Source of the DNA: a virus
Length of the DNA: 54,759 nt
IMG/VR virus record: IMGVR_UViG_3300030389_001655
Span: 1 to 54,759 of that record
Reading direction: 5' to 3' (one strand)
The translations under genes were made by a program, and so were the position numbers. A model generated the notes under the pieces. It saw nothing but the letters and a program-made list of their open reading frames with translations. It was not told where the DNA came from and searched no databases. Positions 1 to 54,759 of this stretch are shown here, piece by piece; the first letter of the stretch is position 1, and each line of letters opens with the position of its first letter.

Positions 1-1
1 A

Positions 2-304
2 GTACAACAAGCAAAATTTTATGATGTAACAAATTCAGCAGATGTTTTTGTAGGCGAAGAATTAGGAAGTAGAAATAGATGCACAATAGCACATAGAGCT
101 TCACATTATGATGCAAATGATCCAGATCAAATGACCATGAGAGGATTTATTCCAGCAAGTAACACAACTGCTAGAACATATACAATACATTTTCGTTGTG
201 AGGCTTCTGGAACTAATTATGATTTTGTTCAATCACATGGCGACACCACTTCTTATGGATGGTCTTGTCCATTCATATTTACTATAAAAGAAATTAAAGG
301 TTAA
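2..304 (+). CDS. C-terminal part of a surface/tail-fibre-like protein (cut by window edge)
   Basis: An open frame enters from the left edge and stops with TAA at 302-304; about 100 residues are visible and no start is present. The visible part reads as a compact beta-rich domain with many short Thr/Phe/Tyr strands, ending FTIKEIKG. It is followed after two bases by a run of small tail-fibre genes, so a receptor-binding or fibre-tip role is inferred from position only. The upstream frame would be closed if the two window ends were joined, so the gene really is truncated. Confidence 0.6.
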   Translation, partial: VQQAKFYDVTNSADVFVGEELGSRNRCTIAHRASHYDANDPDQMTMRGFIPASNTTARTYTIHFRCEASGTNYDFVQSHGDTTSYGWSCPFIFTIKEIKG

Positions 305-306
305 TT

Positions 307-765
307 ATGCCATATATAGGAAGATCAGAAAATTTTGGAGTAAGAAGTAGGTTTCAGTATCAAGCAACCGCTAGTCAAACGAGCTTCAGTGGTTCAGATG
401 CTAATTCTTTATCTCTAAGTTACAATGATTCAAGATACATGGATGTCTATCAAAATGGTGTATTGCTTGTACCAGGCACAGACTATACTGCAACTACTGG
501 TACGACTGTTGTATTAGTTCAAGCAGCCAGTTTAAATGACATAGTAGAAATGGTCGTTTATGATGTCTTTACAGTTGCCAACTCTTACACAAAAAATGAG
601 TCAGATACGAGGTATCCTTTTAAGGGAAACAATAGTATAATCAGATTAAATGGTCAGACTATTAGTGCAGACATAACCATAGACTCAGATGAAAATGGCG
701 TAAGTGCTGGACCTATAACACAATCAGCGACAGTTACTGTTAATGGTTATTGGAGTATCGTATGA
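307..765 (+). CDS. tail-fibre-type protein, MPYIG family (copy 1)
   Basis: 152 residues. It begins MPYIGRSENFGVRSRFQYQA, followed by a Ser/Thr-rich region with the segment YMDVYQNGVLLVPGTDYTA, and ends in an N-G-x-x-I-x-A-D-I-T-I pattern. The gene at 52450 starts MPFIGKGP and has the same layout (VLVSVDGVVQDTSAYT, then SLTSNITI), so the two are paralogues. Proteins of this shape are common among fibre genes of marine phages. It heads the first copy of a four-gene block; the next gene starts inside its stop codon (ATGA at 762). Confidence 0.7.
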   Translation: MPYIGRSENFGVRSRFQYQATASQTSFSGSDANSLSLSYNDSRYMDVYQNGVLLVPGTDYTATTGTTVVLVQAASLNDIVEMVVYDVFTVANSYTKNESDTRYPFKGNNSIIRLNGQTISADITIDSDENGVSAGPITQSATVTVNGYWSIV

Positions 766-1190
766 CAAGTCAACTCAATGTAGATACCATTGTAGATAAA
801 GCAGGTAGTGGTGGCACGAATGTTAAGATAGCTAACACTTCTACCCATGTATCTGATGGTGGTAGTGCTACACAGAATACTGTTCAAGGGTTATTAAAAG
901 TTTGGCTTAACATGGCTGCTAATGGTGCTTCTATTGATGACAGTTTTAACATAAGTAGCGTAACTGATAATGCAGCAGGTAATTTAAATCCTCAATATGC
1001 AAATGTTTTCAGTGGAGCTAGTAATTTAGCCATGACAGTTGGTGCTAGAAATTCTGGCACAAGTGGAATGGTTTATACTGCTGCTTTAATATCAACAACA
1101 GGTCAAGGTGGCTTTGTTCATTATGAAAATGGTAGTACAGCAGATCCTTTAGATTGGACAGGCTTACAAATATCAGGAGATTTAGCATAA
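762..1190 (+). CDS. small adhesin/fibre protein, module A (copy 1)
   Basis: 142 residues; ATG 762 overlaps the previous stop and is preferred to an upstream in-frame ATG at 750 because it is translationally coupled. The N-terminal half matches the gene at 52896 (VDTI, IxNTS, SDGG, TQNxVQG, DSFNISSxTDN), while the C-terminal half has diverged, as expected for a variable ligand-facing end. It ends in the shared tail GDLA, whose codons (GGA GAT TTA GCA) form the Shine-Dalgarno of the next gene. A fibre/adhesin role is inferred from neighbours and layout. Confidence 0.65.
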   Translation: MTSQLNVDTIVDKAGSGGTNVKIANTSTHVSDGGSATQNTVQGLLKVWLNMAANGASIDDSFNISSVTDNAAGNLNPQYANVFSGASNLAMTVGARNSGTSGMVYTAALISTTGQGGFVHYENGSTADPLDWTGLQISGDLA

Positions 1191-1600
1191 TGGCAAGTGA
1201 ACTTAAAGTAGATAAATTTACAGGCGTAACCACAGCAGGTTCTATTGATGTTACAGGTGAAGGCAATAGTACGACAACTAATCTGCAACAAGGGTTGGCT
1301 AAAGCATTTTCAAGTATAAATGGTGCTAGCACAGCGGCAACGCGAGGCACATTTAATATGTCATCATTAAATGATACTGGAACTGGTCAATATACAATTA
1401 CTATTACGAATCCTATGGCTAATACAAACTATACTGGTCACTTTTCAAGTGGTGATCATGATGATACTTCTGACAGTTTTACAAGACAGTTTATTCATAC
1501 TTTAAATACAGCAAATATATCTGTGTTTATCGCTCAAACTGCGAGTAGTTATTATGATACCACATATATTGGTTGTACAATTCACGGAGACCTCGCATAA
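1190..1600 (+). CDS. small adhesin/fibre protein, module B (copy 1)
   Basis: 136 residues. ATG 1190 shares its A with the previous stop and follows the GGAGA of the preceding GDLA codons. The N-terminus (TAGSIDVTGEGNSTTTNLQQGL) closely matches the gene at 53315 (TAGSILVTGEGGSTTTNLQQGL) and then diverges. It ends HGDLA. Predicted small fibre or head-domain protein; no catalytic motif is visible. Confidence 0.65.
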   Translation: MASELKVDKFTGVTTAGSIDVTGEGNSTTTNLQQGLAKAFSSINGASTAATRGTFNMSSLNDTGTGQYTITITNPMANTNYTGHFSSGDHDDTSDSFTRQFIHTLNTANISVFIAQTASSYYDTTYIGCTIHGDLA

Positions 1601-2007
1601 TGGCTAGTATATTAAGAGTAAACACATTAACAGATGCAAGTAGTAATAATAGTATTGCTACGAGTGTACTATTCAATGGCACTGCTAAAGCATGGGCAAC
1701 TTGTATAACGCAAAGCAGTACAGCTATAAGAGATTCTTATAATAATGCTTCTTTGACTGACAATGGAACTGGAGACACAACATTTACACTCACAAGTAAT
1801 ATGGTTAATGATGATTATTTTTTCGGAACTTGTCATGCTTATTACAATAATGCCTATCCTAGAAGTACTGGTGGAGTAAGGTCAATAAATTATTTAACAA
1901 CATCAACAATAAGAGTTGAGCAGAATTATTGTTCTACTTTTGGTTCGGGAGAAACCTATGAAGATACCTATGCTAAAGGTTATCAAATGCAAGGAGACTT
2001 AGCATGA
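1600..2007 (+). CDS. small adhesin/fibre protein, module C (copy 1)
   Basis: 135 residues, starting at ATG 1600 within the preceding TAATG overlap. It shares with the gene at 53713 the pattern FNGxAKxW followed by T-A-I-R-D-S, (N/M)xS(L/I)TD and NDD(Y/F). The distal half differs and ends MQGDLA. It closes the first A-B-C set; the next gene starts inside its stop codon. Function inferred from context. Confidence 0.65.
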   Translation: MASILRVNTLTDASSNNSIATSVLFNGTAKAWATCITQSSTAIRDSYNNASLTDNGTGDTTFTLTSNMVNDDYFFGTCHAYYNNAYPRSTGGVRSINYLTTSTIRVEQNYCSTFGSGETYEDTYAKGYQMQGDLA

Positions 2008-3122
2008 GTAAAGCAGCAGAATTAGCAAAGATGGGTGAAGTTCTAACCAATAGTCAGCTTGGGGGTCGGCGGAATATTGTAATTAATGGAGCAATGCAAT
2101 GTTCGCAAAGAAGTACGTCAGCCACATCTATAACATCAACTGGTTATCACGCTTTAGATAGATTCAAATTATTATACACAGATGCTGGTACATGGACAAT
2201 GTCTCAATCATCAACTGCACCAAATGGATTTGCTAATAGTTTAAAATTAGATTGTACTTCAGCTAAATCTTCTTTGGCTTCAGACAGTAGATTATTTTTA
2301 ATGCAGCTTATTGAAGCACAGGATTTACAGCAACTGAAAAAAGGCACATCAGAATCTGAATATGTAACACTTAGTTTTTATGTGCGTTCAAATAAAACTG
2401 GGACTTATCAAGTTAATATTGAGGACAATGATAATGTAAGAATTATTGGTTCAACTTACACAATTAGCTCTGCTGATACATGGGAAAGAAAAGTGATACC
2501 TTTTGTTGGTGATACAAGTGGTACATTACCTGATGACACTGGTGATGGTTTTAATATTATGTGGGCATTGGTTGCAGGAACAGATAACTCATCTGGTGCA
2601 GTTCCTACTGCATGGGAGTCTAAAGTCAATACAGACAGAGGTGCAGGTTTAGGAGTTAATCTTGCAGATAGCACGGACAATGAATGGTACATTACAGGAG
2701 TACAACTTGAAGTTGGTAATTATCCTGGTGGTACTCCATTTGAGCATAGGTCATTTGGGGAAGAACTAGCTTTGTGTCAAAGATATTTTAATATTTTTGG
2801 TAAAGCAGAAACTGGAAACAATTATGAAAACTTTGGAACAGTTGTTGCTTTTGGAACTGGTGCAGGAGACCATAGGATGCAAATGACAATGCCTACCACT
2901 ATGAGAGCAATACCAACTGTAGGAAATTCTGGAAGTTTTGCTTGTATAGGTCAAGTAGATGGTGGTGGTCAACTTTCTTCCATAGGATTAGCAGATGGTG
3001 GCAGTAAAACCATAATAGGACTAAATCTAACCATGAATGCTGGAAATGTTGTAGGAGATGTTTCACCATTTAGGTCAAACAATGATGCAGACGCATTTAT
3101 AAGTTTTGATGCAGAATTATAG
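2004..3122 (+). CDS. tail-fibre protein with carbohydrate-binding-like domain
   Basis: 372 residues. After a short N-terminus comes a Ser/Thr-rich beta region with a jelly-roll-like pattern (YVTLSFYVRSNKTGTYQVNI, then WYITGVQLEVG), then PFEHRSFGEELALCQRYF, a junction peptide I recognise from many marine phage fibre proteins, and a variable C-terminus. Receptor or polysaccharide binding is inferred. The start ATG overlaps the previous stop, and its Shine-Dalgarno is the GGAGAC of the GDLA codons upstream. Confidence 0.75.
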   Translation: MSKAAELAKMGEVLTNSQLGGRRNIVINGAMQCSQRSTSATSITSTGYHALDRFKLLYTDAGTWTMSQSSTAPNGFANSLKLDCTSAKSSLASDSRLFLMQLIEAQDLQQLKKGTSESEYVTLSFYVRSNKTGTYQVNIEDNDNVRIIGSTYTISSADTWERKVIPFVGDTSGTLPDDTGDGFNIMWALVAGTDNSSGAVPTAWESKVNTDRGAGLGVNLADSTDNEWYITGVQLEVGNYPGGTPFEHRSFGEELALCQRYFNIFGKAETGNNYENFGTVVAFGTGAGDHRMQMTMPTTMRAIPTVGNSGSFACIGQVDGGGQLSSIGLADGGSKTIIGLNLTMNAGNVVGDVSPFRSNNDADAFISFDAEL

Positions 3123-3130
3123 AGGTAAAT

Positions 3131-3307
3131 ATGTTAATTGAAAATGCACAATATGTTTTAACACATGGAACAACAGAAAATTCATCAATCAATTGTACAA
3201 TAGATGGAGTTGCAATGTCTGTCCCTATGGATACTGACAACAGACATTACGCAGAAATACTAAAACAAGTTGCAGAAGGTAAACTGACCATCAAGGATGC
3301 TGAGTAA
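3131..3307 (+). CDS. small protein in the fibre region
   Basis: 58 residues, ATG 3131 after GAGGTAAAT, stop 3305-3307. The sequence is soluble: a beta-like N-terminus (MLIENAQYVLTHGTTEN) and a charged helix (YAEILKQVAEGKLTIKDAE). The stop shares its last A with the next ATG. No family recognised; the tight coupling and coding-like composition support a real gene. Confidence 0.6.
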   Translation: MLIENAQYVLTHGTTENSSINCTIDGVAMSVPMDTDNRHYAEILKQVAEGKLTIKDAE

Positions 3308-3729
3308 TGTTTGGTAACTCTTCTTTCGCTGAAGCCGCCTTTGCAAATGTAGGAGGCGTTTTACAAGTTGCTACAGCAGAGATGAGTGCTCTCGGCACTA
3401 GCTCAAGTATAGGTTCTGGAACACTTGTTGGCGTTTCATCACTAAGCGGTAACTTTACTCAAACAACAGCAGGTATATTTATTACTGGCAGTGTTAACGC
3501 AGAAGTTAGCTCTAACTTTACACAAACTACTGAAGATATAAAGGTAGTTAACTTTACAGATGTTACCATGTCTAGCATCTTTACTAAGACAACAAGTGCT
3601 ATAGCTATACTTTCTGGTGTGTCTTCACAAGATTTAAATTTTACAAAAACAACTTCTGGAGATATACTGTATGTAGCTATTGTGCCAGAACCAAGTGGTG
3701 CAGAAACATACACAGAAATAAACGCATGA
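3307..3729 (+). CDS. repetitive Thr/Ser-rich fibre protein
   Basis: 140 residues. It contains a roughly 35-residue-spaced repeat of the type N-F-T-(Q/K)-T-T (SGNFTQTTAG, SSNFTQTTED, SSIFTKTTSA, DLNFTKTTSG) separated by beta-strand-like stretches, as in repetitive fibre shafts. The start overlaps the preceding stop. Fibre role inferred; no enzymatic motif. Confidence 0.6.
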   Translation: MFGNSSFAEAAFANVGGVLQVATAEMSALGTSSSIGSGTLVGVSSLSGNFTQTTAGIFITGSVNAEVSSNFTQTTEDIKVVNFTDVTMSSIFTKTTSAIAILSGVSSQDLNFTKTTSGDILYVAIVPEPSGAETYTEINA

Positions 3730-3736
3730 GGGATAT

Positions 3737-4621
3737 ATGCCAAGTTCTTATACAGCAAATTTAGGAGTAGAAAAAATAGGTTCTGGTGAACAAGCTGGAA
3801 CTTGGGGGACAACGACTAATTTAAATCTAGATATTATAGACAGAGCCGTAAATGGTGTAGGAGCTATCACACTATCTGGCACATCACATACATTGACCAC
3901 AACTGACGGAGCATTGTCAGAGGGTGGTAATAAAGTTCTTGTATTAGGTGGATCGCCATCTGGTACAAACACAATTACAATATCACCAAACGATCAAGAT
4001 AAAATGTATTTTGTACATAACAACTCTGGTCAAACTGCAACTTTTACACAAGGTTCTGGTGGCAATGTATCTATTCCAGACGGATCAAAAGGTCTTATCT
4101 TTGCAGATGGTGCAGGCTCTGGTGCTAAAGTTACTGATTTACTTGATGGTTTTGCTTTTGGTGGTACAAAAGTAACTGCTACAGGAGCAGAACTTAATCT
4201 TATGGATGGTGGTACAAGTGCTGGAACCACGGCTGTTGCCGATGGCGATGGCATTGTAACCAATGATGGTGGCACAATGAGACAAACAACTGCCGCTACT
4301 TTTTCTACCTATTTCAATGCAAATCTTGTAACTGTACCAAGTGCCATAACATCGTCCTCTGCTACACTTACGCCCTCTGCAGCACAATCAATATATCAAA
4401 AGGTAGATACTTCTAGTAATAATGTAGCGTTAACATTAGCTATAGGTAGTTTAGCCATTGGACAATATATTATTATAGATAAAACAAGTTCTTCTAACAC
4501 GCTAACAATAAGTTACCCGTCTAACTCTCAAGGTGTGAGTCTTGGTAATTCAGCATCTTTTGCTATAGCCATAAATCAAAATGGTTCTATTTTTACTTTT
4601 ATCGAGTCTGTTAAATTTTAG
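3737..4621 (+). CDS. tail fibre protein
   Basis: 294 residues. The N-terminus SSYTANLGVEKIGSGEQAGT followed by WGTTTN is a hallmark opening of fibre proteins in marine phages. A Thr/Gly-rich middle carries the motif TGAELNLMDGGTSAGTTAVA. Residues 215-294 look like a beta-sandwich. Shine-Dalgarno GAGGGATAT precedes ATG. The gene lies between fibre genes and the nozzle-type gene, fitting a distal or proximal fibre subunit. Confidence 0.75.
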   Translation: MPSSYTANLGVEKIGSGEQAGTWGTTTNLNLDIIDRAVNGVGAITLSGTSHTLTTTDGALSEGGNKVLVLGGSPSGTNTITISPNDQDKMYFVHNNSGQTATFTQGSGGNVSIPDGSKGLIFADGAGSGAKVTDLLDGFAFGGTKVTATGAELNLMDGGTSAGTTAVADGDGIVTNDGGTMRQTTAATFSTYFNANLVTVPSAITSSSATLTPSAAQSIYQKVDTSSNNVALTLAIGSLAIGQYIIIDKTSSSNTLTISYPSNSQGVSLGNSASFAIAINQNGSIFTFIESVKF

Positions 4622-4628
4622 GTGATTA

Positions 4629-5789
4629 ATGTCAATACCATTAATAGGAAATGTAGGTTTTACAGAAATAAGTTCAGCAGGTAGTTTAACGACTGCTGCT
4701 AGTACAAAAATTGGACTACCTATACAATTATTTAAACTCACAAGTTCTATATCTGGTCAACTAACATTGATAGAAAATAGTAATCACAAAAAAGTTATAA
4801 TTGATACAAATGGTAATAATATAATTAATTCTTCTGGATCACCTTTAAATGTTGATTGTCCGTCTGGTGTACCAGTGGAATTAAAAGGTAGTGGTAATGT
4901 ACAGTCTACAGTCAAAACATTTACAAGTGCAGTGACCGATACAAGTAATACTGGAACTACTACTATTGCAGAAGCTGGTAATTCAACACTTGCAGTTACA
5001 ACTAATCATACTTTCACAGAGCAACTTATAGATGATAACAGAAGTGCAGGTGGTGGTGCTTCTTTTGGTGATGGTTTTACAACAGTAACAAGTCCAAAAG
5101 ATGGTTCAGTAAGTAGAATGGTAAATGAAACATATTACTCTTCAACTAATGCCACAAATTTTGGAGGAAATGATTTAGATAATATAGATCGTTCTGATTT
5201 TGGTATGTCTTTTTCTCATGCTTTCTTAGAGGATGGAACTCCAATTAGTGGTCGTATTTCAGGTCCATCAACGCCAGGTGGAACGGGAGGCACAAGTACA
5301 TTTGATGGAAGTACTTCAAAGCGACCAAGTGAAAATGCAGTATATAGCGGATACCGATATATGAAATGGAATAATGCTTTAGTTGGAGTTAATAATGGCA
5401 ACTCTGGTAATTTTGATATCGAAATATTTATTAATTCAGCAAACGGGGCGGCAGTGGTAGCAATCATAGGTGGTCGTGGAGCTTTTAACCAAATTAAAAA
5501 TGTTGATGTATTTACTACATCAACTGGTAGAAAATTTACTTTTACAAATAACACAAGTCATACAATTACATTGTCTGGTAGTGATCCATACTCAAGCACA
5601 TCCGTTAGTGCAAGTGGTACTGGTGTTGTTAATAGAGATTCAACAGATGGTTCATTTAGTATTACTGGTACGTTTCCAGATACAAATGATGCTGGTGCTC
5701 CTTTGTCATCACTTGGACTTAATGAAACATCTTCAACAACTGTCAATGTGGACAATCACACTGGCACTAACTCCGTAAAGGCGTTCTAA
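4629..5789 (+). CDS. tail/fibre structural protein
   Basis: 386 residues, Gly/Ser/Thr/Asn-rich, beta-rich, with no predicted membrane segment. The N-terminal 100 residues have a regular hydrophobic strand pattern (LIGNVGFTEISSAGSLTTAA). The C-terminal part has GSDPYSSTSVSASGTGV-like loops. It ends one base into the next gene's start (TAATG). Probably the virion protein linking fibres to the nozzle; function inferred only from position. Confidence 0.6.
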   Translation: MSIPLIGNVGFTEISSAGSLTTAASTKIGLPIQLFKLTSSISGQLTLIENSNHKKVIIDTNGNNIINSSGSPLNVDCPSGVPVELKGSGNVQSTVKTFTSAVTDTSNTGTTTIAEAGNSTLAVTTNHTFTEQLIDDNRSAGGGASFGDGFTTVTSPKDGSVSRMVNETYYSSTNATNFGGNDLDNIDRSDFGMSFSHAFLEDGTPISGRISGPSTPGGTGGTSTFDGSTSKRPSENAVYSGYRYMKWNNALVGVNNGNSGNFDIEIFINSANGAAVVAIIGGRGAFNQIKNVDVFTTSTGRKFTFTNNTSHTITLSGSDPYSSTSVSASGTGVVNRDSTDGSFSITGTFPDTNDAGAPLSSLGLNETSSTTVNVDNHTGTNSVKAF

Positions 5790-7930
5790 TGCCAATAAAA
5801 ACTTTAAAATTTAAACCTGGTATTGTAAAAGACATAACATCTTATGCTAACGAAGGTGGGTATGTTGATGGTGACAAGATACGTTTTCGTTTTGGTTTTC
5901 CAGAAAAAATAGGTGGTTGGGTTAAGTTTAGTCCAAACTCTTACGAGGGCACGGCTAGAAGATTACATAACTGGGTTGCTCTTGATGGATCTGACTTCTT
6001 AGGTGTTGGATCACACTTAAAATATTATATTGAAGAAGGTCAAACTTTTAATGACATCACTCCTATTAGAAGCACAACAAGTGCTGGTGACGTTACCTTT
6101 GCTGCAACAAATGGGTCAACAACAATAACTGTAACGGATCAAGCACATGGAGCTATAGCAGGTGATTTTGTAACTTTTTCTGATGCAGCTAGTCTAGGCG
6201 GTAATATTACAGCCGATGTCTTAAATATAGAATATCAAATACAAACTTTTGTAAATTCTAATACTTACACAATAACTTCTGCCGTTGCAGCTAATTCATC
6301 AGATTCTGGTAATGGTGGCGGTAGCACAGTAGGAACATATCAAATAAACACAGGACTAGACAACACAGTTGGTGGTACAGGTTGGGGTGCAGGTCAATGG
6401 AGTGGTACAACAAGTGGTGGTTTATCAACAACAATTAATGAGGGTGGCACATTTAGTGATTCAGATACAACACTTACAGTAACAAGTGGCACTGGTATAG
6501 CAAACAATGATTTTATATTAATTGATCAAGAAATTTTAAAAGTAACAAACGTGTCCACTAACGATCTAACAGTAACAAGAGCACAAAACGGAACTATAGC
6601 AGCCACTCATGCTGATGGAGCAACTGTATTTTTAATTGTAGGTAATGCCTCATCTGCTGATGACTTTGTAGGTTGGGGTGATGCTGCAAGTGTTACAGTA
6701 CCTGGTGCACAAATTAGAACTTGGTCACACGACAATTTTGGAGAGGATTTAATTATAAATGCAAGAGATAGTAGTTTATTTTATTGGGATAAAACATTAG
6801 GTACAAGTGCTAGAGCTATAGAACTTAGTGCAACCTCTACCTTTAGTGGAGAAAAAAGTGTGCCTACCATAGCAAAACAAGTTTTAGTATCTGATGTTGA
6901 TCGTCACGTTATAGCTTTTGGTTGTGATGGAGTGGGTGGTAGCTCCTCGGCAACACAAGGAGATGGCGTGCAAGATCCACTGCTTATAAGATTTAGTAGT
7001 CAAGAAAATCCAGTAGACTGGTTTCCAACTGCAACAAATACTGCAGGTGATTTAAGACTTGGTGCAGGCTCTACTTTTGTACAGGCTGTTGAAACAAAAA
7101 GAGAGATACTTGTTTATACAGATAAGTCTTTACATTCCATGAGATTTATAGGTCCGCCATTTACTTTTGGTATTACACAGATTGCATCTAATATAACCAT
7201 TATGTCACCAAGTGCAGCTATTGCTACAGAAGATGTGGTGTATTGGATGGGTATTGATAACTTTTATGTACACGCTGGACAAACTGCACAATTGCCTTGC
7301 ACAGTCAAAGATGAAGTATTTACAAACTTTAACTTAGAAGAAAAAGATAAAGTTATTGCGGGTATTAATTCTGAGTTTGGTGAGGTTTGGTGGTTCTATC
7401 CGTCAGCAAGTGCATCAGAAAATGATAAATATGTTATTTGGAATTATGTAGAAAAGGTGTGGTACTTTGGAACTTTATCTAGGACAGCTTGGTTAGATCG
7501 TGGCATAAGAAACTTTCCGATTGCTGCAAGCACACCACATTTATTTAACCATGAATCTGGGTTTGATGATGACACTTCTGCCATGACTGCGTTTATAGAA
7601 ACTGCTCCGATGGATATAGGAGACGGAGATAAGTTTGTATCTCTTAAAAGAGTTATACCAGATCTTACATTTACTGGATCTGTAACTGGGAGCTCTCCAA
7701 ACGCAACATTTACAGTCAAAGCAAGAGATTTTCCTGGCTCTGACTTTGATCAAACAGGCACTGGCACAACATCAAGAACCGCAACAAGTCCAGTTGAACA
7801 ATTTACAGAAAAATTAGATTATAGAATTAGAGGCAGATCTTTTGCAATAAGACTTGATTCTAGTGCATTAGGGTGTAAATTTAAGATGGGAACACCCAGA
7901 GTTGATATTAGAGAAGATGGAAGAAGATAA
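5789..7930 (+). CDS. tail nozzle / P22 gp10-like stabilisation protein
   Basis: 713 residues. The start MPIKTLKFKPGIVKDITSYA followed by NEGGYVDGDKIRFRFG, and a repetitive beta-propeller-like middle (GDLRLGAGSTFVQAVETKRE, VVYWMGIDNFYVHAG, NDKYVIWNYVEKVWYFG), are typical of the gp10/nozzle proteins of short-tailed phages that plug the tail after DNA packaging. A Ser/Thr-rich insertion lies at about residues 95-300. Its place before the internal virion proteins agrees. Assignment is by pattern, not a structure match. Confidence 0.7.
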   Translation: MPIKTLKFKPGIVKDITSYANEGGYVDGDKIRFRFGFPEKIGGWVKFSPNSYEGTARRLHNWVALDGSDFLGVGSHLKYYIEEGQTFNDITPIRSTTSAGDVTFAATNGSTTITVTDQAHGAIAGDFVTFSDAASLGGNITADVLNIEYQIQTFVNSNTYTITSAVAANSSDSGNGGGSTVGTYQINTGLDNTVGGTGWGAGQWSGTTSGGLSTTINEGGTFSDSDTTLTVTSGTGIANNDFILIDQEILKVTNVSTNDLTVTRAQNGTIAATHADGATVFLIVGNASSADDFVGWGDAASVTVPGAQIRTWSHDNFGEDLIINARDSSLFYWDKTLGTSARAIELSATSTFSGEKSVPTIAKQVLVSDVDRHVIAFGCDGVGGSSSATQGDGVQDPLLIRFSSQENPVDWFPTATNTAGDLRLGAGSTFVQAVETKREILVYTDKSLHSMRFIGPPFTFGITQIASNITIMSPSAAIATEDVVYWMGIDNFYVHAGQTAQLPCTVKDEVFTNFNLEEKDKVIAGINSEFGEVWWFYPSASASENDKYVIWNYVEKVWYFGTLSRTAWLDRGIRNFPIAASTPHLFNHESGFDDDTSAMTAFIETAPMDIGDGDKFVSLKRVIPDLTFTGSVTGSSPNATFTVKARDFPGSDFDQTGTGTTSRTATSPVEQFTEKLDYRIRGRSFAIRLDSSALGCKFKMGTPRVDIREDGRR

Positions 7931-8160
7931 TGGCATTAGTTGGCGTACCACCACCGAGGTTACCAGAACCACCTGAAGTTATAACTAGACAATATGTAGA
8001 GGATCTGGTGCGTTCTTTAGAAATTTTTATTTCACAAGAAAGAAACCCTGGTGAATTACGAGCAACAAAAATTACATTAACTGATTTACCAACAAGTTCT
8101 AGTGGCTTAGAAACTGGAGCATTATTTAATGATAGTGGGACAATAAAAATTGTTACATAG
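7930..8160 (+). CDS. small conserved virion-module protein
   Basis: 76 residues. Pro-rich N-terminus (GVPPPRLPEPPEVITRQYVE), a short amphipathic helix (YVEDLVRSLEIFISQE), then a C-terminal beta part. The start overlaps the stop of the nozzle-like gene. Small proteins like this between nozzle and ejection genes are common in marine podovirus-type genomes. No function can be assigned. Confidence 0.55.
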   Translation: MALVGVPPPRLPEPPEVITRQYVEDLVRSLEIFISQERNPGELRATKITLTDLPTSSSGLETGALFNDSGTIKIVT

Positions 8161-8192
8161 ACTAAAATATAATATTAAGGTATATTAATAGC

Positions 8193-9005
8193 ATGAGCCT
8201 AGGAAAACTTTTAAAAGATATAGCACCTGTTTTGATAGGAGCAACTTTAGGACCCGCTGTGGCTGGAACAGCAGTCAGTCCATTTATAAGTAGAGCAGTT
8301 GCAGGAGGCTTAACATCTAAATTAATGGGTGGAAAAACCAAAGATGCACTGAGAAATGCCCTAATTGCAGGAGTTGGTGGTGCTGCTTTTGATAGTTTTG
8401 GTGGAGGAGAGCAAGTTGTAAATCCAAATGCTGGTCAAACAATTGTTCGTGGAGCTGGAGGCGGAGGACAGGGAAGTGGAGCTTTTTTAGATAATAGAGG
8501 TGGAAATTTAGCAGCGGAGAGAATTTCAAAAAGCATTCCAACTGAAGTTGCAAATAAAGGCATTGCAGAAACCTTTAAGCCAAAAACATTTAGTGCAGAG
8601 CTTCTTAAATCTGCTGGAGTGGGTGGAGATAATTTACTTGCTCGATTACTTAACACACCTTTAGGAGAAGGCTTGACTGCTGGATTAATTGCACAATTAC
8701 TTTCTGGAGATGAAGAGGAACAAAAAAGAGAATTTGAACAAAGACCTTTTGGTGCTGGAGGACCAGGTGGCAGATTAGGTGGTATAACTTTTGCCAATCA
8801 AGGTGGAGAGATGGCATTCCCAAGACGTACAGGTGGCATAGACCCCTCTGAGGGATCTGGAACAAAAGATGATGTGCCTGCAATGCTTATGGCTGGTGAA
8901 TTTGTTTTAACTAAAGATGCTGTTAAAGGTTTAGGTGATGGTAATTCAAGAAAAGGCATACAAAGAGCTTATAATTTGATGGATGATTTGGAAGCGAGGG
9001 CATAA
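8193..9005 (+). CDS. putative internal virion protein, Gly-rich
   Basis: 270 residues. The N-terminal ~80 residues are rich in Ala/Gly and mildly hydrophobic (APVLIGATLGPAVAG, NALIAGVGGAAFDSFGGG), suggesting membrane interaction on ejection. The C-terminus carries GTKDDVPAMLMAGEFVLTKD and AVKGLGDGNSRKG, a segment recurring in tape-measure-like and internal virion proteins. An IxFANQGGEMAFPRRTGG stretch shows the Gly-Gly motif seen in other virion genes here. Shine-Dalgarno is a modest AAGG. Ejection role inferred. Confidence 0.6.
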   Translation: MSLGKLLKDIAPVLIGATLGPAVAGTAVSPFISRAVAGGLTSKLMGGKTKDALRNALIAGVGGAAFDSFGGGEQVVNPNAGQTIVRGAGGGGQGSGAFLDNRGGNLAAERISKSIPTEVANKGIAETFKPKTFSAELLKSAGVGGDNLLARLLNTPLGEGLTAGLIAQLLSGDEEEQKREFEQRPFGAGGPGGRLGGITFANQGGEMAFPRRTGGIDPSEGSGTKDDVPAMLMAGEFVLTKDAVKGLGDGNSRKGIQRAYNLMDDLEARA

Positions 9006-9928
9006 TGGCTGTACAGACTGTAGAAAATATACAAAGATTACCCCCATTCTTAGAGGGTCTGCAAAAAAGACTATTGCAAACTGGATTTGGTGAGTTTGAT
9101 GGTGAAACTCAGACTACGCCAGGTCTACTCGATTCTCCCCTTGATTTGCCTCAATTTCAAATTGCAGGCATAGACCCTCTAAGAGAACGTGCAATAACAC
9201 TTGGAGAAAATTTAGTAGGATCTTTTAGACCATTTGTCGAAGGAGCTAGAGATCAGTCACTAGCTGGTCAACAAGCATTAACATCAGGATTACAATTTTT
9301 GCAGCCTGAAGCAATACAGCAATTTCAAAATCCGTTTCAACAACAAGTCATTGATAGAACAATGGCAGAGCTTGATAGACAGGCTGACATTAGAAGAGCT
9401 GGTGCTGATGCAGCAGCAGTAAGGTCTGGTGCTTTTGGTGGTTCAAGACAAGGTGTGCAAAGAGCTGAGACAGAAAGAGGATTGCAACAAGTTAAAGGTG
9501 ATACTTTATCAAGATTGCTTTCGCAAGGTTTTTCAAGTGCTTTACAAGCAGCACAGAATGCTGGTCGTTTATCTGGTGGTCTTGGGCAGGCTTTTGGAAC
9601 TTTAGCTGGAACTACAGGTGATATTGGAAGATTGCAACAAGCACTAGGGCAAGCTGATATATCACAACTAACTCAACTTGGTGCACTAAGACAAGGGCAA
9701 TCACAAGCGGAACTAGATGCACAAAGACAAAATTTATTACAATCAGCACAAGAACCATTTACAAGGTTGCAACTCGGACAGAACTTATTACAAGGTATGC
9801 CAAGTGCATCTATACCTTCAACATTTCAACAGGCTACATCACCTGGTGCAAATCCATTCTTGCAAGGTATTGGTGCTTATACAACATTGTCACAGATTGC
9901 ACCTTTTGGTGGTACAAAATCTGCGTAG
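9005..9928 (+). CDS. putative internal virion (ejection) protein, Gln-rich
   Basis: 307 residues, mostly helical and very rich in Gln/Ala. Residues ~85-160 (QQFQNPFQQQVIDRTMAELD, then RQADIRRAGADAAAVRSGAF) are an Ala-rich coiled region typical of podovirus ejection proteins. No enzymatic motif. Start overlaps the previous stop by one base. The P22 gp7/gp16/gp20-type role is inferred from order between nozzle and lysozyme. Confidence 0.55.
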   Translation: MAVQTVENIQRLPPFLEGLQKRLLQTGFGEFDGETQTTPGLLDSPLDLPQFQIAGIDPLRERAITLGENLVGSFRPFVEGARDQSLAGQQALTSGLQFLQPEAIQQFQNPFQQQVIDRTMAELDRQADIRRAGADAAAVRSGAFGGSRQGVQRAETERGLQQVKGDTLSRLLSQGFSSALQAAQNAGRLSGGLGQAFGTLAGTTGDIGRLQQALGQADISQLTQLGALRQGQSQAELDAQRQNLLQSAQEPFTRLQLGQNLLQGMPSASIPSTFQQATSPGANPFLQGIGAYTTLSQIAPFGGTKSA

Positions 9929-9937
9929 GGTAGGAAT

Positions 9938-11872
9938 ATGGCTCCAAAACAAACATTGTCACAAGGGTTAATAAATCAATTAGTTCCTAGATCTTCTTTA
10001 GGTAGAGATTTTACAACCAAATTAAATCAACTACGAGGTGATCAACAAGAAGCTTTAAATATTCTTGGTTTTAAAGATTACACGGGATCTTTAGGACCAA
10101 GTGATACCTTGTTAGGCAAAGGTGCAAAATCCTTAACAGAAGGTGCTTTAAATATCCCCTTTGCAGTCGGTGAACTCTTTAAAGATATATCTTTACCTTT
10201 CCAAGCTGGTGAAGCTGGTGTAACTGCTTTACTTAAATCTTTAGTAGATCCATTGCAAACAGAACGAGGTAGAAAAAAAGCTGCTGAGAAAATGGCAGTT
10301 GGAACAAGTGGTTTAGAATTAGGTTTGCCGATAGACACAACAGTTCCAAGAGGTCAATTAGGACCTAATCCAATTATTGGTCAAACACTAAAAGAAAGAG
10401 AAGATGCTTTAAGAAATTTAAGAGAAAAAAAATCTGAAATAGACGAATTTGCTATTGGCACGGGAAAAGACGAGAGTGTAAAAACAACAGAGGGTGCAGA
10501 TGTTACATCATCACCAAAATTTACTGATCCAACAGCAGAGGCAGCTCAAGAGGCTGCAGATAAAGAAGAGGCATTAGCTTCTTCTCCTGATGAAGATCTT
10601 GATTATACAGACACATACACCGAAGAAGAATTAAAGGCAGTTAATGATCCTGAAGTTAAAAAGAAAGCTGCACAAGCTGAATTATTTACTTCTGCTATGA
10701 AAGAAATAGAAGATATATATGGTGACGACAGTGAACCAAAAAAACGCAAAACTATTGATGATTATAAAGCTGATTTTGCGAGAGCTACAGGCATAGATAT
10801 ATCGGGTGAGCCTGATAATAAATCTGCTTTGATGGCATTAGGCTTATCTCTTATGCAGAACAGAGCTGGTAAAGGTTTTAATTTATCTAACATATTAGGT
10901 GAAGTTGGAGCTGCTGGTCAAGCTGCCTTACCTAAATTTGAAGAGGCTAGAAAAGAAGCAAGAGCTGCTCAAGTCGCTGCAGGTAAGTTTGCATTGCAAG
11001 AACAAAAAGCAGATCAAAAAGCTGCATTGGCTCTAGCTAAAGAAAAAAGAACTGCATTAGCAGCAGTATCTAAGGAATTTAGAGGTTATGCAAATAAACA
11101 ACAACTAGAGTATTTAAAACATAGAAACAATATGGAAATTAAGTTACTTGAGAATGATATGAAGCCTATTGATGCAAAGGGCAAAGTAACTACACAAACA
11201 CTTGAAGGTAATAATTTTCTTAAAGTAGATACAGCTTTTGTTACTGGATCAAGAAACAGAGTATTTTTAGCACCAGTGCAACAAGCAAAACAACACGCTA
11301 ATCAATATGTAAATGTATTAGAGGCAAGCAATAGTATTAATGAAGTTAAAAGCATACTTCAAGATTTAGGAAAAGCAAATGATGCAACTGCCATTGGTCT
11401 TTTGAAAGATAGAGTATTAAGTGTTCTGAAACCATTAGGCATAGGAGATACAGACTACTCAAAAGGAGTTGCTGAAATTATTGACAAAGGCACTAATCCT
11501 GAACAAAAAGTAAGGGCTATTCAAGATAGATTAATATCACAATATAAAAAGTTCTTAACAAAAGAAACAGGAAATGGTGTGTCCGAAGGAGACATCAAGA
11601 GATTGCAACAATTAATAGGAGAAATAAAAATTGGGCAGCCTTTATCTGAAAACTTAAATAGACTTGATCAACTTTCACAAATATTCGCAGCACCACAAAG
11701 AGCCATAGAGAGTCAACTTAACGCTTTTTCAAAAAGAGAAAATTATAGAAATGATGATGAATATAACAAAACTATGGCTATATTAAATAAAGCAATTCGC
11801 ACTGGAACAGATGGCACTTATAATTTAAATGTTAATGAAGATGGTGTGATTAATATAGATTTGACAAAATAA
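9938..11872 (+). CDS. putative internal virion protein, charged and helical
   Basis: 644 residues. A Lys/Glu-rich central region, an Asp/Glu-rich stretch at ~180-240 (EALASSPDEDLDYTDTYTEE), then an Ala-rich helical segment (EEARKEARAAQVAAGKFALQ). No catalytic residues recognised. Shine-Dalgarno AGGGTAGGAAT. It ends one base into the next gene. Size and position fit an ejection or inner-core component. Confidence 0.55.
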   Translation: MAPKQTLSQGLINQLVPRSSLGRDFTTKLNQLRGDQQEALNILGFKDYTGSLGPSDTLLGKGAKSLTEGALNIPFAVGELFKDISLPFQAGEAGVTALLKSLVDPLQTERGRKKAAEKMAVGTSGLELGLPIDTTVPRGQLGPNPIIGQTLKEREDALRNLREKKSEIDEFAIGTGKDESVKTTEGADVTSSPKFTDPTAEAAQEAADKEEALASSPDEDLDYTDTYTEEELKAVNDPEVKKKAAQAELFTSAMKEIEDIYGDDSEPKKRKTIDDYKADFARATGIDISGEPDNKSALMALGLSLMQNRAGKGFNLSNILGEVGAAGQAALPKFEEARKEARAAQVAAGKFALQEQKADQKAALALAKEKRTALAAVSKEFRGYANKQQLEYLKHRNNMEIKLLENDMKPIDAKGKVTTQTLEGNNFLKVDTAFVTGSRNRVFLAPVQQAKQHANQYVNVLEASNSINEVKSILQDLGKANDATAIGLLKDRVLSVLKPLGIGDTDYSKGVAEIIDKGTNPEQKVRAIQDRLISQYKKFLTKETGNGVSEGDIKRLQQLIGEIKIGQPLSENLNRLDQLSQIFAAPQRAIESQLNAFSKRENYRNDDEYNKTMAILNKAIRTGTDGTYNLNVNEDGVINIDLTK

Positions 11873-14800
11873 TGGGTAAAGTTGTTTTAAATACACCACA
11901 GGGTAAAGTTAATATCACAATTGCAGGTGACAAGCCTACATTTGAAGAATCAATACAAATTAATAACATCATTAGACAATCAGGTGCTGGACAATTAGTT
12001 TCTAAAGAGGAACCAAATACTGCTGACAAGCTCGAACAATTGTTTGATACTAGCACAGGTATTAAAAGTAATGCTTTGCGTTCAGCTTTAAGTGTTGCTG
12101 AAAATAATGAAGAAGAGGATGCTATACTTCGTAAGTTTGATCTTAGTGATGATGATTTTCTTAGAGATAATAGAGGTAGATTAGCTCTCACACCTACTGG
12201 TGCAGCTAAGTTTGGACAAGAAACAGATAAAAATATACTTATAGATGAAGAAGGCTTTAGTCGTTATGACTTTTCCGATCTCGCTGGTGTAGCACCAGAA
12301 TTAGTAGCTGGTATAGGTGGAGCTATAGCTGGTCAGATAGCTATTCCAATTCCTATTTTAGGTGCTGCAATTGGAGCTGGATTAGGAGCTGGAGGAGGTC
12401 AAGCTATAGAAGAGATAGGTGAAGCAGTTGCTGGTGTACAAAAACAAGACATTGGCGAAATTGGAAAAGACGTAGTAAAAGAAGCAGCGATTGGTTTTTT
12501 TAGTGATTTAACATTTGGAGCGGCTGCTGCTACTTTTAGAGCCGTCAGAAGAGGTGTTACACCTGGTAAAGATTTAACAGCAACAGAGCTTGAGACAGCA
12601 GGCTTATCAACATCTCCACCAATAGATGAAGCTGGTAATGTAATAAAACCAAAAGACTTTGCAAAACTGTCTGCTGATGACAAGATTGCAGCAGTAAACA
12701 GGACTGTAACATTAGAAGATGGCACTGTTGTAAAAGGTGGATTTGGTGTTAAGCCTACGTTGTCAGCCATAAGAGCACCATCTCTTGTAGCAAGAATACA
12801 AGCTATTGGAGAAAAAATATTTAAAACATCAGACAGACTTAAAAATAATAATGATGTTATTAAACAAGTTATTGATGCGTACAAAGAAAAGTTTGGATTA
12901 GAAGGAGCTGACGCAGTTGATGTTGGTGATATACTTAAACGAGGTATGGTTGATAACAACGAACAATTGATAAAAGCTGAAAAAAAAGCACAAAAAGAAA
13001 TAATAGCACAAATGAAAGGTGCAGTTGGTGTTTTTAGAAGAGCTGCTGATGAAAATGGTTCTGTTGATGATGATTTGTTTGACATATTTAAAAATGCTTC
13101 AGATGAGTTCGACTCTTTTATTTCTGGTAAATTTAGAGCTGTGGACGACATATTAAGAGATGATGCTGGATTGGGCAGGCAAGGAGTTATGTACGTTAAC
13201 AATTTCGCAAATCATCTTCAAAGAATTAAAAGTGATTATGCTTCACAAATTGCTGCAAAAGATATTGATGGCAAGGCATTTGACAATATTATATCTTCAT
13301 TTGAGGCAGTTGCAGGCAAGTTAGATGAAGGTCTTAAAGAGTCAGTATCCTTTAATCAATTGTATAATTTAAGAAAAACTATAAGTGATATACGAATGGG
13401 TTCTAATGAAACTGTTCGTAAGGAGCTTGTGAACGCAAACGGCACAGGGCTGTTAGATGAAATTGATAATATGTTTAAGCAGATGGGTGATGAAAATAGT
13501 CAACTGTTTAGAGATTTGTCTGGCAGACTTGGAGATACTATTTCAGTTAATAAATTTAAAAACGCTGGTAAAACATTAAGAGCTGCACAAGCAGAATTTT
13601 TTCAAGGCAAAAGTATGTTGGAAGATTTATATGCTTCTCAATCAATTAAAAATTTAGATAAATATAGAACTGTGCCAGGCGAGCTTGATAAAGCACCAAT
13701 GAACATAGACATTTATAAAAATGTTGTTAAGTCAAATAACCCACAATTTTTACAAAGAGCTAAAGATTTTCTTAGAGAGTATGGTGGTGTTCAAGGTGGC
13801 AAAACTGGAGATGAAATTGCAGATGAGTTTACTGCGAGAGCTGCAAATCAATTTTTGGAGGATGCCATTGAAACATCAGGAATTAAAAATTTTAAAAATG
13901 TAAAAGATTTTAACGGCACAAAGTTTGCGATGGCTATAAAAGGTCTTGGCACAACTGCAAAAGAATTGTTCGGAGATAAAACGAATCAAATTTTAAAATT
14001 AGCTGATGAAATAGGTGGCGTTAAAATATCAGGATTGCAAGCTAGAAATGTTTTAGATCAATATAGAGATGCTATTGGAGGTTCCGAAAGCATGGATGGT
14101 TTGTTAAGTAAACTACAGTCTTTGTCTGAAACACAAAAAATATTAGTTAGAGAACAAAGAAATAGAATAATTAACAAGTTGCAAGACGAAGCTTTAGATT
14201 TAGATCCTTTAGAGGCTGCAAGATTTTTAGTTCAAAAACAAACTAAAAACTCTGAAATTAAGCCAATTATGAATTATTTTGCAAGAAATCAAGATGATGC
14301 TTCATTACAAAAAATCAGATCTTATTACATAAGCAGTATGATCGATGATTTTGGTGAGTCAGTTATGACAGACGGCAAATCTTTAAACGCTTTTGCAGAT
14401 AGAATATTAGCTGCTGCAGAGGATGGAAAACTACGAACAATTTTTCCAGGTGGCGTTGGTGAAAGTATGGAAAAGTTTGGTAAAATATTAAAATTTAATG
14501 CAAGGGCTGCCGAGGGTGGAGATCTTGTTGCAGCTAACATTGCAGCTTCTCCATTTCAAAACTTAGGTAAACTGGCAAAATTTACAATACTCGGTAATAG
14601 AATGTTATCACAAAGTTATTATGATGACATCATATCTCAATTTAATGGCATTACGTTGAAACAATTTAAAAAACCAGCAGACAGAGCAAAAAGTCTTGGA
14701 TCTATTATTGGCAAAGCACTTAGTCAATCAACTGGTCAAACAATCGATAATGCTATTAATGAAGCAGAAGACCAGATTGATGCAATTTTAGAAAGTTCTG

Positions 14801-15030
14801 GTGTAAAGAGTCAAATACAAAATGTTACACAACAATTAGGTCCTGCTATTAATCAAGCTAGAACAGGTATTAATCAAGTTAGAAACGTAGCTTCTGCACC
14901 TACCATTAATCCACCAGCAGCAGGAACTCAACTCGCTGGTGTAAATATTTCTAATCCAGCTAATGCTTTTTCGTTAGGTCTTAATCCTCAGAATATAGCC
15001 ATAGCACAAAGAACAAGAGGAACTCCATGA
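11872..15030 (+). CDS. large internal virion protein
   Basis: 1052 residues, the largest protein in the window. A Gly/Ala membrane-like hairpin lies at ~140-180 (ELVAGIGGAIAGQIAIPIPI, then LGAAIGAGLGAGGG), matching the transmembrane-capable segments of ejectosome proteins that form a conduit across the cell envelope. The remainder is long alpha-helical, and the C-terminal 60 residues are Gln/Asn/Pro-rich. No transglycosylase Glu motif stood out. It precedes and overlaps the lysozyme gene, so DNA-ejection function is likely. Confidence 0.6.
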   Translation: MGKVVLNTPQGKVNITIAGDKPTFEESIQINNIIRQSGAGQLVSKEEPNTADKLEQLFDTSTGIKSNALRSALSVAENNEEEDAILRKFDLSDDDFLRDNRGRLALTPTGAAKFGQETDKNILIDEEGFSRYDFSDLAGVAPELVAGIGGAIAGQIAIPIPILGAAIGAGLGAGGGQAIEEIGEAVAGVQKQDIGEIGKDVVKEAAIGFFSDLTFGAAAATFRAVRRGVTPGKDLTATELETAGLSTSPPIDEAGNVIKPKDFAKLSADDKIAAVNRTVTLEDGTVVKGGFGVKPTLSAIRAPSLVARIQAIGEKIFKTSDRLKNNNDVIKQVIDAYKEKFGLEGADAVDVGDILKRGMVDNNEQLIKAEKKAQKEIIAQMKGAVGVFRRAADENGSVDDDLFDIFKNASDEFDSFISGKFRAVDDILRDDAGLGRQGVMYVNNFANHLQRIKSDYASQIAAKDIDGKAFDNIISSFEAVAGKLDEGLKESVSFNQLYNLRKTISDIRMGSNETVRKELVNANGTGLLDEIDNMFKQMGDENSQLFRDLSGRLGDTISVNKFKNAGKTLRAAQAEFFQGKSMLEDLYASQSIKNLDKYRTVPGELDKAPMNIDIYKNVVKSNNPQFLQRAKDFLREYGGVQGGKTGDEIADEFTARAANQFLEDAIETSGIKNFKNVKDFNGTKFAMAIKGLGTTAKELFGDKTNQILKLADEIGGVKISGLQARNVLDQYRDAIGGSESMDGLLSKLQSLSETQKILVREQRNRIINKLQDEALDLDPLEAARFLVQKQTKNSEIKPIMNYFARNQDDASLQKIRSYYISSMIDDFGESVMTDGKSLNAFADRILAAAEDGKLRTIFPGGVGESMEKFGKILKFNARAAEGGDLVAANIAASPFQNLGKLAKFTILGNRMLSQSYYDDIISQFNGITLKQFKKPADRAKSLGSIIGKALSQSTGQTIDNAINEAEDQIDAILESSGVKSQIQNVTQQLGPAINQARTGINQVRNVASAPTINPPAAGTQLAGVNISNPANAFSLGLNPQNIAIAQRTRGTP

Positions 15031-15476
15031 ACATAGATGAGCTCAGACAAGAGATACAGAATGACGAGGGACGGGTCAACTCCGTGTATTTGGACCACCT
15101 TTCCCTGCCTACCATAGGAATTGGACATTTGATAAAAGAGTCAGACCCAGAGTATGGATTACCAGTAGGAACAGTGGTTGATGACGAAAGAGTTAACGAA
15201 TTATTTGACCAGGACATCAAAGTTACGCTGTCTGAGTGCGAACAATTATACGGAAACTTTAACGATTTACCTGAAGAAGTACAAAAAATATTGGCGAATA
15301 TGATGTTTAATTTAGGCAGACCAAGGCTTTCCAAATTCAGAAAGCTATGCAAAGCTGTAGCTGATAGAGACTGGCAAGAATGTGCTGTCCAGATGGAGGA
15401 CAGCCGCTGGCATAAACAGGTAACTAATCGTGCTAATCGTTTAATCTCTAGGATGAAGTCTGTTGATAGCACCTAA
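15027..15476 (+). CDS. T4-type lysozyme (endolysin), GH24
   Basis: 149 residues. The catalytic triad of T4 lysozyme (Glu11-Asp20-Thr26) is preserved with identical spacing as E14, D23 and T29 (NDEGR, YLD, TIGIGH). The later signature SRWHKQVTNRANRLISRM corresponds to T4's SRWYNQTPNRAKRVI. It hydrolyses peptidoglycan between MurNAc and GlcNAc. No signal peptide, so it needs the holin-type proteins encoded at 40-42 kb, or it travels with the ejection proteins. Shine-Dalgarno GAGGA; ATGA overlap with the preceding gene. Its 3' end overlaps the convergent minus-strand gene by 36 bp. Confidence 0.93.
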   Translation: MNIDELRQEIQNDEGRVNSVYLDHLSLPTIGIGHLIKESDPEYGLPVGTVVDDERVNELFDQDIKVTLSECEQLYGNFNDLPEEVQKILANMMFNLGRPRLSKFRKLCKAVADRDWQECAVQMEDSRWHKQVTNRANRLISRMKSVDST

Positions 15477-15653
15477 TCCTAGGCTTGTTACTTTAGCTCT
15501 GTAATCGTTATACTCTTCTTTCTCAAATTCTTTATCGATCATTAATCCTAGTTGTTGTCTAATATTTCTTCTCTGATGTTCGCATATTTTGTTTAGCTTT
15601 TCATAACTTTTTAAATCTAAACCAACTGACTTGAATTTTGTTGTGTCTGTCAT
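15441..15653 (-). CDS. small ribbon-helix-helix (Arc-type) DNA-binding protein
   Basis: 70 residues. A short beta strand KFKSVGLDL is followed by two helices (KSYEKLNKICEHQRR, NIRQQLGLMIDKEFEKEE), the RHH layout. Strong Shine-Dalgarno GGAGG seven bases before ATG on the minus strand. Its N-terminal region overlaps the promoter of the divergent nuclease gene, so it may repress that gene or itself. DNA target unknown. Confidence 0.7.
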   Translation of the reverse strand: MTDTTKFKSVGLDLKSYEKLNKICEHQRRNIRQQLGLMIDKEFEKEEYNDYRAKVTSLGLGAINRLHPRD

Positions 15654-15665
15654 TATACTACCTCC
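15631..15665 (+). promoter_or_regulatory. promoter giving a predicted leaderless mRNA
   Basis: TTGAAT (15631-15636), 17-bp spacer, TATACT (15654-15659). The ATG of the nuclease gene follows six bases after the -10, exactly where transcription should start. The only SD-like bases nearby (CCTCC) serve the opposite strand. Confidence 0.6.
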
Positions 15666-16043
15666 ATGACTTATAAATACCCAATTATACCCAAAAAAAC
15701 TAGAAGACCCAACAAGTATTTTGCTAAAAAAACATTAGCCTTTGGTTTAAAGTTTGATTCAAAGTGGGAGAGTGAAAGATGGGGACAGTTAAAAGCTATG
15801 GAAAAAGCTGGTGTTGTTACAGAATTAGAACGACAGGTGCGTTATACTTTGTCAATCAATGATATTAAAATATGTGATTATATTGCTGACTTTAGATATC
15901 TGCAACAGGACGAAGATGGATTTTCAAAACTTATTGTCGAGGATGCTAAAGGCGTACTAACACCAGAATTTAAACTTAAACAGAAGATGATGAAAGCTAT
16001 ACATGGTATAGACATTCATCTCTCCTATAAAAGTAAACGCTAA
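15666..16043 (+). CDS. PD-(D/E)XK nuclease, DUF1064-like
   Basis: 125 residues. NKYFAKKTLAFGLKFDSKWE and SERWGQL give the N-terminal Glu; DYIADFRYL and LIVEDAKGVLTPEFKLKQKM give the D...(E)DxK core. This matches the DUF1064 phage family of small PD-(D/E)XK enzymes, thought to be structure-specific or resolvase-like. It stands alone between minus-strand genes and has no Shine-Dalgarno, so it is probably read from a leaderless transcript. A junction-resolving or DNA-trimming role is inferred. Confidence 0.75.
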   Translation: MTYKYPIIPKKTRRPNKYFAKKTLAFGLKFDSKWESERWGQLKAMEKAGVVTELERQVRYTLSINDIKICDYIADFRYLQQDEDGFSKLIVEDAKGVLTPEFKLKQKMMKAIHGIDIHLSYKSKR

Positions 16044-16127
16044 TTTGCATCAAGAATTTTTTTACTCATCTTCTCAATGGTAGTGGCAAATCATCTTGAC
16101 ATAGTAATTCTGCAATTACTATACCAA
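16044..16127. promoter_or_regulatory. perfect 22-bp palindrome inside a promoter-like sequence
   Basis: Arms ATAGTAATT (16101-16109) and AATTACTAT (16114-16122) are perfect complements around CTGC. TTGACA (16096-16101) precedes and TATACC (16120-16125) follows at 18 bp, giving a possible + strand promoter pointing into the ParB-like gene as antisense. GTAAT and ATTAC half-sites match the operators of the early promoters. It may instead act as an operator or a 3'-end hairpin for the convergent genes. Confidence 0.5.
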
Positions 16128-16886
16128 TTACGACCTTTTGCCATAAATCTTTAATCTAATTCGTCTATCAGGACTGGTTTTATGATTATAAAGCTTTTCG
16201 ATCATAATTATAAAATCATCTCTACTACCCTGATTGGTTAATTTAGAAGAAAAGTTTTCTACTCTTTTCTTAAATATTGACCAGACAAAAGATTTATCAT
16301 TCATTACTGCAATCATAGCACGAATGAAATTACATTTTTTCCATTTATCAAAATAATGACTTATCCATAAAATAGATTTAGCAATCTCTTTACCTTTTTC
16401 TAAATCATGCACTTTGAAATTACCCTCACGAAATTCTTTATAATCGTGCTGGTCTAGGTAACCTTTACCATTTAACATGGCTAATGAATCAGACACGCTA
16501 AATCCATAGGTCCTAACAAACCATTCTAAGGTTACATAATGCTCTGCACCTAATTTAAAATGACTCATCATATATTCGTGCATGGTCCATTTTCTGTTAA
16601 CAGAATTTAACTTTCTTATATCTTGTAAAGTCAAACCCTTCTTTACAATATAATGAACTGGCAAACCTAAAACTTTATAAGCTTCAAGTCTGTGTTGACC
16701 ATCGCATACTTCCATATTCTCATTAACGATAATAGGTATACTTAAATCCCTTTCATCGATATGACCTGAAAGATCTTTGACGTGCTTATTCACTATATCT
16801 CTATTTCCGACTAAGTATGAAAACTTACTATAGTCAGAAGTAACGTGTATTTTATTTTTATTAATATTTTGCAATTTTTTCTCCAT
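16128..16886 (-). CDS. ParB/sulfiredoxin-like domain protein
   Basis: 252 residues. The N-terminal third has the ParB-type core: a partial substrate loop (LSIPIIVNENMEV), then CDGQHRLEAYKVLGLPVHYI, with DGQHR as the signature motif. Middle helices (TLEWFVRTYGFSVSDSLAML) could be a helix-turn-helix. Family members bind DNA, use CTP or act as nucleases; which applies here is open. It is the second gene of a minus-strand pair, its ATG sharing a base with the RHH gene's stop (TAATG), so the two are co-translated. Confidence 0.75.
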   Translation of the reverse strand: MEKKLQNINKNKIHVTSDYSKFSYLVGNRDIVNKHVKDLSGHIDERDLSIPIIVNENMEVCDGQHRLEAYKVLGLPVHYIVKKGLTLQDIRKLNSVNRKWTMHEYMMSHFKLGAEHYVTLEWFVRTYGFSVSDSLAMLNGKGYLDQHDYKEFREGNFKVHDLEKGKEIAKSILWISHYFDKWKKCNFIRAMIAVMNDKSFVWSIFKKRVENFSSKLTNQGSRDDFIIMIEKLYNHKTSPDRRIRLKIYGKRS

Positions 16887-17317
16887 TAGCTGAAAATTGT
16901 CTTAGTTTGTGCATTTTGCAATTTTTTAAGTTGCTCCTGCATTTTTCTTTTTTCTCGCCTGGCGTAGCGATAGTCTTTAGTTATTAGTGCAACAGTGGAT
17001 GCTATTGATCTATTATCCTCTTTTGCAATTGTAACTAAATCCTCATACACAGTTCCATGAACATTAAGAGACTTAAATTTATTTTTTTTTTCTAAATCTT
17101 CAAGTTCATATACTGGCTCCATGTAATTGCCATCAGGATCAGCATATTCTTCTCGAAAAGAATTATGCAATTTTTGTTGTGCTTCTGAAATAGTCAAAAG
17201 ACCATTCTCAGCATCCTCTATAATTTTTTTCGATAGTTGATCCCAAGTTAAATTTGGTTCTTCAACAAGCTTTTTTCTTAGTCTAGGCTTACGAAAAACC
17301 TTTTTTTCTTTAACCAT
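16886..17317 (-). CDS. ribbon-helix-helix domain regulator
   Basis: 143 residues. A basic N-terminus (KVFRKPRLRKKLVEE), a helical middle, then a C-terminal RHH-like unit: strand KFKSLNVHG, helix TVYEDLVTIAKEDNR, turn, helix SIASTVALITKDYRYARREK. Very strong Shine-Dalgarno (GGAGG) on the minus strand. It reads divergently from the replication operon, and its own promoter carries GTAAT/ATTAC half-sites shared with early + strand promoters. It is therefore the best candidate for the phage's early regulator, perhaps with the ParB-like partner. Confidence 0.65.
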   Translation of the reverse strand: MVKEKKVFRKPRLRKKLVEEPNLTWDQLSKKIIEDAENGLLTISEAQQKLHNSFREEYADPDGNYMEPVYELEDLEKKNKFKSLNVHGTVYEDLVTIAKEDNRSIASTVALITKDYRYARREKRKMQEQLKKLQNAQTKTIFS

Positions 17318-17341
17318 TTTTACCTCCTTTTAAAATAAAAT

Positions 17342-17388
17342 AAGTAATGTTATGAACTATTACATAATACTTAATATTTATATTGCAA
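17342..17388 (-). promoter_or_regulatory. promoter/operator of the RHH + ParB-like operon
   Basis: On the minus strand: TTGCAA (17383-17388), 16-bp spacer, TATGTA (17361-17366). A GTAAT (17344-17348) - N10 - ATTAC (17359-17363) inverted repeat overlaps the -10 region, within a longer imperfect dyad at 17342-17372. This is the autoregulation site if the RHH protein binds GTAAT. Confidence 0.55.
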
Positions 17389-17419
17389 GTAAAAAAATAA
17401 AAAAATGATAGTTTAAGTA

Positions 17420-17447
17420 TTGACATATATGTAATGATGTCTATATT
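17420..17447 (+). promoter_or_regulatory. early promoter P1 (replication operon)
   Basis: TTGACA (17420-17425), 16 bp, TATATT (17442-17447). The spacer carries GTAATGATGTC (17431-17441), a half-conserved form of the early operator, touching the -10. An A-tract (17391-17407) sits upstream like an UP element. Confidence 0.75.
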
Positions 17448-17487
17448 AGATTGTGCAAGTAGAAATTTATGAGAAAGCGAGGTTAGT

Positions 17488-17922
17488 ATGGCACAGAATT
17501 TCTATGACATGAATGATCAAGAGCTTTTACAGGCAAAGGTTGCCTTAAAGCGTGACATTGATCGTCAAAAAAAAGAGATGGAGGAACTTAACTCTCTATT
17601 GCAAGCAAGGTTTTTTTCTGAAGCTCGTGACGAATTACAGCGAGATGGTAAAGACTTTGGTACGACCACTATATTTAGTGAGCAAGACCAGAAAGTTAAG
17701 GTCGCCATTAATAAAAAAGTAACATGGGATCAGCAAGCATTGCGTGATGCTTTCGATAGCATGGATGCTGAAGATGCAAGACACTATGCAAAAGTCACAT
17801 ACTCTGTTGACGAGAGGAAGTACACTAATGCTCCTCCAGCTATTGTTGCAAAGCTTCAGCCAGCCAGAACTGTCGAGCAAGGCACGATCAATGTTGATCT
17901 TGTACAAACAGAGGAGGCTTAA
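17488..17922 (+). CDS. conserved phage protein at the head of the recombination module
   Basis: 144 residues. An N-terminal coiled helix (ELLQAKVALKRDIDRQKKEM) is followed by a beta-rich part with DGKDFGTTTIF, KVKVAINKKVTWDQQAL and a C-terminal PARTVEQGTINVDLV. Proteins of this layout precede Sak4-type ATPase genes in other phages; a partner or accessory role is inferred. Shine-Dalgarno GCGAGGTTAGT. It ends in GAGGAGG, which drives the next gene. Confidence 0.6.
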   Translation: MAQNFYDMNDQELLQAKVALKRDIDRQKKEMEELNSLLQARFFSEARDELQRDGKDFGTTTIFSEQDQKVKVAINKKVTWDQQALRDAFDSMDAEDARHYAKVTYSVDERKYTNAPPAIVAKLQPARTVEQGTINVDLVQTEEA

Positions 17923-18777
17923 TTGGCTTTAGAAATAATAACTGCCGAACAACGTATGGCAGAAAAGCGAGGTCATAAGATGGTCATCTGTGGTCAAAGT
18001 GGTGTGGGCAAGACAACTCTTGCCCGTACTCTTGATGCAGATAAGACTTTGTTTATTGATCTTGAGGCAGGAGATACTGCCATTAAGGATTTTCCTATTG
18101 ATGTAATTAGACCAAAGACATGGCAAGAGTGTCGTGACTTTGTTTGTTATATTGGTGGTGTTAATCCATCTTTAACAAGGGAGCCTTATGATAAACTACA
18201 TCATGAGAGAGTTATGCAAGAGTTTGGAGATAAACTTGTGCGAATGAGTAAATACGACACTATATTTGTAGATAGTATTACAGTTGCAGGACGTTTGTGT
18301 TTTCAATATTGTATGTCTCATCCCGATAACATTGCTGAAAGATCTGGCAAAGTTGATACTCGTGCTGCTTATGGTATGCACGGCAGAGAGATGATGGCTT
18401 GGCTAACTCATCTACAACATATTAGAGATAAGAATGTTATATTAGTTGGCATACTTGATTCTAAGTTAGATGATTATGGTCGAACTAATTATGAGTTACA
18501 GATAGAGGGTTCTAAAACTGCACGAGAACTACCTGGAATTGTTGATGAAGTTATCACAATGACAGTTATGGGTGGTGGCGAAGGTGTGCAACCTTATAGA
18601 GCTTTCGTATGTCAAACTCTTAATGAGTGGGGTTATCCAGCCAAAGATAGATCTGGCAAACTTGAGGTTATTGAAGAGCCACATTTAGGCAAACTTTTAG
18701 AAAAGCTTAATGGCAATCCTTTGACCGATTTAAATAAAGTTGAATCACAACCAATAAAGAAAGGAGAATTATCGTGA
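17923..18777 (+). CDS. Sak4-like RecA-fold ATPase (single-strand annealing/recombination)
   Basis: 284 residues with a TTG start, chosen because GGAGG lies six bases upstream and the TTG directly follows the previous TAA. Walker A is GQSGVGKTT (24-32) and Walker B is IFVDS (114-118). The layout matches small RecA-like Sak4/AAA_24 phage ATPases that work with an SSB-like partner encoded next door, as here. Predicted role: recombination-dependent replication or repair. C-terminal ~30 residues are charged and probably disordered. Confidence 0.82.
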   Translation: MALEIITAEQRMAEKRGHKMVICGQSGVGKTTLARTLDADKTLFIDLEAGDTAIKDFPIDVIRPKTWQECRDFVCYIGGVNPSLTREPYDKLHHERVMQEFGDKLVRMSKYDTIFVDSITVAGRLCFQYCMSHPDNIAERSGKVDTRAAYGMHGREMMAWLTHLQHIRDKNVILVGILDSKLDDYGRTNYELQIEGSKTARELPGIVDEVITMTVMGGGEGVQPYRAFVCQTLNEWGYPAKDRSGKLEVIEEPHLGKLLEKLNGNPLTDLNKVESQPIKKGELS

Positions 18778-19391
18778 TTGATTTAAATAATGTAACTGGG
18801 GGTGGTGGTTCTGATTTTGAACTCATTCCCGAAGGGACTATTGCAAGAGCAATAATAAATATACAACCTAATCCTTTAACTATTCCAGAGTTAAGTAACA
18901 CGCCAATGTTTAAGCAATCAACAAGCTCATCTGCTAAATGGATGGATGTTGAGTATACCATTTTTGGTGGTCAATTTGACAGACGTAGGTTCTGGCATAA
19001 GCATTTTTTTGATGGTGATTCCAAAGATACAGATGGTGTATCTAAGTCAAAAAAAATTAGCTTGGCTTGGTTAAAGGCAGTTTTAGAGAGTCATAAGAAT
19101 ATAGCTTCTAATGATGCTTCACCAGAGGCACAAGCCGTTAGGCAATTAGATCCTTCTAAGGGTGGAGTTGCATCTATTAACGGCATGAGTGTTTGTGTTA
19201 AAGTAGGTATTGAGAAATCAAATGATCCTCAATATGGTGACAAAAACATACTTAGAGTTGTTTTGACACCTGGCATGGATGGTTATATTCCTAACGGCGA
19301 TACACCGAATAGTTCACCACCTGTAGGCGGGGGCACTCCACCAGTGAATAATGGTGGTGGTGCTACTGTACCCAGTTGGGCAAAGGGATAG
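18774..19391 (+). CDS. SSB-like partner of Sak4 (DUF669-type)
   Basis: 205 residues with a GTG start overlapping the previous stop; Shine-Dalgarno AAGGAGAATT. A beta-rich N-terminus (DFELIPEGTIARAIINIQPN), WMDVEYTIFGGQFDRRRFWH, and a conserved GMSVCVKVGIE block precede a low-complexity Gly/Pro/Asn tail ending VPSWAKG. DUF669-type proteins beside Sak4 bind single-stranded DNA. The unusual tail may replace the acidic SSB tip for partner binding. Confidence 0.7.
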   Translation: MIDLNNVTGGGGSDFELIPEGTIARAIINIQPNPLTIPELSNTPMFKQSTSSSAKWMDVEYTIFGGQFDRRRFWHKHFFDGDSKDTDGVSKSKKISLAWLKAVLESHKNIASNDASPEAQAVRQLDPSKGGVASINGMSVCVKVGIEKSNDPQYGDKNILRVVLTPGMDGYIPNGDTPNSSPPVGGGTPPVNNGGGATVPSWAKG

Positions 19392-19395
19392 TGGT

Positions 19396-19480
19396 GAAAG
19401 GCATAGCAAGGGCTAACTGACCTTAGTCTACTTGCAACTCGTTTGGGTAGTACGAGTGCCCTAAAACTACCCACCATTAA
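19396..19480 (+). ncRNA. candidate structured RNA: hairpin plus H-type pseudoknot
   Basis: P1 hairpin: GCAAG (19406-19410) with CTTGC (19431-19435) continues into GGCTAA (19411-19416) with TTAGTC (19423-19428, one G-U), leaving a 2-nt bulge. One base later comes a pseudoknot: ACTCGT (19437-19442) pairs ACGAGT (19452-19457), and interleaved GGGTAGT (19445-19451) pairs ACTACCC (19466-19472). Loops are 2, 0 and 8 nt, ideal H-type geometry. It ends about 15 nt before the Shine-Dalgarno of the helicase gene, so it may control its translation. No known riboswitch class recognised. Confidence 0.55.
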
Positions 19481-19495
19481 GCCAGTGAGGGATAT

Positions 19496-21178
19496 ATGAT
19501 TTTAAGACCATATCAAGAGATAGCAGTACAAGATGCTTCAGATGCTTTAGATAAGCATAAAAATACTATTGTTGTTGCACCAACTGGTGCTGGTAAAACT
19601 ATTATGTTATCTGCATTGATTGGCAAACGATATTCCAAAGGTAAAAAAGTTTTAGTATTACAACATAGAGATGAACTTGTAGGACAGAATGCAAGTAAGT
19701 TTAGTCGTGTTAATCCAAAAATATCAACAAGTGTAGTTGATGCTTCACAAAAGAACTGGAATGGTAGTGCAGTATTTAGCATGGTGCAGACCTTATCCAG
19801 ACCGAACAATTTAGATAATATGTCGAAAGTAGACATGATGGTCATAGATGAAAGTCATCATGCTATAGCTGACACATACATGAGAATTATAAAAAGAGTT
19901 AAGGAAGCTAACGAGTCTGTAGAAATTGTTGGCTTTACGGCTACACCTAATCGTGGTGACAGAAAAGGCTTGAAAGATATTTTCAACAACTGCTCACATC
20001 AGATTGAAATAGGCAACTTGATACGAGAAGGTTTTCTTGTGCCACCAAAAACATTTGTTGTAGATGTGGGTGTACAACAAGATTTACAAAATGTTCGTAA
20101 AACAGTTTCAGACTTCGACATGAGTGAGGTCGAGCAGATCATGAACAAACGTGCCATCAACGAGAAGATTGTAGAGGAATGGCAAGACAAAGCTGGAGAT
20201 AGAAAAACAGTTATATTTTGTAGCACAGTCGTTCATGCACAAGATTTATGTGATGAGTTTAGAAGATCACAAGTTAGAGCTGAGATTGTAACAGGTGAAA
20301 CTCCATCGGAAGAACGAAAACAAATACTTCATGACTTAGAACATGGAGATGTCCAGGTGGTTGTGAATGTTGCAGTTTTGACAGAGGGTTTTGATGCACC
20401 ACCTGTCAGTTGTATTGTGCTTACAAGACCATGTTCATACAAATCAACAATGGTCCAGATGATTGGTCGTGGACTACGAACAATAGATCCAGAGGAACAT
20501 CCTGGAATAATTAAAAAAGATTGTATCGTATTAGACTTTGGTACAAGTGTTTTGACACATGGATCGCTTGACGAGGGTGTCGATCTTGATGGTAAAGATA
20601 AATCACAATCAGGAGCTGGACCAGAGAAGATGTGTCCAAATTGTAAATGTCTCATACCATTAAATGTTCGTGTCTGTCCTATGTGTGGGCATGAAATCGA
20701 AATGCAGGCAAAAGAGTTGCTTGAAACATTTAACATGACAGAGATTGACCTTATCGATAGATCTCCATTTAGATGGATTGACTTATTCAATAATGGCAAA
20801 TGTATGTCAGCAAGTGGCTTTAATGGATTTGGTTTAGTTGCACATTTAGATGATGTTTCTGTAGCGTTAGTTAAGCGTACAAAGGGTAAACTTAGAATTG
20901 TAGGTGTAGGCACAAAAGAACAAGCTTTAGCTTCTGCTGACGATTTTTTAAGGCAAATAGAAGATAGTGACGGAGCTAAGAAAGGTAAAAGATGGTTGAA
21001 TCAAGCTATGACAGAAAGACAAAGAGAAGCTTTGGCTAGAGAAAACAAAATTGTCAGCCCATTAGATTTAAGTTTTAGTAAATACAAAGCAGCTTGCTGG
21101 TTAAATTATTTGTGGAATAAACAAGAAATAGATGGCAAAGTTTTAGATTATTACGAAGGAGATAACAATGCAGCGTAG
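19496..21178 (+). CDS. SF2 DEAD/DEAH-type DNA helicase with zinc ribbon
   Basis: 560 residues. Walker A APTGAGKT (28-35), motif II DESH (118-121), motif III FTATP (147-151), motif VI QMIGRGLRT, and after the helicase core a CPNC...CPMC zinc ribbon at ~380-395. This is the SSL2/UvsW-like phage helicase type used for fork remodelling, branch migration or origin opening. Shine-Dalgarno GTGAGGGAT. It lies between the SSB-like gene and nuclease/primase genes. A C-terminal ~150-residue domain has no recognised family. Confidence 0.88.
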   Translation: MILRPYQEIAVQDASDALDKHKNTIVVAPTGAGKTIMLSALIGKRYSKGKKVLVLQHRDELVGQNASKFSRVNPKISTSVVDASQKNWNGSAVFSMVQTLSRPNNLDNMSKVDMMVIDESHHAIADTYMRIIKRVKEANESVEIVGFTATPNRGDRKGLKDIFNNCSHQIEIGNLIREGFLVPPKTFVVDVGVQQDLQNVRKTVSDFDMSEVEQIMNKRAINEKIVEEWQDKAGDRKTVIFCSTVVHAQDLCDEFRRSQVRAEIVTGETPSEERKQILHDLEHGDVQVVVNVAVLTEGFDAPPVSCIVLTRPCSYKSTMVQMIGRGLRTIDPEEHPGIIKKDCIVLDFGTSVLTHGSLDEGVDLDGKDKSQSGAGPEKMCPNCKCLIPLNVRVCPMCGHEIEMQAKELLETFNMTEIDLIDRSPFRWIDLFNNGKCMSASGFNGFGLVAHLDDVSVALVKRTKGKLRIVGVGTKEQALASADDFLRQIEDSDGAKKGKRWLNQAMTERQREALARENKIVSPLDLSFSKYKAACWLNYLWNKQEIDGKVLDYYEGDNNAA

Positions 21179-21449
21179 TGAAGCTTTACAAAAAGCAGAA
21201 CAATTAATCAACGGAGCAAGGGCAAGGACACATGGAGATGCTAAAGATACACATGAATCAATAGCTAAGATCATGAATGTTTTGTGGAGACATAAAATTA
21301 AATCAGAACTTACTTATGATGACATATATAAACTTTGCATAGTGCAGAAACTTGTTCGAGACTCTCAAAATCCAAAGAACATGGACAATCCGATAGATGT
21401 AATAGGATACGCAGCACTATGGGCAGAGGGAAAAAGTGGCAAGAATTAA
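21168..21449 (+). CDS. conserved phage protein, DUF6378-like
   Basis: 93 residues, helical. GARARTHGDAKDTHESIAKI, LCIVQKLVRDSQNP and NPIDVIGYAALWAE match a small phage family often placed in replication operons (DUF6378, from memory). The N-x-x-D-x-(I/Y)-D-x-x-G-Y-A-A pattern recalls all-alpha NTP pyrophosphohydrolase-like folds, but metal ligands are not obvious. Start has GAAGGAGATAAC upstream and overlaps the helicase end. Confidence 0.65.
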   Translation: MQRSEALQKAEQLINGARARTHGDAKDTHESIAKIMNVLWRHKIKSELTYDDIYKLCIVQKLVRDSQNPKNMDNPIDVIGYAALWAEGKSGKN

Positions 21450-21729
21450 CGTGGATTATCAACTCAACATGAAATCTAAAAGTAATGTGCATTATATTCG
21501 TGAGGGCAAAATCGTTATACCTATATTTTTAGAAAAACATAATGACCATGTGCTGGATCACATAGACACATACATTGAAGAAGCTATTAAAGACACAGAT
21601 GATGAGTTGTTAGGTGGCATGATAGTGGCTGAATTTTTAGGAGTTTGTCACTATTTTGATTTTATAGTAATGGAAGAAGGAGACAAGAAATGGAAGAACA
21701 TGGTATCGGGGACAGACACAATACACTAA
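21436..21729 (+). CDS. unknown replication-module protein
   Basis: 97 residues with a GTG start (GAGGG five bases upstream, overlap with the preceding gene). Mixed alpha/beta; acidic helix HIDTYIEEAIKDTDDELLGG, then a hydrophobic Phe/Val stretch (MIVAEFLGVCHYFDFIVM). No family recognised. The next gene starts inside it. Confidence 0.55.
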   Translation: MARINVDYQLNMKSKSNVHYIREGKIVIPIFLEKHNDHVLDHIDTYIEEAIKDTDDELLGGMIVAEFLGVCHYFDFIVMEEGDKKWKNMVSGTDTIH

Positions 21730-21905
21730 AAGCACTGTCCGAACAATTTGCTAAAATAGGTTGGGATAAACAATTACATCATTTGACACAGGACGATGCA
21801 ATTGCCATAATTGACGCTATTCAATCAGTCAATGAAAGTAAAAGCAATGGCATTCTCGACCTTAATCCAAACACAGACATCCCAGATGATGAGATCCCGT
21901 TCTAG
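21690..21905 (+). CDS. small acidic replication-module protein
   Basis: 71 residues, ATG after AGAAGGAGACAAGAA, overlapping the previous gene by 40 bp. An N-terminal helix pair (LKALSEQFAKIGWDKQLHHL, TQDDAIAIIDAIQSV) and an acidic tail DIPDDEIPF, resembling the acidic C-terminal tips of SSB-interacting proteins. Such short proteins commonly precede Cas4-like nucleases in phages. Function unknown. Confidence 0.6.
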   Translation: MEEHGIGDRHNTLKALSEQFAKIGWDKQLHHLTQDDAIAIIDAIQSVNESKSNGILDLNPNTDIPDDEIPF

Positions 21906-21906
21906 T

Positions 21907-22614
21907 ATGTTAGACCAGGAGATATCAAATATTATTGACGAAGCTATTGTCAAAAAAAACAAAGAAGTTAAGCAAAGAACTTATCTTGGTGCTTCTAGCT
22001 TGGGCGATTCCTGTTCCAGGAAGATACAATATCGGTATATGGGCAAGCCCATTGATGATCAGCGGGACTTTGATGCAAAGACACTGCGAATATTTCAGTT
22101 TGGTCATGAGATAGAACTAAGTGTAGCTGGTTGGCTTAGACAAGCTGGATTTGATTTACGAGTTCAGGATAAGAATGGCGAACAATTTGGATTTAGTATA
22201 GCTGAAGGTGAGGTCAAAGGTCATATTGATGGTGTTATCTGTGGAGGACCTTTGAATGCTAAGTATCCTATGTTGTGGGAATGTAAGTCAGCCAATGATA
22301 AAAAGTTTAAAGAGTTTCAAATCAAAGGTGTAACTTTAGCTAATCCTGTATATGCAGCACAAGTCGCATTGTATCAGGCTTACATGGAGCTAACAGACAA
22401 TCCTTGTTTGTTTACTGTATTAAATAAGAATACAAGTGAAATTTATTATGAGTTTATACCTTTTAACAAAGCTTTAGCACAGGACATTAGTGACAAAGCA
22501 GTAACAATACTTGAAGCAACAAAAGCAAATGAAGTATTACCACGAGTCGCACAGTCTCGTGATTACTTTGCTTGCAAATATTGTGAGTTTCAAGATACTT
22601 GTTGGAGTAATTAA
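21907..22614 (+). CDS. Cas4/RecB-like PD-(D/E)XK exonuclease with Fe-S cysteines
   Basis: 235 residues from ATG 21907 (an in-frame ATG at 21889 is an alternative; neither has a clear Shine-Dalgarno). PD-(D/E)XK core: D108 (GHIDGV), E125 and K127 (LWECKS), then Q152xxxY156 (AAQVALYQ). Four cysteines C36, C223, C226 and C232 are arranged as in Cas4/AddB 4Fe-4S nucleases. Predicted end-resection exonuclease for the Sak4 annealing system or for fork processing. Confident by residues. Confidence 0.85.
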   Translation: MLDQEISNIIDEAIVKKNKEVKQRTYLGASSLGDSCSRKIQYRYMGKPIDDQRDFDAKTLRIFQFGHEIELSVAGWLRQAGFDLRVQDKNGEQFGFSIAEGEVKGHIDGVICGGPLNAKYPMLWECKSANDKKFKEFQIKGVTLANPVYAAQVALYQAYMELTDNPCLFTVLNKNTSEIYYEFIPFNKALAQDISDKAVTILEATKANEVLPRVAQSRDYFACKYCEFQDTCWSN

Positions 22615-22663
22615 ATATGAGGACGAAGGTAGTTTCGCCCTCATATACTTCAGCCAATGAAGT
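22615..22663 (+). promoter_or_regulatory. double-hairpin leader of the primase gene
   Basis: Hairpin 1: ATATGAGG (22615-22622) with CCTCATAT (22639-22646), extended by CGAA/TTCG inside. Hairpin 2 follows at once: ACTTCA (22647-22652) with TGAAGT (22658-22663). No T-run, so not a terminator; it ends 12 bases before ATG, next to the GAGG ribosome-binding site. Likely translation control or RNA processing. Confidence 0.5.
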
Positions 22664-22675
22664 GAGGTCAGTATA

Positions 22676-24844
22676 ATGAACATTATAAAATTTGGCAATA
22701 AGAATAGGGATATGTCAGCCAATGAATTAGTCGATATGATTAGTCAGAAAGTCCCAGCCAGTGTACAAATTAACGCTCTTCGGGATACTTATCCACAAGG
22801 AGAAATTAGAGGAGATGTGTTTACCATCGGGTCATTACATGGTGAACCTGGCAAATCTTTAAAAATAGATATTAATCCAAGATCACCATACTTTATGAAG
22901 GGATCGGATTTTAATGGAGCCGAGGGTGTTGGTGGTATTGTAAAGATTTTAATGGAAGGCAGAAACATGAGACTGCCTGAAATCAGAGAATTGTTCGGAA
23001 ACTATTTGGACGAATCGTCACCTTCGCAGCCAGATATACCACAAGAACTTAGCGTAACATTTAAAAAGACATATGACATAAACACGCCATTTGATCACGA
23101 GCACTTATATCTGTCAGTTGATGGCGAACTCTTATGTCGTGTTCGTAGGTATAATATAAAAGATGAGAATGGCAATCCAGTTATGGATAGTCATGGCAAG
23201 CCCAAAAAAGAGTTCAGGCAGTTTACAGATGCGTCTTATCCAAAGATACCTGATGTAAGACCTTTGTATAATCTGCCCAATGTGGTTGCTTCAGAAAAAG
23301 TCATATGGGTTGAGGGCGAGAAATGTGCTGATGCACTGAATGAGATCGGATATACTGCAACGTGCACAATGGGAGGAGCGGGTATGCTTTCTCGTAAGTC
23401 AGCTAGTCGGTTTGATTTCTCACCATTACAGGACAAAGAACTTATTATATGGGGTGATAATGACAATGCTGGGCGTAAGGTAGCTGAACTGGTACAAGAA
23501 CTGGCATTGAATGCTGGTGCAAGATCGGTAACCACATTAACGCCACCAAGAGGTAAGCCAGAGGGTTGGGATGCCGTTGATGCTATATCGGAAAGCTTTG
23601 ATGTCCAACATTTTTTAAATACGACAGTTAAACATACCAGACGTAATATAAATTTACTGGACGATAGTTTACTGGTCAGCAGATTTGAAGGTAATGCACC
23701 CGAACAAAAGTTCCTGGTCGATGGTACATTCCCTCTGGGTGTACCAATAATATTTTCTGCAGCAGGTGATGCTGGTAAAGGAATGATGACACTTGACTTA
23801 GCTATGAAAGTAGCATCGGGTCAGCCGTTAGCTCAGAGTTTTGGTAGCTCCATCGGGGAGTTTGGCAACGTGGTAATCTTCACGGCAGAGGACGATGAGG
23901 CAGAAATGCACAGAAGAATTGAGCGTTTGGATCCGAACAATTTAAGATTTTCTTACAGGCATGAGCTACGAGTCGTGTCACTTCCTAATGTAGGTGGTGT
24001 GTTCCCAATACTTCAAGATACCAGAGATGGCTACAGCACCAGCGAAGAATTTGAAAAACTTTACGAACAATTATTGCAAATGAATAACCTGAAGTTGATT
24101 ATCTTTGATCCTCTGGCTTCTTTTGTTCATGCTGATGTCAATGCTGATCCAGCGGCAGGAGCTGCTTTGACTGGTTTACTGGCACAAATTGGTACAGAAA
24201 CTGGTGCGTCAGTCGTGATGTGTCACCATATGACAAAGATTAAAGACGATACAGTGGTCAATACTCCAGAGCAAGCAAGGTTGCTTATAAGAGGGACAAG
24301 TGCACTGGTTGATGGTGTTCGTTGTGCGTTTGCGTTGTGGCAAGTTGATGAAGCTACTGGGCGTAGACGTTGCATGGATATTGGGACTGAATACGAGAGA
24401 AACAGGTGTTTTGATGGTGCAGTTGTAAAATCTAATGGACCAGCTAACAGAAATATTAGACATTTCGTCAGAAATAGTTACTCTGGATTATTAGAGGACA
24501 AGACTGAAGAGATTAAAAGACTGCACTCTGGTACAAACAGAGAGATTAAAAAAGATGCCTTGTTCGCTTGGATAGCAACCTGTGAGAGGGAGGGCAGAGC
24601 CTTGACACAACAATCGGGAGCAGATGCAATACAACAACGTATGGTTTCAGATGCTGATGCACCAAGGGTGTTGCAGAACTTGACGCAGCGAAGCATTGAT
24701 GGAATTGTTCGTGAACTTATCCAGGAATCACGAATCGGGAAATACTCATTTTCAGCATCGGGTGGTCGTAAATGGCTTGGCACAATAGATGGCGTTATGT
24801 CCAGTGGTGAGTATGAAGCAACCACAGCAACGGATAATGTCTAA
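22676..24844 (+). CDS. TOPRIM primase fused to RepA/RAD25-type AAA helicase
   Basis: 722 residues. A TOPRIM domain with the acidic residues in WVEGEKCADAL (E213, E215) and WGDNDNAGR (D261, D263). Then a RecA-fold helicase with Walker A AAGDAGKGM (362-370), VVIFTAEDD and a Walker B-like LKLIIFDPLASF. The C-terminus has a winged-helix-like region. No N-terminal zinc finger is seen, unlike T7 gp4. It makes primers and unwinds DNA at the fork. Shine-Dalgarno GAGGT. With no phage polymerase in the window it must recruit one. Confidence 0.87.
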   Translation: MNIIKFGNKNRDMSANELVDMISQKVPASVQINALRDTYPQGEIRGDVFTIGSLHGEPGKSLKIDINPRSPYFMKGSDFNGAEGVGGIVKILMEGRNMRLPEIRELFGNYLDESSPSQPDIPQELSVTFKKTYDINTPFDHEHLYLSVDGELLCRVRRYNIKDENGNPVMDSHGKPKKEFRQFTDASYPKIPDVRPLYNLPNVVASEKVIWVEGEKCADALNEIGYTATCTMGGAGMLSRKSASRFDFSPLQDKELIIWGDNDNAGRKVAELVQELALNAGARSVTTLTPPRGKPEGWDAVDAISESFDVQHFLNTTVKHTRRNINLLDDSLLVSRFEGNAPEQKFLVDGTFPLGVPIIFSAAGDAGKGMMTLDLAMKVASGQPLAQSFGSSIGEFGNVVIFTAEDDEAEMHRRIERLDPNNLRFSYRHELRVVSLPNVGGVFPILQDTRDGYSTSEEFEKLYEQLLQMNNLKLIIFDPLASFVHADVNADPAAGAALTGLLAQIGTETGASVVMCHHMTKIKDDTVVNTPEQARLLIRGTSALVDGVRCAFALWQVDEATGRRRCMDIGTEYERNRCFDGAVVKSNGPANRNIRHFVRNSYSGLLEDKTEEIKRLHSGTNREIKKDALFAWIATCEREGRALTQQSGADAIQQRMVSDADAPRVLQNLTQRSIDGIVRELIQESRIGKYSFSASGGRKWLGTIDGVMSSGEYEATTATDNV

Positions 24845-25049
24845 GAAGGGCAGATACAGTAAGACCAGCAAAAAATACAACGAACTGATTGCGTTTACCA
24901 AAAAATTAATTCACGAAAAATCAAACCAGCTCGATGAGTCCGAACAATTATTCGAGGACGATCCCAGGGCAGCGAAGGAAAAAGATTATGGTCGAGTCAG
25001 AAGAAAGCCGACTCATGTTTTTTCTAAAAGTACATTAAGTGATATTTAA
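24837..25049 (+). CDS. small basic protein closing the replication operon
   Basis: 70 residues from ATG 24837, which overlaps the primase stop; an earlier in-frame ATG at 24789 lies deep inside the primase gene. Lys/Arg-rich (MSKKGRYSKTSKKY), a central acidic helix (NQLDESEQLFEDDPRAAKE), then DYGRVRRKPTHVFSKSTLSD. Nucleic-acid binding is plausible. A hairpin terminator follows immediately. Confidence 0.55.
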   Translation: MSKKGRYSKTSKKYNELIAFTKKLIHEKSNQLDESEQLFEDDPRAAKEKDYGRVRRKPTHVFSKSTLSDI

Positions 25050-25052
25050 AAA

Positions 25053-25080
25053 AGGGTGGAAAAATCCACCCTCATTTCAT
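25053..25080 (+). terminator. hairpin terminator after the replication operon (weak T-run)
   Basis: AGGGTGGA (25053-25060), loop AAAA, TCCACCCT (25065-25072), then CATTTCAT. The A-run on the left side would make it a better terminator for the minus strand; it may work in both directions. Confidence 0.6.
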
Positions 25081-25180
25081 CTTTACAAGAATAGTTATCA
25101 ACAAATCTTACATAGGTAGTGTTCTGTTAATTTTCTATTCTCCTCTAATATAATTAATTAAAAAAAAATTACAATAGTTG

Positions 25181-25208
25181 TTGACATATATGTAATCAAT
25201 ACTATATT
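25181..25208 (+). promoter_or_regulatory. early promoter P2
   Basis: TTGACA (25181-25186), 16 bp, TATATT (25203-25208), with GTAATCAATAC (25192-25202) abutting the -10 and an A-tract upstream. It serves the small-gene operon starting at 25242. Confidence 0.75.
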
Positions 25209-25241
25209 GAACTATTATTAACTATCTTTTAGGAGGTCAGA

Positions 25242-25418
25242 ATGGGTAGAAAAACAACATTAGAAATAAAAAAGCAGTTTGACGATATGCTTTTTGAAAT
25301 CATAAAGACCAGGACTTTAAATTATTCAGACGAAGTCAATAGTTTGGTGAAAATAATTTCACCACAAATCGAGAAAATTAACCAATTATTGGAGGAGAAG
25401 TTACATGGTAAAAGCTAA
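25242..25418 (+). CDS. small RHH-like protein
   Basis: 58 residues; Shine-Dalgarno AGGAGG ten bases before ATG. Sequence MGRKTTLEIKKQFDDMLFEI, then IKTRTLNYSDEVNSLVKII: strand plus two helices, compatible with a short ribbon-helix-helix or a dimerising helix pair. It follows promoter P2 and overlaps the next gene by 14 bp. DNA binding is inferred. Confidence 0.55.
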   Translation: MGRKTTLEIKKQFDDMLFEIIKTRTLNYSDEVNSLVKIISPQIEKINQLLEEKLHGKS

Positions 25419-25656
25419 TGAAATGTCAATACAAGATTGGGAGGATTTAAATCGTTTCTTGGATCACGAGAACGAGATCTTAGATCGCCCATCAAGTTCT
25501 TTAACATCAGATGCTATTTTAGCTATTGATCACATTTTAAAAGTGATTGAGAAGAGAGATGTTAAGAAGTGTACTCAAGATACTCAAGAGTCTTACGTTG
25601 TGTTAAAAGATTTAAAGCACAAGTTAGAAAATGAGTATGTTATTTATAGACCATAG
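25405..25656 (+). CDS. small early protein, unknown
   Basis: 83 residues, highly charged and helical (MSIQDWEDLNRFLDHENEIL, TSDAILAIDHILKVIEKRDV). Shine-Dalgarno GGAGGAG. The stop codon lies inside a perfect 10-bp hairpin. No recognised family; a host-takeover protein is possible but unsupported. Confidence 0.55.
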   Translation: MVKANEMSIQDWEDLNRFLDHENEILDRPSSSLTSDAILAIDHILKVIEKRDVKKCTQDTQESYVVLKDLKHKLENEYVIYRP

Positions 25657-25695
25657 TCAAATTTATTTGACTATGCAATCAATGCAATGTAATAA
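25652..25695 (+). promoter_or_regulatory. stop-codon hairpin and promoter-like element
   Basis: CATAGTCAAA (25652-25661), loop TTTA, TTTGACTATG (25666-25675): a perfect 10-bp stem over the stop codon. Its right arm contains TTGACT (25667-25672), and 17 bp later lies TAATAA (25690-25695), with GCAATCAATGC (25675-25685) like the early operator. It may be both a 3'-end hairpin and a weak promoter for the next gene. Confidence 0.4.
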
Positions 25696-25723
25696 TATCT
25701 TTAACTATCAAAGGAGCAAGTAG

Positions 25724-25906
25724 ATGAGTAGATACAAAGATAAAATGATGGGAGTAATGCAAGAGTTTTATTCCTATTTAACTGATGATAGCATGACAAA
25801 TGATCAAGCTATCGCTAGAATTAAAGAAGATCATGGCGAGCATTGGGCAGAATATGTTCGTGACGAGATTGAAACTGAGGAGGCACAATATGAGACCATT
25901 GGTTAA
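25724..25906 (+). CDS. small acidic early protein, unknown
   Basis: 60 residues; Shine-Dalgarno AAAGGAGCAAG. An acidic helix (MGVMQEFYSYLTDDSMTNDQ, AIARIKEDHGEHWAEYVRDE). It overlaps the peptidase gene by 17 bp, supplying its GAGGAGG. No family recognised. Confidence 0.55.
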   Translation: MSRYKDKMMGVMQEFYSYLTDDSMTNDQAIARIKEDHGEHWAEYVRDEIETEEAQYETIG

Positions 25907-26306
25907 ACGTATCGATATGGCTTTACATATCCAGCAGTTGTGTGCAGATCATGGCATTACTGTTACCTATCAATCGTTAGATGATGCCGTTCCTCATTAC
26001 TATGCCAGCCCTAGTCAAAGGCACATACATATTAGACCGACTAAGAATACGGGTTATTATGTATCGGCTTTGCATGAGATCGGGCATATTATGGGTGATA
26101 ATCAATCTTATAACAACACAGTAAAGGAGAGAGAAATTGGTGCATGGATTTGGGCAATGCTTAATGCAAAAGTTTGGACAGATACGGCGGATCGTGTCAT
26201 GTCGAGGGCTTTATCGTCTTATGGTGTTAATGAAGAGGAAAGTAGGGAAATCCAACAAAGGTGGAATCCCTGTCACAGGGACGATGAAGAACAAATCGCA
26301 GTTTAA
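25890..26306 (+). CDS. zinc metallopeptidase (HEXXH, ImmA-like)
   Basis: 138 residues from ATG 25890 (GAGGAGG upstream; longer in-frame starts lack one). HEIGH at 62-66 within VSALHEIGHIMGDN, followed by an acidic helix EREIGAWIWAML that could supply the third ligand, as in ImmA/IrrE-type or M78-like peptidases. These typically cleave a repressor or toxin. The stop codon lies within a 13-bp perfect hairpin. The phage's XRE and RHH proteins are possible substrates, which is inference. Confidence 0.75.
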   Translation: MRPLVKRIDMALHIQQLCADHGITVTYQSLDDAVPHYYASPSQRHIHIRPTKNTGYYVSALHEIGHIMGDNQSYNNTVKEREIGAWIWAMLNAKVWTDTADRVMSRALSSYGVNEEESREIQQRWNPCHRDDEEQIAV

Positions 26307-26332
26307 TAAGATTTTTATGAAAAATCTTATTA
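26304..26332 (+). terminator. perfect 13-bp hairpin over a stop codon
   Basis: TAATAAGATTTTT (26304-26316), loop ATG, AAAAATCTTATTA (26320-26332). Very AT-rich, no following T-run. It begins at the peptidase stop codon and probably protects or ends the mRNA 3' end. Confidence 0.5.
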
Positions 26333-26347
26333 GTCATATTAACAATG

Positions 26348-26377
26348 CAACTCCCACAAGGGAGTTGTCTTTGTTTG
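26348..26377 (+). terminator. intrinsic terminator
   Basis: CAACTCCC (26348-26355), loop ACAA, GGGAGTTG (26360-26367), then TCTTTGTTTG. Second of two tandem hairpins after the peptidase gene. Confidence 0.65.
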
Positions 26378-26405
26378 AAAAAATTTATGTAAAGGTAGTA
26401 AAATT

Positions 26406-26636
26406 ATGTCGAAGATGATTGTTTATATATGTGTGGTATGGATCGCAGGAAGTCGTCACGATGGTGGTATAACCAAGTGTATGTGGCATGAAAGCCAGGT
26501 GAAGTATCAGACAGTAGCTGAATGTGAAGATGATATCAAGCACTCAAAAAAGTTGCTTAGACTTAGAATTAGACAAGAGTTTGGAGATCGACCAGAGTCT
26601 ATATCAATTCAGCCTAGTTGTGTCATGGAGTCGTAA
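26406..26636 (+). CDS. small Cys-containing protein with hydrophobic N-terminus
   Basis: 76 residues. MSKMIVYICVVWIAGSRH is a short signal-anchor or export-like segment, followed by KCMWHESQVKYQTVAECEDD and a C-terminal PSCVMES. Four Cys could form disulphides outside the cytoplasm. The layout recalls the gene at 41236. Function unknown. Confidence 0.5.
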   Translation: MSKMIVYICVVWIAGSRHDGGITKCMWHESQVKYQTVAECEDDIKHSKKLLRLRIRQEFGDRPESISIQPSCVMES

Positions 26637-26637
26637 A

Positions 26638-26766
26638 ATGAAGCACAAGGATATGTTATCAAAAACGCACTCCACATCCCGTAAATGGGAGAAGAGCATG
26701 AAGAAGCGGGCTAAAAAATCGCAACGTCAATTGGATCGGAGGGTAGCTAATGAAAGCCAAAAGTAA
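26638..26766 (+). CDS. very small basic protein
   Basis: 42 residues, one base after the preceding stop. Strongly basic (KTHSTSRKWEKSMKKRAKKS, then QRQLDRRVANESQK), so nucleic-acid binding is plausible. Its end carries GGAGGG, which serves the next gene. No homologue recognised. Confidence 0.45.
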   Translation: MKHKDMLSKTHSTSRKWEKSMKKRAKKSQRQLDRRVANESQK

Positions 26767-27112
26767 AAGATGCTGCAACTGTAACCAGAAAATTGTTCGG
26801 GGTATGGCGTTCCCGCTTATGAAAAAAAGCCTGTGCATGGGATGTTTTGTTGAGTTTGGATTAGCCCAGAAGCTGGATATTGATGTGCATCATTACATGA
26901 ATTGTTCGCATGAACATTGTTTTGATTGTGAATATGCGTTTATGAAAGCACTCTGGGCACTGGACTATAAACAGACCGAAATGGGCAACTGGTACAGGTG
27001 CACGCCAGACCCGAAAATTGTTCGTATTTATGACGATTTACTTACCAACTTACCAACTTCCACGGGAAGTAAAAACTTCGGTAAGTTGCAAGGTGTTGAT
27101 TTTGTTGAATAA
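26750..27112 (+). CDS. zinc-binding Cys-rich protein
   Basis: 120 residues. Two Cys groups: CCNCNQK with CMGC, and CSHEHCFDCEY, as in zinc-ribbon or HNH-associated folds, but no nuclease motif is complete. Shine-Dalgarno GGAGGGTAG. Its last 25 codons run into a cluster of AACTTACC repeats, so the C-terminus (LTNLPTSTGSKNFGKLQG) may be shaped by a DNA site. It directly precedes the small terminase. Confidence 0.55.
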   Translation: MKAKSKRCCNCNQKIVRGMAFPLMKKSLCMGCFVEFGLAQKLDIDVHHYMNCSHEHCFDCEYAFMKALWALDYKQTEMGNWYRCTPDPKIVRIYDDLLTNLPTSTGSKNFGKLQGVDFVE

Positions 27113-27245
27113 ATTTAATTTACTTACGAAACTTACCATTTACCTTGGTAAGTTAATTGTGGCTTGTAAGTCATTGATTTTATTGCTACTTACCAACTTA
27201 CCGAACTTCCCCCCCTATAGGGGGTATAGGGGGGTGGTAAGTAAC
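27040..27245. repeat. AACTTACC iteron cluster upstream of the small terminase
   Basis: (A)ACTTACC recurs at 27040-27046, 27047-27054, 27130-27137, 27188-27194 and 27195-27202; its complement GGTAAGT(T) is at 27080-27087, 27147-27154 and 27238-27244. Near-copies (AACTTCC, ACTTACG) lie between. A G/C hairpin, CCCCC-TATA-GGGGG (27211-27224), is embedded. A candidate pac site or replication origin. Confidence 0.65.
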
Positions 27246-27292
27246 CCACCTCCCCCAACCCTATTTAACGTAACAACAAGGAGTGAAAACGT

Positions 27293-27805
27293 ATGCCAAA
27301 AGTAGGCGAAAATTTACCAAAGGAACAAAGAGACAAAGGTCTTAAAAGATTAACGCAACGCCAACAGGATTTTCTCGATAATTTTATACACAAGGATATG
27401 ACGCAGACAAATGCAGCCAGACAAGCTGGATATAGCAATCCTAGCGTAGATGCAGTGAGGTTGCTAAGAAATCCTGTGGTGCAGGAGCGTTGGCAAGAAA
27501 TGCAGGAAGAGAACAGGTCAAGATTTGGTGTAACGCTTGATAAATCTCTTCGGGATCTTTTAAAGATCCGTAATGAGGCTCTGGAGCGGGAAAGGTATAG
27601 CGAAGCTATTCGGGCTGAAGAACTACGCTTAAAGGCTTCTGGACTGCTTGTTAACAAGGCTCATGTGCTACATGAGAAAGTAGATAGCATGACGAAGGAG
27701 GATATTCTGGCTGAACTGGAGAATTTGCAACGAAAAGCACAGGATCGGATGAAAAAAGCTAACGTCACCCATATACGCCCAAAAAAGATAGAGAAAAATA
27801 GCTAA
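27293..27805 (+). CDS. terS: terminase small subunit
   Basis: 170 residues. N-terminal helix-turn-helix LTQRQQDFLDNFIHKDMTQT followed by NAARQAGYSNPSVDAVRLLR and NPVVQERW is the Terminase_2/TerS DNA-recognition domain. Then come a coiled oligomerisation part (LDKSLRDLLKIRNEALERER) and a basic tail. It recognises the packaging site and hands DNA to TerL at 34901, about 7 kb away, an unusually large separation filled by accessory cassettes. Shine-Dalgarno AAGGAG. Confidence 0.82.
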   Translation: MPKVGENLPKEQRDKGLKRLTQRQQDFLDNFIHKDMTQTNAARQAGYSNPSVDAVRLLRNPVVQERWQEMQEENRSRFGVTLDKSLRDLLKIRNEALERERYSEAIRAEELRLKASGLLVNKAHVLHEKVDSMTKEDILAELENLQRKAQDRMKKANVTHIRPKKIEKNS

Positions 27806-28330
27806 GAGTGGGTTGATCGGGCTCTGCACATGGCGTGTCGCCTGACGGAGTTGCCGAACAATTTCCAGTAGCATCGGGATCGGGAGTCTGGATCGGGCTG
27901 TTTTACGCTGCCAATGCGTAGAATTGTTCGCTTTCAGGTGCAGGTAAGCTCCTGGTATCGGGATCGGATCGGACTCCAGCCTCCTGCTGCAGGCTGTATA
28001 CTCACAATTGTTCGTCTTCAGGGTCCTGCCCTGGTCAGGCAGCAGGGGAGGCATCGGAGTCGGGAGGCTGTCCAGGCGTAACCTGCTGCCGAACACGCAC
28101 AATTGTTCGGAGTCAGGTCCAGCAGGGTGTGCTGCCCAGGCGAGATCGGGGTGAATCGAAGCGGGACTCGCTGCGTCCTGCCCTGAACGCTCACAATTGT
28201 TCGGACTGGTAGGTCCAGCAGGTGCTGCACAGCCTCCTTCACCAGGCTACACCTGCTGCTGTCCTGGTGAATACTCACAATTGTTCGCAGTCGTTACGCT
28301 GCAGGTGCTGCCTCCAGGCTGTAAAAAAAA
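27806..28330. repeat. GC-rich array of AATTGTTCG units, no coding gene
   Basis: AATTGTTCG occurs at 27922, 28006, 28101, 28195 and 28279, spaced 84-95 bp, mostly as ACAATTGTTCG. Between copies lie CCAGCAGG/CCTGCTG inverted pairs (for example CAGCAGGTG 28216-28224 and CACCTGCTG 28250-28258) and ATCGGG words. In 28021-28080, 42 of 60 bases are G or C, far above the flanks. Minus-strand open frames here look like artefacts of GC content. Candidate packaging, replication or recombination site. Confidence 0.6.
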
Positions 28331-28353
28331 ATAAAAAAAAATGTTTTTATGTG

Positions 28354-28382
28354 TTGACACTATGTAATCATTACTATATATT
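28354..28382 (+). promoter_or_regulatory. early promoter P3
   Basis: TTGACA (28354-28359), 17 bp, TATATT (28377-28382). GTAATCATTAC (28364-28374) is the perfect palindromic operator. An A-tract lies at 28323-28341. The leader ends CAGCCAAAGGAGA, shared with P5 and P6. Confidence 0.8.
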
Positions 28383-28413
28383 ATATATATAATTCAGCCA
28401 AAGGAGATTTAAA

Positions 28414-28806
28414 ATGAGTTATGAAAAAATAAAAGAAGCAGTTATCAAGCAATTAAAGTGCGATGATGTGCAGCAAACTTTCAAAGATGTTGTTAAAGGT
28501 GGAGCCTCTGGAGGTTTTGGTGGTTTCATTTACCATAACGAAACTGTTAAATTTGCGAAAGACAACATCAAACATATCTACAAATATTTAAAGGAGCAAG
28601 CCAGCGACATGGGCGTTAACGCTTTTGAGATGGTGCAAGGCTTTAATTGTTTGTACGATATCCAGCCCACTTTGTCAGAGGTAGCTGACACGATACATGG
28701 GTATCCTGACCAAGCAACAATAAATGATGGGGTTGATACTCAGATATTAAATGCGTTGGCTTGGTATGCTTTGGAAGAAGTCGCCTTCAACGAGACAGAA
28801 ACCTGA
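28414..28806 (+). CDS. conserved phage protein (DUF7222-like), cassette 1
   Basis: 130 residues. GGASGGFGGFIYHNETVKFA, AFEMVQGFNCLYDIQPTLSE and ILNALAWYALEEVAF form a helical family I associate with phage accessory genes (possibly DUF7222, from memory). It has its own promoter (P3), Shine-Dalgarno (AAAGGAG) and terminator, so it is an independent transcription unit. Function unknown. Confidence 0.6.
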   Translation: MSYEKIKEAVIKQLKCDDVQQTFKDVVKGGASGGFGGFIYHNETVKFAKDNIKHIYKYLKEQASDMGVNAFEMVQGFNCLYDIQPTLSEVADTIHGYPDQATINDGVDTQILNALAWYALEEVAFNETET

Positions 28807-28828
28807 TCGGGCTAAATTGTTCGGGAAG

Positions 28829-28865
28829 AATCGGGAACGGGGTTCACCTGCTCCCGATTTTTTTT
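28829..28865 (+). terminator. intrinsic terminator of cassette 1
   Basis: AATCGGGA (28829-28836) pairs TCCCGATT (28852-28859), followed by eight Ts. AATTGTTCGGG (28815-28825) stands just before it. The gene-free stretch 28807-29205 holds this terminator, two more AATTGTTCG copies (28932, 28990), a predicted minus-strand small RNA and two divergent promoters. Confidence 0.8.
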
Positions 28866-29010
28866 GTGCTGGTTCTGGGTCTAACTTCATCAGGTTAAGG
28901 TCCAGCTACCTGCCTGGGAAGGAATACGCACAATTGTTCGTACTCACGGCTGGACGCAGGTCATGCCTGGAAAGAGCTGTGCCTGCTGAAATTGTTCGGA
29001 GTTGTGCCTG

Positions 29011-29089
29011 GAATAAAAAAAGAGTCGAGAAATATTTGGAAAGGAAAATTCTCGACTCTTCTAAATGTAACGCTCACACATAATGAGCA
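29011..29089 (-). ncRNA. predicted small antisense-type regulatory RNA
   Basis: The minus-strand promoter at 29119-29124/29096-29101 should start a transcript near 29089. Structure: 5' hairpin GCTCA-TTATGTG-TGAGC; a linker; a strong terminator hairpin AAGAGTCGAGAA / TTCTCGACTCTT followed by Ts, ending about 29012. The terminator loop contains TTTTCCTTTCCAAA (complement of 29035-29048), perfectly complementary over 14 nt to 30664-30677, the ribosome-binding site of the amidoligase gene. No open frame of note lies inside. Expression is not proven. Confidence 0.6.
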
Positions 29090-29095
29090 TTTATT

Positions 29096-29124
29096 AATAT
29101 AGTATTGATTACCAGATATGTCAA
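29096..29124 (-). promoter_or_regulatory. early-type promoter P4 on the minus strand
   Basis: Minus strand TTGACA (29119-29124), exactly 17 bp, TATATT (29096-29101), with GTAATCAATAC (29102-29112) abutting the -10. It is the best consensus match of the set, yet it points at no gene, only at the predicted small RNA. Confidence 0.75.
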
Positions 29125-29147
29125 TAGAAAAAAAATAAAAAAAGTTG

Positions 29148-29180
29148 TTGACATTATATATAGTAATGATTACTATGTAT
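29148..29180 (+). promoter_or_regulatory. early promoter P5
   Basis: TTGACA (29148-29153) and the perfect operator GTAATGATTAC (29163-29173) followed by TATGTATATATA. The spacing to TATGTA is 20 bp, longer than in the sister promoters, so strength or exact -10 is uncertain. Divergent from P4 with only 23 bp between the -35 boxes; an A-tract lies in between. Confidence 0.6.
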
Positions 29181-29205
29181 ATATAAACAGCCAAAGGAGA
29201 AAAAA

Positions 29206-29382
29206 ATGAGAAAAACAATTACAGGTTACAATATAATTATACGTTGGAGTGATGGCACTAAGGAAGATCTTGATGCACATGGTCAGATTCCTTACTTCAA
29301 AAATGTAGATCACTACCTTGATACAATAGAGGAAGAAATTAATCAAAACGAAGATGAAATAGAGGAGGCGGTAAATGACTAA
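29206..29382 (+). CDS. small acidic protein, cassette 2
   Basis: 58 residues, ATG 29206 after CCAAAGGAGAAAAAA. MRKTITGYNIIIRWSDGTKE, then a strongly acidic helix (DTIEEEINQNEDEIEEAVND). The GAGGAGG inside its end is the ribosome-binding site of the next gene. The highly acidic C-terminus could mimic DNA, which is speculation. Confidence 0.6.
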   Translation: MRKTITGYNIIIRWSDGTKEDLDAHGQIPYFKNVDHYLDTIEEEINQNEDEIEEAVND

Positions 29383-29464
29383 GTGGGAAGTTGCATTGAC
29401 AATCGTGCAAATGGTTACCTTCTGGGTAATGGTTTGTGCAGTCGTAATAATCGTACCATTTTAA
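29375..29464 (+). CDS. 29-residue membrane protein
   Basis: MTKWEVALTIVQMVTFWVMV followed by CAVVIIVPF: a single transmembrane helix with a short charged N-terminus. It starts eight bases before the stop of the previous gene, with GAGGAGG at good distance, so translation is coupled. A terminator follows. A small membrane effector is possible; function unknown. Confidence 0.55.
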   Translation: MTKWEVALTIVQMVTFWVMVCAVVIIVPF

Positions 29465-29477
29465 GAAGGGAGGAGCT

Positions 29478-29508
29478 GAAGCTGGGTTTGTAGCCCAGCT
29501 TCTTTTTT
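29478..29508 (+). terminator. intrinsic terminator of cassette 2
   Basis: GAAGCTGGG (29478-29486) pairs CCCAGCTTC (29494-29502), then TTTTTT. The full palindrome CGAACAATTGTTCG follows at 29519-29532. Confidence 0.88.
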
Positions 29509-29518
29509 ATCCTGTAAC

Positions 29519-29532
29519 CGAACAATTGTTCG
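29519..29532. repeat. 14-bp palindrome CGAACAATTGTTCG (copy 1)
   Basis: Exact palindrome eleven bases after a terminator T-run. Other full copies are at 30409-30422 and 45531-45544; shorter AATTGTTCG forms are scattered over 24-31 kb. Confidence 0.8.
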
Positions 29533-29553
29533 TATTTAAAGAAGGAGGAATAA

Positions 29554-29787
29554 ATGGCAAAGTGTGAAATATGTGATGATTTTAATGAAGATCATATAGA
29601 CAACGAAGGTGACGACTCATTATATGAGAGCGAACAATATAAGCCTAATTTATATTTTTACTGGCATGGAGACATAGAGGAGGATTATGATATGGGAGAA
29701 TATGAGTGTATATGTGTTAGTTGCTTTAATGGTTTAGATCTGCAGGGAGAAATAAAATGGAAAAAAGTTAAAAAAGATATTGACTAA
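29554..29787 (+). CDS. acidic Cys-containing protein
   Basis: 77 residues; Shine-Dalgarno AAGGAGG. CEIC near the N-terminus and CICVSC near the C-terminus form a plausible zinc site; the middle is strongly acidic (DFNEDHIDNEGDDSLYESEQ). No promoter of the early type directly precedes it, so it may depend on read-through or on the palindrome region. Family unknown. Confidence 0.6.
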   Translation: MAKCEICDDFNEDHIDNEGDDSLYESEQYKPNLYFYWHGDIEEDYDMGEYECICVSCFNGLDLQGEIKWKKVKKDID

Positions 29788-29808
29788 TGTAGTAATCAAT
29801 ACTATATA
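29780..29808 (+). promoter_or_regulatory. early promoter P6
   Basis: TTGACT (29780-29785, overlapping the previous stop codon), 17 bp, TATATA (29803-29808), with GTAATCAATAC (29792-29802). The leader ends CAGCCAAAGGAGA as in P3 and P5. Confidence 0.75.
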
Positions 29809-29844
29809 TATACTATAAATTAATTTCAGCCAAAGGAGAAAAAA

Positions 29845-30348
29845 ATGCAGAAAAAAATTTATTTTGCTTACGGAGCAAACACTAACAAAGATGCGATGGC
29901 GATTAGATGTCCCAAAGCTAAAGTTATAGGTGGCGGTCATATTTACGGCTACAGGTTAAAGTTTAACAATGTAGCAGATATTGTTCCTGTCAAAGGATTC
30001 GACCAATATGCACCTTGTGTTATATGGGAAATCACAGAGTCTTGCGAAAAATCCTTGGATCGATTCGAGAGTTATCCGTCATTGTATGACAAGATTGAGG
30101 TAACTGGTTACGAGGGAACGCAAGGAGAAAGTATAACTGGCTTTGCGTATGTCATGAACTACAAAGGTTTTCATACACCAAGTCCAATTTATGTCAGAGG
30201 CATTAGGAATGGATTGAAGGGAGTATGGGATAAGTTTTATCATGCAGATATTGATAACCATATTGACAAAGCAATTATAGAAAGTTTTCGTGAAAGCGAG
30301 AAGCCAATGGTTCATCATCAAAGAATCGGTGGGAAGCAGTGGGCGTAA
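29845..30348 (+). CDS. gamma-glutamyl-cyclotransferase-fold (AIG2/GGCT-like) protein
   Basis: 167 residues. The glycine loop YFAYGANTN (6-14) matches the YGSNL signature; the catalytic-type Glu is E75 in LDRFESYP. Members release 5-oxoproline from gamma-glutamyl-amines or edit similar amide bonds. It has promoter P6, Shine-Dalgarno AAAGGAG and its own terminator. The next gene is an amidoligase, which would form the kind of bond this fold removes; the pair suggests a small-molecule or peptide modification cycle. Substrate unknown. Confidence 0.8.
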   Translation: MQKKIYFAYGANTNKDAMAIRCPKAKVIGGGHIYGYRLKFNNVADIVPVKGFDQYAPCVIWEITESCEKSLDRFESYPSLYDKIEVTGYEGTQGESITGFAYVMNYKGFHTPSPIYVRGIRNGLKGVWDKFYHADIDNHIDKAIIESFRESEKPMVHHQRIGGKQWA

Positions 30349-30367
30349 AACTTTCCTGAGGCGAAAG

Positions 30368-30396
30368 CCCAGACCTTCACGGGTCTGGGTTTTTTT
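30368..30396 (+). terminator. intrinsic terminator after the cyclotransferase gene
   Basis: CCCAGACC (30368-30375) pairs GGTCTGGG (30382-30389), then seven Ts. The gene-free stretch 30349-30681 holds this terminator, the palindrome at 30409, an ATCGGG cluster (30428-30468), a long A/T-run region (30528-30585) and promoter P7. Confidence 0.9.
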
Positions 30397-30408
30397 CTTG
30401 CTGGAGAG

Positions 30409-30422
30409 CGAACAATTGTTCG
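30409..30422. repeat. 14-bp palindrome CGAACAATTGTTCG (copy 2)
   Basis: Exact copy twelve bases after a terminator T-run; followed by four ATCGGG words within 45 bases. Confidence 0.8.
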
Positions 30423-30614
30423 TACTGGATCGGGCAGGCAGCAGATCGGGCTGATCGGGGATCGGGCTTCGCAGCCATCTGGCTCATGAAGCATCAACCT
30501 TCCAGTGGTTTTATAGGGTTATAAATAAAAAAAAAAATAAAAAAAAATTTTTTTTAAGTTATTGATTTTATTGGATTTTTTTCTTCAGCTCTAAATTGTT
30601 CGCATTTAGGTATT

Positions 30615-30631
30615 GTAATGATTGCTATATA
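30615..30631 (+). promoter_or_regulatory. early promoter P7 (weak -35)
   Basis: Operator-like GTAATGATTGC (30615-30625) directly followed by TATATA (30626-30631). The position for a -35 box reads CATTTA, far from consensus, so the amidoligase promoter looks weaker or activator-dependent. Confidence 0.5.
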
Positions 30632-30681
30632 GTATATATTAAATATTGTATTTAATTTTTAATTTTGGAAAGGAAAAAAAA

Positions 30682-31878
30682 ATGCAAAATAAATTTAAAA
30701 ACATAAACAATCAATCAAGATTTGCCTTTGGATTTGAACCAGAGTTTATGAACTCTCAAAATTCAGATTATGATTTAAATCAATTGAATAGAACTAGTTC
30801 AAATCCTATTGGTGGTTTAACAATCAAGACAGATGGTAGCCAAGCAGATTATGAAATGGATTTGCCAGTGTTAGCAGATTGTCAATTGGCTTGGGATTAT
30901 TTAGAACAAGCTTGTAATTTTGTTAGTTCAAATGGTGGATACGTAAACAAAGCTTGTTCTGCTCATGTTCATTTATCCACGTTACCAATTAGATCAGATC
31001 TTACAAATGAAGAGTTTACTATAAAATCAATTCAAATGAAAAGACATTCAAATAATTATTTATCTGATCCAAATAACTTAGAACAATTGTTTGATGTTAA
31101 CTGTCAATTACCATTAGAACTTTATAAAGACATTGGATATAGAGTATCTAAACATATTGATTTTTATAAAAGTACAATTGCAAGATCTAGGCATGATTGT
31201 TATTATGCCAAGTTCCCTAAATCATGTGATCAAATACTTAGAGCAAATCCAACCATTGAAAGCTTGAAGGATGTTTTAAACTCTATTGCTCCACGTGGAA
31301 TATATAAATATACAGCTCTAAATATTAATCATTACAATGTTAAAAAGACATTTGAAAATAGATCACATGGTGGAACATTAGAGATGAACAAGCTTAAAAC
31401 ATGGTTCAAGTTTTTATCTAATATGTTAGATCATAGCCTACAAACTCGATTTAAGCCTTGTACAGTGGCAGAACAATTAAATAGCCCATCATACATAGGA
31501 AGATCTGCTAACACTGTTAAAAGTCAATTATGGGCTTTTTGTAGAGGTCAAGTAAGATCTACACAAGAGATTATGGCTCATTGTAATATTAACAATGCAC
31601 AATCTGTTAGAAGAACAATTTCAGAGATTAGAGCAAATGAAAATTATAGACCATTTGTAGTTACACATAATCAGCAAGAGTTTAATGTTAATTATGGTCA
31701 ATCAGATAATTACAGTAACAATGGTTATGAAATATTAATTCAATCAAATGTAAACAGAAATACAAATGATCTTGAATTTATTTCAGATGATAATGAACGT
31801 GGTTCAAGTTCATTAATTGCTGGATTGGATAGCCAAACGCTAGCAGATCTAAATGAAAGGATTAGACAATTATCATAA
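30682..31878 (+). CDS. amidoligase (GCS-like COOH-NH2 ligase, Amidoligase_2-like)
   Basis: 398 residues from ATG 30682, preceded by GGAAAGGAAAA; an earlier in-frame ATG at 30646 lies before this ribosome-binding site. Signature FGFEPEF (E19, E21), TIKTDGSQADYEMDLPVLAD, SAHVHLS and, further on, ENRSHGGTLEMNKLKTWFKF: the metal/ATP-binding acids and E-x-R of the glutamine-synthetase-like amidoligase fold. The C-terminus includes an HTH-like segment (STQEIMAHCNINNAQSVRRT). It should join a carboxylate to an amine using ATP. Its ribosome-binding site is the predicted target of the small RNA at 29011-29089. Confidence 0.8.
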   Translation: MQNKFKNINNQSRFAFGFEPEFMNSQNSDYDLNQLNRTSSNPIGGLTIKTDGSQADYEMDLPVLADCQLAWDYLEQACNFVSSNGGYVNKACSAHVHLSTLPIRSDLTNEEFTIKSIQMKRHSNNYLSDPNNLEQLFDVNCQLPLELYKDIGYRVSKHIDFYKSTIARSRHDCYYAKFPKSCDQILRANPTIESLKDVLNSIAPRGIYKYTALNINHYNVKKTFENRSHGGTLEMNKLKTWFKFLSNMLDHSLQTRFKPCTVAEQLNSPSYIGRSANTVKSQLWAFCRGQVRSTQEIMAHCNINNAQSVRRTISEIRANENYRPFVVTHNQQEFNVNYGQSDNYSNNGYEILIQSNVNRNTNDLEFISDDNERGSSSLIAGLDSQTLADLNERIRQLS

Positions 31879-31887
31879 TTGTCTAAT
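31861..31887 (+). terminator. 12-bp perfect hairpin over the amidoligase stop codon
   Basis: ATTAGACAATTA (31861-31872), loop TCA, TAATTGTCTAAT (31876-31887). It includes the last codons and the stop. A second, T-run terminator follows. Confidence 0.6.
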
Positions 31888-31899
31888 CGAATTTTAAAG

Positions 31900-31932
31900 A
31901 ATAACCTGCTTAATATAGCAGGTTATTTTTTT
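31900..31932 (+). terminator. intrinsic terminator of the amidoligase gene
   Basis: AATAACCTGC (31900-31909) pairs GCAGGTTATT (31918-31927), running into seven Ts. Confidence 0.9.
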
Positions 31933-31981
31933 GTCTAAGTTATTGTTTTTATTGAATAAATCGGGGATGGTATACCATAGT

Positions 31982-32094
31982 CACCACCAAAAATTACATT
32001 TTTTGTCACAAAACTTTCTACACCAAGTTTACCTCAAACGACCCCCATCTGTTTGAAAAACGACCACCAAAAAAATTTTTCACAAAAAAATCTT
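31982..32094. repeat. imperfect direct repeat before the XRE operon
   Basis: ACCACCAAAAATTACATTT..GTCACAAAA (about 31984-32013) recurs as ACCACCAAAAAAATTTTTCA..CAAAAAAA (about 32063-32090). GGTATACC (31969-31976) lies just upstream. No gene in 31879-32141 otherwise. Confidence 0.5.
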
Positions 32095-32121
32095 GCACTT
32101 TTGTGCAATCAATACTATATA
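32093..32121 (+). promoter_or_regulatory. early promoter P8
   Basis: TTGCAC (32093-32098), 17 bp, TATATA (32116-32121), operator variant GCAATCAATAC (32105-32115). Drives the pair 32142/32389. Confidence 0.7.
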
Positions 32122-32141
32122 TAGTATGAAATGAGGTACAA

Positions 32142-32402
32142 ATGGCAACATATAGATTCAAGCTCCCTCGTACAAGGGAGTTCAATGTCAGAAGTGACAA
32201 TCATTTAATGCAAGAGATAGCGACTTCGTTGTGGTGTAAGGGCATGGAGATGTCTTCTCTCCTTAAAAACGTAGCCAATGCCTGCTGCGACTGGAATGGC
32301 AAGGCATATCGTTACGGCACGAAGGAAGAATTAATTGCAGACATGAAAAAAAATAATATTTTAATAAACATTGACGAAAGGAAAGCCAATGAAGCGAACT
32401 GA
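32142..32402 (+). CDS. small protein upstream of the XRE regulator
   Basis: 86 residues; Shine-Dalgarno GAGGTACAA. YRFKLPRTREFNVRSDNHLM, EIATSLWCKGMEMSSLLKNV and a C-terminal KKNNILINIDERKA suggest a small alpha/beta fold. Its end overlaps the next gene by 14 bp. No recognised family; linkage suggests a regulatory partner. Confidence 0.55.
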   Translation: MATYRFKLPRTREFNVRSDNHLMQEIATSLWCKGMEMSSLLKNVANACCDWNGKAYRYGTKEELIADMKKNNILINIDERKANEAN

Positions 32403-32790
32403 TTACGGGTATGCAGACCTGACAAGCAATGAGATTTACAAGTTTCGTAAAACTCTAGGCATGAGTCAGGCAAAATTATCCAAAAAACTAGGACTAAGCC
32501 TAAGAACTTGGTGTCATTACGAGTATGGAACGCAAAGAATGCCAGTTTCTGTGCACATGGCACTCCAATTTTTACAAAATGGGGGTGAAGAAGTAGAAAA
32601 AGCACATGAAAATATAAAAAAACATCAAGAACCACTGACAAAATACGACATGGACAGGATTACGAGGCTAAGACAGTCGATAAAAGACACTTTAACGTCA
32701 ATTAAGGACAGTTTAGACCCTATGTCAGCTAAAATCATCACACAAAGCGATAAAGAGATGGGCTTTCTGTTGTCAAAAATAAATAATTGA
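32389..32790 (+). CDS. XRE-family helix-turn-helix regulator
   Basis: 133 residues from ATG 32389, after GAAAGGAAA, preferred to the in-frame ATG at 32371. HTH: YKFRKTLGMSQAKLSKKLGL followed by SLRTWCHYEYGTQRMPV. A C-terminal coiled helix (MDRITRLRQSIKDTLTSIKD) suits dimerisation. It lies at the boundary between early cassettes and the late packaging/head operon, so it could switch transcription between them. Its ribosome-binding region has 9 nt of complementarity to the predicted small RNA. Confidence 0.78.
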   Translation: MKRTDYGYADLTSNEIYKFRKTLGMSQAKLSKKLGLSLRTWCHYEYGTQRMPVSVHMALQFLQNGGEEVEKAHENIKKHQEPLTKYDMDRITRLRQSIKDTLTSIKDSLDPMSAKIITQSDKEMGFLLSKINN

Positions 32791-32825
32791 TATAATATCT
32801 CTACAAGAACAAGTTTTTTGTGGAG
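32770..32825 (+). promoter_or_regulatory. late-operon promoter with Shine-Dalgarno-sequestering hairpin
   Basis: TTGTCA (32770-32775), 15 bp, TATAAT (32791-32796). CTCTACAA (32799-32806) can pair with TTGTGGAG (32818-32825), burying the GGAGAG ribosome-binding site. A transcript starting about 32803 from this promoter would lack the 5' arm and be open, while read-through RNA would fold. Confidence 0.5.
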
Positions 32826-32831
32826 AGATAC

Positions 32832-34904
32832 ATGGCAAACGGACCTCTTGGGGGATTTATGCCTACCCCACCATCACCAGGTCAACCACCACAGGTGAAA
32901 TTAGAGACATCTGCTGAAAGTAGGGGTGCTTTCAATAAATTTTTAGGTACTTTGCCGAGAAATGGAGCCGTGGCTCCGATTCAGACAGGGGTTGTTCCAT
33001 CCTCCACAGCTCCTGTCTCTCCAGTGACAAGTAACGTCAATATATTCCAACCACAAATGTCACAAATGGCTCCTATGGCTCCAATGCCTATGATGCCACC
33101 AGCACAACCAGTTGCGATGATGAGAGAGGGTGGAGACCCAATGGATGCTTCTTTTAGTGATTTTTCTGGTTTTGATGACCCCTCTGACCCATTTGGAGGT
33201 GGTGACAGTTTTAATGATTCAAGCGACACAAGTGATCCGTTCATTGGGGAAAGTGTAAGTTTATCTCCAGCCGAAATAGCTGGTGGCACATTAAGCACAC
33301 CAGACACTTCTCTGTTTTCTGACGATCCTGCTACAGGAGCAAATATAGGTCTTGAAAAATCAGGTGGCTTTACAACAGGCGTTGCACCTGGCTCTGGTCT
33401 TTCTGGAGGAAACAGATTTGCAACATTTTTTAATCTTCCGTTTGCACTAAGAGGTGTAGGAAGAGACTTTCAAACAAAATTGAATAGAGATCCAAACTTA
33501 ACAGTAGGTGAGTATTTTGATACATACAATCCTGGTGGTAATGCAGATAGATTGCTTGAATTTGCACAAAATACGGGAAAGTTGAGAGATGATAAACTTG
33601 ATATTGGTGATATGCCCAATATTATGAAAACACAAGCTAAGTTTGAAATAGGTTCTCCAGAGTCAAGAAACATTCCAACAGAGTTATTAAACAGAGCTGT
33701 GCAATCTGTTAATGTAAATGATCCAAAAGAAGTAAGTAATATTTTATTTGACTTTGATCCAAATCCTTTAGCTTTAACTTTAGACGATTTAAATGCACCA
33801 AAAATAGGTGTTCCTCCAATTGGAGAGCAAAGACCAGAATCAAGAGGTAACATTCCATCGTTGAATCCATTTGGAAGGGCTCGACCTGATTTGGTAACAG
33901 ACAGAGAAGATGATGTATTGTCTGAAATAGCAGAAAGAAACGAAGATAGAGCAAGATCTATAGCTGACAGAGGGTTTCCAGTAAGTGTAGATGAAATTAC
34001 AGGTAGACCAAGTATAGCACCAACTGTCGATAATTTACTAAGGTTAGGTCAAGAAGCTCAACAAAGAAGAAATTTAGAAAAAGCAACCAGACCAGATCAA
34101 GCATTAGAAACTTTAGAAGGAAGAAGAGATAGATTGCCAGATCAAGTTTTTGATATTGAAACAATTACTCCAGAAGATGACAGGTTAACAACAGTATCTC
34201 CTGATGTTTTAGCAAGGATTGGTCGTGAACAGAGAATAGATGATGCAAACACATTTAGACAAACTGTTCCCGATGCTGCCAAAATATTTGGTGGCAGACA
34301 AATCACGACAACTCCAAGAGGAATAGATCAAGAGTTATCACCAATAGTAGCTGCAGGCATAGGAGCACCAGAGGAATTTAAACAGCCTTTTCCTGATGCA
34401 GGAATAAAAGTTGGCAACTTTACCATTCCAACACTAACATCTGGGTTAAATTTAATATCTGATTTCTCAAGACAAAGAGTATTTGATGCTGTTCTTAATA
34501 AAGGAGCAACACCCGTCTATGATGGTAATACTCTAGTTGGAGCTAAGATAAATGGAGTTCTTGTTGAGGGCATGGATCCAAATGCACCTATGGACTCTGG
34601 TGATAATCAAGACCCTGTTACAAAGTTTTTGAAAAAAGCTACTGAAGACAAAAAAAAAGAAGACAAAGATGATCAGCCGCCGAATCAAATAGGTGATGTT
34701 GTAATAAGAGATCCAGAACCACCAAAACCGACAGTCGTTAAATCTACAGCTCCTGCATCAACAGCAAGCTTTACACCTGTAGGTTTTAATGTGGGTAACT
34801 TAAATGATTTGATTGCAAGAATAACAGGTGTGCCTACTCCAAGAAGAATGCAAGAAGGTGGCACAGTAGCAGCAGTGGATAGATTTTTATCTAAGGTAGC
34901 ATGA
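32832..34904 (+). CDS. large virion-associated protein of unknown role, next to TerL
   Basis: 690 residues. Pro/Met-rich low-complexity N-terminus (MPTPPSPGQPPQ, MAPMAPMPMMPPAQP), Asp/Ser-rich stretch ~100-150, and long charged regions rich in Arg/Asp; the end MQEGGTVAAVDRFLSKVA carries the Gly-Gly motif seen in other virion genes. Start ATG 32832 uses GGAGAG. No known fold. It overlaps terL by four bases, so it may assist packaging or be a minor virion protein. Confidence 0.5.
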   Translation: MANGPLGGFMPTPPSPGQPPQVKLETSAESRGAFNKFLGTLPRNGAVAPIQTGVVPSSTAPVSPVTSNVNIFQPQMSQMAPMAPMPMMPPAQPVAMMREGGDPMDASFSDFSGFDDPSDPFGGGDSFNDSSDTSDPFIGESVSLSPAEIAGGTLSTPDTSLFSDDPATGANIGLEKSGGFTTGVAPGSGLSGGNRFATFFNLPFALRGVGRDFQTKLNRDPNLTVGEYFDTYNPGGNADRLLEFAQNTGKLRDDKLDIGDMPNIMKTQAKFEIGSPESRNIPTELLNRAVQSVNVNDPKEVSNILFDFDPNPLALTLDDLNAPKIGVPPIGEQRPESRGNIPSLNPFGRARPDLVTDREDDVLSEIAERNEDRARSIADRGFPVSVDEITGRPSIAPTVDNLLRLGQEAQQRRNLEKATRPDQALETLEGRRDRLPDQVFDIETITPEDDRLTTVSPDVLARIGREQRIDDANTFRQTVPDAAKIFGGRQITTTPRGIDQELSPIVAAGIGAPEEFKQPFPDAGIKVGNFTIPTLTSGLNLISDFSRQRVFDAVLNKGATPVYDGNTLVGAKINGVLVEGMDPNAPMDSGDNQDPVTKFLKKATEDKKKEDKDDQPPNQIGDVVIRDPEPPKPTVVKSTAPASTASFTPVGFNVGNLNDLIARITGVPTPRRMQEGGTVAAVDRFLSKVA

Positions 34905-36373
34905 ACAACTTACAATATGCTGAGTATTTAAGTGATGATGAGTTACAAAAAGTAGCACCATTACTAAAAAGACTTAAAAAGTTAGAGGACAGATCAGAGT
35001 CTCAAGAAGATTATTTACGTTTTGTAAAAAAGATATGGTCTGGCTTTATCGAGGGCAGACATCATAAGATCTATGGTGAGAAACTGCAAGCTGTAGCTGA
35101 TGGCAAGATCAAGCGTTTAATTGTTAATATGCCACCAAGACACACCAAGTCTGAGTTTGCAAGTTACTTATTCCCTGCATGGCTGATGGGCAAAAGACCA
35201 GATTTAAAGATTATTCAAGCAACACATACGGCTGAACTTGCCGTTGGCTTTGGTCGTAAAGTAAAGAATCTGATTGATAGTGAAGATTTTAGAGATATCT
35301 TTCCTGATGTTAAGCTTGCCTCAGATGCAAAAGCTGCAGGAAGATGGTCAACAAATAGTGGAGGAGAGTATTATGCCGTTGGTGTTGGAGGTGCTTTGGC
35401 TGGACGAGGTGCTGATTTGCTCATTATTGACGATCCTGTTTCTGAACAAGATGCTTTAAGTCCAACTGCTTTAGATGGTATTTATGATTGGTATACTTCA
35501 GGTCCTAGACAAAGATTACAACCTGGTGGATCGATTATCATTGTCATGACACGTTGGGGTATCAAGGATTTAACTGCACGAGTATTGCAAAAACAAGCAG
35601 AAGGTGGTGCTGACAGATGGGAAGTCGTAGAGTTTCCTGCAATATTTCCTGACACAGGTAATGTGTTATGGGAGGAATATTGGTCGAAAGAAGAATTAGA
35701 AGCTGTTAAATCTTCGATACCTGTGTCAAAATGGAACTCACAATATATGCAAAACCCTACTGCTGAAGAGGGTGCAATTATAAAAAGGGAATGGTGGAAT
35801 GTTTGGGATCGTTCTGAGCCACCTGTGTGCTCATACATCATACAATCATACGACACGGCTTTCACGAAGACTGAGCGTTCTGATTATAGTGCTATTACTA
35901 CTTGGGGTATTTTTACACCTGTTGAGGGTGAAGGAGATGCCATCATCTTGCTTGACGCAGAAAAAGGTCGTTGGGATTTTCCAGAACTCAAACTTAAAGC
36001 ACAAGAACTGTGCGAAGCATATGATCCTGACATGATATTGATAGAGCAAAAAGCAAGTGGTACACCACTGACACAAGAGCTAAGACGTATGGGTATACCT
36101 GTAACTCCGTTCACACCAAGCAAAGGTGCTGATAAGTTTGCAAGAATGAATGCTTGTGCACCTGTGTTTGAAAGTGGTATGGTATGGAGACCCGATGCTA
36201 ATTTTGCAGAAGAGGTTGTTGAAGAATGTGCTAGTTTTCCACATGGTGATTTTGATGACTTGGCAGATTCGATGACACAAGCTATACTAAGATTCAGACA
36301 GGGTGGTTTTATCACTACACCTGATGACGAAGATGACGAACCAATTTATAGAAGAAAGATGGAGTATTACTAA
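34901..36373 (+). CDS. terL: terminase large subunit
   Basis: 490 residues. ATPase: Walker A-like MPPRHTKS (77-84), Walker B LLIIDDP (~170). C-terminal RNase H-like nuclease: YIIQSYDTAFTKTERSDYSA (first Asp), ILIEQKASG and a final DDLADSMTQAIL. It drives DNA into the prohead and cuts the concatemer. ATGA overlap with the preceding gene. Full-length for the family. Confidence 0.95.
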   Translation: MNNLQYAEYLSDDELQKVAPLLKRLKKLEDRSESQEDYLRFVKKIWSGFIEGRHHKIYGEKLQAVADGKIKRLIVNMPPRHTKSEFASYLFPAWLMGKRPDLKIIQATHTAELAVGFGRKVKNLIDSEDFRDIFPDVKLASDAKAAGRWSTNSGGEYYAVGVGGALAGRGADLLIIDDPVSEQDALSPTALDGIYDWYTSGPRQRLQPGGSIIIVMTRWGIKDLTARVLQKQAEGGADRWEVVEFPAIFPDTGNVLWEEYWSKEELEAVKSSIPVSKWNSQYMQNPTAEEGAIIKREWWNVWDRSEPPVCSYIIQSYDTAFTKTERSDYSAITTWGIFTPVEGEGDAIILLDAEKGRWDFPELKLKAQELCEAYDPDMILIEQKASGTPLTQELRRMGIPVTPFTPSKGADKFARMNACAPVFESGMVWRPDANFAEEVVEECASFPHGDFDDLADSMTQAILRFRQGGFITTPDDEDDEPIYRRKMEYY

Positions 36374-36642
36374 TGGCAGATTTTGAAAAAAATATTAAAA
36401 AAGCTTTGGCAGGCATAAAGCCAGAAAATTTTAAACCAAAATCACTTTCTAAAAAAGAAAAAGATTTGATGAGGAAAATCCAAGAAATAGGAGAAGGTGT
36501 TCTAAAAAAAGAAATGGGTGGCGAAGTCATGGACATGACAAAATCACAACCTGTCGGCATGATGGATGGTGGTAAAGTTAAAAAGATGAACATGGGTGGC
36601 GTTGTGCCAGGTCGTGGTGGTAAGTTTAAGGGTATGAAGTAA
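36373..36642 (+). CDS. small basic Gly-Gly-motif protein
   Basis: 89 residues. Lys-rich helix (KPKSLSKKEKDLMRKIQEIG) and a C-terminal half with repeated Gly-Gly motifs (KKEMGGEVMDM, MMDGGKVKKM, NMGGVVPGRGGKFKG). Overlaps the terL stop by one base. Likely a packaged or scaffold-associated peptide; unproven. Confidence 0.55.
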   Translation: MADFEKNIKKALAGIKPENFKPKSLSKKEKDLMRKIQEIGEGVLKKEMGGEVMDMTKSQPVGMMDGGKVKKMNMGGVVPGRGGKFKGMK

Positions 36643-37274
36643 TGTCATCAGACGAAGCAGATAGAAGAAGGACTTACGCAGAGCTTGAAAGGCGTGGTCA
36701 GAAAGTTCCTGGCAAATATTTTGGTCCTAGCACGCCTAAGTTGAGAGTAAAGAAAACTCCTGAGGTCAAGACTATTGACATGACTAAAATGAAACAATTG
36801 AAGTTATTCAGATTAGGTGGCTTGGCTTCTGCTGATCCTTTTGGTGACAAGAGAAGAAAAGAGTCAGCCAAAACAATGGCTAAACTTAAAAAAGGTGCTA
36901 AGACAGCTAAGAAGATTAGGACAAAGCCTATCAAGATATCAATTCAAAGTGCTTCGATAACAACGCCTAAAGGAATGTCTATTGAAAAAAATACAATTAT
37001 GCCTAAAATGGCTAAAGAAGGAGGTCTTATGACACAAGGAAATTTAAGAGATGCCATTGCAAAAGTAAAAGCAAAAGAGATGGAAAAAGGCGGTGAAGCT
37101 GTTCCCTCAAAGTTCAAAGGCTTTTCAAAGCTGCCAGAAGAAGTGCAAAAGAAAATGGACCCAGCATTAGCTGAGAGATTTGAAGATGGTGGACCTGTCA
37201 AGATGGGTTCTGGTGGTGGTGTCTGCAAAGGCATGGGTATCGCAAGAGCTGGTGGCAAATTCAAAGTAAGGTAA
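36642..37274 (+). CDS. basic virion-module protein with Gly-Gly motifs
   Basis: 210 residues, Lys/Arg-rich. Motifs AKEGGLMTQG, MEKGGEAVPSKFKGFSKLPE, FEDGGPVKMGSGGGV and the ending RAGGKFKVR resemble those of the preceding gene (RGGKFKGMK). It lies between TerL and portal. A head-tail or DNA-associated role is inferred. Confidence 0.55.
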   Translation: MSSDEADRRRTYAELERRGQKVPGKYFGPSTPKLRVKKTPEVKTIDMTKMKQLKLFRLGGLASADPFGDKRRKESAKTMAKLKKGAKTAKKIRTKPIKISIQSASITTPKGMSIEKNTIMPKMAKEGGLMTQGNLRDAIAKVKAKEMEKGGEAVPSKFKGFSKLPEEVQKKMDPALAERFEDGGPVKMGSGGGVCKGMGIARAGGKFKVR

Positions 37275-37278
37275 AATT

Positions 37279-39678
37279 ATGGCAGTCGAAAAGGTAGACG
37301 GAGTTGAGAATATAGATGCACCTGAGGGTGTCACATCTGTAGAAGTAGAAGAAGCTGAGTTAGCACCAAACGTCACAGAAATGGATGATGGATCTGTTGT
37401 TATTGGTGAGATAGAAGAGCAGATAACTCCAATACAAGTGCCTTTCAATGCCAACCTTGCAGAATTTATTGATGACACTGAACTTGGTCGAATATCATCA
37501 GACCTTGTTGGTGAAGTACAAGAGGATATTAATTCACGAAAAGAGTGGGAAGATCAGTACAAAAGTGGATTAGAATTATTAGGAATGAATTACGAAGACA
37601 GAGCAGAGCCTTTTGAAGGTGCTTCTGGTATTGTTCATCCTTTACTTGCTGAATCTGTTACACAGTTTCAAGCACAAGCATATAGAGAATTATTACCTGC
37701 TGGAGGTCCTGTTAAGACAGCCATTATAGGACAAGAAACTCCTGAAGTTACAGCACAGGCTGAACGTGTTAAAAATTTTATGAATTATCAGATAACTTAC
37801 GAGATGGAAGAGTATGACCCTGAGTTAGATCAGATGTTATTTTATCTCCCAATTGTAGGTTCATCATTTAAAAAAGTTTATTTTGACCCTTCGTTGCAAA
37901 GGGCAGTTTCTAAGTTTGTTCATGCAGAGGACTTGATTGTTCCATACAATGCTACAGACTTAAAGACTTCCACGAGGATCTGTCATGTTATTCGCATGGA
38001 TTCGAATGAAATAAGAAAGTTGCAACTATCTGGGTTTTACAAAGATATAGAGTTGCCTACATCTGACTCCGATGGAGCTAATTATGATGAGGTAAGAGAA
38101 ACAATAAAAGAGATTGAAGGCGTACATTCAGAGTCAAGTTACAACGAAGAATTAACATTATACGAAATACACACCGATTTAGATTTGCCAGGTTTTGAGG
38201 ATCAAAATCAAATGGGCGAAAACACTGGATTGAAGATGCCTTATATCGTCACAATCGTGGAGAAATCTGGTGAAGTATTATCTATCAAGAGGAATTTCAA
38301 CGAAGCCGATCCGTTACGCAGTAAGATACCTTATTTTGTACACTATAAGTTCTTGCCTGGTCTTGGGTTTTATGGCTTTGGTCTTACACATATGATTGGA
38401 GGCTTATCAAGAGCTTCTACATCAATACTTAGACAATTAATAGATGCAGGAACATTATCTAATCTGCCTGCTGGATTTAAAGCTAGAGGTGCTCGTATAC
38501 GAGATGACGAAACACCACTAAACCCAGGCGAGTTTAGAGATGTTGATATGGTTGGCATGGACTTACGTCAAGCTATTATGCCATTGCCATTTAAAGAGCC
38601 GTCACAAACTTTATATTCACTATTAGGGACATTAATAGACTCAGGTAGACGCTTTGCTTCTATGGCTGATATGAAAGTTGGTGATATGCAAGGCAACTCA
38701 CCTGTAGGCACAACGATGGCTATAATGGAACGTGGTACAAAAGTCATGTCTGCCATACATAAAAGATTACATTATTCACAAAAAATAGAGTTTAAAATAC
38801 TTGCAAGAATATTTGCAATGGGTGCACCTATCTATCCTTATCAAGTGCCAGGTGCTCCACCAGAAATAAAACAATCTGACTTTGATCAAAGAATAGATGT
38901 GTTACCTGTATCAGATCCAAACATTTTTTCTATGTCACAAAGGATTGCATTAGCACAAACACAATTGCAACTTGCACAAAGTAATCCAGAAATTCATGGG
39001 CAAAATGGAATGTATCAAGCCTATAGAAAAATGTATGAAGCATTAGGCGTGTCGAATATAGATGCTGTGTTGCAACCTCCCCCACAGCCGATGCCCATGA
39101 ATCCAGCAAAAGAAAATCAAGAGGCATTAAGAGGAGCAAGATTGCAGGCTTTTCCAGAACAAAATCATCAAGCTCATATATCTGCACATTTAGCTATGAT
39201 CGCAACACCGATAGCTCAATCAAATGCTTCGATTGTTATGACATTGCAAGGGCATATATCTGAACACATTGCTATGATGTCAGAAATACAAGCACAACAA
39301 GAAATTACAGCTAACATGACACCAGAGCAACAAGCTATGATGCAGTCCGATCCTAATGCCATGCAACAGTTTCAAAATCAAGTTGCATCAAGAGCTGCTG
39401 AAATATCAAGTGAAGTTAGTGAGCAGTATGCACAATCCATTACTCCACCACCTAGTGAAGATCCTCTAGTGTCTATAAGAAAACAAGAGTTAGCATTAAA
39501 AGGTCAAGAGTTGGCTCAAAGACAAGAGCAGTTTGAAGCTAAACAACAATTTGCACAAGACAAAGAAAGAAATGATGTTCTTCTTGATCAGCAAAGACTT
39601 GATCAACAAGAGGAAATAGCAAATCAAAACGATCAAACCAAAAGAGATATTGCTGCAGCAAAAGAAATGAAAGGATAA
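37279..39678 (+). CDS. portal protein, P22-like
   Basis: 799 residues, the large size of P22-type portals. DRAEPFEGASGIVHPLLAES, ESVTQFQAQAYRELLPAGGP, YDPELDQMLFYLPIVGSSFK and KVYFDPS match the portal core; a Gln/Ala-rich helical C-terminal barrel (QMLAQ-type, residues ~600-799) is also P22-like. It forms the dodecameric DNA channel at the capsid vertex. Directly downstream of TerL and two small genes. Confidence 0.88.
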   Translation: MAVEKVDGVENIDAPEGVTSVEVEEAELAPNVTEMDDGSVVIGEIEEQITPIQVPFNANLAEFIDDTELGRISSDLVGEVQEDINSRKEWEDQYKSGLELLGMNYEDRAEPFEGASGIVHPLLAESVTQFQAQAYRELLPAGGPVKTAIIGQETPEVTAQAERVKNFMNYQITYEMEEYDPELDQMLFYLPIVGSSFKKVYFDPSLQRAVSKFVHAEDLIVPYNATDLKTSTRICHVIRMDSNEIRKLQLSGFYKDIELPTSDSDGANYDEVRETIKEIEGVHSESSYNEELTLYEIHTDLDLPGFEDQNQMGENTGLKMPYIVTIVEKSGEVLSIKRNFNEADPLRSKIPYFVHYKFLPGLGFYGFGLTHMIGGLSRASTSILRQLIDAGTLSNLPAGFKARGARIRDDETPLNPGEFRDVDMVGMDLRQAIMPLPFKEPSQTLYSLLGTLIDSGRRFASMADMKVGDMQGNSPVGTTMAIMERGTKVMSAIHKRLHYSQKIEFKILARIFAMGAPIYPYQVPGAPPEIKQSDFDQRIDVLPVSDPNIFSMSQRIALAQTQLQLAQSNPEIHGQNGMYQAYRKMYEALGVSNIDAVLQPPPQPMPMNPAKENQEALRGARLQAFPEQNHQAHISAHLAMIATPIAQSNASIVMTLQGHISEHIAMMSEIQAQQEITANMTPEQQAMMQSDPNAMQQFQNQVASRAAEISSEVSEQYAQSITPPPSEDPLVSIRKQELALKGQELAQRQEQFEAKQQFAQDKERNDVLLDQQRLDQQEEIANQNDQTKRDIAAAKEMKG

Positions 39679-39681
39679 ACT

Positions 39682-39942
39682 ATGGTTAGTTCTATTAGAG
39701 AAAAAATTTGGAAAGAAGAAAAGCAAAAGAAAGTAAAAAGAAGATTAGTAAAAGAGGGAGTTCTAGATGCCGTTGAAGAAAGGCAAGAGCCAGAAAACGA
39801 TCAGCAAGAACATCAGGAAGTTGAGGTCGGAGAAGTATCCCCAGAAGCAATCAGTGGCGATAGCATTGTCGAAAGCGGGGAAGTCAAAGCCAAAATCAAC
39901 AAGCCGAAAAAGAAAGCCAAAAAAGCCAGTAAAAAAAGCTAA
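39682..39942 (+). CDS. small charged protein overlapping the next gene
   Basis: 86 residues, three bases after the portal stop, Shine-Dalgarno AAAGGA. Basic helix at the N-terminus ([20 protein letters not shown]), acidic middle ([20 protein letters not shown]), Lys-rich tail. From 39767 it shares 176 bases with another gene in a different frame. The gene-specific 85 bp and the good ribosome-binding site support it, but the distal half may be only a by-product. Confidence 0.45.
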
Positions 39943-40006
39943 TGGTGGCATAATTAAAAAGTTCTCTGATATAGCTAAACCACAAAAATTCAAGGGGATA
40001 TTTTAA
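39767..40006 (+). CDS. conserved small basic phage protein
   Basis: 79 residues. [20 protein letters not shown] and [20 protein letters not shown] form a motif I recognise from many marine and enteric phage genomes. A Lys/Ser/Pro tail ends [17 protein letters not shown]. Shine-Dalgarno AGAGGGAG. It overlaps the upstream gene in another frame and the next gene by one base. Probably nucleic-acid or virion associated. Confidence 0.7.
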
Positions 40007-40491
40007 TGCTAGATCCCGCCTCAATTGGTATAGCTATAACGGCAGCTAATACGGCGTTCAACGCAATCAAAAAAGGTTTCGCCGCAGGGCGTGAAATCGA
40101 ATCTATGGGAAAAGATTTAAGTCGTTGGATGGGTGCCATATCAGATGTAGAAAATACTGAGAAGTCTGCGAAGAATGCTTCGCCACTTAGAAAACTATTT
40201 AAAGGAAGAGAGATAGAAGCCTCTGCAATAGAAGCATTTACTGCAAAAAAGAAACTTGAAGCACAACGCCAAGAGCTCAAATCATTTATTAATTTTCACT
40301 ACGGGGCTAATTCCTGGGCAGAAATTTTGCGTATGGAAGCCGAGATAAGAAAAAAAAGAAAAGAAGAGATTTATGAGAGACAGGAGCTTATCCGTAAGAT
40401 ATGGGAATATGTAGGTTGGTTTGTTTTGTTTTGTACAGTTGTAGGTTTTGTATTTTTACTTGCTTGGATGTATAAGGAAAACAGAAGATGA
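40006..40491 (+). CDS. membrane protein of the lysis/head module
   Basis: 161 residues. An Ala-rich N-terminus (IGIAITAANTAFNAIKKGFA), a long charged helix, and a C-terminal transmembrane segment (WEYVGWFVLFCTVVGFVFLL, then AWMYKENRR). Such proteins recur in marine phage lysis regions and may be pinholin- or spanin-like. Overlaps the next gene by four bases. Confidence 0.6.
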   Translation: MLDPASIGIAITAANTAFNAIKKGFAAGREIESMGKDLSRWMGAISDVENTEKSAKNASPLRKLFKGREIEASAIEAFTAKKKLEAQRQELKSFINFHYGANSWAEILRMEAEIRKKRKEEIYERQELIRKIWEYVGWFVLFCTVVGFVFLLAWMYKENRR

Positions 40492-40808
40492 AACAAAAAA
40501 AATTACAAGATAAATCCAAATATGCGTCTTACGATATCAATCAGGACGGAGTAGTTAGCGATGAAGAATTTGAGCATATGGCAGAGATCAAAAGACTTGA
40601 GCATGATCTTAGAAAACAAAGAGCACAAAGACGTATGGCTACTGCTAGTCTGGTTGCTATGGCTACTTTTACTGCTGCGATGTTTTTTGTCGATCTCGAC
40701 AGAGTCAAAGCACTTGCCGATATTAGTAATCTGTTTTACATCACTGGGGGTGGCATCGTTGCTGCATATATGGGAGCATCTGCAATAATGAACAGAAATG
40801 GTAAATAA
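40488..40808 (+). CDS. EF-hand membrane protein (holin-like)
   Basis: 106 residues. A complete EF-hand loop at 16-27 with ligands D16, N18, D20, V22, S24 and E27 (YDINQDGVVSDEEF). Then a charged helix and two transmembrane helices (ASLVAMATFTAAMFFVDL, LFYITGGGIVAAYMGASAIM). Calcium-binding holin-like proteins are known among marine phages from memory; calcium-gated lysis or membrane targeting is inference. Confidence 0.65.
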   Translation: MKQKKLQDKSKYASYDINQDGVVSDEEFEHMAEIKRLEHDLRKQRAQRRMATASLVAMATFTAAMFFVDLDRVKALADISNLFYITGGGIVAAYMGASAIMNRNGK

Positions 40809-40818
40809 GGAGAGAAAC

Positions 40819-40947
40819 ATGGCAATAGCACCAAAGAAAAAAAATAAAATTAAAAAAGTTATTAAAGGTTTAAAAAAAGCAAGTGCTTTACATAAAAAAC
40901 AAGCTAAATCTTTAAAAAGCGTTATGAGTAATAAAAAGAGAAAGTGA
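40819..40947 (+). CDS. 42-residue Lys-rich protein
   Basis: Shine-Dalgarno AAGGAGAGAAAC then ATG. MAIAPKKKNKIKKVIKGLKK and KQAKSLKSVMSNKKRK: almost a third Lys. Likely condenses nucleic acid or is virion-packaged. Coding is supported by spacing and ribosome-binding site only. Confidence 0.5.
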   Translation: MAIAPKKKNKIKKVIKGLKKASALHKKQAKSLKSVMSNKKRK

Positions 40948-40954
40948 TTATTAA

Positions 40955-41239
40955 GTGGCGAAAAAAGATCCAAAAGTTGGCACTGGCAAAAAACCTAAAG
41001 GTTCAGGTAGAAGACTCTATACTGACGAAAATCCAAAAGATACTGTTAGTATTAAATTTGCAACTCCTGCTGATGCTCGTGCAACAGTTGCAAAAGTTAG
41101 AAGAATTAATAAACCTTATGCTCGAAAAATTCAAATCCTTACTGTCATGGAACAAAGGGCAAAAGTAATGAAAAAAGCAGAAGTAGTTCGTATAGCAAAA
41201 AAAGCAAAAGAGTCTTTAAAAAAAGCTAAAAAAACATGA
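40955..41239 (+). CDS. conserved small basic phage protein
   Basis: 94 residues, GTG start. MAKKDPKVGTGKKPKGSGRR, LYTDENPKDTVSIKFATPAD and KPYARKIQILTVMEQRAKVM form a pattern I recall from many marine phages. Lys-rich C-terminal helix. Overlaps the next gene by four bases. Function unknown, probably virion-related. Confidence 0.65.
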   Translation: MAKKDPKVGTGKKPKGSGRRLYTDENPKDTVSIKFATPADARATVAKVRRINKPYARKIQILTVMEQRAKVMKKAEVVRIAKKAKESLKKAKKT

Positions 41240-41433
41240 GTGCATTTCTCTTAACGTGCTTTCTAAACATGAATGTTGATGCAAAAATTTATTTTAAAGA
41301 TGTGAACAATTGTCTGTATTATGCCGAAAAGTTAACAGAGCAATCTGTGCAAATACCAGAAAAGGTTGAATCTTATAAATGTATGTGTAAACTCGTGGCA
41401 TATGTGAACGACAAAAAGACAAAAGTGTATTAG
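41236..41433 (+). CDS. small exported Cys protein
   Basis: 65 residues. MSAFLLTCFLNMNVDA looks like a short signal peptide, with possible lipoprotein Cys at 8. Then YFKDVNNCLYYAEKLTEQSV and KCMCKLVAYVNDKKTKVY. In the lysis region it could act as an o-spanin-like or periplasmic factor; similar layout to the gene at 26406. Confidence 0.5.
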   Translation: MSAFLLTCFLNMNVDAKIYFKDVNNCLYYAEKLTEQSVQIPEKVESYKCMCKLVAYVNDKKTKVY

Positions 41434-41441
41434 GAGGTAGT

Positions 41442-41849
41442 ATGTTACAAGCACTTATTGGACCCGTTACAAGTCTGGTGGGAAAATTCATAGAAGATAA
41501 AGATCAGAAAAACAAATTGGCACATGACTTGGCAACGCTTGCTTCTCGTCATGCCCAGGAGCTGGCGAAAGGGCAAATCGCAGCTAATGCCGAACAGGCG
41601 AAACATCCTTCAATATTTGTTGCAGGAGCACGCCCAGCGATAATGTGGATCTGTGCTCTAGGGTTATTAACTCAATTTTTTATCATGCCTATTGCAGAAT
41701 GGGCAACAGCGATATGGATGCCAGATATAAGTTTGCCAAAACTAGCCACGGGTGAACTTATGACTTTGACCCTTTCGTTACTAGGTCTCGGAGGAATGAG
41801 ATCCTATGAAAAGTCAAAAGGTGTAGCTAGAGAGAATATGAAGAAATGA
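41442..41849 (+). CDS. holin-type protein (GTA_holin_3TM-like)
   Basis: 135 residues; Shine-Dalgarno AGGAGGTAGT. An N-terminal amphipathic helix, the marker SIFVAGARPAIMWICALGLL (AGARP, first membrane helix), a second segment around TQFFIMPIAEW, and a third, GELMTLTLSLLGLGGMRSYE. This is the 3TM holin family first described in gene transfer agents. It should permit the cytoplasmic lysozyme (15027) to reach peptidoglycan. Confidence 0.82.
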   Translation: MLQALIGPVTSLVGKFIEDKDQKNKLAHDLATLASRHAQELAKGQIAANAEQAKHPSIFVAGARPAIMWICALGLLTQFFIMPIAEWATAIWMPDISLPKLATGELMTLTLSLLGLGGMRSYEKSKGVARENMKK

Positions 41850-41962
41850 CAGATAAAATCTGCATTAGATGTAAAGTAGCTTTAAAAAAAACAGAATTAA
41901 AAGACGTGCATCAATGTCCTGTTTGTTTTACTGTCATAGAATTTAAAGAAGAGGATGAATAA
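41846..41962 (+). CDS. 38-residue zinc-ribbon protein
   Basis: ATG overlaps the holin stop (ATGA). Two CxxC pairs, CIRC and CPVC (residues 6-27), form a mini zinc ribbon; acidic end EFKEEDE. The next ATG shares its stop base. Possible transcription or regulatory adaptor. Confidence 0.6.
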   Translation: MTDKICIRCKVALKKTELKDVHQCPVCFTVIEFKEEDE

Positions 41963-42153
41963 TGGATGGTGTTAAATTAGCAGAACATCTTTATAAGAAC
42001 ATACGTCAAAGAAAAGAGCAGTTAACTGAATCTTTGGCTGATGGAGCGATAGGATCAATGGAAGACTATCGAGCAATCACAGGTGAAATACGAGGTCTAA
42101 TCTGGATTGAAGAAGAACTAAGAACCTCGATGAAAGGTATAGAAGATGACTAA
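41962..42153 (+). CDS. small helical conserved phage protein
   Basis: 63 residues, TAATG start. LAEHLYKNIRQRKEQLTESL, ADGAIGSMEDYRAITGEIRG and LIWIEEELRTSMKGIEDD: two helices resembling small phage proteins that precede co-chaperonin or scaffold genes. Function unknown. Confidence 0.6.
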   Translation: MDGVKLAEHLYKNIRQRKEQLTESLADGAIGSMEDYRAITGEIRGLIWIEEELRTSMKGIEDD

Positions 42154-42622
42154 AAAGTTATATGTGCCAGAACGGATTTTAGCACAGAAAAAAGTAAATC
42201 CGACACCAAAAGCAATATCCAAAGCTTTTGATAATAAAGAGGAGGCTAATAAAAATAGCAAAGATCCATCTCAATTAGACGTATCTGTATTAGAGAGACT
42301 ACCACAACCAACTGGATATAGAATGCTTGTCATCCCATATTATTTGTCTGAAAAGACTAAGGGAGGGATATTCATTCCAGATGCAACTCGTGATAGAGAG
42401 AGTTTTGCAACTGTGGTTGCTTATGTCGTTAAACTAGGACCTGATGCCTATAAAGATTCTGATAAATTCCCAAATGGAGCATACTGTTCTGAGAAGCAAT
42501 GGGTGCTTATGGGTAGGTATGCTGGAAATAGGTTCAAAGTGGATGGTCTTGAGTTAAGAATCATAAATGACGATAATATTATAGCAACAATACTTGACCC
42601 AGCAGATATTTCTTATGTATAG
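42146..42622 (+). CDS. GroES-like co-chaperonin
   Basis: 158 residues. After a ~45-residue basic extension comes the Cpn10 fold: LPQPTGYRMLVIPYYLSEKT, KGGIFIPDATRDRESFATVV, VKLGPDAY and DDNIIATI. The mobile loop region STKGGI-like is kept. It would pair with host GroEL to fold the capsid protein, as T4 gp31 does. Located just before scaffold and capsid genes, which fits. Confidence 0.8.
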   Translation: MTKKLYVPERILAQKKVNPTPKAISKAFDNKEEANKNSKDPSQLDVSVLERLPQPTGYRMLVIPYYLSEKTKGGIFIPDATRDRESFATVVAYVVKLGPDAYKDSDKFPNGAYCSEKQWVLMGRYAGNRFKVDGLELRIINDDNIIATILDPADISYV

Positions 42623-42633
42623 TGGAGGTAATG

Positions 42634-43539
42634 ATGAATGAAGCACAAGAAAACAAAGTAGAAGAAACTTCTAACGAAAATGAATTTGTTGTAGAAGTTG
42701 ATGAAAATCAAGAATCTACAAAAAAAGAAGTCCAACCAGAAAAACAAGAACAGACAATTGTTCGTGATGAAGAACCTGATGAGGCTGAATCATACAGTGA
42801 AAAAGTTCAAAAAAGAATAAATGCGTTAACCGCAAAGAAAAAAGCTGCAGAAGATGACATGAACAATGCTATAAAGTATGGCAAACAAGTTGAAGAAGAA
42901 AATCAACGTCTTAAAAAACAACTTGAGACATACACCAATGGCTACACAAATGAGTTTGATACAAGAGTCCAATCTCAAGAGGCTCAAGTTAAGCAATTGT
43001 TAAAGGAGGCTTATGATGCTCAAGATGTTGATAAGATTGCAGAGGCGAATTCAGCTCTTACTCAGGTCAATATTGAAAAAGAAAGACTTAGAGTCCTCAA
43101 GCAACAAAGAGAGCAAGAACAAGCAGCTCAAAAAGATGCACGACAGAGCAGTCAAAAAGAAGAAGTAAAACAACCATCAATAGAGGACAATCCAAAAATA
43201 AAAGCTTGGATTGCTAAAAATCCTTGGTATGGCAAAGATGACGAAATTGAAAAAAACTTAGCTTTAATGTTAGCTGATAAAAAAGTATCAACAATGTATG
43301 ATGCTACAGATGACAGATACTATGAAGAAATAGATAAAGAGATGGCTAAGTTGTTTCCACAAGATCAGAGCAATAGTAATGTCCAAACTGTTGCACCTGT
43401 AAATGGCAGAGCTTCTGTCAAAACTGGACGTAAACAGAGAGTGGTCTTAACTGAAAGTGAAAGACGTACTGCTGATAGACTTGGTGTGCCATACGATAAA
43501 TATGCACAACAAAAACTCAAATTGCAAAAAGGAGCATAA
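42634..43539 (+). CDS. scaffold-like protein
   Basis: 301 residues from the second of two adjacent ATGs (better distance from GGAGG). Glu/Gln/Lys-rich coiled coil throughout (KAAEDDMNNAIKYGKQVEEE, NQRLKKQLETYTNGYTNEFD), an NPWYGKDDE motif and a basic C-terminus (KTGRKQRVVLTESERRTADR), all typical of capsid scaffolds placed before the coat gene. A copy of ACAATTGTTCG lies inside at 42754. Confidence 0.7.
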   Translation: MNEAQENKVEETSNENEFVVEVDENQESTKKEVQPEKQEQTIVRDEEPDEAESYSEKVQKRINALTAKKKAAEDDMNNAIKYGKQVEEENQRLKKQLETYTNGYTNEFDTRVQSQEAQVKQLLKEAYDAQDVDKIAEANSALTQVNIEKERLRVLKQQREQEQAAQKDARQSSQKEEVKQPSIEDNPKIKAWIAKNPWYGKDDEIEKNLALMLADKKVSTMYDATDDRYYEEIDKEMAKLFPQDQSNSNVQTVAPVNGRASVKTGRKQRVVLTESERRTADRLGVPYDKYAQQKLKLQKGA

Positions 43540-43540
43540 G

Positions 43541-44005
43541 ATGGCTGATAGATCAAATCGAGAGTCTGCTACTCGTGAAAAACAGGAAAGAAAAGTTGAT
43601 TGGAAGCCGCCTTCAACCTTAGATGCACCCGAGGCTCCTGTGGGGTATAAACACAGGTGGATAAGAGAACGTGTAATGGATTTTGACGATAAGCAAAATG
43701 TATATAAACGAAGAAGAGAGGGATATGAATTAGTGCGTGCAGAGGAGTATCCTGATTTTGACACCCCTGTGGTCGATGAAGGCAAGAATGCTGGAGTAAT
43801 TGGTCAAGGAGGTTTATTATTAGCACGAGTCCCAGAGGAAGTTGCTGATAGTCGAAATGAATATTTCGCCAAAAAAACTTCAAATCAGATGTCAGTTTAT
43901 GATCAAGAGTTGGCTAACCAACCAGAGTCATCGGCTGGTAGAATCTTAAAACCAGAAAGAAAATCACAAGTTCGATTTGGTGGAAAGAAAACTTTAAATG
44001 ATTAA
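43541..44005 (+). CDS. conserved head-module protein
   Basis: 154 residues; Shine-Dalgarno AAAGGAGC. KVDWKPPSTLDAPEAPVGYK, HRWIRERVMDFDDKQNVYKR and GLLLARVPEEVADSRNEYFA recur in marine phage capsid clusters. Strongly charged, no membrane segment. Position between scaffold and capsid genes suggests a minor head or assembly role. Confidence 0.6.
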   Translation: MADRSNRESATREKQERKVDWKPPSTLDAPEAPVGYKHRWIRERVMDFDDKQNVYKRRREGYELVRAEEYPDFDTPVVDEGKNAGVIGQGGLLLARVPEEVADSRNEYFAKKTSNQMSVYDQELANQPESSAGRILKPERKSQVRFGGKKTLND

Positions 44006-44022
44006 TTTTACAGGAGTATAAA

Positions 44023-44607
44023 ATGGCAAATCAAGATGCTGCTTTTGGAATGCGTCCTTTAAAAATGATAGGTGGACAAGCCTTTCATGGTGGACAAAGC
44101 CGATATAGAATCGCTGCCAATTATGGAACTTCTATCTTTCAAGGTGACATGGTTGCCCAAGTCACAGGAGGCACTGTTGAAGTGCACGCTGATGGAGGAA
44201 CAGTACCAATAGTTGGAGTGTTCAATGGTTGTAGGTTTACAGACCCAACCACGAAAAAGGAAACTTTTTCAAACTTTTATCCTGCAAGTACAAATGCTTC
44301 AGACATTGAAGCTTTTATTATAGATGACCCAAATGTTGTTTATGAGATTCAATGTGATGCTGCATTTCCTATTGCAGATTTATTTGGTAACTTTGACATC
44401 GTATATACAAGTTCAGGTTCTACTGTAACTGGTATTTCTGGTGCAGAGTTGGATGTAACAACAGGTGCAACTACTGCTGGTTTACCTCTGAAAGCGATTG
44501 ATATATCGCAAGATCCAGAGAACAGCGATGTTAGTTCCGATGCAACCAATGTTCAAGTGGTTATTCAAAATAGCATATTTGGACAAAAGGGTGCAGGATT
44601 AGCGTAA
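44023..44607 (+). CDS. capsid decoration-like protein
   Basis: 194 residues, beta-rich, Gly/Thr/Ser-rich. ANQDAAFGMRPLKMIGGQAF opens it; AANYGTSIFQGDMV and VGVFNGCRFTDPTTKKETFS follow. The N-terminus fits head proteins encoded just before the coat gene in related phages. Shine-Dalgarno CAGGAG. Decoration or head-completion role inferred. Confidence 0.65.
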   Translation: MANQDAAFGMRPLKMIGGQAFHGGQSRYRIAANYGTSIFQGDMVAQVTGGTVEVHADGGTVPIVGVFNGCRFTDPTTKKETFSNFYPASTNASDIEAFIIDDPNVVYEIQCDAAFPIADLFGNFDIVYTSSGSTVTGISGAELDVTTGATTAGLPLKAIDISQDPENSDVSSDATNVQVVIQNSIFGQKGAGLA

Positions 44608-44620
44608 GGGAGATTAGATT

Positions 44621-45529
44621 ATGGCTATTTCAAGAGCACAACTCGTTAAAGAGTTAGAACCTGGTCTTAACGCTTTATTCGGCATGGAATATGATCGTTA
44701 TGACAATCAGCATACTGAAATATTTGAGACAGAAACTTCAGATCGAGCATTTGAAGAAGAAGTCATGTTAAGTGGTTTTGGTAATGCACAAACTAAATCT
44801 GAAGGTGCTGGTGTAGCATTTGATGATGCAAACGAAGTGTATACTTCAAGATATACAATGGAAACAATTTCACTTGCTTTTGCTTTGACAGAAGAAGCGA
44901 TGGAAGACAATTTGTATGACCAACTTGGTAGAAGATATACAAGAGCGTTAGCAAGATCAATGTCTCACACAAAGCAAATTAAAGCTGCTGCAGTTTTAAA
45001 CAATGCGTTTGATTCAAGTTTTACTGGTGGTGATGGTAAAGAGCTTTGTGCAACAGATCATCCTTTAGGTGGTGGTGGCACATTCAGAAATGAATTTACA
45101 GTTGCTGCAGACCTTAATGAAACATCATTAGAAAATGCTCTCATTGACATTTCACAATTTGTTGATGAAAGAAACATGATTGTTGCTTTAAGAGGCATGA
45201 AGCTTATTGTTCCACCAGCATTACAATTTGTTGCTGACAGACTACTTGAGTCAACATTAAGAACAGGTACTTCTGACAATGATTTAAACGCAATCAAAAA
45301 CATGGGTATGTTACCAGATGGTTATACTATCAACCATTTCTTAACAGATACAGATGCGTTTTTTCTCAAGACAGATGCACCTAATGGTTTCAAGTATTTT
45401 GAAAGAACACCATTAAGCACAAGTATGGAAGCTGATTTCGATACTGGCAACATGAGATACAAAGCAAGAGAGCGTTATGCCTTTGGCTTTTCAGATCCAA
45501 GATGTGTCTTCGGATCACCAGGTGCATAA
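44621..45529 (+). CDS. major capsid protein
   Basis: 302 residues. A helical N-terminus (LVKELEPGLNALFGMEYDRY), then TMETISLAFALTEEAMEDNL, QLGRRYTRALARSMSHTKQI, and the P-domain-like FVDERNMIVALRGMKLIVPP, ending ARERYAFGFSDPRCVFGS. These fit HK97-fold coat proteins of marine short-tailed phages. Highest-copy product; two tandem terminator elements follow directly. Confidence 0.85.
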   Translation: MAISRAQLVKELEPGLNALFGMEYDRYDNQHTEIFETETSDRAFEEEVMLSGFGNAQTKSEGAGVAFDDANEVYTSRYTMETISLAFALTEEAMEDNLYDQLGRRYTRALARSMSHTKQIKAAAVLNNAFDSSFTGGDGKELCATDHPLGGGGTFRNEFTVAADLNETSLENALIDISQFVDERNMIVALRGMKLIVPPALQFVADRLLESTLRTGTSDNDLNAIKNMGMLPDGYTINHFLTDTDAFFLKTDAPNGFKYFERTPLSTSMEADFDTGNMRYKARERYAFGFSDPRCVFGSPGA

Positions 45530-45530
45530 G

Positions 45531-45544
45531 CGAACAATTGTTCG
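45531..45544. repeat. 14-bp palindrome CGAACAATTGTTCG (copy 3)
   Basis: Begins one base after the capsid stop and is followed by TTTTTT, so it can itself fold as a short terminator (stem CGAAC/GTTCG, loop AATT). Confidence 0.75.
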
Positions 45545-45553
45545 TTTTTTACA

Positions 45554-45581
45554 AAGGGGTCTTTCCAGACCCCTTTTTTTT
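45554..45581 (+). terminator. intrinsic terminator after the major capsid gene
   Basis: AAGGGGTC (45554-45561), loop TTTCCA, GACCCCTT (45568-45575), then eight Ts (45574-45581). It marks the end of the high-expression capsid segment. Confidence 0.92.
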
Positions 45582-45645
45582 GTGTATACTTAAATAACCT
45601 TGACGAAGAATTAACTTCGACAATAGCCAAGACAAGGAGATTTAC

Positions 45646-46155
45646 ATGGCTAATACAACATTCTCAGGTCCTATTAGATCTGAAAGCACAGTCAAGACTA
45701 TCAGCAAAAATTCAACTACTGGAACTATTACAGAGGTAACAACTCTTGGTGGTGCTCCAGTTAGCTTATCTGATGGTGATGTAACTTTAACAAATGCAAC
45801 TCATAGTGGTAGAATTTTACTTGTGCCAGATGGATCACAAGATAATACATACACACTACCAGCACCTATAGCTGGATCAGTATTTAGATTTATTTACGCT
45901 GGTGGAGCTGCTGATGCTACTGATGCTTTAATTCTTACACCAGGTAATACAAACTTTTATATTGGTGGAGTAACATTTTTAGATACTGATGGTAATGAAG
46001 TCAGTTCAGTATTTTCTGATGGTAACTCAAACAGTAGTATACAATTAAATGTTCCTGCTGGATTCGATGTAACTATTGTTGGAATTGATACAACTAATTA
46101 TCAAATATTTGGTAACGTAACATCAACGACTGCTCCAGCTTTCGCTGATCAATAA
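45646..46155 (+). CDS. capsid-surface/decoration-like protein
   Basis: 169 residues, Ser/Thr/Gly-rich beta protein (TFSGPIRSESTVKTISKNST, LTNATHSGRILLVPDGSQDN, TYTLPAPIAGSVFRFIYAGG). This family follows coat genes in many marine phages. Shine-Dalgarno AAGGAGA. A small inverted repeat CGAAG-AATTAA-CTTCG lies upstream (45605-45620). Decoration role inferred. Confidence 0.6.
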   Translation: MANTTFSGPIRSESTVKTISKNSTTGTITEVTTLGGAPVSLSDGDVTLTNATHSGRILLVPDGSQDNTYTLPAPIAGSVFRFIYAGGAADATDALILTPGNTNFYIGGVTFLDTDGNEVSSVFSDGNSNSSIQLNVPAGFDVTIVGIDTTNYQIFGNVTSTTAPAFADQ

Positions 46156-46167
46156 TAGGAGAGTTAT

Positions 46168-46569
46168 ATGGCAGACGCAGTTACCTCTCAAACCTTACAG
46201 GATGGTAATCAAATTGCTGTTTTTAAATTTACTAATATCTCTGACGGAAGTGGTGAAGATGCAGTAACAAAAGTTGATGTTTCTGCATTACAAAAAAATG
46301 TTCGTGGTGAAGCTTGCACAAGAGCTACTATTGAAAAAATGTGGTGGCAGTGTAATGGCATGAAAGTTAAAGTGCTATTCGATGCTACAACAGATGATTT
46401 TTGTATAGAGCTTGGTGAAAATCAAAGTGGACATCACGATTACACATCTTTCGGTGGTTTGGTGAATCCTGCTAGTTCTGGTGTAACTGGTGACATAAAG
46501 TTCACAACTGTAGGACATAGTTCAGCAGATAGTTACACTGTTATTATGCAGGTCAGAAAGAGCTATTAA
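46168..46569 (+). CDS. conserved virion-module protein
   Basis: 133 residues, beta-rich: SQTLQDGNQIAVFKFTNISD, IEKMWWQCNGMKVKVLFDAT, CIELGENQSGHHDYTSFGGL. Shine-Dalgarno TAGGAGAG. Conserved companion of the decoration-like gene in related phages; likely virion surface or head-completion. Confidence 0.55.
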   Translation: MADAVTSQTLQDGNQIAVFKFTNISDGSGEDAVTKVDVSALQKNVRGEACTRATIEKMWWQCNGMKVKVLFDATTDDFCIELGENQSGHHDYTSFGGLVNPASSGVTGDIKFTTVGHSSADSYTVIMQVRKSY

Positions 46570-46853
46570 TGGCTAGAAGGCAAGATAAACAGCCTCCAAA
46601 AACTAAAAAGTATTTCCGCTCCACTAAAAGTGGTGCGGGAATGACTAAAGCTGGAGTTGCACGATATAGACGTGAAAATCCAGGCAGTAAATTAAAAACA
46701 GCCGTTACTGGCAAAGTTAAGAAAGGAAGTAAAGCAGCTAAAAGAAGAAAGTCATTTTGTGCTCGTTCTGCGGGTCAAATGAAAAAGTTTCCTAAAGCAG
46801 CTAAAAATCCTAACAGTAGATTAAGACAAGCAAGAAGAAGATGGAAGTGTTAA
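46569..46853 (+). CDS. small Lys/Arg-rich protein (DUF6321-like)
   Basis: 94 residues. KKYFRSTKSGAGMTKAGVAR, YRRENPGSKLKTAVTGKV and a C-terminal SRLRQARRRWKC form a pattern I recall as DUF6321 in phages. Extremely basic, likely DNA/RNA-binding and perhaps packaged. Overlaps the previous stop by one base. Confidence 0.65.
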   Translation: MARRQDKQPPKTKKYFRSTKSGAGMTKAGVARYRRENPGSKLKTAVTGKVKKGSKAAKRRKSFCARSAGQMKKFPKAAKNPNSRLRQARRRWKC

Positions 46854-47012
46854 ATGACAAGTAAAGAATTATTAAAAATGTTGGAAAAACATGAGTCAGT
46901 ATGTAATGCTAGATTTGATGGCATTAATAATAAATTAAATAAATTAGATACCCGTTTATGGGGAATATATGGAGTAATAATTGGTGTTGCAGTTCTTGAG
47001 AAGTTTTTTTAA
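46854..47012 (+). CDS. XhlA-like small membrane protein
   Basis: 52 residues directly after the previous stop. MTSKELLKMLEKHESVCNAR, a helix with KLNKLDTRLWGIY, then one transmembrane helix (GVIIGVAVLEKFF). The layout matches haemolysin XhlA-type lysis accessories. The next ATG shares its stop base. Confidence 0.65.
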   Translation: MTSKELLKMLEKHESVCNARFDGINNKLNKLDTRLWGIYGVIIGVAVLEKFF

Positions 47013-47173
47013 TGGTTATGGGCAGGGCACAAATGTCACGACAAGTGTCAAAGCCACCACAGAAAAGGAGATGGAGTGCCAGTAGGAAGAGGAAAATCAA
47101 TTGTAAACGACCTAAAGGATTTTCTCAAAAAGCACATTGTGCCGCTAAAAAAAGGAGAGGTGGTAAGAGGTGA
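47012..47173 (+). CDS. 53-residue basic Cys-containing protein
   Basis: TAATG start. RQVSKPPQKRRWSASRKRKI, then NCKRPKGFSQKAHCAAKKRR: a conserved C..KRPKGFSQ.AHC motif that I recall from phage small proteins. Its last 98 bases are shared, in another frame, with the gene at 47076. Confidence 0.6.
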   Translation: MVMGRAQMSRQVSKPPQKRRWSASRKRKINCKRPKGFSQKAHCAAKKRRGGKR

Positions 47174-47249
47174 ACCACAAAAGATTTGTAGAAAATGTAA
47201 AAAAAGAGAATTTTTTTGCAATTGTTGGAAGTTATTAACTAGGAGATAA
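47076..47249 (+). CDS. 57-residue Cys-rich protein in an overlapping frame
   Basis: GTG start with GGAGATGGA upstream. Reads PVGRGKSIVNDLKDFLKKHI, VPLKKGEVVRGEPQ, then CRKCKKREFFCNCWK, a compact four-Cys zinc-like cluster located outside the overlap. The sensible amphipathic helix plus Cys cluster argue for a real gene despite overlap with 47012-47173. Confidence 0.5.
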   Translation: MPVGRGKSIVNDLKDFLKKHIVPLKKGEVVRGEPQKICRKCKKREFFCNCWKLLTRR

Positions 47250-47252
47250 ATT

Positions 47253-47534
47253 ATGCCAAAAGACGCTTGTTATCATAAAGTAAAAGCTCGTTACAGGGTT
47301 TTTCCATCAGCTTATGCTTCAGGAGCTATTGCAAAGTGCCGAAAGGTAGGAGCAGCTAATTATGGCAAAGGTGGTAAAAAAGCCAAGAAAAAAGCTGAAG
47401 GTGGATTAATAGAAATGAAAAATGGTGGATCAGTTCCAAAGCAAACTCGTAAAAGAAGAACTAAAAATCCAAATATAGCAAGAGGTTGTGGTGTAGTTAT
47501 GAGTAATAGAAGAAAAGTAACAAAGTTTAGATAA
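47253..47534 (+). CDS. conserved small basic protein, DUF5872-type neighbourhood
   Basis: 93 residues. MPKDACYHKVKARYRVFPSA, YASGAIAKCRKVGAANYGKG: a motif I recognise from cyanophage and other marine phage genomes. Gly-Gly motifs (AEGGLIEMKNGGSVPK) and the end RGCGVVMSNRRKVTKFR. Shine-Dalgarno TAGGAGAT. Probably virion-packaged; function unknown. Confidence 0.65.
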   Translation: MPKDACYHKVKARYRVFPSAYASGAIAKCRKVGAANYGKGGKKAKKKAEGGLIEMKNGGSVPKQTRKRRTKNPNIARGCGVVMSNRRKVTKFR

Positions 47535-47815
47535 TGGCTGTTCGTAAAACAAAAGCTGGTCTAGCTCTTAAACGATGGTTTAAAGAAGATTGGAAAGATC
47601 AAAGAACTGGCAAAAAGTGTGGTAGACAAAAAGGTGAAAAACGTGGCACTCCATATTGTAGACCTACTAAACGTATTTCGAGTAAAACTCCAAAAACTGC
47701 ATCTGAGATGTCTGCATCAGAAAAAAGAAAACGAATAGCACAAAAGAAAAGATTAGGTCAACCAGCAGGTAAGCCAAGAAGAGTAGCTGCTGCAAGACGT
47801 AGGAAGAAAAAATAA
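47534..47815 (+). CDS. small basic protein, DUF5872-like
   Basis: 93 residues. LKRWFKEDWKDQRTGKKCGR and GTPYCRPTKRISSKTPKTAS match, from memory, the DUF5872 family of marine phages and viruses. Two conserved Cys; Arg/Lys-rich end. Overlaps both neighbours by one base. Function unknown. Confidence 0.6.
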   Translation: MAVRKTKAGLALKRWFKEDWKDQRTGKKCGRQKGEKRGTPYCRPTKRISSKTPKTASEMSASEKRKRIAQKKRLGQPAGKPRRVAAARRRKKK

Positions 47816-48390
47816 TGGATGAGTATAAAAACATAGAAGATCAAATTTGTGAAGAAATTCGTGAATGGTCTAGATATGCTTTAGAAAAACCAAATAAAAA
47901 TTATAACAATTTACCCTCGTGTCCTTTTGCAAAAACTGCTTGGAAAGATAAAAGAGTTAGTTTTGCTTTTAAGAATACATATTCATACTACTGTTTAGAC
48001 ACCTTAATAGATTGTTTCAAAGACAATAAAGATCTAATAATTATTGTCGATATGTGTTTTGAAAATAATGAAAAATTTCACAAACATTTAAGTGATGTAA
48101 ATGAAAAAATTCATAAAGGTGAATATAAACAAAAGGACATTTGGATAATGGGATTCCACCCTGACGATGATGTAAATGAACTTATTGACGATGGTACATT
48201 TACAGAAATTGTAAAGGAAGAATATGCTTTGATATTCGTTCAACGATTAACAAAGCTACAAGAGAGTGCAAATAAATTGAAGAAGCTTGGTTATTATGAT
48301 AAATATTATAGTAACTATAATGTAGAAGATATTTATGAGCAAAGACAACAATACTATAATAATCTTAAAAGGAGTGAAGTATGGCAATGA
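47815..48390 (+). CDS. conserved phage protein, unknown
   Basis: 191 residues. CPFAKTAWKDKRVSFAFKNT, LIIIVDMCFENNEKFHKHLS, IWIMGFHPDDDVNELIDDGT and EEYALIFVQRLTKLQES form a mixed alpha/beta fold with a conserved Cys-Pro motif. I recall relatives in cyanophages without assigned function. The GC/codon style equals its neighbours. Overlaps the next gene by ten bases. Confidence 0.6.
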   Translation: MDEYKNIEDQICEEIREWSRYALEKPNKNYNNLPSCPFAKTAWKDKRVSFAFKNTYSYYCLDTLIDCFKDNKDLIIIVDMCFENNEKFHKHLSDVNEKIHKGEYKQKDIWIMGFHPDDDVNELIDDGTFTEIVKEEYALIFVQRLTKLQESANKLKKLGYYDKYYSNYNVEDIYEQRQQYYNNLKRSEVWQ

Positions 48391-48587
48391 GTCCTAAAAA
48401 AATGATGGCTATGGGCGATCAATTAAAAAATGCTGCTAAAAAAATGATGGAAGGTGGCAAAGTTAAAAAAATGAGAGGTGGCGGCATGGCTATGAAACCA
48501 AAAAAAATGCGTGGCGGTGGTATGGCTAAAAAAATGCGTGGTGGCGGAATGGCAATGAAGAAGATGAATAAAGGCGGTAAAGCTTAA
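48381..48587 (+). CDS. Met/Lys/Gly-repeat peptide
   Basis: 68 residues, Shine-Dalgarno AAAAGGAGTG. A tandem peptide K-(K)-M-R-G-G-G-M-A appears three times (48474-48556) and ends MNKGGKA. Likely unstructured, DNA- or virion-associated. It is the extreme form of the Gly-Gly motif found in other head genes. Confidence 0.6.
   Translation: MAMSPKKMMAMGDQLKNAAKKMMEGGKVKKMRGGGMAMKPKKMRGGGMAKKMRGGGMAMKKMNKGGKA
48465..48562 (+). repeat. in-gene tandem repeat encoding KKMRGGGMA units
   Basis: Three near-identical units of AAAATG(A/C)G(A/T)GG(T)GGCGG..ATGGC at about 30-39-bp spacing. Third positions differ between units, so the peptide is conserved more than the DNA. Confidence 0.7.
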
Positions 48588-49252
48588 TGACAACTTCTAG
48601 TTCCACGAACTTTGATTTAGATGTAGCTGAGTACATTGAAGAAGCTTATGAAAGATGTGGCTTAGAAACAAGGACTGGTTACGATTTGCAAACTGCCAAG
48701 CGTTCTTTAAATATAATGCTTGCTGAGTGGGCAAATCGTGGCTTAAATCAATGGACAATAGAACAGAGAACACAAGCTCTAACAGCAAATGATTCTGAAT
48801 ATTCACTTGGAACAGATTTAATTGACATACTGTCTTTAGTTGTAAGAAGAAGTGGCACAGATTTTACAATGACAAGAATCAGCAGAGATGCTTTTTTAAA
48901 TTTACCTAACAAAACATCTACTGGTAGACCTACTCAGTATTTTTTGGATAGACAGATAACTCCAAATTTAAAAATTTTCCCAACACCAGAAAATAGCACG
49001 GATGTAATTCATTATGACGCTTTGACTAGAATACAAGATGCAGACACACAAGTTAACACGATGGAAATACCTTTTAGGTTTATACCTTGCCTTACAGCAG
49101 GTTTAGCTTATTATATAGCTATGAAAAAAGCACCAGATAGAATACAACTTCTTAAAACAGTTTACGAAGAAGAGTTCGATAGAGCTATAGCTGAAGATAG
49201 AGATAGATCTGCATTTAATGTGGTTCCTAAACTGGATTATTATAGGGTTTAG
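48587..49252 (+). CDS. head-tail adaptor protein (P22 gp4/SU10-type), copy A
   Basis: 221 residues. SSTNFDLDVAEYIEEAYERC, GYDLQTAKRSLNIMLAEWAN, RGLNQWTIEQ and the later PFRFIPCLTAGLAYYIAMKK match the adaptor proteins that extend the portal and hold DNA. It starts one base into the previous stop. A second, shorter relative is at 49745. Confidence 0.8.
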   Translation: MTTSSSTNFDLDVAEYIEEAYERCGLETRTGYDLQTAKRSLNIMLAEWANRGLNQWTIEQRTQALTANDSEYSLGTDLIDILSLVVRRSGTDFTMTRISRDAFLNLPNKTSTGRPTQYFLDRQITPNLKIFPTPENSTDVIHYDALTRIQDADTQVNTMEIPFRFIPCLTAGLAYYIAMKKAPDRIQLLKTVYEEEFDRAIAEDRDRSAFNVVPKLDYYRV

Positions 49253-49253
49253 T

Positions 49254-49745
49254 ATGGCTTTTGCTACTGGAAAATACGCTTACAGAATATCAGATAGATC
49301 AGGATTTAGGTATCGTCTTAAAGACACTAGAAAAGAATGGAATGGCTCTATTGTTGGAAAAGATGAGTATGAAGAAAAACATCCACAATTAGAGCCGTTA
49401 AGAACAAGAGCTGATGCGGAAGCTATAAGAGAAGCTCGACCTGACAGAGATGAAACTGCTGTTCCAAATTTACTTCCTTTAAATGCTTTTTCAACTACAG
49501 CAAGTTCACAAACAGTTTCTGTTAATGAACCAAATCATGGCAGATCAACAAGTGATACTGTTCGTTTTAGAGATGTTGTAAGTGTTGGTGGCATTACATC
49601 ATCAACAATTAATTCGTCATCTGGTTTTTCAATTACAGTAGTAGATACGAACAATTATTCGTTTTCAGCAGGTGCAACTGCTAGTTTTGTACAGAAAGGT
49701 GGTGGAGGGTTCGCAAGTGCTGGACCAGTCACTATAACAAATTAA
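49254..49745 (+). CDS. tail-module protein between the two adaptors
   Basis: 163 residues from ATG 49254. MAFATGKYAYRISDRSGFRY, RLKDTRKEWNGSIVGKDEYE and KHPQLEPLRTRADAEAIREA precede a beta-rich C-terminal half (VSVNEPNHGRSTSDTVRFRD) resembling a fibre-attachment fold that also occurs inside the nozzle-like protein (VTDQAHGAIAGDFVTFSDA). Likely a collar or adaptor component. Confidence 0.6.
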   Translation: MAFATGKYAYRISDRSGFRYRLKDTRKEWNGSIVGKDEYEEKHPQLEPLRTRADAEAIREARPDRDETAVPNLLPLNAFSTTASSQTVSVNEPNHGRSTSDTVRFRDVVSVGGITSSTINSSSGFSITVVDTNNYSFSAGATASFVQKGGGGFASAGPVTITN

Positions 49746-50392
49746 TGAGTTTTACTTTAGCAACATTAAAAACAGCGATTCAAGATTATGTAGATAATTC
49801 AGAAACTACATTTGTAAATAATTTAGATAATTTTATTAAAGGTGCAGAAAACAAAATATTTGAAACTGTTGATTTAGAAATTTTTAGGAAAAATGTTACC
49901 AGCACTTTAACTTCATCTGATCAATTTCTAACAGTTCCCTCAGATTATTTAGCTTCGTTTTCACTACAAATAACAACATCTGGATCAGAAAGTTTTTTAT
50001 TACCAAAAGATGTTAATTTTTTAAGAGAGTATACACCAGCAGCAACAACCACTGGACTCCCTAAATATTATGCTAGATTTGATCAAAACAATTTTATGTT
50101 AGCTCCAACACCAAATAGTAATTATACAATAGAACTTCATTATTATTATAAACCAACAAGTCTAACTGCGGGTAGTGATAGTGGCACAACTTGGTTGAGT
50201 ACAAATGCACCTTTTACTTTATTGTATGGTTCAATAGTTGAGTCTTATGCTTTTATGAAAGGTGAAGCAGATACTATTGCAAATTATACGAATTTATTTA
50301 TGGCAAGTTTACAAAGATTGAAAGATTTAGGCGAAGCTAGAGAAAATACAGATGGATATAGAGTTGGTCTACCATCAAGACCGAGAACATAG
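49745..50392 (+). CDS. head-tail adaptor protein (gp4/SU10-type), copy B
   Basis: 215 residues. LATLKTAIQDYVDNSETTFV, NNLDNFIKGAENKIFETVDL, and APFTLLYGSIVESYAFMKGE, a helical bundle typical of short-tail adaptors. Starts one base into the preceding stop. Together with 48587 it gives two stacked adaptor rings. Confidence 0.75.
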   Translation: MSFTLATLKTAIQDYVDNSETTFVNNLDNFIKGAENKIFETVDLEIFRKNVTSTLTSSDQFLTVPSDYLASFSLQITTSGSESFLLPKDVNFLREYTPAATTTGLPKYYARFDQNNFMLAPTPNSNYTIELHYYYKPTSLTAGSDSGTTWLSTNAPFTLLYGSIVESYAFMKGEADTIANYTNLFMASLQRLKDLGEARENTDGYRVGLPSRPRT

Positions 50393-50401
50393 GAGTAGAA
50401 A

Positions 50402-50875
50402 ATGGCAACAGCAAATGCAGCAACCACCTTTTTAGAAAATAGACTTTTAAGTTTTATTTTCAAAAACAATGCCGCATCGTTTAGTTCACCAGGTGATAGC
50501 ATTTATGTTGGACTAGCAACGGCAGTATCTAATTTTAATGATTCAACTGGAGAGTCTGGAGACCCTGCCATTACAGAGGCTACGTTTACAAATTATGCAA
50601 GACAACAAGTTGCAGCTTCTGCATGGACATTGACAGCAGAATCCGCTGATACACAAACTTGCAAAAACACCAACAATATTGAATTTCCAGCATCTGGTGG
50701 CACAAATAATACAATCACTCATGTATTTATAACAACCGCAGCCAGTGCCAGTTTAGATGTTGTGGGATCTGGTGGTAATGTATTATTTATAGGTGCGTTA
50801 GATGCAAGTAAGGCAATAGCAAGTGGTGATATATTTAGAATAAATGCAACTAACTTAACAATAGAGCTTAAATAA
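50402..50875 (+). CDS. tail protein, unknown (fibre base)
   Basis: 157 residues; Shine-Dalgarno TAGGAGTAG. ATTFLENRLLSFIFKNNAAS, GDSIYVGLATAVSNFNDSTG, FTNYARQQVAASAWTLTAES and NTITHVFITTA are typical of a tail protein family preceding fibre genes in marine phages. Beta-rich. Role inferred from place. Confidence 0.6.
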   Translation: MATANAATTFLENRLLSFIFKNNAASFSSPGDSIYVGLATAVSNFNDSTGESGDPAITEATFTNYARQQVAASAWTLTAESADTQTCKNTNNIEFPASGGTNNTITHVFITTAASASLDVVGSGGNVLFIGALDASKAIASGDIFRINATNLTIELK

Positions 50876-52098
50876 TGGCATTAGTATTAAACGACAGAGT
50901 AAAAGAAACCACAACTACAACTGGCACTGGTACACTGACTTTAGCTGGTGCAGTAACTGGTTTTGAAACTTTTGGCACTGGGGTTGGTAATTCTAACACA
51001 ACATACTATGCAGTAACATTACCAGGCACGGCAGAGTTTGAAGTCGGTTTAGGTACATTAAGTAGTGATTCTAGCACTATAGCTAGAACCACAGTTATTA
51101 GCAGTTCAAATAGTGATAATGCAGTAAACTTTAGTGCTGGAACTAAAACTATATTTTGTACGTTACCAGCGTCAAAGACTGTGTTTTTAGATGCAAGTGG
51201 TAATGCAACATTAGGTGCAGATTTATCTGTGGGTGATGATCTTACAGTAGAGGGTGGTGTAATAGAATTAAAAAACACTGGTGCACAATCAGAATTAAGA
51301 ATGTATTGTGAAAGTTCTAATGCTCACTATGCTGCTTTAAAAGCACCTGCCCACTCTGACTTTGCAGGTAATACAACATTAACCTTACCTGCCACCACAG
51401 ATGTTATTGTAGGTAGAGCAACTACAGATACATTAACAAATAAAAGTTTAACAGCACCCGTTTTAACTGGATCTTCCTCTGCTGCTGGTTCTATATTGTT
51501 CAAAGAAGATACAGACAATGGAACAAATGCAGTTACTCTAATAGGACCAGCTTCCACGGCAGATGTTACAGTTACATTACCTTCCTCTGCTGGAACTGTA
51601 GCTCTAACATCTGATATCCCTAGTTCTGGTATATCAAGTGGTAATGTAGCAACTTTCACATCTGGAGTTGCAGACAATGATTTTTTAAGAGTTGATGGGA
51701 CATCTGTTGAAGGCAGATCTGCAAGTGAGGTTTTGTCTGATATAGGTGGTCAAGCATCTTTAACATTTGGTATATCAAATACAAATGCAGTAAAAATAGA
51801 TAGTTCTAGTGTGGCAGATGATGAGTTTGCAAGATTTACTGCAAATGGATTAGAGAGTAGAAGTGCATCAGAAGTTAGATCAGATATAGGATTAGGAACG
51901 GCAGCAACACTTGCAGTTGGCATATCAAATACAAATGTAGCACAGTTTGGATCTGGGGTAGCTGATAATGACTTCTTACGAGTCGATGGAACAACAATAG
52001 AGGGTAGGAGTGCATCAGAACTACTATCAGATATAGGTGCAACAAGTGCTACAGATGCAGCCAACGAGGCAACAGCTTTAGCAATAGCGTTAGGATGA
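50875..52098 (+). CDS. repetitive tail fibre protein
   Basis: 407 residues. The N-terminal 100 residues (MALVLNDRVKETTTTTGTGT) are a common fibre anchor. The C-terminal third carries three tandem-like repeats of (GVADNDFLRVDGT)(xVEGRSASEVLSDIG) at about 51667-51747, 51810-51893 and 51952-52038. Shaft repeats plus a short Ala-rich tip. TNKSLTAPVLTGSSSAAGSI is a fibre motif I recognise. Confidence 0.75.
   Translation: MALVLNDRVKETTTTTGTGTLTLAGAVTGFETFGTGVGNSNTTYYAVTLPGTAEFEVGLGTLSSDSSTIARTTVISSSNSDNAVNFSAGTKTIFCTLPASKTVFLDASGNATLGADLSVGDDLTVEGGVIELKNTGAQSELRMYCESSNAHYAALKAPAHSDFAGNTTLTLPATTDVIVGRATTDTLTNKSLTAPVLTGSSSAAGSILFKEDTDNGTNAVTLIGPASTADVTVTLPSSAGTVALTSDIPSSGISSGNVATFTSGVADNDFLRVDGTSVEGRSASEVLSDIGGQASLTFGISNTNAVKIDSSSVADDEFARFTANGLESRSASEVRSDIGLGTAATLAVGISNTNVAQFGSGVADNDFLRVDGTTIEGRSASELLSDIGATSATDAANEATALAIALG
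51661..52038 (+). repeat. three in-frame repeats in the tail fibre gene
   Basis: Encode D-N-D-F-L-R-V-D-G-T and E-G-R-S-A-S-E-V-L-S-D-I-G units. Copies 1 and 3 are close, copy 2 more diverged (DDEFARFTANGLESRSASEV). Sites for in-frame expansion or deletion of the shaft. Confidence 0.7.
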
Positions 52099-52102
52099 TA
52101 AC

Positions 52103-52450
52103 ATGGCAAATACATTTAAATTATCAAGTAAAGCAGGAGTAACAAGTGCAGATGTGATCTACACAGTTGCATCTAGCACGACAACTATAATCTTAGGTTT
52201 GATATTAGGAAATACAACGACAAGTCAAGTAACTGCTACAGTAACATTAACATCTGATACTGGCAATAGAACAAATGCTAATGATGAGGTTAATCAAACA
52301 GTAGAACTTATTACAAATGCACCCATACCAGCAGGATCATCGCTAGAACTACTAGCTGGTAACAAAGTTGTTTTAGAAGCAACAGATAGTATATCGGTTA
52401 CTGCAACAGGTGCAACAGATGTTGCTTTATCATATATGGAGATTACATAA
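52103..52450 (+). CDS. small tail-fibre accessory protein
   Basis: 115 residues, beta-sandwich-like: TFKLSSKAGVTSADVIYTVA, TTIILGLILGNTTTSQVTAT, PIPAGSSLELLAGNKVVLEA. Proteins with this pattern sit next to fibre genes in marine phages. The stop shares a base with the next start. Confidence 0.6.
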   Translation: MANTFKLSSKAGVTSADVIYTVASSTTTIILGLILGNTTTSQVTATVTLTSDTGNRTNANDEVNQTVELITNAPIPAGSSLELLAGNKVVLEATDSISVTATGATDVALSYMEIT

Positions 52451-52899
52451 TGCCTTTTATTGGTAAAGGTCCAGTTACGACTTTTGAGGCTACAACTGCT
52501 GTTCAGAGATTTAATGGGGACGGATCAGATACAACATTTACATTAAGTAGAACTGTAAGTTCGGTTCAAGATGTTCTTGTATCTGTTGATGGTGTTGTTC
52601 AAGATACATCAGCATACACTATACCAGATGGTACAACATTAACATTTACGGCTGCACCTTCAAGTGGCACGAATAATATTTTTGTAAATTTTTTAGCACC
52701 ACAGACAGGCACAGTTACACCAGCAGATGAGAATAAAGGTAACTTTAAAGGTGGTGGATTGTTTAGAACGAATGCACAATCTTTAACTTCAAACATAACA
52801 ATACTTGCAACAGAGAATGCACAAGTGACGGGTCCGTTAACAGTTGCATCTGGTGTAACTCTCACAGTTGAAAGTGGTGGAAGGTTGGTAACATCGTGA
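52450..52899 (+). CDS. tail-fibre-type protein, MPFIG family (copy 2)
   Basis: 149 residues. MPFIGKGPVTTFEATTAVQR, VLVSVDGVVQDTSAYTIPDG and NITILATENAQVTGPLTVAS; a paralogue of the gene at 307. It heads the second copy of the four-gene block. The next gene begins with a GTG overlapping its stop codon. Confidence 0.7.
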   Translation: MPFIGKGPVTTFEATTAVQRFNGDGSDTTFTLSRTVSSVQDVLVSVDGVVQDTSAYTIPDGTTLTFTAAPSSGTNNIFVNFLAPQTGTVTPADENKGNFKGGGLFRTNAQSLTSNITILATENAQVTGPLTVASGVTLTVESGGRLVTS

Positions 52900-53318
52900 G
52901 TGAAATATTTGTAGATACGATAAGAAAGACTGGTGGTTCACTAGGCACAGACATAAGGATTAAAAATACATCTGTGTATGAGTCTGATGGTGGCACAAGT
53001 GTTACACAAAATTTAGTACAAGGAATAGCAAAATCGTGGATTTCACACAATTTTGGTAGCGATAATTCTGCAATCGATTCTTTTAATATAAGTAGCACAA
53101 CAGATAATTCTACTGCAGACATGGACATTACTTTTTCTAATCCTATGAATAACGCTAATTATGTCGTATTATTGGGTCAACGTCTAATAACGTCTCTGAA
53201 TGGTGTGTATTATTCGTATAATTTAACTACGACCAAGTTTGAAGTTTTTGGAAGATATAACACAGCCTATTATGAATGGAGTCCTCAACGTAATGCAGTA
53301 ATGGGAGACCTGGCATGA
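52896..53318 (+). CDS. small adhesin/fibre protein, module A (copy 2)
   Basis: 140 residues, GTG start (GTGA overlap). IFVDTIRKTGGSLGTDIRIK, NTSVYESDGG, TQNLVQGIAKSW and DSFNISSTTDN match the copy at 762; distal half unrelated. Ends MGDLA, whose GGAGAC codons precede the next ATG. Confidence 0.65.
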   Translation: MSEIFVDTIRKTGGSLGTDIRIKNTSVYESDGGTSVTQNLVQGIAKSWISHNFGSDNSAIDSFNISSTTDNSTADMDITFSNPMNNANYVVLLGQRLITSLNGVYYSYNLTTTKFEVFGRYNTAYYEWSPQRNAVMGDLA

Positions 53319-53713
53319 GTACCATTAAGACAAACACCTTAACAGGTACAACTTCAGCAGGTAGCATTCTTGTTACAGGAGAGGGTGGTTCTACCACAAC
53401 GAATTTACAACAAGGGTTGACAAAGCATTGGGTAAATTTAGATGGCACAGGCACTTTTGCCATAAGTGACAGTTTTAACTGTGCTTCAGTTACTGATGAT
53501 GGTACAGGTGACTATGACCCTTTTTTTACTAACAACATGAGCAATACTGAATATTCAGTTACATGTGGGTGTCCTTCAGGTTCTGGCGACCATTCGGTGA
53601 TTAATGCCACAACTCTCGCTACAAACAAATATAGAATAGTAGTTTCAGATGGTGGCTCAAGTTTAGAAGACCAAGACCCTGCTATGACACAAGTTAACGG
53701 AGACCTAGCATAA
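53315..53713 (+). CDS. small adhesin/fibre protein, module B (copy 2)
   Basis: 132 residues, ATGA start. TNTLTGTTSAGSILVTGEGG and STTTNLQQGLTKHWVNLDGT match the copy at 1190; the C-terminal half differs (SVTCGCPSGSGDHSVINATT) and ends NGDLA. The conserved N-half may be the trimer base, the variable part the tip. Confidence 0.65.
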   Translation: MSTIKTNTLTGTTSAGSILVTGEGGSTTTNLQQGLTKHWVNLDGTGTFAISDSFNCASVTDDGTGDYDPFFTNNMSNTEYSVTCGCPSGSGDHSVINATTLATNKYRIVVSDGGSSLEDQDPAMTQVNGDLA

Positions 53714-54129
53714 TGGCAAACGGAACAATAGCATTTGATACATTAACAACATCTGACTCAGTTAAGTCTGGAACAGAGAAATCTATTGATACGAGTTATA
53801 TTTTTAATGGTGTTGCTAAAGTATGGGTAAATTACACACATACCACTACTACTGCCATTAGAGATAGCCTTAATATGTCAAGTATTACTGACCTTGATAC
53901 AGGTTCATCAACACTTACATTTGCTAATAACATGAATAATGATGATTTTGCACAATCTAATGGTATTGGAGATTTTGGTACACAATTTAATAATAGTACA
54001 GCTTTAGGGCAAGATGGAAATAGTTCAAAAACAACTGCTCTTACAAAACTTCATGTAGCTGGTCAGACAGCAAATACTGCTTATGACCACCATGAAACTA
54101 ATGTAATTGTACACGGAGATTTAGCATGA
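53713..54129 (+). CDS. small adhesin/fibre protein, module C (copy 2)
   Basis: 138 residues. SYIFNGVAKVWVNYTHTTTT, TAIRDSLNMSSITDLDTGSS and FANNMNNDDF match the copy at 1600. Ends VHGDLA. TAATG start; the next gene begins in its stop codon. Confidence 0.65.
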   Translation: MANGTIAFDTLTTSDSVKSGTEKSIDTSYIFNGVAKVWVNYTHTTTTAIRDSLNMSSITDLDTGSSTLTFANNMNNDDFAQSNGIGDFGTQFNNSTALGQDGNSSKTTALTKLHVAGQTANTAYDHHETNVIVHGDLA

Positions 54130-54611
54130 CAATAAAAACACCAAAGTTTCAAGGCACACATTTATGGGATAGATTGTGTTGGGCAAAAGAAAACTTAGAA
54201 GGTAAACAATCAGACTATCGCATTGTATGGGAAGATCCAGACAAACCTGAAGAATGTTCTAAGGTAACTGTACCTGACCCTAACTGGCTTGCTTGTGCAT
54301 TACAAGGTGGCATATTACCACCTGTAGAAGTGTATTGGCTATTAGCAGAAGATGAAGCAAAGCCAGATTTTAAAAAACATACAAGAGGATATTTACTGCA
54401 TAATACAAAACCAGTTGAAGCAATGACAGAAGAACAAGCCATAGAATATTTAATTATGAAAGACATACCACAAAGAGTGTGGAGAAATTATGACAAAGCT
54501 AATAAACCAAGATTAGTGATTTGTAAAAAGGATCAGCTACCAAGTACAAGAGAATGGCGTAATGCTTGGAAGATTGATGAAAATGTAGTAAAACTAGAAG
54601 AAGTAGCATAA
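54126..54611 (+). CDS. conserved tail-end protein, possible fibre chaperone
   Basis: 161 residues, unlike the beta-rich fibre genes: rich in Trp, Lys and Glu (HLWDRLCWAKENLEGKQSDY, AIEYLIMKDIPQRVWRNYDK) and ending KDQLPSTREWRNAWKIDENV. The P-S-T-R-x-W-R-x-A-W segment resembles a motif in the next gene. Possible fibre-assembly chaperone, by position. Start follows GGAGAT of the upstream GDLA codons. Confidence 0.5.
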   Translation: MTIKTPKFQGTHLWDRLCWAKENLEGKQSDYRIVWEDPDKPEECSKVTVPDPNWLACALQGGILPPVEVYWLLAEDEAKPDFKKHTRGYLLHNTKPVEAMTEEQAIEYLIMKDIPQRVWRNYDKANKPRLVICKKDQLPSTREWRNAWKIDENVVKLEEVA

Positions 54612-54621
54612 GGAGTAAAAA

Positions 54622-54759
54622 ATGCCGACAACAAATATAGTAGATAAAAATGGTGTTACTGTAGATGCTTCTACAGTTACTAAGCCATCTGATAGACACT
54701 TTAGAGGTGCTTGGGTCGTAGACTCAGACAAGAAGGTTATATCAGAAGACATGACTGAA
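54622..54759 (+). CDS. conserved phage protein (cut by window edge)
   Basis: 46 codons visible, no stop; Shine-Dalgarno AAGGAGTAA. TVTKPSDRHFRGAWVVDSDK and KVISEDMTE resemble small tail-associated proteins of marine phages that continue with a charged helix. The right end is missing. Confidence 0.55.
   Translation, partial: MPTTNIVDKNGVTVDASTVTKPSDRHFRGAWVVDSDKKVISEDMTE

Follow-up and report, generated by a model that had tools for sequence, protein, structure and literature searches.

A nested double-pseudoknot RNA predicted between the SSB-like and helicase genes of a group of uncultivated phages

A structured RNA between two replication genes

Between the SSB-like gene and the helicase gene of a metagenomic phage lies a structured element that we predict to be a new cis-acting, intercistronic control RNA of the replication operon, formed in the sense transcript. 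The window analyzed here is IMG/VR record IMGVR_UViG_3300030389_001655, a virus record of 54,759 bp (positions 1-54,759), and it carries one copy of the RNA. The copy occupies much of the 104-nt gap between the stop codon of the SSB-like gene and the helicase ATG, and the helicase Shine-Dalgarno (SD) sequence begins 14 nt beyond the end of the knot (Table 1). The pairing conserved among relatives indicates a nested double pseudoknot, not the hairpin plus H-type pseudoknot of an earlier sequence-only reading. The element adds a covariation-supported family that is lacking from Rfam 15, and it is a compact RNA in which two competing folds appear to be readable from the sequence.

Five helices, designated P1, P2, P3, C and D, were parsed in 81/81 distinct RNAs. 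The first hairpin is composed of P1 and P2 and the second of P3. Helix C, the pseudoknot of the sequence-only reading, joins the P3 loop to the 3' end of the element. Helix D, a second pseudoknot, forms between a bulge in the first hairpin and the segment that separates P3 from the 3' strand of C. Few unpaired bases are conserved, and the fold is defined by its architecture.

Table 1. Coordinates of the RNA, its helices and the flanking features in the window
Feature	Position	Strand	Partner or basis
SSB-like gene (modeled OB-fold product), PHROG 2300	18774..19391	+	ORF and family calls; stop TAG 19389-19391
Whole element, predicted nested double-pseudoknot RNA, ~67 nt	19406..19472	+	81 distinct homologues, pair counts, tree-aware null
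P1 5' strand GCAAG	19406..19410	+	Partner 19431-19435; 398/405 cells paired
P1 3' strand CTTGC	19431..19435	+	Pairs with 19406-19410
Helix D strand AGGGC	19409..19413	+	19409-19410 common to D and P1; 405/405 cells paired (D required by parser)
Helix D strand GCCCT	19458..19462	+	First five bases of the 8-nt loop of the sequence-only reading
P2 hairpin	19414..19430	+	TAAC 19414-19417 / GT(c)TA 19426-19430, loop TGACCTTA 19418-19425; comparison of relatives' hairpins
P3 5' strand ACTCGT	19437..19442	+	Partner 19452-19457; 324/324 cells paired (inner 4 pairs)
P3 3' strand ACGAGT	19452..19457	+	Pairs with 19437-19442
Helix C 5' strand GGGTAGT	19445..19451	+	Partner 19466-19472; 486/486 cells paired
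Helix C 3' strand ACTACCC	19466..19472	+	Pairs with 19445-19451
Spacer and helicase SD, GAGGG (19487-19491)	19473..19495	+	Between RNA and helicase ATG
SF2 helicase gene, PHROG 16	19496..21178	+	ATG 19496; presumed controlled gene

The two interleaved stems of the sequence-only reading, of 6 bp (P3) and 7 bp (C), are present exactly as claimed, and the loops of 2, 0 and 8 nt agree with the coordinates and the stems. Dinucleotide shuffles of the whole window yield on average 0.025 perfect knots of the same size class per strand; this strand has one, which appears in two registers of the count, and the opposite strand has none. With interleaved stems, short loops and compensatory changes, P3 and C have what is expected of an H-type pseudoknot, and this pseudoknot is real, within a larger conserved RNA. 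The picture of a hairpin plus a textbook H-type knot was right about the interleaved stems but incomplete, in that the second, interlocked pseudoknot D had been overlooked. The 8-nt loop is not free, since its GCCCT pairs with the AGGGC of the hairpin. Energy minimization does give the proposed 11-bp hairpin; its inner pairs (GGCTAA/TTAGTC), however, differ from the conserved pairing and are probably not native.

Covariation among distinct copies

The sequence-only reading made its knot depend on compensatory changes in relatives, and when covariation was examined the stems were indeed found to be kept in this way. Covariation was evaluated in the 81 distinct RNAs, using a tree built from the RNA itself. 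P1, D, P3 and C are 98-100% paired in these copies despite compensatory changes (Table 1); the full count for D (405/405) leans on the choice of a parser that required D, which no sequence failed. As a tree-aware null, the substitution numbers observed for each column were replayed randomly on the tree in 300 simulations. None of the 300 reached the observed pairing of any of the four helices, the observed values against the null maxima being 0.983 vs 0.909 for P1, 1.0 vs 0.985 for D, 1.0 vs 0.824 for P3 and 1.0 vs 0.757 for C.

The changes themselves are of the expected kind. P3 alone has 17 same-branch double changes, and the GGGTAG/CTACCC of helix C becomes GGGGGG/CCCCCC in other clades. 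The P2 pairs covary as well (GGC/GCC, GAC/GTC, ACC/GGT), and the pairs of D occur as G-C/G-U/A-U, C-G/G-C/U-G and G-C/A-U, two-sided changes included. Five column pairs had E<0.05 across the 81 sequences, all of them inside the structure (four in P3, one in C), by our own imitation of R-scape's null, not R-scape; by the same measure none of the D pairs was individually significant. In a MAFFT alignment of 20 sequences, 17 pairs had changed on both sides, compared with 4-9 pairs in slid controls. Cells with two-sided changes in that alignment numbered 87 vs 29.7 after shuffling, and the covariation score was 0.496 vs at most 0.109 with the partners slid.

The choice of strand can also be read from these copies: the mRNA-sense strand would be the one that folds, because 38 cells are G.U and only 1 is A.C. 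This bears on a different reading, in which the element works as single-stranded DNA, for example as a replication or primase loading site, and keeps its position through gene order. The abundance of G.U and near absence of A.C pairs in the mRNA-sense strand argues against such a site, as do the complementarity to the ribosome-binding site (RBS) in two clades, described below, and the lack of a lasting GC skew turn at the element. A location in the replication module, beside the SSB, helicase and primase genes, would fit it, as would the tolerance of the element within a reading frame; taken together, we regard a DNA function as very improbable.

Distribution and gene context

Among helicase relatives in viral contigs, the RNA was found at 75/80 loci, and the five loci without it had at most 424 nt available upstream of the helicase match. 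More diverged copies were reached with an SSB profile, and further ones by pattern and protein scans. We assembled 369 loci from metagenomic viral contigs, each comprising an SSB gene and the 150 nt that follow it. The RNA lies within 150 nt 3' of the SSB stop in 362/369, a redundant set in which many loci are fragments of the same contigs and the distinct RNAs number 81. The seven exceptions are two contigs with a helix-turn-helix (HTH) gene and no RNA; one copy missed by the scan, where a compensatory change has turned the core GGC/GCC into GAC/GTC; and the L088 group, with a 306-aa gene intervening between SSB and RNA. The RNA is entirely absent from only two contigs of the 369-locus set.

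No nucleotide match to the RNA of the window or to that of the GC clade was found in 50,697 phage records of isolated phages, and SSB relatives in a Wolbachia phage and in Acidithiobacillus phage AcaML1 have no such RNA 3' of the gene. Candidate copies in bacterial genomes came to four matches in GC-rich genomes, which we attribute to chance, as the rest of the fold is absent. Two wider scans returned true copies only on contigs encoding proteins of this phage group; the remaining matches look like chance (70 in the reversed control). The RNA thus appears confined to a group of uncultivated phages, all of whose members in this analysis are metagenomic contigs.

The gene 3' of the RNA is usually the helicase; many contigs instead carry an inserted small gene at this position, encoding zinc-ribbon proteins (starting MKTYEQAK), HNH proteins, a family starting MRPTYE, or small HTH proteins. 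Regardless of which gene follows, a start codon with an SD lies 18-35 nt 3' of the RNA in 118/147 distinct contexts. In two HTH lineages (the L256 group; L274 and L329), the HTH frame opens no later than the SSB stop and traverses the RNA, whose fold is kept. The RNA would therefore be under selection even within a gene, and in those lineages it is not solely an untranslated leader. A stimulator of frameshifting or stop readthrough was considered and rejected: in the window every frame closes at once past the SSB stop.

Two side observations concern these contexts. Insertions of unrelated small genes concentrate between RNA and helicase, a hot spot seen in L035, L048, L081, L091, L109, L124, L268 and others, and the contigs whose small HTH gene contains the RNA in its 5' portion are L256, L269, L278, L286, L290, L274 and L329. 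In L088 (and likewise in L145, L162 and L164) the helicase is absent from this place, and the RNA sits between a PHROG 5931 gene (6399-7319, the 306-aa gene) and a PHROG 13596 gene (7426-7782, 118 aa).

The distribution bears on whether the knot serves mRNA stability or processing: placed after the SSB stop, it could block exonucleases or define a 3' end, giving an excess of SSB over the downstream genes. P1 starts mostly within ~20 nt of the SSB stop, the fold is defined by architecture with few conserved unpaired bases, and the element is independent of the gene that follows, all of which speaks for this explanation. It sits poorly with the 306-aa gene between SSB and RNA in the L088 group and with the HTH lineages, whose ribosomes must traverse the RNA, and it leaves the RBS complementarity of two clades unexplained. 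We consider protection of the mRNA improbable.

The SSB-like protein and known RNAs

The product of the SSB-like gene was labeled as such from sequence alone, and the label gains structural support. An AlphaFold2 model of the protein has a mean pLDDT of 87.6, and VIA-align ranked PrgE of pCF10 first among its PDB matches, with Z 9.7 and 9.3 (the second over 113 residues at 2.9 A); the following rows had Z of at most 6.5. Foldseek matches were weak (best E 0.11), with mostly bacterial SSBs at the top. PrgE is an OB-fold ssDNA-binding protein (PMC11137577). The model thus gives PHROG 2300, listed as of unknown function, an OB-fold like that of PrgE and points to an SSB role, although a modeled fold in common with PrgE does not prove that the protein acts as an SSB.

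Such a protein raises the possibility of control in the style of T4 gene 32, which we find plausible by analogy. In T4 and RB69, the gene 32 operator consists of a pseudoknot followed by a less structured stretch with the ribosome-binding site; in T4 it sits 5' of gene 32 itself, and gp32 represses its own mRNA (PMC535899). The likeness lies in the phage SSB context (362/369 loci, with an OB-fold model) and in a pseudoknot followed by an RBS-bearing stretch. The differences are that T4 has one pseudoknot of ~28 nt, whereas two are interlocked here in 67 nt, and that this RNA follows the SSB stop and precedes another gene, instead of preceding the SSB start. M13 gp5, an SSB, represses the mRNA of gene 2 (as cited in PMC535899); to the extent of that citation it is a closer parallel than T4, an SSB controlling another replication gene, the likeness being purely one of logic.

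By this analogy, SSB would bind the knotted RNA, spread 3' and repress the next gene whenever SSB exceeds ssDNA, and an RNA switch would not be needed. Nearly every locus has the RNA linked to the SSB gene, the OB-fold modeled for the upstream protein is most similar to that of an ssDNA-binding protein, and there is precedent both for a pseudoknot followed by a less structured RBS stretch and, as cited in the T4 study, for action on another gene (PMC535899). This support is positional, and the SSB-like protein diverges to ~35% identity while the RNA fold is kept. An SSB operator of this kind strikes us as rather unlikely; among the alternatives we nonetheless place SSB binding first, ahead of mRNA protection, an ssDNA function and a metabolite aptamer, in that order. 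Whether recurrent SSB-linked pseudoknots balance SSB against other phage replication proteins has now become a directly testable question.

The sequence-only reading had found no known riboswitch here, and this holds: in the window and 16 relatives, no Rfam 15 family matched at the gathering score, and matches up to E 5 are chance, the best being mir-451 (E 3.2) and isrK (E 3.9). No tRNA-like or other known RNA was found in the window. RF03084 (the DUF2815 motif) and the ssNA-helicase motif are structured RNAs that take their names from SSB-like or helicase genes of phages; RF03084 did not match the window, and control sequences were silent too. A nested pseudoknot near the ribosome-binding site also controls translation in the E. 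coli alpha-operon leader, which is bound by ribosomal protein S4; its sequence, genes and topology are all different. The nested double pseudoknot of HDV has a strand order corresponding to P1, D, P2 and P3 here. However, this RNA has the extra pseudoknot C, no Rfam match, and no linker with a catalytic C before D'. That linker (J4/2, between P4 and P2 in HDV) is absent from 81/81 copies, in which D' follows P3 by 0-2 nt.

Alternative pairing with the ribosome-binding site

P1 and D have in common the two bases at the top of P1 (19409-19410 in the window), so that the upper pairs of P1 would compete with the outer pairs of D. Among relatives these bases occur as GC, AG, GG, GT and AC, nearly always fitting both partners; in contigs L478 and L509, which have a further AC state, both partners also fit. 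Because the common bases fit both partners in nearly all states, P1 and D are best viewed as candidate competing helices.

Between the RNA and the next start codon, copies of class 2 and the GC clades contain a repeat of the RNA's 5' half (TCTAGC, then AGG), with which the 3' half of the hairpin could pair and thereby cover the SD. In these clades a TCTAGCA copy and the SD in the spacer complement the 3' half of the hairpin; an example is the duplex of CCTTCGT.TGCTAGA with TCTAGCAATGAGGG, at -19.0 kcal/mol. The pairing of the hairpin's 3' half with the downstream stretch averages -18.5 kcal/mol in class 2 and -11.9 and -13.0 in GC clades, and these energies beat shuffles with a median p of 0.005 in class 2 and in each GC clade. 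With P1a and D blocked, the downstream pairing reached a probability of 1.0 in five GC and class 2 examples, in foldings that held the knot region unpaired and whose energies ignore pseudoknot thermodynamics. Within a clade, own pairings were no better than swapped ones, which argues against fine-scale co-evolution. The anti-RBS pairing of these two large clades is a plausible translation switch.

The switching part is weak or replaced in the window's own clade. Anti-RBS pairing was not significant in the window (p 0.49) or in class 1, to which it belongs (median p 0.44), nor in class 3 (bar one), the L088 group and the HTH lineages. Three more general features were rejected: a TCTAGC copy before the SD is absent from class 3 and the HTH lineages, loop-to-SD kissing is not backed by significant complementarity in either class 1 or class 3, and an outer closing stem in class 1 was not significant.

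The reading that we favor, tentatively, is that the RNA sets the translation of the following gene by an exchange between the double pseudoknot and the anti-RBS pairing. In the knotted state, pseudoknots C and D would tie the P1/P2 and P3 hairpins together and leave the ribosome-binding site accessible. The alternative state would have the 3' half of P1/P2 release its own 5' half and pair with the 5'-half mimic, SD included, so as to close the site. The controlled gene would be whichever one starts 18-35 nt downstream (the helicase in the window). The sequences establish the fold, how well it is conserved, where it lies and, for two large clades, its complementarity to the RBS; an exchange of the two folds inside the cell, with an effect on translation, is the part we infer. 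Candidate triggers are binding of SSB, termination of ribosomes at the SSB stop a few nt away on the 5' side, or a ligand. A broader proposal, that this is a class of strand-exchange RNA switches, reusable leaders with a mimic of the knot's 5' half in the next RBS and a state set by the SSB level or by ribosomes finishing SSB, seems doubtful to us.

A ligand as trigger would make the element a small-molecule riboswitch. The compact double pseudoknot and an alternative fold covering the RBS in two clades would be in keeping with that, but the copies lack a cluster of invariant unpaired bases such as known aptamers have, no Rfam family matches, and the genes downstream, a helicase or varied small genes, suggest no common metabolite. 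We hold a metabolite aptamer to be the least likely of the alternatives, and distinctly improbable.

Several minor features were seen near the element. In class 1 and class 2 copies, a conserved ATG/GTG in the SD region (19485-19499 in the window) begins a frame of four codons, the TGA of which overlaps the helicase ATG; this may represent a tiny leader frame or may be fortuitous. One contig, L013, has an insertion immediately 5' of the RNA (~2850-2905), consisting of an inverted repeat, TTGGAAGTGAA...TTCACTTCCAA. Elsewhere in the window, two minus-strand genes at 16128-17317 (encoding a ParB-like protein and an unknown 143-aa protein) break the run of plus-strand genes, and around them, at 16-18 kb, the GC skew is negative.

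Follow-up and report, generated by a model that had tools for sequence, protein, structure and literature searches.

Several bacterial small RNAs (sRNAs), namely RNAIII and the Rsa RNAs with their UCCC loops, LhrC, the csRNAs and AbcR, have pyrimidine-rich loops that occlude Shine-Dalgarno (SD) sequences. These sRNAs are host-encoded and usually have many targets, whereas the putative phage sRNA described here is predicted to have one or two phage-encoded targets, reached through an SD sequence that is otherwise unused. By analogy, the closest system in mode of action is RepG of Helicobacter pylori, whose C/U-rich terminator loop forms the seed and is sufficient for repression of its target tlpB (PMC8295292). 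In RepG, and as predicted here, the C/U-rich loop of an intrinsic terminator pairs in trans with a purine-rich mRNA leader. RepG is however chromosomal and has no phage role, and it recognizes a phase-variable G repeat in a 5′ UTR rather than an SD. The likeness drawn here is one of mechanism.

Regulatory RNAs of phages include sar of P22, OOP of lambda, DicF of Qin and VpdS of VP882 (PMC12197685). Of these, sar (68/69 nt) blocks phage protein synthesis, and DicF blocks translation in trans (PMC12197685). The RNA described here would resemble them as a phage RNA acting through antisense pairing. It differs from sar and OOP, whose phage mRNA partners come from their own immunity regions, in lying at a separate locus and matching a phage accessory enzyme; DicF in contrast acts on host mRNAs. 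The kind of mechanism, an anti-SD sRNA with its seed in the terminator loop, is already known, while the family, its target and its modular build are new. In the literature that was searched, no description of a noncoding RNA of this kind from a pelagiphage was found; the matches for phage sRNAs comprised a review and papers on other systems.

The window, meaning the whole stretch of DNA analysed, is a complete IMG/VR virus record of 54,759 bases. Its terminase is nearest to those of pelagiphage-type phages, and the source appears to be a marine tailed-phage lineage. The original prediction described a minus-strand promoter with an operator-like motif, followed by a segment of about 75 nt with a 5′ hairpin and a strong terminator hairpin. 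All of these were found in the sequence, as follows.

29096-29124, minus strand: sRNA promoter TTGACA-N17-TATATT, with operator-like GTAATCAATAC in the spacer; 11 of 12 sigma-70 consensus bases.
29013-29089, minus strand: predicted sRNA of about 75 nt, delimited by the inferred start site and the end of the T tract; based on promoter and terminator positions and on the fold.
29072-29088, minus strand: 5′ hairpin GCTCA-N7-TGAGC, based on the fold; a variable module, swapped or missing in relatives.
29018-29062, minus strand: intrinsic terminator hairpin, the conserved core of the RNA, based on stem pairing and kept in relatives.
29032-29048, minus strand: terminator loop TTTTCCTTTCCAAATAT, the putative anti-SD seed, with CCTTTCC in 38 of 38 hairpins.

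The promoter has the top score over the 2.3 kb scanned, and points at no gene; downstream of it is only the 75-nt segment. This sigma-70-type promoter, carrying the operator-like motif of the phage, would produce a short RNA ending in the intrinsic terminator. The predicted RNA has a folding energy of -29.1 kcal/mol (z = -8.8). Its terminator stem is formed by AGAAGAGTCGAGAA (29062-29049) and TTCTCGACTCTTTT (29031-29018), which enclose a loop of 17 nt and are followed by the T tract, and the loop core CCTTTCC is the complement of 29038-29044. As expected for a trans-acting base-pairing sRNA, the locus has its own promoter and intrinsic terminator and no conserved ORF, and as in RepG, the pairing seed sits inside the terminator loop. 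A search of Rfam 15 with the window gave no match at gathering score, and for six relatives searched at E up to 1 the only matches were at chance level and lay elsewhere than the sRNA.

The original prediction also claimed a 14-nt perfect match between the loop and the ribosome-binding site of an amidoligase gene, about 1.6 kb from the sRNA locus. The relevant features are listed below.

30606-30640, plus strand: amidoligase promoter region with the same operator-like motif GTAATGATTGC as the sRNA promoter; weak promoter match at 30613-30640.
30664-30677, plus strand: target site, the amidoligase SD TTTGGAAAGGAAAA, to which the loop is perfectly complementary over 14 nt.
30682-31878, plus strand: target gene Amidoligase_2, 398 aa; PF12224, E = 1e-5, exceeding the curated cut-off.

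The match is present, and goes beyond chance. The complement of the loop stretch TTTTCCTTTCCAAA stands without a mismatch at 30664-30677, where the SD lies 8 nt ahead of the ATG. In a search of both strands of the whole genome in 24-nt windows, the amidoligase SD gave the best duplex with the loop (-18.4 kcal/mol), apart from the complement of the sRNA gene itself. Across the 93 ATG start regions the next site is weaker by 7 kcal/mol, and no loop in a set of 300 shuffles equalled the amidoligase site at any of these regions. GGAAAGG occurs five times on the two strands together, which is about what is expected from shuffles, and just one copy precedes a start codon. The three copies on the plus strand of the 54.8 kb are one within a coding region, the sRNA's own complement, and the amidoligase SD. 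The operator-like motif of the amidoligase promoter region is kept in relatives.

Other repeats were seen in the window. The 9-mer AATTGTTCG has 35 copies against 0.28 expected, is dense at 24941-30602, and is found in both coding and noncoding DNA (for example at 29519-29532, 30409-30422 and 45531-45544). It sometimes forms a palindrome CGAACAATTGTTCG that resembles a LexA/DinR-type box, and similar CGAACAATTGTNCG sites fill the intergenic DNA of relatives. Candidate roles are an operator, a stoperator-like element, or a packaging or recombination motif. A separate region of about 600 nt without a clear gene (27806-28413) carries imperfect repeats around ACAATTGTTCG, spaced by 84-95 nt.

Relatives of the locus (labelled here with L numbers) were collected by way of the adjoining GGACT (gamma-glutamyl cyclotransferase-like) protein, the RNA not being used as a criterion, which gave 45 distinct loci. 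The hairpin, with a CCTTTCC loop in every case, and the minus-strand promoter are present in 38 of them; this count includes L020, whose variant -10 was missed by the strict pattern and was seen and scored on inspection. The remaining seven (L048-L054), which form a divergent clade, have neither hairpin nor promoter. All viral contigs were also scanned by pattern. This listed 48 stretches, and all those examined belong to the phage group of the window or to its sister lineage. TTGACR-N17 followed by a TA-rich -10 stands at the equivalent place in all 48 of the sRNA-bearing contigs that have scorable upstream DNA. Promoter, hairpin and complementarity, the features on whose retention by close relatives the original prediction was staked, are thus all kept, in close and in fairly distant relatives.

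Homologues were judged by position and pattern, because the covariance model (R1) was too terminator-generic to separate them from look-alikes. A looser loop pattern gave mostly unrelated chance matches. The same pattern scan over 257 Gb of prokaryote genomes gave two matches, both in unrelated MAGs, which we regard as chance and not as a host-encoded homologue. The stretches inspected in the cultured pelagiphages HTVC023P, HTVC027P and 023Pt_psg01 contain no terminator with a CCTTTCC loop; a covariance-model match in HTVC023P was ruled out as a homologue, having a different stem and loop.

In the alignment of relatives, 97.2% of terminator stem cells are paired, compared to 49-64% when slid. 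Relative to the commonest pair there are one-sided changes and no double-sided ones, and so the stem alone is not proof of covariation. In every sRNA-bearing contig that covers the gene, the amidoligase SD is GGAAAGG, or in L034, L079 and L046 GGAAGGG, which is the only variant of the SD core and keeps the pairing by means of one G-U. The flanks of loop and SD covary: a CCAAA loop is found with TTTGG, CCATT with AATGG, and CCT with AGG. Beyond the 7-nt core, mean pairing is 3.90 nt for cognate pairs against 2.74 nt when SDs are permuted, a value reached in none of 5000 permutations, where sequences were treated as independent and their relatedness ignored. Without pairing, it would be hard to account for concerted changes at several flank positions in different clades. 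The target thus has the separate locus and the conserved, covarying complementarity that mark a trans-acting base-pairing sRNA. Presentation of the SD in an mRNA hairpin, for a kissing interaction, was not adopted: some relatives have suggestive inverted repeats, but most leader folds are no better than shuffles.

The SD is also exclusive. Among 858 plus-strand ATG starts, 45 are preceded by GGAARGG, and all 45 belong to the amidoligase or to genes of an accessory cassette. In whole records that bear the sRNA, the hairpin is found once and a GGAAAGG-ATG site once or twice on the target strand (with an extra site on the opposite strand in one record), whereas sRNA-less whole records have no hairpin and no such site on the target strand, a contrast that is essentially one phylogenetic split. 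In the sRNA-less L048-L052, the amidoligase SD is AAAGGGAAA or AGAGGAAA.

Conservation, covariation of the flanks, and the joint absence of RNA and GGAAAGG SD in the divergent clade all support the suggestion that a phage-encoded trans-acting RNA controls the phage's own amidoligase. The original prediction went further, to a second match of 9 nt at an XRE gene. This match exists, but targeting is not supported: at -11.4 kcal/mol it is typical of shuffled loops, whose best scores average -12.3, and the sequence GAAAGGAAAG is part of the coding end of the upstream gene, does not track the loop, and is kept in the sRNA-less L048 and L051. XRE was therefore ruled out as a second target.

We consider it likely that the locus encodes a phage sRNA that acts in trans on the amidoligase mRNA, occluding the SD and so repressing translation, with an operator-like motif common to its promoter and that of its target. 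The terminator loop, CCUUUCC with lineage-specific flanks, would pair in trans with the GGAAAGG SD of the amidoligase mRNA. Since pairing would mask bases needed by the ribosome, translation would be repressed. The loop has been kept complementary to the amidoligase SD across dozens of relatives, which suggests that the sRNA is very probably a built-in off-switch for amidoligase. Given the operator-like motif common to sRNA and target, a probable role of the RNA is to limit or time the burst of amidoligase that occurs while this family of promoters is active.

The opposite effect, activation of amidoligase or stabilization of its mRNA, is unlikely, as is the suggestion that the RNA mainly hits host mRNAs having GGAAAGG SDs and that the phage match is secondary. 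Terminator-loop sRNAs such as RepG can repress or activate according to target geometry (PMC8295292), and GGAAAGG is usable as an SD by host ribosomes, making host targets conceivable. However, the predicted pairing covers the SD itself, which is the usual geometry of repression, and covariation of the loop with the amidoligase SD across lineages is not expected from host targets alone.

Somewhat less likely still is that the hairpin is a mere terminator, possibly bidirectional, that insulates neighbouring units and has a loop with no regulatory role. The terminator is genuine, and some relatives (L024-type) have T runs on both strands of the hairpin, which in these may double as a bidirectional terminator. 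Nevertheless, every scorable contig has kept a dedicated promoter that could transcribe nothing else, and the core of the loop does not vary among the 38 hairpins, although it was not required for finding them. In a scan using the stem only, unrelated viruses with the same stem were found to have arbitrary loops, and therefore the loop is conserved for its own sake; and its match is to the SD of specific genes, with which it covaries.

It is very unlikely that the functional strand is the plus strand, with a GGAAAGG loop serving as an SD decoy or a protein-binding site. This loop would repeat the amidoligase SD and has GGA motifs, but the conserved promoter is directed at the minus strand, no T tract adjoins the hairpin on the plus strand of the window, and the score of the covariance model is 68.5 bits for the minus strand of the window against 21.2 bits for the plus strand. 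That the minus transcript encodes a peptide can be effectively discounted: the window has a 9-codon ORF (MLIMCERYI) after the predicted start site, but no frame is conserved, the region is swapped or deleted in relatives, and the L018 and L042 RNAs, at 45-47 nt, are too short to hold it.

On the preferred reading, repression by SD occlusion, the amidoligase need not be the only target. The accessory cassettes of relatives encode several proteins unrelated to one another, all preceded by one conserved promoter-leader that ends in AGGAAAGG, and lie mostly 440-730 nt from the sRNA. Pairing of the loop with the AGGAAAGG SD of these small genes is also predicted, and they appear to be a second target class, which was absent from the original prediction. 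GGAAAGG precedes no other class of gene in these contigs, suggesting that a cassette gene can join the regulon by means of that leader. The promoter-leader resembles an exchangeable cassette head, and the proteins are of 60-152 aa (L011:1930, L018:6507, L020:6010, L021:1720, L042:1935, L196:1770 and others).

Two records of the sister lineage are probably fragments, and are for this reason only supporting evidence. L188, whose terminase is 59% identical to that of the window, shares the terminator, its loop again containing CCTTTCC, and has a single GGAAAGG-ATG site, which precedes a different gene. In L212, a relative of L188, the loop is changed to TTTCATCC, and the record has no GGAAAGG-ATG site. 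The 5′ hairpin of L188 contains a further anti-SD-like stretch ACCTCCATGTAAAA, a 12-nt complement of the SD region TTTTACATGGAG of another gene (L188:6570).

The RNA is modular. Across 48 scorable contigs its predicted length is between 45 and 283 nt. The 3′ hairpin stays the same, whereas the 5′ part is almost absent in L018 and L042, where the RNA is little beyond the terminator hairpin. In the window, L011 and L016 the 5′ part consists of small hairpins unrelated to one another, and in the long forms (L024-L046, L178) of a GACGG...CCGTC hairpin together with one or two pseudoknot-like modules. As the 5′ part varies so freely, the terminator loop is the working part, and the 5′ hairpin is not essential because some relatives do without it. 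The pseudoknot-like modules, GGTC..GGGGG..GACC..CCCCC and AGTC..GTGGGG..GACT..CCCAC, lie on the minus strand between sRNA promoter and terminator (L024, L026, L027, L031, L037, L078, L172, L175, L178). They have no Rfam match, and in viral contigs were found solely within this family.

Trans-acting sRNAs known from environmental phages are few, and so are those with a target backed by comparative genomics. This one, which at its smallest is little more than a terminator, is a clean and testable case, and points to tight dosage control of the phage amidoligase. What marks a gene as a member of the RNA-controlled set appears to be the SD sequence itself. More tentatively, and as a possibility that we do not favour outright, the RNA could be a simple member of a new family of phage regulators of modular build, in which a terminator hairpin of about 45 nt would suffice to control in trans a small regulon of amidoligase and interchangeable cassette genes through one otherwise unused SD, and in which the pseudoknot-like 5′ modules of the longer relatives could respond to a ligand or protein and thereby adjust the switch.
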